Of a stretch of DNA of 26,797 nucleotides, positions 1-26,797 are shown piece by piece. Location of the stretch: positions 1 through 26,797 of the IMG/VR virus record IMGVR_UViG_3300011114_000353. One strand, written 5' to 3'. A program made the translations under genes and the position numbers. How positions within the stretch are numbered: the stretch's first letter is position 1; each line of letters starts with the position of its first letter. Source of the stretch: a virus. Under the pieces are notes generated by a model that was not told the origin of the DNA, searched no databases, and was given only the letters and a program-made list of their open reading frames with translations.

Positions 1-2
1 AT

Positions 3-95
3 ATTATTCTGACTAAAGACATAGCGTCAACAGCGTGGGCAAACAGCACAAACCAAACATACGTTTGGGGCCAATTAACTTTTGATATTCAATAA
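3..95 (+). CDS. 3' end of an unidentified upstream gene, probably virion protein
   Basis: An open frame enters from the left edge and ends at TAA 93-95, giving the last 30 residues of a protein. The tail is rich in Ser, Thr, Asn, Trp and Tyr and ends in TFDIQ, a composition common in phage fibre or tail proteins. It reads in the same direction as the virion genes that follow, with a 49-base gap to the next start. Too little is present to name a family. It could be a chance frame, but its position directly upstream of a fibre-like gene makes a real C-terminus likely. Confidence 0.5.
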   Translation: MILTKDIASTAWANSTNQTYVWGQLTFDIQ

Positions 96-144
96 AAGCG
101 GTGCATACGGCTAAAGTAATTGCGGCTTACATTAAGGAAAAAAC

Positions 145-633
145 ATGAGCGTAAATCTTTCAGCATTTGGTGGTGTCGGCTGGCAATTCTTCGACAACAA
201 CGGCGTGCCGCTGGCCGGTGGTCTGATCTATACCTACGAAGCAGGCACCACGACACCACAAGCCACCTACACGACCAGCGCGGGAACGATAGCGCACACC
301 AATCCAATTGTGCTGAACTCCGCAGGCCGAGTGCCTGGTGGTGAGATTTGGTTGCTTCTTACCAACTACAAGTTTGTTTTGCAAACCTCGGCGGCGGTGT
401 TGATTGCAACTTACGACAACATCACCAGCGGATCAATTCCCGCGATTGCCAACTTTACTGGTGACGGCGCCACAGTTAGTTTTAACTTGGGCAACGCAAC
501 CAACGAGAACACCACAAACGTCTACATCAACGGCGTTTACCAGCAGAAAAACACCTATTCAATGAGTGGGTCAAATTTGGTGTTTTCAGAAGCGCCCCCG
601 AATACATCTTCAATTGAAGTCAGCTTTACTTAG
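145..633 (+). CDS. Tail fibre/tailspike-like protein with N-terminal virion-binding style domain
   Basis: 162 aa; ATG preceded by AAGGA about 8 bases upstream. Residues 9-70 carry a pattern I recognise from many phage fibre and tailspike N-termini: a WQFFDNNG segment, PLAGGLIYTYEAGTTTPQ, then NPIVLNSAGR and GEIWL. This is the kind of domain that attaches a fibre or spike to the virion. The remaining 90 residues have Asn/Thr-rich beta-strand character with an INGVYQQK segment, as in fibre repeats. The protein is far shorter than a full tailspike, and no catalytic or receptor-binding domain follows. It may be an adaptor or a short appendage fibre. It is followed 12 bases later by another small virion-like gene. 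Confidence 0.7.
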   Translation: MSVNLSAFGGVGWQFFDNNGVPLAGGLIYTYEAGTTTPQATYTTSAGTIAHTNPIVLNSAGRVPGGEIWLLLTNYKFVLQTSAAVLIATYDNITSGSIPAIANFTGDGATVSFNLGNATNENTTNVYINGVYQQKNTYSMSGSNLVFSEAPPNTSSIEVSFT

Positions 634-645
634 CAGGAGTCAGCC

Positions 646-981
646 ATGACCGTAACCGTAAAAGTTCTTGTCCCCGCCAAGACCGCAGAGGCCAGCCAAA
701 CAACGCAATATACAGCCACCAACGTCACCACAATCATTGACAAGTTCACGGCGACCAACTACAGCGCAACGGCTGCGACCTTGAGTGTGAATCTGGTCAC
801 TGCTGCTGACACGGCTGGCAATCAGAACTTGATTACCAAGACCAAGACACTTGCCGCCAGCGAGGTATATACTTTTCCTGAGATTGTCGGCCAGGTGCTG
901 ATGGCAAGCGGGTTTATCTCCACCATCGCAGGCACCGCAACGGCGATCAACATTCGCGCTTCAGGGCGGGAGGTTAGCTAG
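646..981 (+). CDS. Small beta-rich virion-associated protein, function unknown
   Basis: 111 aa; a good Shine-Dalgarno (AGGAG) precedes ATG 646. The sequence is Thr/Ala-rich and alternates polar and hydrophobic residues, as beta-sandwich virion proteins do. There is no signal peptide, membrane segment or catalytic motif. It sits between the fibre-like gene and the SET-cupin gene, and its TAG overlaps the GTG start of the next gene by one base, so the two are probably translationally coupled. I recognise the general type from other phage virion modules (often 'hypothetical protein' after a fibre gene) but cannot assign a named family. A structural role is inferred from context only. Confidence 0.6.
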   Translation: MTVTVKVLVPAKTAEASQTTQYTATNVTTIIDKFTATNYSATAATLSVNLVTAADTAGNQNLITKTKTLAASEVYTFPEIVGQVLMASGFISTIAGTATAINIRASGREVS

Positions 982-1829
982 TGGATTTGAATTCTACAAC
1001 TAGTGCCGCAGACCATAGGGATTTCAACTTGTTTTTAGTTGAGGCAAATCTTTTGCCTGAAACTGTCCGGCAAATATCGGAGTTCACCGCCGATGTTTTA
1101 TTTTTGGCTGACGCGCCTGTAAACGTGGCCGCGTCTGTTATTGAAGGCAAAGGGTTGTTCCTGACTGAGCCTAAACGTAAGGGCGAACTGATATGCCCCG
1201 CCCGAGTATCCGGTCGTCGGACGCAAGCTGGCAGGTATACAAACCATTCCGCCACGCCTAACGCAACCATGATCCTGCTCAACAACGGCGATCTGAATCT
1301 GGTCGCGGTTGCAGATATTAACGCCGACCAAGAAATCACAATTGACTACCGGCGCTCGTTGGCGTTATCCGATTTGACGTTTAACGACGGTCATTTGGAC
1401 ATGCGGAACAAGGTCAATCAGCTAGAACAAATGGTCGAGCAGTTACCGCAAGTTGACTGCCCTGTTCGGAACATCTTTGCGCCAAACATCTACGCTCGGG
1501 AAATGACCATTCCAACAGGCGTTGTTTTGACCGGCGCGGTGCATAAGACGTGTCATTTGAGCATATTGTCTAAGGGGCAAGTCAGGGTCGTGAGCGACGA
1601 AGGCGTTATTGAATTAACTGCGCCAGCTACATTGATTTCACAACCTGGGGCCAAACGGGCTATTTTTGCCCTTTCAGAAGCGGTTTGGACTACGATCCAC
1701 GCTACAACCGAAACTGACTTGGACAAACTGGTAACAGAACTTACCGAATCAACCGCTGCGGAATTATTGGGTGGCGTTAAAAATAAGCAACTATTGACGG
1801 TTGCTGCAAGTAATCACTTGGAAGGATAA
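981..1829 (+). CDS. SET-domain / cupin fusion protein
   Basis: 282 aa from GTG 981, which shares a base with the preceding TAG. Residues about 47-125 hold the core SET lysine-methyltransferase signatures in order: GKGLF (56-60), RYTNHS..PN (85-94) and EITIDY (118-123). These form the S-adenosylmethionine pocket and the pseudoknot of SET enzymes. The domain is compact, with no pre-SET cysteines and no post-SET zinc site. Residues about 164-255 form a cupin-like beta barrel of a type common in phages (AREMTIP, TGAVHK, SKGQ, PGAKRA, VWTTIH); H188, H192 and H240 could bind metal. SET proteins modify lysine in protein targets; the target here is unknown. The gene lies among virion genes, so host or virion proteins are both possible substrates. 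Domain calls are from motifs; activity is untested. Confidence 0.75.
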   Translation: MDLNSTTSAADHRDFNLFLVEANLLPETVRQISEFTADVLFLADAPVNVAASVIEGKGLFLTEPKRKGELICPARVSGRRTQAGRYTNHSATPNATMILLNNGDLNLVAVADINADQEITIDYRRSLALSDLTFNDGHLDMRNKVNQLEQMVEQLPQVDCPVRNIFAPNIYAREMTIPTGVVLTGAVHKTCHLSILSKGQVRVVSDEGVIELTAPATLISQPGAKRAIFALSEAVWTTIHATTETDLDKLVTELTESTAAELLGGVKNKQLLTVAASNHLEG

Positions 1830-1832
1830 ATC

Positions 1833-2633
1833 ATGGCTTTCGGTATATCAGCAACAGCACTTTTTCTCGGCGGAACCGCGTTAGTTGGGGGATACCTTGC
1901 GTCTGAAGGCGCGTCTGACGCAGCCGACACCGCAGCGCAAGCATCGGGGCAAGCATCTGCCGCGTCCATTGCAGAGCAGCGCCGACAGTATGACATTAAC
2001 CGCGCTGATTACTACCCGTACATTACGTCCGGGCAAAGCGCGGTCAACCAGCTTGCCGCCGGTTTAGCGCCAGGTGGACGGTTTTCAACCCCCACACCGT
2101 TTGATTTCCGATACGACCAAAACACTGACCCCGGTTACGGATTTAGATTTGACCAAGGAATGCGCGGCGTAAACGCTTCAATGGCTGCTAAAGGTATGGG
2201 CCTATCCGGTGCAGGTATCAAGGGCGCAACTGAGTTTGGTCAAGGCATGGGTAGCCAAGAATACAACAACGCTTTCAACCGCTACGTGACCGGTTTCAAC
2301 GCCAATACGGGCGAGCGTAACCAGCTCTACAACCGATATGCGGGCGTAGCGGGAACAGGCCAACAGGCGGTTGGAGGCGTTACAGCACAAGGCGCAAACA
2401 TGGCGGGTAACATCGGCAACGCCTACATGACCAACGCAGCTAACACCGGCAACGCAGCGATGGCAGCGGCGGGGCAGCGTCAGTCGGCTTTTGGTGGCGC
2501 GGCTAACGCGTTAGGCCGGATGTATGGAAACAAAGGGTTCTCAAATCCGTTTGGCGGCAACGCAGACTACAATGACTATAACGCCACGCCGTATCAAAAC
2601 GATCCGATATTCGCAATGAGCAGGGAGGGGTAA
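1833..2633 (+). CDS. DNA transfer / ejection protein (p32-like)
   Basis: 266 aa; ATG 1833 lies three bases after the preceding stop. The N-terminus (about residues 3-25) is glycine/alanine-rich and hydrophobic, enough for membrane insertion. Next comes an Ala/Ser/Gln helix ending RRQYDINRADYYPYITSGQSAVNQLAAGL, then a DPGYGFRFDQGM segment and QEYNNAFNRYVTGF. This order is the recognisable pattern of the phage 'DNA transfer protein p32' group, virion proteins that leave the capsid with the DNA and help it across the cell envelope. It is the first of three consecutive genes of this kind, as in P22-like podoviruses where several ejection proteins are encoded together. The C-terminal 80 residues are Gly/Asn/Ala-rich and low in complexity. 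Confidence 0.75.
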   Translation: MAFGISATALFLGGTALVGGYLASEGASDAADTAAQASGQASAASIAEQRRQYDINRADYYPYITSGQSAVNQLAAGLAPGGRFSTPTPFDFRYDQNTDPGYGFRFDQGMRGVNASMAAKGMGLSGAGIKGATEFGQGMGSQEYNNAFNRYVTGFNANTGERNQLYNRYAGVAGTGQQAVGGVTAQGANMAGNIGNAYMTNAANTGNAAMAAAGQRQSAFGGAANALGRMYGNKGFSNPFGGNADYNDYNATPYQNDPIFAMSREG

Positions 2634-2635
2634 TC

Positions 2636-4501
2636 ATGGCTGAACTTAACTTTGGACTACTGACCCCGCCTGGCTCGCAGAGCATAGGCAACGCTTTTGC
2701 ACAGGGCATGGATCAAGCAGCGGTGGCTAGGGCGCAGGAGAACCAGAACGCGCTGGCTCAGTACACCTTGGGCAAAGCAAAGCGCGAGGATGAACAGCAG
2801 AACGAGTTATACGCCGCAGTGCGTCAACCCGGCTTTAAGTTAGATATTGGAACGGCTATGAGGTTCGGCGCGCCGGGTTTAGCCGCGTACAAAGCGCAAC
2901 AAGAGGGCGAAGTGCGCGGCGTAGACCTGCAAATTAAACGCAATACTCTAGCCGGACAACCCACTAAACAAATGCTTGACGAAAGTAATCTTCTCGACAA
3001 AGTTTTAGGCCAACTTCAGCCAAACGCTGCAAGAGCGCAAACGGTCGATGACGCGGTAAGGTATGTAGACGTATTGTATGACCACCCAATAGCGGGTGCA
3101 TACGCGTTAAAAATACAACCCAGAGAACAAGCAATTGCACAAGCCAAAGAAGAATTTGTTAAAAATCCCGATAAATGGCGCGCAGTAAACACTAACGTAA
3201 ACGGGTTGCAAATCGTGCAAGCCACCATGCCCAAACCGCAAGTTTTTGGCGGTGTCATAGGAAATGCAAATCCAATATCAGGGCCGGTAGGGGAGCGAAT
3301 ACCTAACACGCCGTACATACCGCAAAGTGCTACGGCTAAAGCCGAGAGCGACCTTAAAAATGCAATAGCAAACGGCGCGCCGCCTGCGGAAATTGCGGCA
3401 CTTACCGCTGCTCGTGATTCAGCGTTAATCGCCCAACAACAACGCGCGCAACAAATTGCTATATCGGGTGGGCAACTTAACGTAGCGCAAGGCAATTTAG
3501 CGTTACGAAATAGGGAATATGATCCGTATGGAATGTTTCCGCAAGTTATGGGTGGTGGTGGTGGTGGTGGTGGCGCGCGTCAATTAAACAACTTAGGCAC
3601 TACAACGCCGTTAGCAACTCCCGCACCCCAAGGGGCTGCGCCAACAGCCCCCGCGCCCCAAGCGGTTGCACCAGCAAGCATTGCGCCTATGACTGTGGCC
3701 GACGCGTTTAAAAATAATGTGACCGGGCCAGCATTTGTAGCGGTATTGCCGCCAACGGTTAGACCGTTAGTAGAATCTATATTGCGTTATGATCAACGCC
3801 CGCCCAGCCCTGCAACCAAACGCGGTCAGCAATTGCTGGAGTTAGTCAACCAAGCTGACCCAACGTATGATGCCAGTAAAGCGCAAACGCGTTACATAGC
3901 CAAACAAACCTTTGTAAAAGGGCCGGTGGCGGATGCAATTGCGTCAACAAATACGGCTATTGACCACATGGATACTTTAGCTACATACGGTGCTAATTTG
4001 AACAACGCTGATGTGCGTCTGGCTAACGCGGCAAAACAAGCAATAGCCGCGGCCTTTGGCGCAGACGCGCCTACAACCTTTGACGCTACACGGCGAATAG
4101 TAGGCCAAGAAGTAGTTAAAGCAGTTGTTGCAAACGGTGGTTCAATGCGGGAACGTGAGGAAGCGGCGGATGCGTTTAACAGAGCTAATTCGCCTGCACA
4201 GTTGGCCGGCGTGATTAAATCATACCAAGCACTATTAGGTGGACGCTTAAAAAGCACTCAACTACGGTATGAAAACGACACTGGGCTAAAAGATTTTCAA
4301 ACTAAACTTTTACCCGCAACTATCCGTGCAATTAGCGGTGCAACACCAGCCGCCGCTGGCGCGGGCGCAACTGTAAAACCGGCGGCAACAACCGCAAAAC
4401 CGGCGGCGGCAATTAAAATTAGTGGAAACGCTGAGTATGATAAGTTACCTAGCGGAACCTTATTCATAGACCCCGAAGGTACACAACGGAGAAAACCATA
4501 A
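2636..4501 (+). CDS. Internal virion / ejection protein
   Basis: 621 aa; ATG 2636 lies two bases after the previous stop, downstream of a GGGAGGGG stretch that can act as Shine-Dalgarno. The protein is mainly alpha-helical and Ala/Gln-rich. It has an N-terminal helical half, a Gly8 stretch and Pro/Ala linker (about residues 304-355), then a second half with the pattern RPLVESILRYDQRPPSP, QADPTYDASKAQTRY, NTAIDHMDTLATYGANLNN, which recurs in phage internal virion proteins. The C-terminus ends in KLPSGTLFIDPEGTQRRKP, a tail seen on several unrelated phage ejection proteins and possibly a packaging or assembly tag. The stop overlaps the next start (TAATG). No lytic transglycosylase motif was found. 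Confidence 0.65.
   Translation: MAELNFGLLTPPGSQSIGNAFAQGMDQAAVARAQENQNALAQYTLGKAKREDEQQNELYAAVRQPGFKLDIGTAMRFGAPGLAAYKAQQEGEVRGVDLQIKRNTLAGQPTKQMLDESNLLDKVLGQLQPNAARAQTVDDAVRYVDVLYDHPIAGAYALKIQPREQAIAQAKEEFVKNPDKWRAVNTNVNGLQIVQATMPKPQVFGGVIGNANPISGPVGERIPNTPYIPQSATAKAESDLKNAIANGAPPAEIAALTAARDSALIAQQQRAQQIAISGGQLNVAQGNLALRNREYDPYGMFPQVMGGGGGGGGARQLNNLGTTTPLATPAPQGAAPTAPAPQAVAPASIAPMTVADAFKNNVTGPAFVAVLPPTVRPLVESILRYDQRPPSPATKRGQQLLELVNQADPTYDASKAQTRYIAKQTFVKGPVADAIASTNTAIDHMDTLATYGANLNNADVRLANAAKQAIAAAFGADAPTTFDATRRIVGQEVVKAVVANGGSMREREEAADAFNRANSPAQLAGVIKSYQALLGGRLKSTQLRYENDTGLKDFQTKLLPATIRAISGATPAAAGAGATVKPAATTAKPAAAIKISGNAEYDKLPSGTLFIDPEGTQRRKP
3551..3574 (+). repeat. (GGT)7-GGC microsatellite coding for a polyglycine linker
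   Basis: Seven perfect GGT codons followed by GGC encode eight consecutive glycines inside the 621-aa ejection protein. They separate the N-terminal helical half from a Pro/Ala-rich linker. Gains or losses of a unit keep the reading frame, so linker length can vary by slippage without breaking the protein. Confidence 0.85.
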
Positions 4502-6849
4502 TGGGTTGGCAAGACGCGCCAGTAGCGGCAAACGAAAGTTGGCGCGCCGCGCCGTTAGTTGAACCACCCATGCGAGGTTCTGCCTTGGGTGGTTTAGTAG
4601 AAACCGGGATAGGCATGACTACGGGGCTTGCTGGCAGTGTGGCGGGCGGGCTGCGCGGTCTATATTCACTTGCTACTGGCGAAGGCAGCGAAACAGCGGC
4701 GGATAAGGTTAGGGCTACGCAAGAATTTTTAACATACCAGCCTCGCACAAAGCAAGGCCAAGCAATGACCGCAGTAACTTCAATGCCGGGCGAACTTGCG
4801 GCCCGTGCGGGTGGCGCCGTGGGTACCACGGTGGGCAATGTGGTTGGGCCACAAACAGGTGTGGCGTTCGGTGCTGCGGGTGAAATCTTGCCTGCAATAG
4901 GTCTTACTTTGTTGGGCGGCAGCGGAACGCTTGCTGGCGCTAGAAACCGCACAGCGCGGCAGCAACAGTTGCAAAACGAAGCCAACGTCACAGGAAGTTA
5001 TGTTGACGCCGGACGTATAGAAGCGGCGCAAACTGCTAACCGGCTTGGCGTTGCCGTAGACCCCGCCGCGTCTAACCCCACCCTGCCAAATAAGTTAATG
5101 ACGGGGTTAACCGGCGGTCGGGATGTAAACGCAGCATTGGCGCGGTCAAATGAGCCAAAATGGACTGCACTGTCTAAAGAAGGTATTGGACTTCCAATTA
5201 CAGCCGACCTGCGAAAAAAAGCCACCTTTGATGACGCAATTGCGGAAGTTGTTAGGGTGCCTTACGGGGATATTAGAAACTTGGGCGCGTTGACTGTTGA
5301 CGACGCAGTGGTGTCTCGGCTTACTGCGCTACCAAAAACGGTGCTAATTGGCAGAGGTGGAATGGAAGGTGTAACCGCGCCTTTGATAAATGACGCCGTA
5401 GCTAAAATTAACTCGGGGCTTACCGGCGCGTCGGCGCTGGAAAACATTCAATCGTTGCGGCAAGATGCACGACGCGCGCTTGCGCCGGAAAAGAAAGGCA
5501 ATGAAGTAACAAAAGAAGCGCGCGCGTCCGCCGATATAAGTTTAGGTATCGCCGCCGAACTTGAAGCAATTATTGAGTCCAACTTACCCACCACCGCACA
5601 AATAGCCGCCTACCGCACCGCGCGGACAAAAGCCGGGCAGATATACGATGTTGAACGCGCCACAGATAGGGCGACGGGGCAAGTAGACCCTGCGGTGTTT
5701 GCCCAGCTTGTACGCGACGGCAAGCCCGTATCAGGCATCGTAGCGGATATAGGCAATGTTGCGGCTAATTTCCCAAAGATTGCGGAAATAGGTGCTACTG
5801 GCGTGCCAGCTTGGCAACGGCGTTTAACGCGGTCAGGCCCCGCAGGAACTATTGGTCTTGGTATAGGTTCCATGTTTGGTATGCCGGTTACAGGCGCGGT
5901 TATTGGCGGCGGCATCGGGGAAGCCGCAAGCGCGTTGAGTGCTAGGCGCATGACGCGGCCAGGCTACCAAGCGGCGCGGGCGGTGCCACCGGATTACCGG
6001 CCACCAGTCAACGCGCTTGCACCGGCGGCTACGGCAAACTTACCGGCGATATACCAGCAGCAAGGTTCGCTTTCGCCGGGGTATTCGCCGGATTGGGTAA
6101 ACGTAAACCCGAATCGTGTTGTATCACCCCCCAGCGCACAGTATAGCGCGCCGCCAGGGTATAACCCGCGTCAGCTAAATGCACCCGTGTTAACCGAATT
6201 GCAAAACAACGCGCTAAACGTAGATAAAGCTAGAGAACGGCGATCAGGGACAGCGGCTTACGCTGATGAACTAGCCGCGCGCGCTGCTGCTGAAGCTGAA
6301 GCCGCGCGGCGGGTGCCCGCCGGCACGGGGCAGGTGTACGAACTTGACCCGGTTACCGGGCGGTTAAAGAGCGCGAGCGAAGGGCTAAGAGGCGCAACCC
6401 CCGACCTGATGGCTAGTACAGGTTCGCCCCTCGCGTCTGCCGTAGATAAGCTATCGACGGGTCGCGCGTTTGCCATGAGCGCAGAGGAGCGGATTGCGTG
6501 GAATACGCGTAAAGTTGACTTGGAATCTGCCGTGCCAGGATTTAGCAAACTCTCTGACAAGGCCGTAGCCGAGCGTATGATGGATCGCCAATGGGTATCC
6601 GACGCCGTAGCTAAAGCGCGAGAGAAAGCGCGGGGTTTTGACGAAATTGGTAAACGCTCAGAAAGTGCGGATAAAGTTCGCGCGGCCCGCATCGAACGCG
6701 ACCGTCTGATGGGCGTAGCCGAGTTACTGAATGAACAACTGAGCAATATGCCGTCAACCAAGACTAAGACGCAAGGCCCGAAAACAAGAGAAGCGCAACG
6801 TAACGCATTGCGCGGAAACGAAGACAACCAAAACAACTTAGCCAGGTAG
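4501..6849 (+). CDS. Large internal virion / ejection protein
   Basis: 782 aa; its ATG overlaps the preceding stop (TAATG). The N-terminus has two copies of a short W..APV/L element (WQDAPV, WRAAPL) seen at the start of many phage ejection proteins. It is followed by Gly/Ala-rich hydrophobic stretches (about 27-55 and 98-145) that could enter a membrane. The middle (about 190-430) is helical and the region near 445-480 is another glycine-rich hydrophobic hairpin. A Pro-rich spacer (about 495-560) leads to a charged helical C-terminus ending in a Lys/Arg/Asn-rich tail. No enzyme motif is evident. Size, position as third of three such genes and amphipathic segments suggest a protein ejected with DNA to build a trans-envelope channel. 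The role is inferred. Confidence 0.6.
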   Translation: MGWQDAPVAANESWRAAPLVEPPMRGSALGGLVETGIGMTTGLAGSVAGGLRGLYSLATGEGSETAADKVRATQEFLTYQPRTKQGQAMTAVTSMPGELAARAGGAVGTTVGNVVGPQTGVAFGAAGEILPAIGLTLLGGSGTLAGARNRTARQQQLQNEANVTGSYVDAGRIEAAQTANRLGVAVDPAASNPTLPNKLMTGLTGGRDVNAALARSNEPKWTALSKEGIGLPITADLRKKATFDDAIAEVVRVPYGDIRNLGALTVDDAVVSRLTALPKTVLIGRGGMEGVTAPLINDAVAKINSGLTGASALENIQSLRQDARRALAPEKKGNEVTKEARASADISLGIAAELEAIIESNLPTTAQIAAYRTARTKAGQIYDVERATDRATGQVDPAVFAQLVRDGKPVSGIVADIGNVAANFPKIAEIGATGVPAWQRRLTRSGPAGTIGLGIGSMFGMPVTGAVIGGGIGEAASALSARRMTRPGYQAARAVPPDYRPPVNALAPAATANLPAIYQQQGSLSPGYSPDWVNVNPNRVVSPPSAQYSAPPGYNPRQLNAPVLTELQNNALNVDKARERRSGTAAYADELAARAAAEAEAARRVPAGTGQVYELDPVTGRLKSASEGLRGATPDLMASTGSPLASAVDKLSTGRAFAMSAEERIAWNTRKVDLESAVPGFSKLSDKAVAERMMDRQWVSDAVAKAREKARGFDEIGKRSESADKVRAARIERDRLMGVAELLNEQLSNMPSTKTKTQGPKTREAQRNALRGNEDNQNNLAR

Positions 6850-6856
6850 CCAAAAC

Positions 6857-7090
6857 ATGGAAAACCAACATCTCATAAACGCACTGATCGGTGGCGGCTT
6901 TGCGATCCTCGGCTGGTTTGCGCGAGAACTTTGGGGTGTTGTTAAAGAACTACGAGCCGACCTTGCAGCGCTGCGTGAAGATTTACCAAAAGAATACGTT
7001 GCCAAAGATGACTACCGCGAGGACATCAGGGAAATCAAAGCAATGCTGGCTAAAATATTTGAGAAACTTGAAAACAAGGCTGACAAATGA
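6857..7090 (+). CDS. Small membrane protein with coiled coil, lysis region
   Basis: 77 aa. One hydrophobic segment (about residues 7-27, ending near RELW) is followed by a charged heptad-rich helix (KELRADLAALREDL) and a second amphipathic helix ending NKADK. This one-membrane-pass plus coiled-coil layout resembles XhlA-like and i-spanin-like phage proteins. I recognise the DLPKEYVAKDDYR region from many phage proteins of unassigned function found near endolysins. The stop overlaps the next ATG (ATGA). It may help disrupt the envelope or support the holin, but no paired o-spanin lipoprotein is visible, so a spanin role is uncertain. Confidence 0.6.
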   Translation: MENQHLINALIGGGFAILGWFARELWGVVKELRADLAALREDLPKEYVAKDDYREDIREIKAMLAKIFEKLENKADK

Positions 7091-7608
7091 AAAAGCTGCT
7101 CCTCCTCGCTTTGCTGCCGGTAAACGTATTTGCTGCTGACCTGATGATGTGCAACGGCGAATACGCTTTGTGTGCCGCTTCAGGCTCTACGCCCACTGGC
7201 AAGACAATAACGGTTAAAGGCAAGGTGTTTCAAGAAGGCATGGCAGTCTGTCCAGTCTTGAAGGGTAGAAGCGTAGCGAATGGCGCGTTGATGAATAACT
7301 CCTGCGACGCTCCTGCGGGTAAGGTATGGAGCCTGTTTTCCACTGTGAGCGAAGCGCCACAAGCGCCAAGCTGGGCAGTTGCGCCGCTGGTGAGTCGATC
7401 ATTCATCCTCGGCAAAGATTCCGGTATGTCAAACCAGTGGTCGTTCTTGTGCGACAAGCAAGCAAAGAAAACCAACGGTGTGCAGCTTGCGTCCTGCTAC
7501 GGCCCAATCAACGAGAGTCCGGCTACTAATGGGCATATCAAGCCGGGTGCTAAAATCGTTACTGACGCGCCGGTAGGTGTTTTAAATCCTGTAGGAGGGA
7601 ATTTCTAA
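7087..7608 (+). CDS. Secreted six-cysteine protein in lysis cassette
   Basis: 173 aa with a clear signal peptide: MKK, a Leu-rich core, then cleavage predicted after VFA (residue 16/17). The mature part has six cysteines (22, 29, 55, 73, 122, 137), an even number that fits three disulfides in the periplasm. There is no lipobox, so it is not a lipoprotein o-spanin. There is no known catalytic motif. The start overlaps the upstream stop (ATGA) and the TAA overlaps the holin-like start (TAATG), so it is embedded in the lysis operon. An envelope function such as lysis timing, superinfection exclusion or wall binding is possible; none is shown by the sequence. Confidence 0.65.
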   Translation: MKKLLLLALLPVNVFAADLMMCNGEYALCAASGSTPTGKTITVKGKVFQEGMAVCPVLKGRSVANGALMNNSCDAPAGKVWSLFSTVSEAPQAPSWAVAPLVSRSFILGKDSGMSNQWSFLCDKQAKKTNGVQLASCYGPINESPATNGHIKPGAKIVTDAPVGVLNPVGGNF

Positions 7609-7769
7609 TGGGCTGGTTAAAATCAAGGTTTGGCGAGGCATCTACGCTCGCTGGGTTAGGGGTTGTAATGATGGTAGCGTCTGCAATTGCGCCGCCGCAG
7701 TATCAATTACTGATTCAAGGGCTGGCAGCGGCGCTGGGTATCGGCGGTGTGGTGCGTCCTGAAAAATAA
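7608..7769 (+). CDS. Small holin-like membrane protein
   Basis: 53 aa; TAATG overlap with the upstream gene and a strong AGGAGG 9-10 bases before the ATG. It has a basic N-terminus (GWLKSRFGE), a first hydrophobic segment (about 12-28), a short PPQ turn and a second hydrophobic segment (about 33-49), ending in a charged RPEK tail. Two short membrane spans with charged ends, directly before an endolysin gene, is the layout of class II holins. These form the membrane lesion that releases or activates endolysin. The lysozyme frame starts inside this gene, which links their expression. Confidence 0.7.
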   Translation: MGWLKSRFGEASTLAGLGVVMMVASAIAPPQYQLLIQGLAAALGIGGVVRPEK

Positions 7770-8271
7770 CTTTGAGCGTTCGCTGGCGCTGGTGTTGCAG
7801 CACGAAGGCGGGTATACCAATCATCCATCAGACCCCGGTGGCAGGACGAATCTCGGCGTTACTCAACGCGTGTGGGAGCAATATGTCGGACACTCAGTTG
7901 ACGAAAAAGAAATGCGTAGCCTCACAAAAGAGCTTGTGGCGCCACTCTACCGGAAAGAATATTGGGATGCTGTACACGGCGATAAATTGCCTTGCGGCGC
8001 TGATTATCTTGCTTTTGATTTTGCTGTCAATGCTGGTGCGTTCCGTAGCATCAAAACTATTCAACGCGCCCTAAATATAACGGCTGATGGTGTCATTGGC
8101 CCCGTAACTTTAAAAGCTATCAAAGAAACAAATGCCGAAGAATTTATCGATAATTTTACAGACGCTAAAGAAAGGTTTTATCGCGGCTTATCTAACTTTC
8201 CGACTTTTGGCAGAGGTTGGTTCAATCGCGTTGCAAAAAGCAAGAAAGCTGCCGAGGGAATGCTAACCTAA
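7747..8271 (+). CDS. Endolysin, glycoside hydrolase family 108 (N-acetylmuramidase-like)
   Basis: 174 aa. Residues 9-37 carry the family signature FERSLALVLQHEGGYTN and HPSDPGGRTNLGVT; E20 in HEGGY is the expected catalytic glutamate. The domain continues through YRKEYWDAVHGDKLP and AFDFAVNAG. The C-terminal part (about 100-125) contains the IQRALNITADGVIGPVTLKAI pattern of the peptidoglycan-binding region found in this family. It cleaves the glycan backbone of the cell wall. No signal peptide is present, so export depends on the holin just upstream. The first possible start is GTG 7747, overlapping the holin gene by 23 bases; CTG 7759 is the only nearby alternative. The end overlaps a convergent small gene by 9 bases. 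Confidence 0.85.
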   Translation: MWCVLKNNFERSLALVLQHEGGYTNHPSDPGGRTNLGVTQRVWEQYVGHSVDEKEMRSLTKELVAPLYRKEYWDAVHGDKLPCGADYLAFDFAVNAGAFRSIKTIQRALNITADGVIGPVTLKAIKETNAEEFIDNFTDAKERFYRGLSNFPTFGRGWFNRVAKSKKAAEGMLT

Positions 8272-8424
8272 TTTGCAAGCAGCGCATTTCCACCGACGCT
8301 GTTTGCCTTTGTTCATCAGAATGTACACGCCGCCTGCTGTATTTTTGTGGGCCTGGCAGTTGGAACACCACTTGCGTTGAGTCAGTTTTTCCGCAGCGTC
8401 TGCCACTTCTTTGGCTAAAGTCAT
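8263..8424 (-). CDS. Small zinc-ribbon protein
   Basis: 53 aa, last gene of the leftward operon. Two CxxC knuckles (C20/C23 and C47/C50) separated by a 23-residue basic loop form a classic four-cysteine zinc ribbon, with Lys/Arg residues placed for nucleic-acid contact. The start overlaps the upstream stop (ATGA), and the stop lies inside the convergent lysozyme gene. A DNA- or RNA-binding or transcription-related role is plausible; the family is not identified. Confidence 0.7.
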   Translation of the reverse strand: MTLAKEVADAAEKLTQRKWCSNCQAHKNTAGGVYILMNKGKQRRWKCAACKLG

Positions 8425-8603
8425 GTGAGTGCCCCCATCAATCGTTCGATTCGCTGGTTGTTATATAACACCATAGCCTCTGCGTAGTCCCGCGCAGTTT
8501 CTGACAGCAGCAAGTCCCGCCGCGCCGTATCCAGTTCTCGCACCATGAGTTCCTCGCAAGTTGCGGGGATGTATAGTTTTTTAAACCAGTTTAAGAATTT
8601 CAT
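8421..8603 (-). CDS. Small helical phage protein, unknown function
   Basis: 60 aa. A short aromatic/basic N-terminus (MKFLNWFKKLYIPA) is followed by a long charged amphipathic helix with the pattern VRELDTARRDLLLSETARDYAEAMV and NNQRIERL. I recognise this pattern from small proteins in many phage genomes; no function is assigned. The stop overlaps the zinc-ribbon start (ATGA). The ATG has an AGGAAA element upstream, lying in the preceding 31-aa gene. Confidence 0.65.
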   Translation of the reverse strand: MKFLNWFKKLYIPATCEELMVRELDTARRDLLLSETARDYAEAMVLYNNQRIERLMGALT

Positions 8604-8604
8604 A

Positions 8605-8700
8605 TCATTTCCTCAGTGTTGTAAATATTGCCCACACCATAATAACGCCGACAATAAACAGGGCGATTGCTGGCGAGAACTCTAATAAAAGTTCAATCAT
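8605..8700 (-). CDS. 31-aa single-pass membrane peptide
   Basis: ATG 8700 with GGGGAGAG immediately upstream, ending at TGA 8605-8607. The peptide is a single hydrophobic helix (about residues 9-27, ALFIVGVIMVWAIFTT) with acidic N-terminus (E3, E7) and basic C-terminus (RK). It starts within the last codons of the 56-aa gene and ends one base before the next ATG, so it fits the operon's tight packing. Function unknown. Confidence 0.55.
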   Translation of the reverse strand: MIELLLEFSPAIALFIVGVIMVWAIFTTLRK

Positions 8701-8863
8701 TTTTCTCTCCCCTACCTATTGGCCCGCTAAACATATAGCCGCCAAACGCCTCCAATACTTTCCCTGCTACCTCATCCCTTGTCTCAAGTGTGGAATGTGC
8801 ATCAACGGCTTCCCAAAACATCCTGAGCATGTCTTTACACATTTCGTCGCGTGTCAGTATCAT
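8693..8863 (-). CDS. Small protein, unknown function
   Basis: 56 aa, ATG 8863 overlapping the preceding stop (ATGA). The N-terminal two-thirds is an acidic helix (ILTRDEMCKDMLRMFWEAV) followed by a Gly-rich FGGYMFSGPIGRG segment. No known motif. Its 3' end contains the Shine-Dalgarno and ATG of the 31-aa membrane peptide, an 8-base overlap. The chain of start/stop overlaps on both sides supports it as a real gene. Confidence 0.6.
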   Translation of the reverse strand: MILTRDEMCKDMLRMFWEAVDAHSTLETRDEVAGKVLEAFGGYMFSGPIGRGEKND

Positions 8864-9084
8864 TTGTTACGCTCCTTTCTTGCTGCTTCCATCAGGTCTT
8901 CTATGTTCGCCCCCATCGGCCTCCCTTCCCACGACTGCCACAAGCCGCGCTGCCTGTCATCAATCGTCAGGTCACCGTTCAGGCTTTGCTTAACCAGCAA
9001 CAACATCTCGGTTGACGCTGCGGTGAATAGTTTCGGTGCGTCGTTCGGTGGGCAGATCGTGAATGTGTAAGGTAATTTAGCCAC
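8860..9084 (-). CDS. Small protein, unknown function
   Basis: 74 aa from GTG 9084; an AGGAGA element sits about 7 bases upstream, inside the end of the preceding gene. An ATG at 9099 is in frame, but it overlaps this Shine-Dalgarno and would add only MRRRT, so GTG is preferred. The fold looks mixed alpha/beta (AKLPYTFTICPPNDAPKL, then a helix and LTIDDRQRGLWQSWEGRP). No known catalytic motif. ATGA overlap with the next gene. Confidence 0.6.
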   Translation of the reverse strand: MAKLPYTFTICPPNDAPKLFTAASTEMLLLVKQSLNGDLTIDDRQRGLWQSWEGRPMGANIEDLMEAARKERNK

Positions 9085-9292
9085 TGTTCTTCTCCTCAAT
9101 CTTCACCGAGTCAAGAAACTGCGCCAACGTGTAAACGCAGGGCAATATCAAGTCGCGGCAAATCTCGTCGTTTACTTCACGCTCTGTCATGCCCTGCGCT
9201 AACAATTTAAGCGCCCCGATACGCTCGCTGACCACCGTATCAAGCCGGTCGAAATCAAGACGCTTTACGGTTTCAATGTTTTCGTATTTCAT
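9077..9292 (-). CDS. Small acidic helical protein, unknown function
   Basis: 71 aa, predicted largely helical (YENIETVKRLDFDRLDTVV, then GMTEREVNDEICRDL and CVYTLAQFLDSV). ATGA overlap with the upstream gene; the GTG start of the following gene lies 8 bases inside its 3' end. No motif recognised; supported by operon position and spacing. Confidence 0.6.
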   Translation of the reverse strand: MKYENIETVKRLDFDRLDTVVSERIGALKLLAQGMTEREVNDEICRDLILPCVYTLAQFLDSVKIEEKNSG

Positions 9293-9525
9293 ACATCCTC
9301 CGCTTTCGCTTCTTCTACTTGAGCTAATATTTCCTTGACCTCAATGCCTTCGGCATCGTTCTGTTTTGACCAGCAGTTTAAGCCGCGCTTGAGACAAGCT
9401 ATGACTGCTGCTGTCAGTTCTATTTTCATTCCTTTGCTTGGCGGCAACACATTAGCGCCCTGCGTAACCAATCGCTTATATTCAGTCTTACTGTGCGCTT
9501 GGGTCGGCTTACGAACATTGTTCAT
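9289..9525 (-). CDS. Small basic protein, unknown function
   Basis: 78 aa from ATG 9525. The frame is open further upstream, but this ATG has a GAAGG Shine-Dalgarno and the typical ATGA overlap with the preceding gene, so the shorter form is chosen. It has a basic N-terminal half (HSKTEYKRLVTQGANVLPPSKG), a helix containing CLKRGLNC and an acidic C-terminus. No family recognised. Confidence 0.6.
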   Translation of the reverse strand: MNNVRKPTQAHSKTEYKRLVTQGANVLPPSKGMKIELTAAVIACLKRGLNCWSKQNDAEGIEVKEILAQVEEAKAEDV

Positions 9526-9785
9526 TTCGTTGCCTTCTTTAATTTGATAAACATTTTCCGTTTGTAATCGCGCTGCCGCCGAATCAGTTCCAGCCGCTGA
9601 CCGCATACGCCCTTTGCTAGAGCTTTGTCCAACCGCCGTTGAAATATCTTCAAGTCATGCTCTACCTCTTGTAGATAAGTCATGCCTGTCTCGACAGAAA
9701 AATCCTCGGTTGGAACCCAAAACGATACTTTCCTCGCGCTTTTCACTACATGTATTTGCGGTAACAACGCATCCATAAAAGTCAT
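9522..9785 (-). CDS. Small basic coiled-coil protein, unknown function
   Basis: 87 aa, ATGA overlap on both sides. The first 35 residues look beta-rich (IHVVKSARKVSFWVPTEDF). The rest is a long helix with heptads (YLQEVEHDLKIFQRRLDKAL) and a strongly basic end (RRQRDYKRKMFIKLKKATK), suggesting nucleic-acid contact or an oligomer. No named family. Confidence 0.6.
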   Translation of the reverse strand: MTFMDALLPQIHVVKSARKVSFWVPTEDFSVETGMTYLQEVEHDLKIFQRRLDKALAKGVCGQRLELIRRQRDYKRKMFIKLKKATK

Positions 9786-9973
9786 CGTTGCGCTCCGTTG
9801 AGTAGCTCCACGCGTTCTCTGGACACACGCAAGGTGTTATACCGCTGGTGCAGCCGCTCAAGCACCACAATGCGCCGGGTGCCTGCCCTTTCCTCGTTCA
9901 GCATCTGCAACACCTCGTCCTCGGTCTTGGACACAAGGGTGTGGTTCAACTCACGCCACGTTAGTTTTTTCAA
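9782..9973 (-). CDS. Small helical protein, unknown function
   Basis: 63 aa. Starts MKKLTWRELNHTLVSKTEDEVLQMLNEE and continues with a basic helix (HQRYNTLRVSRERVELL). The LTWRELN...EVLQMLNEER arrangement is one I recognise from small uncharacterised phage proteins. Its start lies 23 bases inside the preceding 52-aa gene and its stop overlaps the next start (ATGA). Confidence 0.6.
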   Translation of the reverse strand: MKKLTWRELNHTLVSKTEDEVLQMLNEERAGTRRIVVLERLHQRYNTLRVSRERVELLNGAQR

Positions 9974-10109
9974 TTTTCTTCTCCAGTTGGTTAATGTTAT
10001 CCAACACCCGCACCAGCCCCCGTTGCGCGGCGTTGAACTGCCGGTAACGGATGGTTAGCTCGGCCTTCGCCGCCTTCAGCTTGCCCTTCAGTGCGTCAAT
10101 TCGTTTCAT
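9951..10109 (-). CDS. 52-aa coiled-coil protein
   Basis: ATG 10109 overlaps the helicase stop (ATGA), which fixes the start; a longer in-frame extension lies inside the helicase gene and is not used. The whole protein is a charged Lys/Glu/Arg/Leu helix (KRIDALKGKLKAAKAELTIR, DNINQLEKKIEK) with heptad spacing. Likely a coiled-coil partner of some neighbour; function unknown. Confidence 0.6.
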   Translation of the reverse strand: MKRIDALKGKLKAAKAELTIRYRQFNAAQRGLVRVLDNINQLEKKIEKTNVA

Positions 10110-11398
10110 TTCAATGCTTCCATAGCCAGTTGTGATAGGGATTTCTTGTCGTGCAGTGCGTCGTAAATCTTCTTGTCTACCGTACCCTCGGTCAGCAGAA
10201 CGTAAACCCACACGTCGTGCGTCTGGCCGCTGCGGTGCAGCCGCCCGATGGTCTGCTCGTAGAGTTCCAACGACCACGGCAAGGACAGGAACACCATGTG
10301 GCAACCGCCGAATTGCAGGTTAAGACCGTGGCCGGCAGACTTCGGGTGCGCCAGCAGCACCGCAATCTGCCCATTGTTCCATCGGTCAATGGCGTTCGGC
10401 TCGTCCAGCGTCACGGCGCGCGGGTAGCGGCGCTGTAGCTCTGCCAACTCGGCTTGATACTGATACGCAATGATCGTGTTGGCGTGCTGGTTCTCGGTCA
10501 GCAGGTCGTCCAGCACCTCAAACTTGTGGTCTGACATCCACTTCGTTTCCTTGCCCTCGGCGTAGACGAAGCCCGACGCCATCTGTTGCAGCTTGCTGGT
10601 GACTACGCCCGCGTTGGCCGCAACGGCCTGGGTGTCGGGGAACAGCACCATAAAGTTCTTTTTCATGTCCTTGTAGTCGGCCATGTCCATGCTGCAATTC
10701 ATCACAACCGTGTGCAGCGGCGGCAGCTTGTCTTTGTACTCGCCAGCGTCCAACACGAACGTGGCCGGTTTGATGCGCTCCATCACCTGCGCGAGCGCCC
10801 CGGCAGCGGGCGTCCACTCACCGAAGTCACGGTTGATGCAGTGAAAATACTGTTGCAGGAACGCGCCCTTGGCCCGGCCCAACAGCGACTGGTCGATCAC
10901 CTTGCACTGACCGAATACGTCCTCCAGCCCGTTGCTGGTGAAGCTGCCGGTCAACCCCCACCGAATCCGCATGTCGCCCAGCACCTTCAGCAACGCCTTG
11001 AACCGTTTGCCTGACGGGTTTTTAAGCCGTGTCAGCTCGTCAAACACCACACCGTCAAAGCGTAGCGGTTGCTCGGCCAGCCATTGCAGGTTGTCGTAGG
11101 TGGCGACCACCACCTGCACGTTGGCCTGTAGCGCCTTCACCCGCTGCGTCGGTGTGCCGATGACCACGGACAACGACAGCGTGGGTGCCCACAGCTTGGC
11201 CTCCACCGGCCAGACGTTGACGGCCACCCGCTTGGGTGCGACAACGAGAAACCGTTGCACCTCGCCCGCCGCCAGCATGTCGCGCATGGCGGTCAGCGTG
11301 ATGGCGGTCTTGCCCGCGCCCACAGGTGCTAAGATCATCGCCCTGTCCCGCTCGTACAGGAAGTCAGCGGCTAGGTTTTGGTAAGGTCTAAGTTTCAA
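10106..11398 (-). CDS. SNF2-family (SF2) DNA helicase/translocase
   Basis: 430 aa. Motifs in order: Q-like RPYQ (4-7), Walker A APVGAGKT (24-31), Ia VVAPKR (52-57), II VVFDELT (117-123, DEL in place of DEAH), III LTGSF (149-153), V SAGHGLNLQ (354-362) and VI QTIGRLHRSGQ (382-392). The RLHRSGQ form is typical of SNF2 enzymes, which use ATP to move along duplex DNA. The compact size without extra domains matches phage SNF2 proteins, often next to VRR-NUC and methyltransferase genes as here. Start is TTG 11398, with AGAGG about 7 bases upstream; it overlaps the methyltransferase stop by 11 bases. Probable role in phage replication, recombination or fork processing. Confidence 0.85.
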   Translation of the reverse strand: MKLRPYQNLAADFLYERDRAMILAPVGAGKTAITLTAMRDMLAAGEVQRFLVVAPKRVAVNVWPVEAKLWAPTLSLSVVIGTPTQRVKALQANVQVVVATYDNLQWLAEQPLRFDGVVFDELTRLKNPSGKRFKALLKVLGDMRIRWGLTGSFTSNGLEDVFGQCKVIDQSLLGRAKGAFLQQYFHCINRDFGEWTPAAGALAQVMERIKPATFVLDAGEYKDKLPPLHTVVMNCSMDMADYKDMKKNFMVLFPDTQAVAANAGVVTSKLQQMASGFVYAEGKETKWMSDHKFEVLDDLLTENQHANTIIAYQYQAELAELQRRYPRAVTLDEPNAIDRWNNGQIAVLLAHPKSAGHGLNLQFGGCHMVFLSLPWSLELYEQTIGRLHRSGQTHDVWVYVLLTEGTVDKKIYDALHDKKSLSQLAMEALK

Positions 11399-12512
11399 GG
11401 TACGCCTCTATGAAGACTTGCGCGACTTGCGGGACGATGGCGTTGCCGTAGGCGCGCAGGCGTCCCACGCGGGCGGTAGCCCCATGAGCCAGCGGGAATG
11501 TGCCGGGTTCAACTGGCCGGGCTTTTCCGTCGCGGCAGGGGAGCCAATCGCAGTTAGACCAGAAACCGCATTGGCTAACGTGTCCGTTGGGTTGCCTTTG
11601 CGTTCCTGCCGCCCCGCCCCCGATGGGCCTTTGTAATCTCTCGTCGTCGTCGTCGGCCAACTCGCCAACAGCGCAAAGTCGTTCAAATCCTTGCTGTAGG
11701 GTTTGTTGTGTGGGTTGAGCGCCTTCTCGTCCCATCCGTTCTTGTTGTCCCGTGTTTGCGGTGTCGGCCAACTGGTCAACGTCACCACCTCGCGCAGATT
11801 CCCCGACACCGTGCGCCCCGGCCTGCCCGGATGGTTCAACCGTTTTTCGTAATCCATCGGCGGCAAGGTGTCCATTGTTTGCGGCGTCGGCCAACTCGCC
11901 AATGTCGGATCTGCGTTGGTCAGCAACGCTATCGTTTGCGTTTGCAAGTGTGTTGCTCGGTGCATTGGCCGACCCGTCGTGCGGGGTGTGCTGAACACTC
12001 CGTCCAACGCTTTGGGTGTCTGCCACAAACCAAAGTCTTTGTCTGATGTGCGGCGCCCCGACGCCGCCAGCCGGTATACCAACCGCCCCGCAGGCGTAAC
12101 CTTCTCCCTCCAAGTTAGCTTGAACAAGGTCAAGCCATCCGTGGTTAATCGCGCTTTCAACTTGCTCACCAAAGATAACGTCAGGTCGGCACTCGCGGAT
12201 GAGATTGAACCAGGTAGGCCAGAGGTGTCGATCATCAGCGGTGCCTTTTTGGGTGCCTGCGGCGCTGAAGGGCTGGCACGGGCAACTGCCCGTCCAAACA
12301 GGTCTGTCCTCGGGCCATCCGGCGAGGCGCAAGGCGTGACTCCAGCCGCCAAGTCCGGCAAAGAAATGGCACTGAATAAATCCGGTAAGGTCACTGGCTC
12401 TAACATCCTTGATGCTCCTTGTGTCAACTTCACCTTGGGGCAAATGCCCCGCGTCTATCAGATTGCGTAGCCACTGCGCGGCATACGGGTCAAACTCGTT
12501 GTAGTAGTTCAT
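11388..12512 (-). CDS. DNA cytosine-C5 methyltransferase (Dcm-like)
   Basis: 374 aa from ATG 12512 (GTG 12521 would add three residues). A phage-type N-terminal region ([18 protein letters not shown]) precedes the catalytic motifs: I FAGLGGW (51-57), [11 protein letters not shown] with nucleophile C79, VI GEQVES (115-120, EQV instead of the usual ENV) and VIII RQRLWF (157-162). Motif IX/X follows near the C-terminus ([20 protein letters not shown]). It transfers a methyl group from S-adenosylmethionine to C5 of cytosine, probably protecting phage DNA from restriction. The target-recognition region between VIII and IX is low in complexity and carries several LAD-starting repeats. Almost the whole gene also encodes another frame (see the nested CDS). 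No partner endonuclease is seen, so it is an orphan enzyme here. Confidence 0.85.
11408..12406 (-). CDS. Nested gene inside the methyltransferase: W-P-T-P-Q-T repeat protein
   Basis: 332 aa in a different frame of the same strand, entirely within the methyltransferase gene. ATG 12406 has a perfect AAGGAG eight bases upstream. The N-terminus ([40 protein letters not shown]) leads to a helical region (about 75-100) and [19 protein letters not shown]. Then come further W-P-T-P-type repeats at W172, W213 and W250, and a C-terminus [19 protein letters not shown]...[10 protein letters not shown] recall this arrangement from many phage and bacterial 'hypothetical' proteins, so the frame looks like a true protein rather than chance. 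TAG 11408 is nine bases upstream of the helicase start codon. Function unknown; it might be a methyltransferase partner. Overlap and SD are seen directly; family recognition is from memory. Confidence 0.7.
12415..12420 (-). promoter_or_regulatory. Shine-Dalgarno of the nested gene
   Basis: On the minus strand AAGGAG is followed by 8 bases and ATG (12404-12406). It lies inside the methyltransferase coding sequence. It is as good as or better than most ribosome sites in this operon, which decides the nested start over the GTG at 12433. Confidence 0.7.
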
Positions 12513-12765
12513 CCACCTCACCTTTCGATCTAATCACAATGTAATTCATCCCCATGCGGCGCATCTCGGCAGCGAACACCTTCTGCCACGGTGACAAGCG
12601 CCCCTTTACAGTCTTGAGTTCCACAAACCACACCACGCCCCCTGGCAGCAGCACGATGCGGTCGGCCACACCAACACGCCCCGGTGACACCCACTTGTAG
12701 GCCACGCCACCATGCTCGATGGTGCGGCGCACAAGGTAGCGTTCAATGTCACGTTCTAGTATCAT
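12490..12765 (-). CDS. VRR-NUC domain nuclease
   Basis: 91 aa, nearly all one domain of the PD-(D/E)XK fold. The signatures are VSPGRVGVADRIVLLPGG (D35), VWFVELKT (E49, K51) and LSPWQ (Q61), which together build the metal site of VRR-NUC enzymes. The N-terminal E4 and E8 helix matches the family. Stand-alone VRR-NUC proteins are common in phages and resemble Holliday-junction or flap nucleases. It is the promoter-proximal gene of the leftward operon and overlaps the methyltransferase start by 23 bases. No clear Shine-Dalgarno precedes ATG 12765, so its mRNA may have a weak or short leader. Confidence 0.85.
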   Translation of the reverse strand: MILERDIERYLVRRTIEHGGVAYKWVSPGRVGVADRIVLLPGGVVWFVELKTVKGRLSPWQKVFAAEMRRMGMNYIVIRSKGEVDELLQRV

Positions 12766-12776
12766 GTAAAAAACTT

Positions 12777-12801
12777 TAGCACATAAAATACAAATGTGCT
12801 A
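12777..12801. promoter_or_regulatory. Inverted repeat in divergent promoter region (putative operator)
   Basis: The 71-bp gap 12766-12836 separates two divergent operons. It holds a perfect inverted repeat TAGCACAT - 9 bases - ATGTGCTA. The region is AT-rich, with TACTAT/TATTAT just right of the repeat as possible rightward -10 elements, but no convincing -35 is seen for either direction. Position and symmetry suggest a repressor or activator site controlling both the nuclease/methyltransferase operon and the replication operon. The regulator is not identified. Confidence 0.5.
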
Positions 12802-12836
12802 CTATTATCGCTCCACCTCAACTAAAGGACACTAAA

Positions 12837-13148
12837 ATGGAATACCACGGTGATGAAGATTTACGCGCAGAACCGACCGAGCGCGAGCTGGAACTGGCGT
12901 TGGATGATGTCGTCGAGACTATCCTTGACCACGGTCAGTATCCCGCCAAGGGGCGGGCCAAGTTCGACCTCTACGAGTTCTTGCTGGAGGAGCGCGACTT
13001 GTCTTACGCTTACGAAATGTATATTGCCAGCATGAGCAGCAACACCCGCGCTTTTGAAGATCGTATCGAGCGTGAACGTGCGACCGTGACAGAAATGCTT
13101 AAGAAGCACCTGCGTAACTCTGATCTTGTTGCGGAGTATGCAGAATGA
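12837..13148 (+). CDS. Acidic helical protein, first gene of replication operon
   Basis: 103 aa; AAAGGA about 9 bases before ATG 12837. It is very acidic at the N-terminus (GDEDLRAEPTERELELALDDVV), then has a mixed middle (YPAKGRAKFDLYEFLLEERD) and a charged helix (DRIERERATVTEMLKKHLRN). No known domain. The stop overlaps the DUF2800 start (ATGA), so it is probably co-translated with that nuclease. Acidic small proteins at this position might act as DNA mimics or replication accessory factors; nothing in the sequence proves this. Confidence 0.65.
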   Translation: MEYHGDEDLRAEPTERELELALDDVVETILDHGQYPAKGRAKFDLYEFLLEERDLSYAYEMYIASMSSNTRAFEDRIERERATVTEMLKKHLRNSDLVAEYAE

Positions 13149-14272
13149 AACATTCTACAGTCGTCGGCGGTAGCACCGCCAAACGTGTGATGAACTGCCC
13201 CGGCAGCGTGGCGTTGGTGCAACTGGCACCACCGTCGCCCAGCAGCACGTATGCCGACAAGGGTACGCTTTTGCACAACCTGATTGCGGAGATTCTCGAC
13301 ACGGACACCGACCCGGTGTCCCTGATTGGGACTAACTACGAAGGGCAGATTCTCGATCAGGAGATGATCGACGAGAAGTTGCAGCCAGCCCTCGACTTGC
13401 TGGACAAGCTCGACCCCGACAAGGCGATGGCATTAGCGGTCGAGACTCGTGTGGGCTTCGGCAAGTACCTGCCGGGTGCCTTCGGTTCCTGCGACGTGCT
13501 AGGCCGCATGGGTGACGTTGCTTACGTAATTGACTGGAAGTTTGGCGACGGCATTGCCGTGGACGCAGAAGAAAACGAGCAACTGATGTACTACGCTGCC
13601 GCCGCCATGCGTACCCCCGAGGCGGCGTGGGTGTTCAAGGGCGCCACCGTAATTGAGTGCGTCATCATCCAGCCGCCAGTAATCCGGCGCTGGACGACCA
13701 CACCCGCCCGCATTAAACAGTTCGAGAAGGACTTAAAACGTGCGGTGAAGGTAGCCAGCTTGCCCGATGCCAAGCTCAACCCCGGTTCGCATTGCCGGTG
13801 GTGCCCTGCCAAGCCGACCTGCCCCGCCATGACCGGCGCGGTAGACCGGGCGCTGAAGGTCAAGCTCGACGCCGTTGACGATGACATGCTAGGCGCCTAC
13901 GCAGCCAATGCTGTCCTGCTGCAAGGCTGGATAGATAGCATCAACGAGCTGGTGCAGACCAAGATTGAGAAGGGGTATAAGATACCGGGTTGGAAATTGG
14001 TGGCCAAGCGCGGCACACGCAAGTGGGCAAAAGAAGATGATGTCGTGCATTGGCTTGACGGCAAAGGTCTTGAAGCCCGCGAAATTTACAATAACGAAAT
14101 ACGCAGCCCTGCTCAAATGGAGAAGGTGCTAAAGAAACGCAAGTTGACATTGCCCGACGAACTTGTCGTGTCGGTGTCATCCGGCGCTACGGTGGCCCCG
14201 GAGTCAGATCCGAGGCCAGCGGTTTTGCAAATCGGGCAGCAGTTGACCGCAGCCCTCTCTAAACTTGTTTAA
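13145..14272 (+). CDS. DUF2800 family nuclease (Fe-S, PD-(D/E)XK, Cas4/RecB-like)
   Basis: 375 aa. The N-terminal STAKRVMNCPGS supplies C18; ADKGTLLHN supplies H44. The catalytic core is GSCDVLGR (D117), YVIDWKFG (D130, K132) and NEQLMYY (Q146). The cluster HCRWCPAKPTCPA supplies C217, C220 and C226. One early cysteine plus three late ones around a RecB-like nuclease core is the layout of iron-sulfur exonucleases such as AddB and Cas4. Phage DUF2800 proteins usually sit next to polymerase and primase genes, as here, and probably process DNA ends for recombination or replication. The C-terminal region (about 285-345) is basic and may bind DNA. ATGA overlap with the upstream gene. Confidence 0.85.
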   Translation: MKHSTVVGGSTAKRVMNCPGSVALVQLAPPSPSSTYADKGTLLHNLIAEILDTDTDPVSLIGTNYEGQILDQEMIDEKLQPALDLLDKLDPDKAMALAVETRVGFGKYLPGAFGSCDVLGRMGDVAYVIDWKFGDGIAVDAEENEQLMYYAAAAMRTPEAAWVFKGATVIECVIIQPPVIRRWTTTPARIKQFEKDLKRAVKVASLPDAKLNPGSHCRWCPAKPTCPAMTGAVDRALKVKLDAVDDDMLGAYAANAVLLQGWIDSINELVQTKIEKGYKIPGWKLVAKRGTRKWAKEDDVVHWLDGKGLEAREIYNNEIRSPAQMEKVLKKRKLTLPDELVVSVSSGATVAPESDPRPAVLQIGQQLTAALSKLV

Positions 14273-14285
14273 AGGACAGTAAAAA

Positions 14286-14921
14286 ATGAATATCGTAACT
14301 TTCGCAGGTGCAAACCTTCCCGCTGTTGCTTCACTCAGCACGTCGCTTCGCAAGCTGGAGGCTGACGTTGGCCCGGCGGGCGTTGTGATCCTGAAAATGG
14401 ATCGCACTGGCCATTGGGTGTTTGGCGCTGACCAGACCGAGGTGGAGGATGGCAGTCATTGGGCTATCAATCCGTTTTCCTTCGTCCACGGCTTTATCGC
14501 GTGGGGTGACGGTGAGGTGCTAGGGGAAAAGATGGCTTCGGTCAGCGCGCCGTTGCCGGAACTCGACGTGGCGCCGCCCGGTGCCAAGAAGGGTTGGGAA
14601 ACGCAGGTCGGCATGTCCCTCAAGTGCATTACGGGGGAAGATGTCGGCATGGAAGCGCGGTTCACCACCACGTCCGTCGGTGGCAAGCGCGCGGTTCAGG
14701 AGCTGGCGGTGGCGATAGCAACGCAGGTGGATAAAGACCAAGCCGCCCCGGTGCCGGTCGTCACGCTGGGTTCTGAGCATTACCAACACAAGAGCTATGG
14801 CAAGATCTACACGCCAGCGTTTGCAGTGTTGCAGTGGGTCAGCCTGACCGCTGACGAGCCAGCGCCGGTAGTGGAGCCAGAGGCGCCAGCCCCTAGCCGC
14901 CGTCGTCGGGTAGTAGCGTAA
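14286..14921 (+). CDS. Conserved phage replication-module protein, possible ssDNA-binding protein
   Basis: 211 aa; AAAGGA precedes ATG 14286. It has a beta-rich body (VVILKMDRTGHWVFGADQTE, HWAINPFSFVHGFIAWGDGEV, KGWETQVGMSLKC) followed by SVGGKRAVQELAVAIATQV and HKSYGKIYTPAF. The flexible tail is Pro/Ala/Glu-rich with a basic RRRR end. I recognise this protein type from other phages with the same DUF2800-polymerase order, where the slot often holds a single-strand DNA-binding protein. A beta body plus flexible tail would fit, but the tail is not the acidic tip typical of SSB. Function is inferred from neighbours only. The stop is 8 bases before the polymerase Shine-Dalgarno/GTG junction. Confidence 0.6.
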   Translation: MNIVTFAGANLPAVASLSTSLRKLEADVGPAGVVILKMDRTGHWVFGADQTEVEDGSHWAINPFSFVHGFIAWGDGEVLGEKMASVSAPLPELDVAPPGAKKGWETQVGMSLKCITGEDVGMEARFTTTSVGGKRAVQELAVAIATQVDKDQAAPVPVVTLGSEHYQHKSYGKIYTPAFAVLQWVSLTADEPAPVVEPEAPAPSRRRRVVA

Positions 14922-14931
14922 GGGGCGCAGC

Positions 14932-16845
14932 GTGATCTGGCTTGATTTTGAGACACGATCACGCTGCGACTTACCTAGTCGTGGCGTTTATAATTACGTG
15001 CAGGATGCCAGCACCGAGGTGCTGTGCATGTCCTACGCCGTTGACGATGGCGAGGTGGCTACTTGGTTGCCGGGTATGCCGTTCCCCGACATTGCTGGCC
15101 ATCAAATCATGGCCCACAACGCCGCTTTCGAGCGGCTTGTCTTTTGGTACGTCCTCTGCCCGGACGTAGGTGTGCCTGAACCGAAGCTGGCGCAGTTCTA
15201 CTGCACCGCCGCGCAGGCCCGCGCTAACTGCCTGCCCGGCAGTCTGGAGGACGTAGGCCGCGCCGTGTCGAGCAAGATGAAGAAAGACCACCGTGGTTCA
15301 GCATTGATACGGCTGCTGTCTGTCCCGCGCAAGGACGGCACCTTCAACGACGACCCGACACTGATGGCCGAATTTTTTGCCTATTGCGAACAGGACGTGC
15401 GCGCCATGCGCGAGATCAGTAAGGCCATGCGCCCGCTGTCCGACGACGAACTGGCCGACTACCATGCAAATGAAAAAATTAACGACCGTGGCGTGCTGGT
15501 GGACACTGACCTGTGCCGGGCCGCGATAGGCTACGCCGAGGCCGAGCTAATCGAGATACAAGAGATCGTGCGCGAGGTGTCGAAGGGCGAGCTTGCCAGC
15601 GTGCGGTCGCCCCGAATGCGACAGTGGGTGCAGGATAGGGTAGGCCCCGAGGCCGTGAAGCTGATGTGGACAGGCGAGAAGTACAGCATCGACAAGACCG
15701 TGCGCGCCAACCTGCTGACACTTGGCCCCGACGAGGTGCCCGCTGACGTTGCCGAGGTTATCCAGTGCGCCGATGACCTGTGGGCGTCGAGTGTGGCTAA
15801 GTTCAAGCGCCTGGCTGACCTGGCCGACGTGGAGGACAACCGGGTGCGCGGCGCGTTCGTGTTCGCTGGTGGCTCGGCTACTGGTAGGGCAGCCAGCTAC
15901 GGCGCGCAGGTGCATAACTTCACCCGCAAGACCGCCCGCGACCCCGCCGCCGTGCGGCAGGCGATGGTGCGGGGGCATCAAATTGTGCCATCATATGGCA
16001 AGCGCGTCACCGACGTTCTAAAGGGGATGCTACGCCCCGCGCTTGTCCCGGCGCCGGGTAAGGTGTTCGTCGTGGCGGACTGGTCGAGCATCGAGGGCCG
16101 CGTCAATCCGTGGCTGTCCAACTGCCTTGCAGGGGAAACCAAGCTCGACGTGTTCCGCTCGGGCCGTGACCCGTACAAGGTCAACGCGATGGCGCTCTTT
16201 GGTGTGGCTTACGATGACGTGACGGGTGACCAGCGTCAGGTCGGCAAGGTGCAGGAACTCGCGCTGGGCTTTCTCGGTGGCCCCGGTTCGTTCGAGACTT
16301 TTGGGCGTGTCTACGGTGTGCAGGTCGAGAACGTCCCACGCGCTATACGTGTGTGGCGCAGCGCCAACCCCTGGGCGACGTGGCATGGGCAGGCGCTTGA
16401 AAACGCCTACACGTTCGCCATGCGAAACGTCGGGCGCGAGTTCCCCGCTGGCCGAGTAGTCTATATGTTCGACGGTCAGCACCTATGGTATGCGTTACCG
16501 TCAGGCCGGGTGCTGTGCTATCCCTACGCCAAACTAGAGGCCGATGGAGTATCCTATCTCAAAGCGTCGTGGAAGCCCGCCGCCGATGCGACCGAGTGGC
16601 CGCGCGCCCGTCTGTGGCGTGGCCTTGCCGTTGAGAATGTAACCCAAGCCGTTGCTAACGACATACTGCGCCATGCGCTGCGCCGGCTTGAGGACGTGGT
16701 GTTGCATGTACATGACGAGGTGGTGGTGGAGTGTGCGGATGACCGTGCTGCCGAGGTCGAGCGCGTAATGTGCGAGCCGCCGGATTGGGCGGTGGGGCTG
16801 CCGTTGGCAGCAGAGGTAAAGATTATGAAAAAATACGGGAAATAA
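14932..16845 (+). CDS. Family A DNA polymerase with 3'-5' exonuclease domain
   Basis: 637 aa from GTG 14932, preceded by AAGGGG. The exonuclease domain comes first: LDFET (D5, E7), AHNAAFE (61-67) and YCEQD (D155). The polymerase domain has motif A VADWSSIEGR (D383), motif B RQVGKVQELALGFLGG (R435, K439) and motif C LHVHDEVVVE (D595, E596). It therefore should both copy and proofread phage DNA. It lacks a 5'-nuclease domain, as is usual for phage PolA enzymes. Motif A has DWSSIE where cellular enzymes have DYSQIE, common in this phage group. It is followed by a hairpin and then the primase-helicase, so the two replisome enzymes are adjacent. Confidence 0.9.
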   Translation: MIWLDFETRSRCDLPSRGVYNYVQDASTEVLCMSYAVDDGEVATWLPGMPFPDIAGHQIMAHNAAFERLVFWYVLCPDVGVPEPKLAQFYCTAAQARANCLPGSLEDVGRAVSSKMKKDHRGSALIRLLSVPRKDGTFNDDPTLMAEFFAYCEQDVRAMREISKAMRPLSDDELADYHANEKINDRGVLVDTDLCRAAIGYAEAELIEIQEIVREVSKGELASVRSPRMRQWVQDRVGPEAVKLMWTGEKYSIDKTVRANLLTLGPDEVPADVAEVIQCADDLWASSVAKFKRLADLADVEDNRVRGAFVFAGGSATGRAASYGAQVHNFTRKTARDPAAVRQAMVRGHQIVPSYGKRVTDVLKGMLRPALVPAPGKVFVVADWSSIEGRVNPWLSNCLAGETKLDVFRSGRDPYKVNAMALFGVAYDDVTGDQRQVGKVQELALGFLGGPGSFETFGRVYGVQVENVPRAIRVWRSANPWATWHGQALENAYTFAMRNVGREFPAGRVVYMFDGQHLWYALPSGRVLCYPYAKLEADGVSYLKASWKPAADATEWPRARLWRGLAVENVTQAVANDILRHALRRLEDVVLHVHDEVVVECADDRAAEVERVMCEPPDWAVGLPLAAEVKIMKKYGK

Positions 16846-16851
16846 AAACGA

Positions 16852-16873
16852 CCCACGGGGGAGAAACCGTGGG
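16852..16873 (+). other. Hairpin between polymerase and primase-helicase genes
   Basis: CCCACGG (16852-16858), an 8-base loop and CCGTGGG (16867-16873) form a perfect 7-bp GC-rich stem. It has no following U-run, so it is not a standard terminator. It lies in the 62-base gap, 7 bases after the polymerase stop and before the primase Shine-Dalgarno. It could attenuate or protect mRNA and so set primase levels relative to polymerase. Confidence 0.55.
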
Positions 16874-16907
16874 CCGCCAAAGTCAACCTAAACAGGAGCA
16901 TCATAGC

Positions 16908-19154
16908 ATGGATTTTATTGAGTTCGTTACAAGCCTTGCCCCCGAGGGCGAGACTGTTCTTTTTGTACAACAAAAAACAAAAGCGTGGATCCCGCAACTG
17001 CCGGGTATGCCCCGCGCCGAGGGCAAGGCGTGGTATGTCAGCAGCGGTTCGTTCATTCTTGACCGCATGACCGATGGCCTGTCGGCCAGCACCAGCAACT
17101 GCACTCACGTCACGTTCATCGCCGTGGACGATGTAGGCACCAAGAGCAAGGTGCCGCCGCTGCCCCCGACATGGATTATCGAGACATCACCCGGCAACTA
17201 CCAATGGGCCTGGGTGCTGAGTGAGCAGGTGCCGGTGGCCGTGGCTGGCGCTGCCGAGCGCGCCTTTGCCGAGGCTGGTTACACCGACGGGGGCGCCATT
17301 AACGCGGTTCGCAACTGGCGTATACCCGGTTCGGTCAACATCAAGCCGGGCCGCAACCGCTTCGTGTCTGTCCTGACCGAGTTCCACCCCGAGCGCGAGT
17401 TCACGCTTGAGCAGATATGCGCCGCCTTGGGCGTGACGCCCGCCGAGGCCGACACCGCCACCGCGCGCCGTGTGGCGCTCGACGACGACGGCACCGACGA
17501 CGTGCTGGCGTGGTTGTCCGAGGCAGGGCACCTGACCGCGCAGGGCAACGCCGCTGGCTGGTGGGGCGTGGTCTGTCCCAACAGCGAGGCCCACACCACT
17601 GGCGAGATTGAAGGCCGCTACATGCCGGTCAACCGCGCCTACACCTGTCTCCACGCCCACTGCGCCGAGTGGAACAGCGCCCGCTTTCTGGCTTGGGTGG
17701 CCGAGCAGGGGGGCCCGGCGCACGCTATGGGCCTGCGCGAGGAGTTGCTCGCCGCCGTGATGGCCACCACGTTGGCCAAGCTAACGCCGGGCGACATGTT
17801 TGGCAAGGATTCCGACGCAACCGCCGCCATTGCCTTAGTCGAGCGCCGCGAACTGGGCCGGGTCGAGAAGGCCGGGTGGTATGAGCGGTTCGCCTACATC
17901 CAAGACGACGAGTCGTACTTCGACCTGACCGACCGCCGCGAGGTGAGTCGTTCGACGTTTAACGCGCTGTACAGGCATATCAGTTGCAAGTCGATACACA
18001 ACGAGCGCAAGGTCGAGGCATCGGTTTGCTTCGACGAGAACAGGCAAGACAAGGGCGCGCCCGCATTGGTCGGCATCACCTACGCCGCCGGCGAGACTGT
18101 CCTTTGCCACCGTGACGGTGACGTGTACGGCAACCGATGGCGTGACGCCCGCCAGCCCGCCGGGGCCGGTGACGTGGCGCCGTGGCTCGCCCACTGCGCC
18201 GCCTTGATACCTATTGAAACCGAGCGCGAGCATATTTTCGACGTGATGGCGCACAAGTATCAGCACCCGAATACCAAGATCAACCACGCCGTGCTGCACG
18301 GCGGTGACGAGGGTTGCGGCAAGGATACCCTGTGGGCGCCGATGCTGTGGGCCGTTTGTGGGCCGTCGCTCCGCAACCGTGGCATCCTCGACAACGACAC
18401 CCTTGGCTCGCAGTGGGGCTACCAGCTTGAGGCCGAGATTATTATTTTGAACGAACTGAAGGAACCCGACGCCCGCGAGCGCCGGGCCCTGGCCAACAAG
18501 TTGAAGCCGATCATCGCCGCGCCGCCCGACATGATACCGATCAATCGCAAGGGGCTGCACCCGTATCAGATGGTCAACCGCTGTTTCGTGCTGGCGTTCA
18601 GCAACGACCCGGTGCCGATTAGCTTGGCTACGCAAGACCGCCGCTGGTTTTGCGTGTGGTCAGCCGCGCCCAGGATGCACCCGCCCACCGCCGCCCGCTT
18701 GTGGGCATGGTATCGGGCTGGTGGCTTCGCCGCCGTGACGGGCTGGCTCGCCCGCCGGGATGTGACCGCGTTCAACCCCGCAGCCGCGCCCGCCATGACC
18801 GAGTTCAAGACCAACCTAATCGAGCATGGGATGAGCATGGCCGAGTCGTACCTTGTCGAAATGCTACGCACCCGCCAGGGTGATTTTGCCTTGGGCGTGA
18901 TCGGCTCGCCGTTCCACCTGCTTTGCGACCGCCTCACGGGTAGCGCGCCCGGTGGCGTCCGTGTGCCACAGCAGGCATTGCTACACGCGCTTAAAGAAGC
19001 CGGCTGGCAAGACATGGGTCGCCTTGGCGCCGTGGGCCTGGGCACCAAAAAGCACGTTTTCGCCGCGCCGGACATGATGCACTTAAACAAGTCAGAGCTT
19101 AGGCGCATGGTCGAAACCGCGCCGCCGGCAGTGTCCGTCCGGCTGGTGAAATGA
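16908..19154 (+). CDS. Primase-helicase (RepB-like primase plus SF3/VirE-like ATPase)
   Basis: 748 aa from ATG 16908 with AGGAG upstream; the frame is open further left, within the polymerase gene, but that part lacks a ribosome site. The N-terminal domain has archaeo-eukaryotic primase-like signatures: HVTFIAVDD (D74, D75) and RNWRIPGSVNIKPGR (135-149). A zinc-binding pattern follows (C223, H229, C247, C252 and nearby His). The C-terminal half is a DUF5906/VirE-type ATPase: Walker A GGDEGCGKDT (465-474), Walker B IIILNE (511-516) and sensor FSND (564-567), then DRRWF. It should make primers and unwind DNA at forks, and is the likely initiator partner of the polymerase. It is the last gene before the terminator. 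Confidence 0.85.
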   Translation: MDFIEFVTSLAPEGETVLFVQQKTKAWIPQLPGMPRAEGKAWYVSSGSFILDRMTDGLSASTSNCTHVTFIAVDDVGTKSKVPPLPPTWIIETSPGNYQWAWVLSEQVPVAVAGAAERAFAEAGYTDGGAINAVRNWRIPGSVNIKPGRNRFVSVLTEFHPEREFTLEQICAALGVTPAEADTATARRVALDDDGTDDVLAWLSEAGHLTAQGNAAGWWGVVCPNSEAHTTGEIEGRYMPVNRAYTCLHAHCAEWNSARFLAWVAEQGGPAHAMGLREELLAAVMATTLAKLTPGDMFGKDSDATAAIALVERRELGRVEKAGWYERFAYIQDDESYFDLTDRREVSRSTFNALYRHISCKSIHNERKVEASVCFDENRQDKGAPALVGITYAAGETVLCHRDGDVYGNRWRDARQPAGAGDVAPWLAHCAALIPIETEREHIFDVMAHKYQHPNTKINHAVLHGGDEGCGKDTLWAPMLWAVCGPSLRNRGILDNDTLGSQWGYQLEAEIIILNELKEPDARERRALANKLKPIIAAPPDMIPINRKGLHPYQMVNRCFVLAFSNDPVPISLATQDRRWFCVWSAAPRMHPPTAARLWAWYRAGGFAAVTGWLARRDVTAFNPAAAPAMTEFKTNLIEHGMSMAESYLVEMLRTRQGDFALGVIGSPFHLLCDRLTGSAPGGVRVPQQALLHALKEAGWQDMGRLGAVGLGTKKHVFAAPDMMHLNKSELRRMVETAPPAVSVRLVK

Positions 19155-19155
19155 G

Positions 19156-19180
19156 AAACGGCCCTTTCGGGCCGTTTTTT
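19156..19180 (+). terminator. Rho-independent terminator of replication operon
   Basis: AAACGGCCC, loop TTTC and GGGCCGTTT form a nine-base-pair stem followed by further T residues, one base after the primase-helicase stop. It is the clearest intrinsic terminator in the window and faces the converging leftward operon; on the minus strand the T-run is weak. Confidence 0.9.
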
Positions 19181-19238
19181 ACAAGTCGAACAGGATAGCG
19201 AGCAGGATTAGAATCAGGAACACGCCGAGCGCGATCAT
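19179..19238 (-). CDS. 19-aa membrane peptide
   Basis: ATG 19238 overlaps the stop of the clamp-like gene (ATGA) and the frame ends at TAA in the terminator's T-run. The product is almost entirely hydrophobic (Ile/Leu/Val/Ala) and ends in Asp-Leu, enough for one membrane helix. Its size is at the limit of what can be called, but the same ATGA junction is used throughout these operons and two other tiny membrane peptides are present. Function unknown. Confidence 0.4.
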   Translation of the reverse strand: MIALGVFLILILLAILFDL

Positions 19239-19819
19239 TCGCGCGCCCAGGCGCAATCAGCCACGGCTAAGGCGCTCGAACGCATCGGCATGACCACGCC
19301 CACCACGTCCGCAGTCAGATAGACCAGGCCGCTACCGTCGCCGCCAGGGAGCAGGTCGAACAGCCCCTTTTCGGAACCTAAGTCCTCCGCCGCCCGCTTG
19401 AACCGCACCAGCAAGTCAGGATCGAAGAACGACGGCTTGCCGTCCGGCGCCGCCGGTATCACTTTGCGATACATGGGGAACGTGCCCGCCACCGGCACGA
19501 ACACCAGCGCCTCGCCGGTGGCGCGCGTCAGCCGGCACTCACGCTCGCCGGGTATCAGGATAATCGGCAGGTTTTTGTTGCCCTTCCAGGCCAGCGCCGC
19601 CTTGACCACGTCCACCGGGATAATGCCCGTCCAGGTGTCCGTGTCCGGCTCGCCCGCCGCCCGCACCACCAGCAGCGCGTGGCCATCTGTGGCAACCAGG
19701 CGCACGCCCGCCGGCGACGCCTCGACCAGTACGCCGTGCAGCGTGAGCCGCTGGTCTTTCGGATCTGTGGCCGCGAACCGCGCCGCCGCCTTCAATTTGT
19801 TGCGGTCGAGCAGGATCAT
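19235..19819 (-). CDS. Short sliding-clamp-like (DNA polymerase III beta-like) protein
   Basis: 194 aa. It carries the hallmarks of beta clamps: LTLHGVLVEASPAGVRLVATDGHALL (25-50), matching the 'gvlle...latDGhrLa' strand pair; TFPMYRKVIP (113-122), matching 'FPdyrrviP'; and VVMPMR (175-180), matching the conserved C-terminal 'mPmr'. Cellular clamps have about 370 residues in three domains. This one is half that length, so it may build a ring from more subunits or be a clamp mimic. Clamps hold polymerases on DNA; no clamp loader is seen in the window. It might recruit the host loader or interfere with the host clamp. ATGA junctions on both sides. Similarity is by eye. Confidence 0.6.
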   Translation of the reverse strand: MILLDRNKLKAAARFAATDPKDQRLTLHGVLVEASPAGVRLVATDGHALLVVRAAGEPDTDTWTGIIPVDVVKAALAWKGNKNLPIILIPGERECRLTRATGEALVFVPVAGTFPMYRKVIPAAPDGKPSFFDPDLLVRFKRAAEDLGSEKGLFDLLPGGDGSGLVYLTADVVGVVMPMRSSALAVADCAWARE

Positions 19820-20154
19820 GGTTGCACCTGCTTAATCGTGGCGTTGAACTTCTCACTGCCGATACGCTCACATAGCGCCTCGAGCTGGGCCATCGCCGCC
19901 GCCCGCGCCTGCTTGCTGTTTAGGCCCTTGCTGGAGCAAGGTAACCCCTTGACCGTGCCCGTAACCCGGCACACCTTTGCGCCGATTACCGGGTGAGATA
20001 CCGCCCACTCACGATACGCCGCCGGCGCCGCGCCCGCCTCACGGTGCAGGGTGAGCCGGTGCGTGGTGGCGCCGCAAATAAAAATAATGGGCGTATAGGG
20101 TACTGGCGAGCCGAAAGGCTGCCCCTTGCTGTCGTGCATTGTGTACGTGTGCAT
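19816..20154 (-). CDS. Basic protein, unknown function
   Basis: 112 aa with AGAGGACA upstream of ATG 20154. It begins MHTYTMHDSKGQPFG, has a beta-rich middle (PIIFICGATTHRLTLHRE) and a helical C-terminus (SKQARAAAMAQLEALCERI). Three cysteines are present but not in a zinc pattern. It is the first gene of a sub-cluster with the clamp-like protein (ATGA overlap), so may be its partner. No named family recognised. Confidence 0.6.
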   Translation of the reverse strand: MHTYTMHDSKGQPFGSPVPYTPIIFICGATTHRLTLHREAGAAPAAYREWAVSHPVIGAKVCRVTGTVKGLPCSSKGLNSKQARAAAMAQLEALCERIGSEKFNATIKQVQP

Positions 20155-20199
20155 AGTGTAGTGTCCTCTAGTTTATTAATGACAGGCAAGCGCCCGCCC

Positions 20200-20227
20200 G
20201 GTGGCGCCCGGGTTACCAGGCGCCGCC
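20200..20227 (-). other. GC-rich hairpin in gap between leftward genes
   Basis: GGTGGCGCC (20200-20208) pairs with GGCGCCGCC (20219-20227) with one G-T type mismatch, across a 10-base loop. It lies 9 bases after the stop of the 68-aa gene and before the leader of the 112-aa gene. It has no U-run, so it may partly terminate, stabilise or regulate the mRNA rather than end it. Confidence 0.5.
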
Positions 20228-20236
20228 AGCCGGGTA

Positions 20237-20443
20237 CTAATCTTCGAGCGCCGCTGTGGCGCGCTCGTGCCAGCTCACGTGCGTGTCGGTTTTATCCTGG
20301 TCAATCAAATCAACCGCATCGCGTATGATATTGCGTAACTCGCAAGCCTGATTTTCCAGATCGATCACTTGCGCCAGCGCCGCCGCCAGGGCGGTATTGC
20401 CGCTGGCGTACGCCGCGCGTTCCTGTTCTTCGACTGTTAACAT
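20237..20443 (-). CDS. Small acidic helical protein, unknown function
   Basis: 68 aa, ATG 20443 two bases after the stop of the HTH-like gene, with GGGGAAT as a possible ribosome site. Long helix (EEQERAAYASGNTALAAALAQVIDLE) followed by NIIRDAVDLIDQDKTD and an acidic end. No known motif; may form a helical dimer. Confidence 0.55.
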   Translation of the reverse strand: MLTVEEQERAAYASGNTALAAALAQVIDLENQACELRNIIRDAVDLIDQDKTDTHVSWHERATAALED

Positions 20444-20445
20444 GA

Positions 20446-20562
20446 CTATTCCCCCAGCAATAGTTTTTTGAGCGCGCTAACAGTGCGCCCACTGCGCGCG
20501 GCTAACTCCGCCAGCGTAATATTGGTGCTATCGAATAACGCAATTATTTCCTGATCGGTCAT
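20446..20562 (-). CDS. 38-aa helix-turn-helix-like protein
   Basis: ATG 20562 with AAGGGG eight bases upstream. The product (TDQEIIALFDSTNI, then TLAELAARSGRTVSALKKLLL) has the spacing of a helix-turn-helix: first helix LAELAARSG, a turn, and recognition helix TVSALKKLL. I recognise similar 38-45-aa proteins in phage early regions. It could be a minimal DNA-binding regulator that works as a dimer, or an inhibitor of a host factor. The small size lowers certainty. Confidence 0.55.
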   Translation of the reverse strand: MTDQEIIALFDSTNITLAELAARSGRTVSALKKLLLGE

Positions 20563-20574
20563 AATGTGAACCCC

Positions 20575-20655
20575 TTAAATTGATATTAACAGTGCTGCGA
20601 TAATGAGCGCGCCGCATAGCGCGCCCATGGCCAGCCATGCGATGGTATCGTTCAT
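20575..20655 (-). CDS. 26-aa single-pass membrane peptide
   Basis: ATG 20655 overlaps the preceding stop (ATGA) and TAA directly precedes the AAGGGG of the HTH-like gene. One hydrophobic helix (WLAMGALCGALIIAALLISI) follows a polar MNDT start. Function unknown; the tight fit between two genes argues it is translated. Confidence 0.5.
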   Translation of the reverse strand: MNDTIAWLAMGALCGALIIAALLISI

Positions 20656-20918
20656 TCGCAGGCAACCAGGTAGGCGCTCATGCGGTTATACAAGTCGCGC
20701 TTTGTAACGTGGCCGCAACTAAACACGTCGCGCACGCCGCCGCTCTCGTTCATGGTTTGGTGTAAGCACACGCCGCCGTACGCGCCGCTCAAGTGATAAT
20801 TGCCTTTTTGCCCTATCAGTTTATCGTTGACGTTCTCGTAGGGCTTTGCCGGTGTTTTTTTCGCGTTATTGATGCGCGCGCACATGAATTCCAATTGTTT
20901 TTGTGTTGTCCGTTCCAT
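20652..20918 (-). CDS. Conserved small phage protein, unknown function
   Basis: 88 aa with AGAGGACA upstream of ATG 20918. The basic helical N-terminus (RTTQKQLEFMCARINNA) is followed by GNYHLSGAYGGVCLHQTMN, GGVRDVFSCGHVTKRDLYNRM and a helical end. I recognise the YHLSGAYGG...GH...R.LY pattern from other phage hypothetical proteins. Cys and His residues could bind metal, but no clear site is formed. ATGA overlap with the next gene. Confidence 0.65.
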   Translation of the reverse strand: MERTTQKQLEFMCARINNAKKTPAKPYENVNDKLIGQKGNYHLSGAYGGVCLHQTMNESGGVRDVFSCGHVTKRDLYNRMSAYLVACE

Positions 20919-20959
20919 TTTATTGTCCTCTAATGTAGGTTATAGGCCAGTGTTGACCC

Positions 20960-20987
20960 GATAGCACACTGTCGCCAGTGTGCTATC
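20960..20987 (-). other. Perfect 12-bp hairpin after the 161-aa gene
   Basis: GATAGCACACTG, loop TCGC (plus strand) and CAGTGTGCTATC form an uninterrupted stem 3 bases downstream of the leftward TAG stop. No U-run follows on the minus strand. It may stop transcription in part, stabilise the upstream mRNA or bind a protein. Its half-site TAGCACA also occurs in the divergent promoter inverted repeat at 12777-12801. Confidence 0.65.
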
Positions 20988-20990
20988 AGA

Positions 20991-21476
20991 CTACGCTGCG
21001 ACCGCTACCGGATTAGCCCAATCGGCTACCGTTTGCTCGGCAGCGTCACCGTACCACACAATATCGCCACCAGTGGCGCCAATGTAGCGACCTTTCGCAT
21101 TACGGAAAAACACAGTTTTAGCGCCTAATGCTTTAGCTACTCTGTTAAGCCATTGGCCGTATGATTTTGTTTCGCCGTCCAGGCTTTGGATTTTAGCGAG
21201 CTTGCGATCAATAGGCGCAAGTGTCGCCAGCGCTTTTTTGGCCAGTGCTAAATCAATGCGATCATGGCATTCGATTGTCACTGCCATGCCGTACATGCCA
21301 GACCAGTGATAGCCGCGATTCGCTTGCGAGTGTAGGCGCACGTCGTGGAGCGGGTGATCGTAGCGGTCAACGGGTTCAGGTTGGCCGCTGGCGTTTAGCT
21401 CAGGCTTGCAAGCGTATGCCTTGATGTGGGCAAAATCACCGTCGAATTCAGTATAGATACAGAGTGCGGTTTCCAT
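20991..21476 (-). CDS. Early-region protein, unknown function
   Basis: 161 aa with AGGAGAG about 7 bases before ATG 21476. It has an N-terminal alpha/beta part (ALCIYTEFDGDFAHIKAYA), a His-rich middle (RYDHPLHDVRLHSQANRGYHW), a helical part (DLALAKKALATLAPIDRKLAK) and a C-terminal domain with WLNRVAKALGAKTVFFRN. No known catalytic signature; no signal or membrane segment. The long gaps on both sides contain hairpins, so it may be expressed at its own level. Confidence 0.55.
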   Translation of the reverse strand: METALCIYTEFDGDFAHIKAYACKPELNASGQPEPVDRYDHPLHDVRLHSQANRGYHWSGMYGMAVTIECHDRIDLALAKKALATLAPIDRKLAKIQSLDGETKSYGQWLNRVAKALGAKTVFFRNAKGRYIGATGGDIVWYGDAAEQTVADWANPVAVAA

Positions 21477-21501
21477 AATTTACTCTCCTGAAGTGTATAA
21501 A

Positions 21502-21523
21502 CATGCGCGCGGCTGCGTGCATG
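21502..21523 (-). other. Hairpin between first two leftward early genes
   Basis: CATGCGCGC, loop GGCT, GCGTGCATG: a nine-position stem with one mismatch, located 8 bases after the stop of the 97-aa gene and just before the Shine-Dalgarno of the 161-aa gene. No U-run; a processing, stability or regulatory role is possible. Confidence 0.45.
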
Positions 21524-21531
21524 GGTGCTGC

Positions 21532-21825
21532 TTAGTCTTTTGAAACGATCGCGTCGCGCAGCTCGCGGACGATGGCGCTAAAAATATAAGCGCCAGTATA
21601 GTTGCCGTAATCGTAATTGTGTTGAGTTTGTTGGCGCAAATCGCGTACGCGCGCGCCGGGGGTTAACGCAATAAAACCATCAATTCCACGATCATAATCA
21701 ACAAACACAATGCCGTAGCGCCTTTTTTCGTATTCATCCATTGCGTCAACAATGGTGGCCGATATGCGCTGGCCGTGCTCAGTGTAGTGCGCGCCAGTAT
21801 TCCAAACTGCTATTTTCTCGCTCAT
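21532..21825 (-). CDS. First gene of leftward early operon, unknown function
   Basis: 97 aa from ATG 21825, chosen because AGGAGAG lies 6 bases upstream and the promoter is just beyond; the frame is open for 50 more codons leftward of the promoter but without a ribosome site. The N-terminus AVWNTGAHYTEHGQRISATIV precedes DEYEKRRYGIVFVDYDRGIDGFI and a tyrosine-rich HNYDYGNYTGAYIF segment, ending in a helix. No family recognised. Promoter-proximal early genes of this size often target host processes; nothing here identifies one. Confidence 0.6.
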   Translation of the reverse strand: MSEKIAVWNTGAHYTEHGQRISATIVDAMDEYEKRRYGIVFVDYDRGIDGFIALTPGARVRDLRQQTQHNYDYGNYTGAYIFSAIVRELRDAIVSKD

Positions 21826-21868
21826 GCTGTCTCTCCTGGTGGGTTGTGTTTCGCTTTGCTGCGCGCCC

Positions 21869-21896
21869 ACTATATCACGGATTTTCGAAAATGCAA
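21869..21896 (-). promoter_or_regulatory. Leftward early promoter with internal palindrome
   Basis: On the minus strand TTGCAT (21896-21891) is followed by 16 bases and TATAGT (21874-21869), a fair sigma70 promoter upstream of the 97-aa gene. A perfect 12-bp palindrome ATTTTCGAAAAT (21881-21892) fills most of the spacer and overlaps the -35, where a bound repressor would block RNA polymerase. Confidence 0.55.
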
Positions 21897-22090
21897 GTCT
21901 TTTCTTTACGCATGGCAATATTACCCACGATTGGCAATTTGACATTTGCGCATCGTCATAAGGGAAACATGGCAAATTGGCTATATTGTCATTCTAGTAA
22001 TCACTTCAAAATTGTAGATGTTGTATAGTCCACACTGTAGTTGTGGGGCGGCTGCGACTTTCCGGCGGTGACAATACCGCCTAGAATGCC

Positions 22091-22114
22091 CATGTCGACC
22101 ATGTCGACGTCGAC
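22091..22114. repeat. Cluster of three GTCGAC palindromes
   Basis: CATGTCGAC occurs twice in tandem (22091-22099, 22100-22108), followed at once by a third GTCGAC (22109-22114). Three identical 6-bp palindromes in 21 bp next to an iteron array suggest a second protein-binding site. Confidence 0.6.
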
Positions 22115-22127
22115 CAGGCGCGCGTTA

Positions 22128-22406
22128 GTTAGTGCCCACTACCGCCAGCTGCAAAGTAAGCGCCCACTAACTGGACTGGTAGTTAGTGCTTACTAGCTTG
22201 TAAGTTAATGCTCACTAACCTGGAAGTAAGTGCTTGCTAATGCTGCAATGCAGCATAAGTAAGCGCTCACTAACTTGTGTGTAAGCGCCCACTAACTTTG
22301 AAGTAAGCGCCCACTAACATAGATGTGAGTGCTTACTAGCTTGTAAGTTAGCGCTTACTAACTTGGAGGTGAGTGCTTACTAGCTTGGAAGTGAGTGCCC
22401 ACTAAC
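22128..22406. repeat. Array of 12 iterons, mostly 22 bp apart (candidate origin or pac site)
   Basis: Twelve copies of a 16-bp core, consensus GTWAGYGCYYACTARC, begin at 22128, 22156, 22182, 22204, 22226, 22259, 22281, 22303, 22325, 22347, 22369 and 22391. From 22259 on, and from 22182 to 22226, spacing is exactly 22 bp, about two helical turns, so binding sites share one DNA face. Each core is itself near-palindromic (TTAGTG-CC-CACTAA type). The spacers are 6-bp and variable. Regular 22-bp iterons next to AT-rich DNA are the hallmark of initiator-controlled origins. Being 166 bp before the small terminase, the array could also be a terminase recognition site. Repeats and spacing are read directly; role is inferred. 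Confidence 0.85.
22240..22256. repeat. Palindrome interrupting the iteron array
   Basis: ATGCTGCA-A-TGCAGCAT, two perfect 8-bp arms around one base, sits between the fifth and sixth iterons. It stretches their spacing from 22 to 33 bp, which is one extra helical turn and a half-integral number of repeats, so phase on the helix is kept. Confidence 0.7.
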
Positions 22407-22452
22407 ATGGGGGGCGCCAGGGCCTTGCGCTGGCCGTGTCGGCCACGGCATC

Positions 22453-22486
22453 GTTTGTAAACAATTTTTATTTTTAAAAGTATCTT
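22453..22486. other. AT-rich stretch beside iterons (possible DNA unwinding element)
   Basis: About 34 bases, of which only about 6 are G or C, including runs of T and A, lie 47 bp right of the last iteron and after a GC-rich hairpin (22433-22449, GCCGTG/CACGGC). In iteron origins such stretches melt first. Confidence 0.45.
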
Positions 22487-22535
22487 GCAAGCACTTAGCT
22501 TGCGCCCGTACATCTGATAGGTCAAATAGGCCAAA

Positions 22536-22565
22536 TGGACAACACGTTTAAGTCCGTGGTATAAC
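22536..22565 (+). promoter_or_regulatory. Rightward promoter of packaging operon
   Basis: TGGACA, 18 bases, TATAAC: five of six matches to each sigma70 consensus box. The expected start of transcription, about 7 bases after the -10, coincides with the small terminase ATG at 22572, so the mRNA would have no 5' leader. Confidence 0.65.
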
Positions 22566-22571
22566 GCAGCC

Positions 22572-23066
22572 ATGTTCCAGTCACTCCCACTGGCTATACG
22601 ACCTAGAGTTCAGGCGACAGAGGCGCGTCTGGATGCTATATACAAAGCTGCATCTATGGGGTTAAAAGGGGATTCACTAGCACTGGCGTCGGGGATGCTG
22701 CCTTTAGAGTACCGGCAATTGTGCCAATTTGACCCATTGGCCGAACTAGCGGCGCAGAAGGGCAAGGCGGACAACGAACTGCGCGCAGCGCAACGTCTGA
22801 ACGAGGCGTCAGATCAGGGCGATGCCAAGGCCAGCCTGGCAATACTTACCCACGTTCACGGTTGGCAACAAACATCCAACGTCAACATAAATGTCGAGCA
22901 GCGGATTAGTATCATATCCGCGCTAGAAGAAGCCAAGTCAAGGGTGATCGAAGGCAGTGCTACAATAGACGAAGCCCCCGAACGCATCAACGGTCGAGGG
23001 CTTCTTACCAATAACGATGAGGACACATCGCATGGCTACCAACATTCTAACGCAAGCGCGGCTTAA
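22572..23066 (+). CDS. Terminase small subunit
   Basis: 164 aa. Residues 14-100 match the phage small-terminase pattern I recognise: EARLDAIYKAASMGLKGDSLALASGM, then LPLEYRQLC, DPLAELAAQKGKADNE and ILTHVHGWQ. The first part forms the DNA-binding helix-turn-helix (about 20-52). The helical middle would oligomerise into the ring that recognises packaging DNA and stimulates the large subunit. There is no Shine-Dalgarno before ATG 22572, and a strong promoter ends 6 bases upstream, so translation is probably leaderless; the alternative ATG at 22656 would cut into the HTH. The last 35 bases overlap the HNH gene. The region after residue 128 is variable and acidic. Confidence 0.75.
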   Translation: MFQSLPLAIRPRVQATEARLDAIYKAASMGLKGDSLALASGMLPLEYRQLCQFDPLAELAAQKGKADNELRAAQRLNEASDQGDAKASLAILTHVHGWQQTSNVNINVEQRISIISALEEAKSRVIEGSATIDEAPERINGRGLLTNNDEDTSHGYQHSNASAA

Positions 23067-23550
23067 AGAACTCTTGCGCTACGACCCGGCAACGGGGCTA
23101 TTTACGTGGTTGCAAAACAAAGGCACACAGCGCAAAAACGCTATTGCCGGTTCGCGGCACACTACCGGTTACGTCAATATTAGTATTGACAGCAAACTAC
23201 ACCGAGCGCATCGGCTTGTGTGGCTGTATGAGTATGGTTGTTTTCCCGACGGAGAGATTGACCACATAAACCGCGTTCCGTTTGACAACCGACGCGTTAA
23301 TATACAAGTAGCGACGCGCAACCAAAACACGCAGAATACCGGCTTACAATGTAATAACGTCTCGGGCCACCGAGGTATTGGCTGGAATAAACAGCAACAA
23401 AAATGGCGGGCACGAATAGGTATTGACGGAAAAAACACCTATTTAGGGCGGTTTGATACGTTTGAAGATGCTGTGTCTGCGTATACTGACGCTGCAAGTA
23501 TTTACCACGCATATAGGCTGCAATGCAAAAGCCAATCTACTCCACAATAG
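23032..23550 (+). CDS. HNH endonuclease with AP2 DNA-binding domain (homing type)
   Basis: 172 aa from ATG 23032, with GAGGA eight bases upstream. An in-frame ATG at 23017 adds five residues but its start lies on that ribosome site. Residues about 57-103 are an HNH core: HRAHRLVWL, GEIDHIN (D77, H78, N80), DNRRVN and ATRNQNTQN. Residues about 112-160 form an AP2-like domain (GHRGIGWNKQQQKWRARI, YLGRFDTFEDAVSAY). This HNH_3-AP2 pairing is typical of phage homing nucleases that cut alleles lacking the gene. It sits between the terminase genes, overlapping the small subunit by 35 bases and the large subunit by 28 bases. It could instead have been adopted for packaging, as HNH proteins near terminases sometimes are. 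Confidence 0.85.
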   Translation: MATNILTQARLKELLRYDPATGLFTWLQNKGTQRKNAIAGSRHTTGYVNISIDSKLHRAHRLVWLYEYGCFPDGEIDHINRVPFDNRRVNIQVATRNQNTQNTGLQCNNVSGHRGIGWNKQQQKWRARIGIDGKNTYLGRFDTFEDAVSAYTDAASIYHAYRLQCKSQSTPQ

Positions 23551-25046
23551 ACGAAGAAAAACTGATGGTCGAATTGTGGTCGCCCGCGCTTGCGGACGAT
23601 CCCGAAGCGTTTGTCCTTTTTGCGTTTCCGTGGGGCCAGAAGAATACCCCGCTGCATAAATTCAAAGGCCCGCGCAAATGGCAGCGCGAGGTGCTGCGCG
23701 ACATCAAGCAACATATAGATAACAACAAAGGCAAGGTGCAGATGGACACCCTGCGAGAGGCGGTGTCATCTGGCCGGGGTATTGGCAAGTCAGCCTTAGT
23801 GTCTTGGTTGGTGCTGTGGATGCTGACCACCCGCATTGGCGGCAGCGTCATCATTAGCGCCAACTCGGAGAACCAGTTGCGCTCGGTAACCTGGGCCGAG
23901 CTGACCAAGTGGTCGGCTATGTCTATCAACAACCACTGGTTTGAGATCAGCGCAACTAAGCTGGTGCCGGCGCAGTGGCTGTGCGAGCTGGTCGAGCGGG
24001 ACTTGAAAAAAGGCACACGTTATTGGGCGGCAGAGGGCAAGCTGTGGTCGGCGGAGAACCCCGACAGCTACGCCGGCGTGCATAACCAAGACGGCATGAT
24101 GCTGATATTTGACGAGTCATCAGGCATCCCCAACCCCATATGGGAGGTCGGCGCCGGGTTCTTTACTGAGAACACGCCGGACAGGTACTGGTTTGCCTTT
24201 AGCAACCCGCGCCGTAACGAGGGGTACTTTTTCGAGTGTTTTCACGCCAAACGGGCGTTTTGGAACACCCGCAGCGTGGACGCAAGGACGGTGGAGGACA
24301 CCGACAAGCAGGTTTACGAGCAGATCATTGCCGAATATGGCGAAGATAGCCCGCAGGCCAAGGTCGAGGTGTATGGTGAGTTCCCCGACGCGGGCGAGGA
24401 TCAGTTCATCAAGCCCATGCTGGTCGAGGACGCCATGCAGCGGGCGCGATGGAAGGACACAACTGCGCCTATAGTATTAGGTATCGACCCGGCCAGAGGC
24501 GGCGCTGACTCTACGGTGCTGGTGGTGCGCCAGGGGCGGGACATTGTGGCCATCAAACGCTACTCGGGCGAGGACACCATGACCATAGTCGGGCGGGTGA
24601 TCGACGCAATCGAGGAATATAAGCCTATTTTGTCAGTTATTGACGAAGGCGGGCTGGGGTACGGCATACTTGACAGGCTCACAGAGCAGCGTTATAAGGT
24701 GCGAGGGGTAAACTTTGGCTGGAAAGCCAAAAACTCTATTATGTGGGGCAACAAGCGGGCTGAAATGTGGGGAACCATGAAGGACTGGCTGAAAACAGCG
24801 TCCGTTCCAGTTGATCGGCAGCTAAAAGCTGATCTGGTCGGCCCCATGAAGAAGCCTAACAGCAGTGGTACGATTTTCCTTGAAGGAAAGAAGGAAATGC
24901 GTAGTAGAGGGTTAGCTTCACCCGACGCCGCCGACGCGCTGGCGGTTACTTTTGCCTTCCCCGTCGCGCACCGCGAGTATCGGGAGCCGACCCGGCGCAC
25001 AGCGTCATCTCACGCCAGCGTAACCAACTCTTGGATGGGTAGCTAA
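23523..25046 (+). CDS. Terminase large subunit
   Basis: 507 aa. The ATPase domain has Walker A SGRGIGKS (83-90), Walker B MLIFDES (193-199) and a coupling-type AFSNPRR (225-231). The nuclease domain has LGIDPARGGADS (D322), SVIDEGG (D374) and SPDAADALAV (D468, D471), the acidic metal-binding set of the RNase-H-like fold. Together with the small subunit it cuts concatemeric DNA and pumps it into the procapsid through the portal. Length is typical. Start ATG 23523 lies inside the HNH gene with only a weak AGG upstream, so coupling to HNH translation is likely; the next ATG (23565) would lose residues before the ATPase but not motifs. Confidence 0.92.
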   Translation: MQKPIYSTIDEEKLMVELWSPALADDPEAFVLFAFPWGQKNTPLHKFKGPRKWQREVLRDIKQHIDNNKGKVQMDTLREAVSSGRGIGKSALVSWLVLWMLTTRIGGSVIISANSENQLRSVTWAELTKWSAMSINNHWFEISATKLVPAQWLCELVERDLKKGTRYWAAEGKLWSAENPDSYAGVHNQDGMMLIFDESSGIPNPIWEVGAGFFTENTPDRYWFAFSNPRRNEGYFFECFHAKRAFWNTRSVDARTVEDTDKQVYEQIIAEYGEDSPQAKVEVYGEFPDAGEDQFIKPMLVEDAMQRARWKDTTAPIVLGIDPARGGADSTVLVVRQGRDIVAIKRYSGEDTMTIVGRVIDAIEEYKPILSVIDEGGLGYGILDRLTEQRYKVRGVNFGWKAKNSIMWGNKRAEMWGTMKDWLKTASVPVDRQLKADLVGPMKKPNSSGTIFLEGKKEMRSRGLASPDAADALAVTFAFPVAHREYREPTRRTASSHASVTNSWMGS

Positions 25047-25304
25047 GTGAAGAAAAGCGTATCTTTAGCCATTGGTCGAGGCGAGAAGCTCCCGGTTAGC
25101 AAGGGCGCCGGCCTGACCGCCAAGGGCCGAGCTAAGTACAATGCAGCCACCGGCAGCAATCTGAAAGCCCCGGCGCCCAGCCCCAAGACTGCCGCCGACA
25201 AGGGCCGCAAAGCGTCATTTTGTGCCCGAATGTCTGGCGTGGTGGCCAAGGCCAAAGGCCCAGCAGAACGTGCAAAAGCCTCTCTTAAACGGTGGAAATG
25301 CTAA
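25047..25304 (+). CDS. DUF6321-like small basic protein
   Basis: 85 aa from GTG 25047, immediately after the terminase stop. It matches a pattern I recognise in many phages right after the large terminase: IGRGEKLPVSKGAGLTAKGR, NAATGSNLKAPAPSPKTA, ASFCARMSGVV and KASLKRWKC. It is strongly basic with two conserved cysteines. The function is unknown; it may bind DNA or RNA during head assembly. GTG start and direct abutment suggest coupling to terminase translation. Confidence 0.75.
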   Translation: MKKSVSLAIGRGEKLPVSKGAGLTAKGRAKYNAATGSNLKAPAPSPKTAADKGRKASFCARMSGVVAKAKGPAERAKASLKRWKC

Positions 25305-25306
25305 TT

Positions 25307-25444
25307 ATGCCCCTCGTCAAGTCACCCAGTCCAATGGCCTTCCGCAAGAACATCAAGGCAGAAGTAGCCGCAGGAAAGCCCTTGAAACAAGCGGTGGCGA
25401 TAAGTTATGCTGTTAAACGCGCTGCGGCAAAGAAGAAAAAATAG
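25307..25444 (+). CDS. Small basic phage protein between terminase and portal
   Basis: 45 aa; ATG 25307 with GGTGGAAA upstream, ending TAG 25442-25444. Pattern MPLVKSPSPMAFRKNIKAE, GKPLKQAVAISYAVK, ending in a lysine tail, is one I recognise as a short conserved protein in the same genomic slot of other phages. Probably helical and nucleic-acid binding by charge; function unknown. Its stop shares a base with the portal GTG. Confidence 0.7.
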   Translation: MPLVKSPSPMAFRKNIKAEVAAGKPLKQAVAISYAVKRAAAKKKK

Positions 25445-26797
25445 TGGCATACCAAGACACCGGCATTAACGAGGCAGGCGCAGTCTCGTCAGGCGGCACC
25501 AAGTCCGACCATGACAACGGCGAGATGCTGGCAACGATGCGGACGCGCCTCACAATGGCGATTGCTGCGTATTCGGACAGCCGCGAAGATGAGTTAGACG
25601 ACCTGCGCTTTCGTGCTGCAAGCCCCGACAACCAGTGGCAGTGGCCTGCTGATGTGCTGGCGACACGCGGCTCGGTGCAAGGCCAAACGATCAACGCTCG
25701 CCCATGCCTGACCATCAACAAGCTGCCGCAGCATGTGCTGCAAGTGACCAACGACCAGCGGCAGAACCGGCCTAGTGGCAAGGTGATACCGGCTGACGAC
25801 AAGGCTGACATTGAGGTTGCCGAGATATTTAACGGTTTGGTGCGGCACATTGAGTATATCTCGGATGCTGACGTAGCCTATGACACCGCCTGCGACAACC
25901 AGGTAACGTTTGGTGAGGGTTACTTTCGCATCCTGACCGAGTATTGCGACGACAGCACTTTTGAGCAAGACCTGCGAATTGGGCGTATTCGTGACTCGTT
26001 TAGCGTGTACATGGATCCTACGATTCAAGACCCCTGCGGTTCGGATGCCGAGTGGTGCTTCATCAATCAAGAAATTACCAAAGACGAATACGAACGGCAG
26101 TTTCCTGATGCTGCAACGCTGTCCAGCCTGCAATACGGCGTGGGCGACGGGCAATTAAACGCGTGGATCAACCAAGACACGGTGCGGATTGCTGAGTATT
26201 TCTACATCAAGCACGAGGCCAAGAAGCTAAACCAATACCACGGCGGAATTACCGCTATGGCCGGCTCACCGGAGGCCAAACAAGCTGAACTGATGGGTTT
26301 GAAGCCTATAAAGACCAGAGATGTGGACGTTCGGACGGTTAAATGGTGCAAAACCAACGGTTTTGAGGTGTTGGAAGAACGCGATTGGGCGGGCAAATAC
26401 ATCCCCGTAATCCGCGTAATTGGCAACGAATTTGAGATTGATGGCCGGATGTACGTTAGCGGTCTGGTGCGGAATGCGAAAGACGCGCAGCGCATGTACA
26501 ACTATTGGGTTAGCCAAGAAGCCGAAATGCTGGCGCTGGCACCCAAGGCACCGTTTATTGGCTACGGCGGTCAGTTTGAGGGCTACGAGCAGCAATGGAA
26601 AACGGCCAACATCAACAACTGGCCGTATCTGGAAGTTAACCCCGATGTGACCGATGGGCAAGGCGGGCCGCTGCCGCTGCCGGCGCGGTCACAGCCGCCG
26701 ATGGCGTCTAGCGGCCTGTTGCAAGCCAAAGCAGGCGCCGCCGACGACATTAAGTCATCGACCGGGCAGTACGATAGCAGTCTCGGCGCCACCAGCA
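25444..26797 (+). CDS. Portal protein, P22-like (partial, cut by window end)
   Basis: About 451 residues from GTG 25444, open to the right edge with no stop. P22-portal-like features: LTMAIAAYSDSREDELDDLRF near the start, INARPCLTINKLPQHVLQVTNDQRQNRPS (about 82-110), an acidic Asp-rich region, then ADVAYDTACDNQVTFGEGYFRI and SFSVYMDPTIQDP. Later are RIAEYFYIKHE, RMYNYWVSQEAEMLAL and the SSTGQYDSSLGA element at the edge. The portal forms the ring at one capsid vertex through which terminase packs DNA. Full-length relatives run about 700 residues, so roughly a third is missing. It overlaps the upstream stop by one base. Confidence 0.88.
   Translation, partial: MAYQDTGINEAGAVSSGGTKSDHDNGEMLATMRTRLTMAIAAYSDSREDELDDLRFRAASPDNQWQWPADVLATRGSVQGQTINARPCLTINKLPQHVLQVTNDQRQNRPSGKVIPADDKADIEVAEIFNGLVRHIEYISDADVAYDTACDNQVTFGEGYFRILTEYCDDSTFEQDLRIGRIRDSFSVYMDPTIQDPCGSDAEWCFINQEITKDEYERQFPDAATLSSLQYGVGDGQLNAWINQDTVRIAEYFYIKHEAKKLNQYHGGITAMAGSPEAKQAELMGLKPIKTRDVDVRTVKWCKTNGFEVLEERDWAGKYIPVIRVIGNEFEIDGRMYVSGLVRNAKDAQRMYNYWVSQEAEMLALAPKAPFIGYGGQFEGYEQQWKTANINNWPYLEVNPDVTDGQGGPLPLPARSQPPMASSGLLQAKAGAADDIKSSTGQYDSSLGATS

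Follow-up and report, generated by a model that had tools for sequence, protein, structure and literature searches.

Given that SET-domain enzymes are best known from eukaryotes and have been studied mostly as chromatin modifiers, we asked what an intact-looking SET domain might be doing in a phage gene that also encodes a cupin and lies beside genes for DNA ejection. The window (the whole stretch of DNA analysed) is an IMG/VR virus record of 26,797 bases, in which the gene occupies positions 981..1829 and encodes 282 aa (this and all features below are on the (+) strand unless marked otherwise). Its GTG start codon shares one base with the stop codon of the ORF before it, and a Shine-Dalgarno-like GGGAGG (968..973) lies 7 nt before it. 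The gene has matches in both Pfam and PHROGs and a dN/dS of 0.06–0.08 over its whole length. Compared with the closest relatives, the ratio was 0.12–0.16 in the SET half and approximately 0.04 in the cupin half, and values this far below 1 point to purifying selection on both halves, and therefore to both being in use.

The SET half matched the Pfam SET profile (PF00856, E 1.1e-8) with 35.9 bits against a curated cut-off of 22.4, which was also passed by most relatives tested (two score 16.2 on their own). A second match, over residues 10–128, was to phrog_34170, a family of unknown function (E 1e-49). The initial annotation had described a minimal SET core with intact GKG, RYTNHS and ITIDY motifs, and these were recovered at residues 56–58 (1146..1154), 85–90 (1233..1250) and 119–123 (1335..1349), respectively, the first being the SAM-binding GxG motif and the last ending in the catalytic-type tyrosine. 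Across 90 distinct relatives, S52, G56, G58, R80, T81, G84, N88, H89, E118 and Y123 were invariant, R85 was kept in 87 and D122 in 85 (Asn in the other 5), although conservation from R80 to H89 is partly built in because the relatives were gathered by patterns that included RT..GR.N(H), which leaves GxG, E118 and Y123 unaffected. Loss of the NHS and DY residues, which had been named beforehand as a sign against the SET assignment, was thus not what the relatives displayed. In three proteins with the cupin first (cupin-SET; L150, L174 and L179), Trp replaces the Arg before the NH motif (GWLINHS, GWLMNHS), and the other catalytic residues are retained. The invariance of GxG, NH and the final Tyr counts in favor of a SET methyltransferase, and we consider the protein probably active as such.

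Predicted structures gave the same assignment. The AlphaFold model of the window protein had a mean pLDDT of 83 and exceeded 90 over most of each domain, with a flexible linker at residues 133–138 (1377..1394, pLDDT <50). Its pTM was 0.52, so the placing of the SET and cupin domains relative to one another is not settled in this model. The model of a cupin-SET relative (L082; pLDDT 92, pTM 0.87) agreed with that of the window protein on the SET fold. When aligned with VIA-align, the SET core (residues 42–124, 1104..1352), which is without most of the SET-I region, superposed on MLL1 with bound SAH (Z 10.5, 1.5 Å over 78 residues, 32% identity), on EZH2 (Z 10.6, and up to 11.0 in PRC2) and on vSET of chlorella virus PBCV-1 (Z 10.1, 1.9 Å over 77 residues, 31% identity). 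Z scores of 10–11 to all three place the predicted models in the SET (beta-clip) fold. A profile of 49 phage SET domains likewise matched MLL SET chains in the PDB (E 7e-9), the match falling in two stretches, one per SET half. Structure prediction, suggested at the outset as a check, therefore returned both a SET and a cupin, and on these models the two folds of the 282-aa protein are near certain. A chance motif match behind the SET call was also considered, and is excluded by the profile, structure and selection evidence.

SET-I is usual in characterised enzymes, where it varies in length and does not define the family. In the phage profile this region spans about 7 positions, compared with about 41 residues in MLL, and the window protein has almost none of the insert. 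The 83 window residues aligned to MLL1 cover 122 MLL1 residues, and the 82 model residues aligned to vSET cover 105 vSET residues, leaving 28 vSET residues versus 5 window residues unmatched; as modelled, the phage SET core is smaller than vSET and shorter than the characterised SET domains compared. The SET-N strand usually has a tyrosine, and the residue before DY is commonly Tyr or Phe in SET enzymes. The phage SET has no such tyrosine and carries I, V or L ahead of DY, so the lysine channel must be built differently. We infer that candidates for a rebuilt channel are the PAR...RTxAGR stretch and the conserved helical segment preceding the core (residues 10–41, 1008..1103), which aligns in both domain orders and for which the window model has helices at residues 3–21 and 26–34. 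SET-I normally supplies one side of the groove that holds the substrate. With so little of it left, the channel for the substrate has to be different, and catalytic activity cannot be taken for granted.

The missing SET-I also favors a different reading, namely that the domain is a non-catalytic SET-like beta-clip that binds a glycan, SAM or protein within a tail part, comparable to carbohydrate-binding SAF domains. The annotation of the cupin as a short tail fibre would fit this, as would a descent of SET from the carbohydrate-binding SAF superfamily, a proposal reported in a review (PMC3980110). A mere binder, however, would not be expected to keep GxG, NH and Tyr without variation in 90 sequences, and a purely binding role is accordingly an unlikely explanation of the domain. 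Carbohydrate-binding SAF beta-clip proteins were absent from the 50 best structure matches, a result that does not speak against them.

We assessed how widely, and in which arrangement, the two domains are associated. Searching IMG/VR with one strict SET pattern gave 479 stretches, 467 of them encoding relatives, and the best 80 of these 467 were fetched and scanned with a profile for each domain. All complete ORFs in these 80 were fusions of SET and cupin, which answers the call in the initial annotation for a database search for further fusions. Within this set, the cupin-SET order was common, the SET-cupin order was rare and corresponded to the window's clade, and SET alone was represented by two ORFs cut at contig ends. 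The cupin-first order was also found in Rhodoferax phage P26218 gp30, Pseudoalteromonas phage PH1 gp49, zth2-2, MW202557 and MW202744, and in six of eight loci on bacterial genome contigs (mainly Burkholderiales and MAGs). On a Paraburkholderia ferrariae contig (L117 5213-6657), cupin and SET are encoded by adjacent, abutting but separate ORFs, the SET protein carrying an extra C-terminal part; this is possibly a split or pre-fusion state. On a Comamonadaceae ALPHA2B contig (L116 5866-7507), the SET has no cupin in its ORF, and one small gene separates it from an ejection-like protein (a resemblance based on position and start, with no PHROGs match).

Trees of the two domains indicate that they were brought together more than once. 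In the SET tree, SET-cupin proteins formed one group with moderate support (76/90). In the cupin tree, certain cupin-SET proteins branch within the window-type lone cupins, so that on well-supported branches the cupin-SET label must have changed three times or more; some of these changes may be losses. Neither domain order can be derived from the other by loss alone, implying at least two separate joins. That the same pair was joined repeatedly, and in both orders, is the strongest evidence suggesting that SET and cupin work together.

What the cupin contributes was examined through its fold, putative metal site and relatives. The domain (residues 144–262, 1410..1766) was recognized by phrog_12032 ("short tail fiber"; residues 139–274, E 5.8e-54), by similarity of model residues 157–253 to cupins such as HP0902 (Z 11.1, VIA-align), and by Foldseek (E 8.5e-7, predicted model), in agreement with the initial description of a SET domain joined to a phage cupin. 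The window protein was unlisted for Pfam Cupin_2 up to E 1, and relatives scored 12–13 bits against the cut-off of 27.2 for that family. No solved relative of the phage cupin was found in the PDB by sequence, and Foldseek returned just ordinary cupins among its 50 best matches. Comparison with the four-ligand metal site of TM1459 indicated that the window protein keeps H188 and H192, while the third ligand is replaced by Ala and the fourth, placed by eye, by Arg; His240 is a further conserved histidine in the window-type cupin. Cupin-SET proteins mostly retain a different pair (H186 and H192), such that the histidines vary between clades, and the BPP-1 cupin has no His at the TM1459-ligand positions examined.

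Two roles had originally been offered for the cupin, a second chemistry or a virion anchor. The first is not supported, as the canonical four-ligand metal site is both incomplete and variable, although window-type cupins may bind some metal. The second stands in modified form: the cupin is more likely a structural tether than a conserved metal enzyme, and its presence in the virion is suggested by gene position. The "short tail fiber" name itself is an inherited annotation. This role lacks experimental validation for the cupin ORF 43 of phage phiAP1 (PMC8703784), and a literature search found no virion proteomics for the cupin or the SET-cupin protein.

The surrounding genes bear directly on where the protein might reside. 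Directly upstream is a 111-aa protein (646..981) common to many relatives with and without SET, preceded by a fibre-like ORF. A gene of the DNA-ejection family phrog_598 (1833..2633, E 1.3e-28), at the position of P22 gp7, begins 3 nt downstream of the SET-cupin gene, which is consequently located between fibre and DNA-ejection genes as first proposed. Two large ORFs follow (2636..4501 and 4501..6849) that correspond to P22 gp20 and gp16 by position only, with no Pfam or PHROGs family match. This gene order resembles that of P22, in which the tail needle gp26 and the ejection protein gp7 flank gp14. In 179 loci (near-duplicates included) the cupin gene is directly followed by a long ORF, and in 161 of them (~90%) this ORF encodes a relative of the window's ejection protein. 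The two genes usually abut or overlap, with a median spacing of 3 nt for SET-cupin, −13 nt for cupin-SET and 1 nt for cupin alone. Because the linkage holds with or without SET, the cupin belongs to the ejection/tail cluster and SET is an addition to it. Based on gene position, we put the odds of a virion or ejection-site location at slightly better than even.

Other features of the region were also apparent. From base 646 rightward, the window and its close relatives (L001–L004) share 80–98% DNA identity, and the fibre gene immediately upstream is a different one in each of them (162, 703, 627, 159 and 412 aa). Homology starts almost exactly at 646, which places a point of fibre exchange immediately ahead of the 111-aa gene. 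Elsewhere, the window encodes a DNA methyltransferase (11388-12521, (-) strand; phrog_363, E 3.5e-82), which is overlapped on the same strand by a second long frame (341 aa, 11408-12433) that is probably a by-product of base composition.

The explanation we prefer is that the gene product would be a SAM-dependent methyltransferase with a minimal SET fold, largely without SET-I, whose cupin would tether it structurally to the tail/ejection module of podophages resembling P22. The tethered SET would act during assembly, or as the ejection proteins exit the particle, and would methylate one or more lysines on a protein that is likewise held there. We assign this reading a probability of roughly 0.4 (0.42). 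The Comamonadaceae SET without a cupin in its ORF counts against the tether, as it indicates that the tether is not always fused. The near loss of SET-I, the low lysine content of the neighboring ejection protein (see below) and the negative outcome of the search for virion proteomics also weigh against this reading. Extended to the family as a whole, the proposal becomes one of a widespread phage group of particle-tethered methyltransferases, with SET-I dispensed with, the channel rebuilt around PAR...RTxAGR and the preceding helices, and a cupin holding the enzyme where it acts on virion or ejected proteins; we advance this broader version only tentatively.

The same adjacency to ejection genes could instead reflect an enzyme directed at the host, either entering the cell along with the ejection proteins or synthesized in the course of infection, which would methylate a host protein such as one of the nucleoid, the ribosome or the transcription machinery, with the cupin as a carrier or docking domain. 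There is precedent for SET proteins acting on a partner's DNA-associated proteins, as archaeal Go1-SET methylates MC1-alpha (review, PMC3980110). Yet many phages keep the cupin without SET at the same place, which better fits a part of the particle, and our data suggested no host target. We therefore regard host modification as rather unlikely, and a virion or co-ejected target as somewhat more likely than a host one.

The adjacent ejection protein was rejected as a lysine-rich target: the median lysine content of ejection proteins was 1.1% in SET-cupin phages (2.4% in cupin-only phages), and no SET-linked lysine was seen in the part of the window-clade alignment inspected. Alternatively, SET could methylate its own cupin partner, for instance at lysine 225, and thereby tune assembly. 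Fusion in both orders would keep enzyme and cupin together, and every SET-bearing relative counted has a lysine at the position of K225 (8/8 SET-cupin and 76/76 cupin-SET). The equivalent residue is also a lysine in 53 of 54 cupins without SET, however, showing that its conservation is independent of the enzyme, and self-modification seems improbable.

We also considered whether SET and GNAT genes substitute for one another at a single slot. The lone cupin has a GNAT gene ahead of it in BPP-1 and in an Acinetobacter phage, T7 gp13 and P22 gp14 fill a matching slot immediately ahead of the ejection proteins, and a GNAT has been linked to T7 gp13 in a published comparison (PMC6775973). Over 48 records, GNAT or gp13-like genes occurred in 5 of 26 with cupin alone versus 2 of 22 with SET (one further SET record had a weak, broken match), so a swap is neither general nor exclusive. 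In zth2-2 (L020 6094-7700), the cupin-SET gene is followed, with one gene between, by a GNAT gene (record 24465-24767), placing two kinds of modifying enzyme within one module.

The recurrence of an intact-looking SET across hundreds of phage contigs, almost always joined to the same cupin and beside ejection genes, suggests a role for protein methylation in virion assembly or entry. If the proposal is correct, phage assembly or DNA delivery would include a protein-methylation step. The family would additionally provide mechanistic studies with a very small natural SET core and allow the function of SET to be explored in a histone-free system, and its cultured members, Rhodoferax phage P26218 and Pseudoalteromonas phage PH1, make the reading testable. 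Our literature search, which covered few subscription journals, found no paper on phage SET proteins or SET-cupin fusions, and the word "phage" is absent from a 2014 review of bacterial SET proteins (PMC3980110). Some members already carry SET-related names in databases: MW202744 includes a "pbcV-1 histone H3-lys 27 methyltransferase structure", and A0A6J5PTS6 (49% identity over 256 columns) is named "SET domain containing protein".

Among known phage systems, the phrog_34170 proteins, a family without a name, share the SET of the window protein. P26218 gp30 and PH1 gp49, which judging from their domain order would belong to phrog_34170, share its cupin in reversed order, and most SETs of this type with the cupin first have a GCxGG insert before the ExTxDY motif. 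Phage cupins of phrog_12032 and phrog_24280 (e.g., BPP-1 Bbp23) belong to the same cupin family and occupy the same place before the ejection gene, but are cupins alone, with a fibre function by annotation. T7 gp13, P22 gp14 and BPP-1 Bbp24 (GNAT) are small proteins in a matching slot before ejection proteins, whereas their families (PF11090, PF11039 and PF00583) differ from SET, and we claim no common ancestry. Among characterised enzymes, MLL1 and EZH2 provide the best structural and profile matches to the phage SET, which differs in its reduced SET-I and in the absence of chromatin partners. The dimeric chlorella virus histone H3K27 methyltransferase vSET (PBCV-1 A612L) is likewise viral and very small; in contrast, the phage core is even smaller, has a cupin fused to it and is encoded within a virion gene cluster, and the vSET substrate, histone H3, is absent from bacteria.

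What the first reader, a model, noticed from the sequence alone, without database searches (positions are those of the whole stretch)
11650..11960. One DNA repeat encodes two different peptide repeats in two frames
The recurring minus-strand element around TTGGCCGAC reads as LADTAN/LADAAN in the methyltransferase frame and as WPTPQT in the nested frame. It falls in the target-recognition region, between methyltransferase motifs VIII and IX. At least three close copies occur (nested W172, W213, W250). Expanding such a unit would lengthen both proteins at once, which could drive target-specificity change.
Basis: partly seen in the sequence, partly recalled or inferred. Interest (0 to 1): 0.7.

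Follow-up and report, generated by a model that had tools for sequence, protein, structure and literature searches.

The report
Two-frame phage methyltransferase with shuffled modules
In a phage DNA-methylating gene, one stretch of DNA is read in two frames, and it is built from interchangeable cassettes, probably DNA-target readers, that related phages gain, lose and reorder while both proteins stay intact.

Summary
The repeats are real: three exact TTGGCCGAC copies (0.36 expected in the window) plus a diverged fourth at 12025. They lie where a C5-cytosine methyltransferase gene (alpha; motifs I-VIII, X) overlaps a nested +1-frame gene (beta; W-TP repeats, motif-IX-like end) with its own Shine-Dalgarno/ATG; 169 of 196 loci share this under strict rules.

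The repeats bound beta cassettes of about 36 residues. In 125 loci 65 cassette types recur, 52 at more than one position; no array holds one type twice. Near-identical genes differ by whole cassettes; three deletions examined are multiples of 3 nt ending at the repeat.

Selection acts on beta (N/S 0.11 of random). The alpha-frame LADTAN peptides look like passengers, modelled as disordered, yet alpha stays open in 133 of 134 arrays (7.6 expected), apparently to reach motif X.

Best reading: an M.EcoHK31I-like split methyltransferase whose beta carries a swappable array of target-recognition modules. That cassettes set specificity is inferred, not shown.

The parts
11388..12521 (-). Alpha: C5-cytosine DNA methyltransferase ORF, 377 aa (GTG 12521; an in-frame ATG lies at 12512)
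   Evidence: PF00145 5.9e-16, phrog_363 3.5e-82, profile hit to M.HhaI, Foldseek to M.HhaI 1.6e-8
11408..12406 (-). Beta: nested +1-frame gene, 332 aa from ATG 12406 (frame open from GTG 12433)
   Evidence: phrog_1008 3.2e-26 and phrog_31772 1.9e-17; same relative frame in 169 of 196 strictly clean loci
12415..12420 (-). Shine-Dalgarno AAGGAG, 8 nt before the beta ATG
   Evidence: SD of 5+ nt with ATG in beta frame in 50 of 138 loci, in 0 of 276 tests of the other two frames
12264..12281 (-). Alpha motif IV, PCQPFS (motif name recalled)
   Evidence: invariant in 49 aligned sequences
12027..12044 (-). Alpha motif VIII, RQRLWF (motif name recalled); first beta cassette starts right behind it
11894..12025 (-). 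Beta cassette 1 (WQTPKALD...ADPTLAS); the diverged fourth repeat copy
   Evidence: no relative among the parsed modules
11771..11893 (-). Beta cassette 2 (WPTPQTMD...VVTLTS); also in L001 position 1 and L037 position 2
11660..11770 (-). Beta cassette 3 ([12 protein letters not shown]...FALLAS); also in L094 position 1
11579..11659 (-). Beta cassette 4 ([11 protein letters not shown]...; 3' limit set by parsing, approximate)
11635..11672 (-). 38-nt repeat copy at cassette 3/4 boundary
11746..11783 (-). 38-nt repeat copy at cassette 2/3 boundary
11869..11906 (-). 38-nt repeat copy at cassette 1/2 boundary
11462..11512 (-). Motif-IX-like stretch [17 protein letters not shown], beta frame only
   Evidence: M.HhaI motif IX matches this site best in 46 of 49 beta sequences; SPbeta motif IX in only 6 of 49
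11421..11462 (-). Motif [15 protein letters not shown], alpha frame only (motif name recalled)
   Evidence: confidently modelled C-terminal helix 359-371

Best explanation
This is a split C5-cytosine methyltransferase encoded by two overlapping frames. Alpha supplies the catalytic domain (motifs I-VIII) and, after a long passenger stretch, motif X. Beta starts inside alpha from its own ribosome-binding site and supplies an array of 29-45 residue cassettes followed by the motif-IX-like end; that is, beta is the target-recognition half. Each cassette has constant ends (WPTPxxRD ... LxxxAxLAG) and a variable middle, and most likely acts as one target-recognition module, so the array lets one orphan phage enzyme protect against several restriction specificities. 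Shown by computation: dual coding, motif partition, beta-only constraint, alpha kept open, cassette shuffling, deletion ends at the repeat. Inferred: beta translation and pairing with alpha, recombination as the mechanism, one cassette = one target.
For: Dual coding in 169 of 196 loci under strict rules and in 116 of 121 places of a wider VEWLMGFP family. Beta constraint: in 80 cassette pairs picked by DNA identity alone (80-97%), substitutions at alpha codon positions 1/2/3 are 559/132/65; beta N/S is 0.11 of random placement, alpha 4.16. Alpha open across the array in 133 of 134 beta-selected loci, 7.6 expected after shuffling synonymous beta codons. Alpha array stretch modelled below pLDDT 50 (mainly residues 168-313), catalytic part high. 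Shuffling: 65 recurring types, 52 at more than one position, 45 with different neighbours on both sides; L062 and L076 identical in the compared 330 nt upstream and 110 nt downstream but with different middle cassettes; deletions of 99, 111, 96 nt at the element. Isolated phages: 10 Escherichia phages with 89-99% identical 5' flanks hold 1 or 2 cassettes in six combinations; RcRios has 4, RcJoli 3 of the same. Natural relatives L266 and L269 have beta with cassettes, IX and X in one frame; in L266 alpha stops right behind VIII. Tandem target domains on one phage enzyme are known in Bacillus phages (passage in PMC12707154).
Against: No methylation or restriction data. The beta model is poor (mean pLDDT 53; array mostly below 50) and has no significant PDB match; beta has no sequence match in the PDB and none to the multispecific SPbeta enzyme. 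The SPbeta motif IX does not pick the beta site (6 of 49). In M.EcoHK31I the predicted TRD was placed in the larger subunit (PMC3404938). The 13-15 bp repeat at two of the junctions is read by eye; the script's own exact slide was 0-4 nt. Cassette pairs and loci are phylogenetically related, so counts are not independent trials.
Confidence: 0.62

Rival explanations
1. One reading: the repeat is functional in both frames; LADTAN/LADAAN repeats in alpha are part of target recognition and are selected as such.
For: Alpha frame is kept open over the array (133 of 134); a 2012 paper places the predicted TRD of M.EcoHK31I in the larger subunit (PMC3404938).
Against: Alpha amino acids are not conserved in cassettes (N/S 4.16 of random); the base that gives alpha its D is G in 70% of WPTP codons against 64% in other array prolines; alpha stretch modelled as disordered; L266 lacks alpha over the array.
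Confidence: 0.06
2. Cassettes are not separate target readers: together they form one recognition surface or a protein-protein or anti-inhibitor surface, and shuffling reflects escape from something other than restriction.
For: No structure or specificity is known; the beta array is modelled with low confidence; some arrays hold a single cassette.
Against: Arrays never repeat a type, cassette number varies 1-6 and differs between otherwise near-identical genes, position is upstream of motif IX as for known target domains.
Confidence: 0.2
3. The conserved element is selected as DNA (recombination or protein-binding site), and beta is an untranslated by-product.
For: Cassette deletions end at the element; 9-bp core repeated three times exactly.
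Against: Beta codons are conserved through whole cassettes, variable middles included; SD and ATG favour beta; beta is the only reading frame over the array in L266.
Confidence: 0.04
4. Beta and alpha are made as one product by programmed frameshifting rather than from an internal start.
For: Motif order I-VIII (alpha frame), IX (beta frame), X (alpha frame) could be joined by two frame changes in one chain; not excluded by sequence.
Against: Beta is open and conserved upstream of the array, over alpha motifs IV-VIII, and has its own SD/ATG; L266 and L269 keep separate chains.
Confidence: 0.05

Closest known systems
M.EcoHK31I (two-polypeptide C5-methyltransferase, YGGCCR)
   Same: Larger chain carries motifs I-VIII and X, smaller chain carries motif IX (passage in PMC3404938). 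That the smaller one is coded in another frame inside the larger is recalled from Lee, Kam and Shaw 1995, which is not held.
   Different: The predicted TRD was assigned to the larger chain there; here the constrained recognition-like region is in the smaller chain. Cassette array and shuffling are not mentioned in the passages seen. No sequence comparison with M.EcoHK31I was possible.
M.AquI (two-polypeptide C5-methyltransferase, CYCGRG)
   Same: Split chain; smaller chain carries the distal recognition region and motif IX. Relatives L266 and L269 have this layout.
   Different: In M.AquI motif X is also on the smaller chain; in the window X is on alpha.
Multispecific C5-methyltransferases of temperate Bacillus phages (SPbeta, phi3T, SPR)
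   Same: Several target-recognition domains in tandem on one phage enzyme against several restriction systems (passage in PMC12707154).
   Different: One polypeptide, one frame; no detectable similarity of beta to the SPbeta enzyme.
DOMO, domain movement of target-recognition domains in Type I and IIG specificity genes
   Same: Recognition domains move between positions and change number by recombination at flanking DNA repeats (abstract of PMC3077401).
   Different: There one to three domains in a single-frame gene; here up to six short cassettes in a dual-coded stretch.

Membership tests
C5-cytosine DNA methyltransferase (PF00145) | Catalytic PC motif and SAM domain homologous to M.HhaI | tested here: met
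M.EcoHK31I-type two-polypeptide enzyme | Motifs I-VIII and X on the larger chain | tested here: met
M.EcoHK31I-type two-polypeptide enzyme | Motif IX on the smaller chain only | tested here: met
   M.HhaI motif IX picks the beta site in 46 of 49 sequences, shuffled motif reaches it in 2 of 245; SPbeta motif IX picks it in 6 of 49. No motif IX seen in alpha by eye
M.EcoHK31I-type two-polypeptide enzyme | Smaller chain coded in another frame inside the larger gene (recalled for M.EcoHK31I) | tested here: met
   the feature itself rests on recall
M.EcoHK31I-type two-polypeptide enzyme | Sequence relationship to M.EcoHK31I | not tested
   M.EcoHK31I sequence not at hand
M.EcoHK31I-type two-polypeptide enzyme | TRD on the larger chain, as predicted in print | tested here: not met
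   constraint in the array is in the beta frame. So: works like it; not filed as a proven member
M.EcoHK31I-type two-polypeptide enzyme | Both chains needed for methylation | not testable with these tools
   needs expression and assay
Multispecific phage C5-methyltransferase (SPbeta type) | Several different recognition modules in tandem between VIII and IX | tested here: inconclusive
   array of different modules at that place shown; that they recognise DNA not shown
Multispecific phage C5-methyltransferase (SPbeta type) | Single polypeptide, homologous to the SPbeta enzyme in the recognition region | tested here: not met
   two frames; hhalign probability 0.1
M.AquI type | Motif X on the smaller chain | tested here: not met
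   X on alpha in the window; X-like motif in the beta frame in 5 of 121 wider relatives
DOMO | Same recognition module found at different positions, movement through flanking repeats | tested here: met
   52 of 65 recurring types at more than one position; three deletions end at the element; movement inferred, not observed; that modules recognise DNA not shown

The most novel reading that the evidence does not exclude
A widespread phage anti-restriction enzyme stores a combinatorial set of DNA-target readers as short cassettes that are coded in one frame and carried open in a second; the repeat at cassette borders is a recombination handle in register for both frames, so specificities can be added or dropped without breaking either subunit.
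Probability: 0.55. Interest if true: 0.85.

Novelty: new variant of a known kind. Interest (0 to 1): 0.76.

Why it matters
Long overlapping genes are usually thought to freeze evolution; here an overlap is one of the most changeable parts of the gene, because whole cassettes in register for both frames are exchanged. If each cassette reads one target, phage genomes would hold a readable cassette-to-motif code for anti-restriction, testable with phages already isolated (K1ind1, K1ind3, phiEc4, ZCEC5, Ivi, RcRios, RcJoli). It also corrects annotation: records list one frame, the other or both as 'methyltransferase', and the recognition half appears to be the nested gene that many of them omit.

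Tried and rejected
Rejected: tandem duplication as the source of the repeats (highest within-array module identity 45%, mean 27% over 529 pairs; no type twice in 125 arrays). Rejected: selection for LAD in alpha. Looked for and not found: a same-frame single-chain relative among 121 VEWLMGFP places; none had motif IV in that frame by regular expression, and the one same-frame alpha-profile hit (L269) is a beta chain with motif X. Considered as coincidence: TGGCCG in the repeat fits YGGCCR, the M.EcoHK31I target; R at that wobble is 84% in WPTP against 82% in other array prolines, so no enrichment. Led nowhere: PDB sequence search with beta, Foldseek with beta, hhalign of beta with the SPbeta enzyme, a three-sequence alignment cut in the wrong frame (ignored). 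Literature: ten searches gave no paper whose listing described this overlap with shuffled cassettes; the library holds only CC-licensed PMC papers, so the 1995 NAR paper and most subscription journals were not covered. PMC8008677, PMC4659465, PMC6456624, PMC4081073 and PMC11445585 were looked at by passages only, and the passages do not describe it. PMC5582158 (one passage) lists a 'putative Mte8-like protein', the label of the nested gene in K1ind3, among nine genes that differ between otherwise related phages, without explanation.

Rows dropped before counts: one search used 96 of 147 non-redundant loci for which borders were found; one search parsed 124 of 147 and parsed 125 of 147 (22 failed the anchor); one search left out 9 loci (5 without motif IX in the best beta ORF, 4 without W.TP). 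27 of 196 loci failed the strict dual test: some by a narrow motif IV expression, some truncated at contig ends or frame-shifted (for example L005, L026, L027, L031-L033, L038, L040). The open-alpha test (121 of 123 against 11.9) used loci preselected for an intact alpha and is replaced. The epsilon15 array is printed as 5 modules; the first is a parsing error and 4 remain by eye. The ten Escherichia phages and two Rhodobacter phages were picked by me from the 60 rows, not sampled.

Full report
Observation. The minus strand of the window holds two long ORFs in one stretch: alpha, 12521-11388 (377 aa), and beta, open from 12433 to 11408 in the +1 frame. Alpha is a C5-cytosine methyltransferase (PF00145 5.9e-16; phrog_363 3.5e-82). 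Beta has no Pfam hit above its cut-off but belongs to phrog_1008 (3.2e-26) and phrog_31772 (1.9e-17), both labelled 'DNA methyltransferase'. TTGGCCGAC occurs three times on the minus strand at the stated place and once on the other strand; 0.36 are expected in the window and none of 100 shuffles reached four. A fourth diverged copy is at 12025.

Two chains, motifs divided. Alpha has the catalytic PCQPFS and the RQRLWF end of the core, and at its C end [14 protein letters not shown]; these columns are largely invariant or nearly so in 49 aligned relatives. Motif names are recalled, except as given in PMC3404938. Alpha's profile finds M.HhaI and its model matches M.HhaI in the PDB (E 1.6e-8). 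Beta ends in [17 protein letters not shown] and a short tail. The M.HhaI motif IX string, as printed, fits that site best in 46 of 49 beta sequences, and a shuffled string does as well in 2 of 245 trials; the SPbeta string fits it in only 6 of 49. PMC3404938 (passage) describes M.EcoHK31I with I-VIII and X on the larger chain and IX on the smaller, which is this partition. Beta has a Shine-Dalgarno AAGGAG 8 nt before ATG 12406; in 138 loci an SD of 5 or more nt with ATG sits in the beta frame in 50, and in the other two frames in 0 of 276 tests; 109 of 138 have some SD with ATG or GTG. The alpha arginine that overlaps the SD uses AGG in 30 of 102 loci against 4.7% of other alpha arginines.

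How general. Two viral scans gave 115 loci and one genome scan 80. With strict rules 169 of 196 (window included) have intact alpha, beta with motif IX and the same phase. A separate scan for VEWLMGFP gave 121 places; 116 have an alpha-like ORF in the same relative frame. tblastn with beta finds 197 of 50,697 phage records and 16 of 72,556 plasmid records.

Which frame carries the repeat. I paired cassettes by DNA identity only (80-97%; 80 pairs). Substitutions fall at alpha codon positions 1/2/3 as 559/132/65; alpha position 1 is the beta wobble. Beta N/S is 0.11 of that from random placement with the same transition share, alpha 4.16. Pairs at 85-97% and 90-98.5% give 0.09 and 0.06 for beta. 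By contrast, in the alpha-only 5' part the third alpha position takes 62% of changes, and 54% and 42% in the 5' overlap and the IX-X region (1166 related pairs, not independent). So alpha is conserved in its core, beta in the array. The alpha stretch over the array is modelled mostly below pLDDT 50 (residues 168-313), while the core and the last helix are modelled with confidence. Yet alpha is open over the array in 133 of 134 loci that were found through beta, against 7.6 expected when synonymous beta codons are shuffled within each array. I read this as alpha being held open to reach motif X. Two relatives support it: in L266 alpha ends right behind motif VIII and beta carries W-TP-like cassettes, IX and X; in L269 beta also carries X.

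Cassettes. Cutting beta at each W-x-T/S-x gives 398 cassettes in 125 of 147 loci, 0-6 per array; non-terminal cassettes have median length 36, 5-95% range 29-45. The start reads WPTPxxRDxxGG and the end LxxxAxLAG; the middle varies. At 60% identity there are 155 types; 65 occur in two or more loci, 52 of these at more than one array position, 45 with different neighbours on both sides. No array has one type twice, 6.9 expected when labels are shuffled, minimum 1 in 1000 (at 70%: 0 against 5.0). Of 189 cassette pairs with at least 85% identical DNA, 50 sit at different positions and 7 lie in genes whose 5' parts are below 75% identical: most visible sharing is within related genes, some across distant ones.

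Recent change. 139 pairs of loci share at least 85% of the 330 nt before the array but differ in cassette list; L062 and L076 are identical in that stretch and in 110 nt behind the array, with lists [3,12,5] and [3,27,5]; L052 has [3,12,27,5] and L068 [3,12,5]. Three deletions examined (L052/L068, L052/L076, L085/L089) measure 99, 111 and 96 nt, all multiples of 3, and end at the element; the contexts share GGGATGGCCGACGCC and GGCTGGCCGACGC in two of them by eye, while the exact slide computed was 0-4 nt. In ten Escherichia phages that I picked from the hit list, the 300 nt before the array are 89-99% identical and the arrays read [A] (K1ind1, ULINTec2, fTaEco01), [X,A] (K1ind3), [A,Y] (phiEc4), [A,Z] (ZCEC5), [B] (KMB35, SCS92) and [V,A] (Ivi, SHAK7693), types grouped by eye; RcRios has four cassettes and RcJoli three of the same. 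K1ind1 and K1ind3 are annotated with both genes, 825/693 and 930/798 nt: one 35-residue cassette lengthens both.

Mechanism. The parts fit a split methyltransferase in which beta is the recognition half. In monomeric enzymes the small domain holds the variable region and motif IX (passage in PMC3404938), and Bacillus phages array several recognition domains on one enzyme to protect against many restriction systems (passage in PMC12707154). Movement of recognition domains through flanking repeats is known as DOMO (abstract of PMC3077401). The window's gene combines the three ideas and adds dual coding. Shown: anatomy, constraint, shuffling. Inferred: translation of beta, complex, recombination, cassette specificity. 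The weakest link is specificity: the beta array is modelled with low confidence, has no PDB match, and no methylome was available.

Known or new. The nested gene is in databases: both frames are annotated in K1ind1, K1ind3, fTaEco01 and Paenibacillus phage Arcticfreeze, only beta in phiEc4 and SCS92, only alpha in ZCEC5, KMB35, Ivi, ULINTec2, N15, epsilon15, RcRios and RcJoli; the SHAK7693 CDS starts like beta and ends like alpha, so that record may be frame-shifted. The split with motif IX apart is known from M.EcoHK31I. I found no description of the cassette array or its shuffling in ten searches (listed under Tried and rejected). I therefore call it a new variant of a known kind, works-like rather than proven member.

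Noticed in passing
L115 beta upstream of the array; L113 near motif IX/X; L040: Insertions inside the overlap: L115 carries a long insert resembling an HNH-type endonuclease (by eye, not scanned) with both frames still open; L113 has another near motif X in both frames; L040 an insert between array and motif X.
   Followed up: no
L266:4085-5598 and L269 (reverse strand 3090-4153): M.AquI-like relatives: beta carries W-TP cassettes, IX and X in one frame, and in L266 alpha stops behind motif VIII, so the array is not dual-coded. X-like motif in the beta frame in 5 of 121 wider places.
   Followed up: partly
L316 (Komagataeibacter phage phiKX1) alpha: Alpha holds a long insert between the array and motif X, beyond the end of beta; the record annotates neither frame as a methyltransferase.
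   Followed up: no
window 11652-11660, 11763-11771, 11886-11894: The repeat contains TGGCCG, which fits YGGCCR, the M.EcoHK31I target; wobble use shows no enrichment over other prolines, so probably coincidence.
   Followed up: partly
window 12490-12765 and 10106-11398, minus strand: The gene sits between a VRR-NUC-like nuclease (just below the Pfam cut-off) and an SNF2-type helicase, the same order as in Escherichia Kagunavirus phages.
   Followed up: partly
window 23017-23550, plus strand: HNH_3 plus weak AP2 domain, a likely homing endonuclease overlapping the start of the terminase ORF at 23523; the window also has a P22-like portal gene.
   Followed up: no
public records: Annotators disagree which frame is the methyltransferase: some list only beta (phiEc4, SCS92), some only alpha, some both.
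   Followed up: yes
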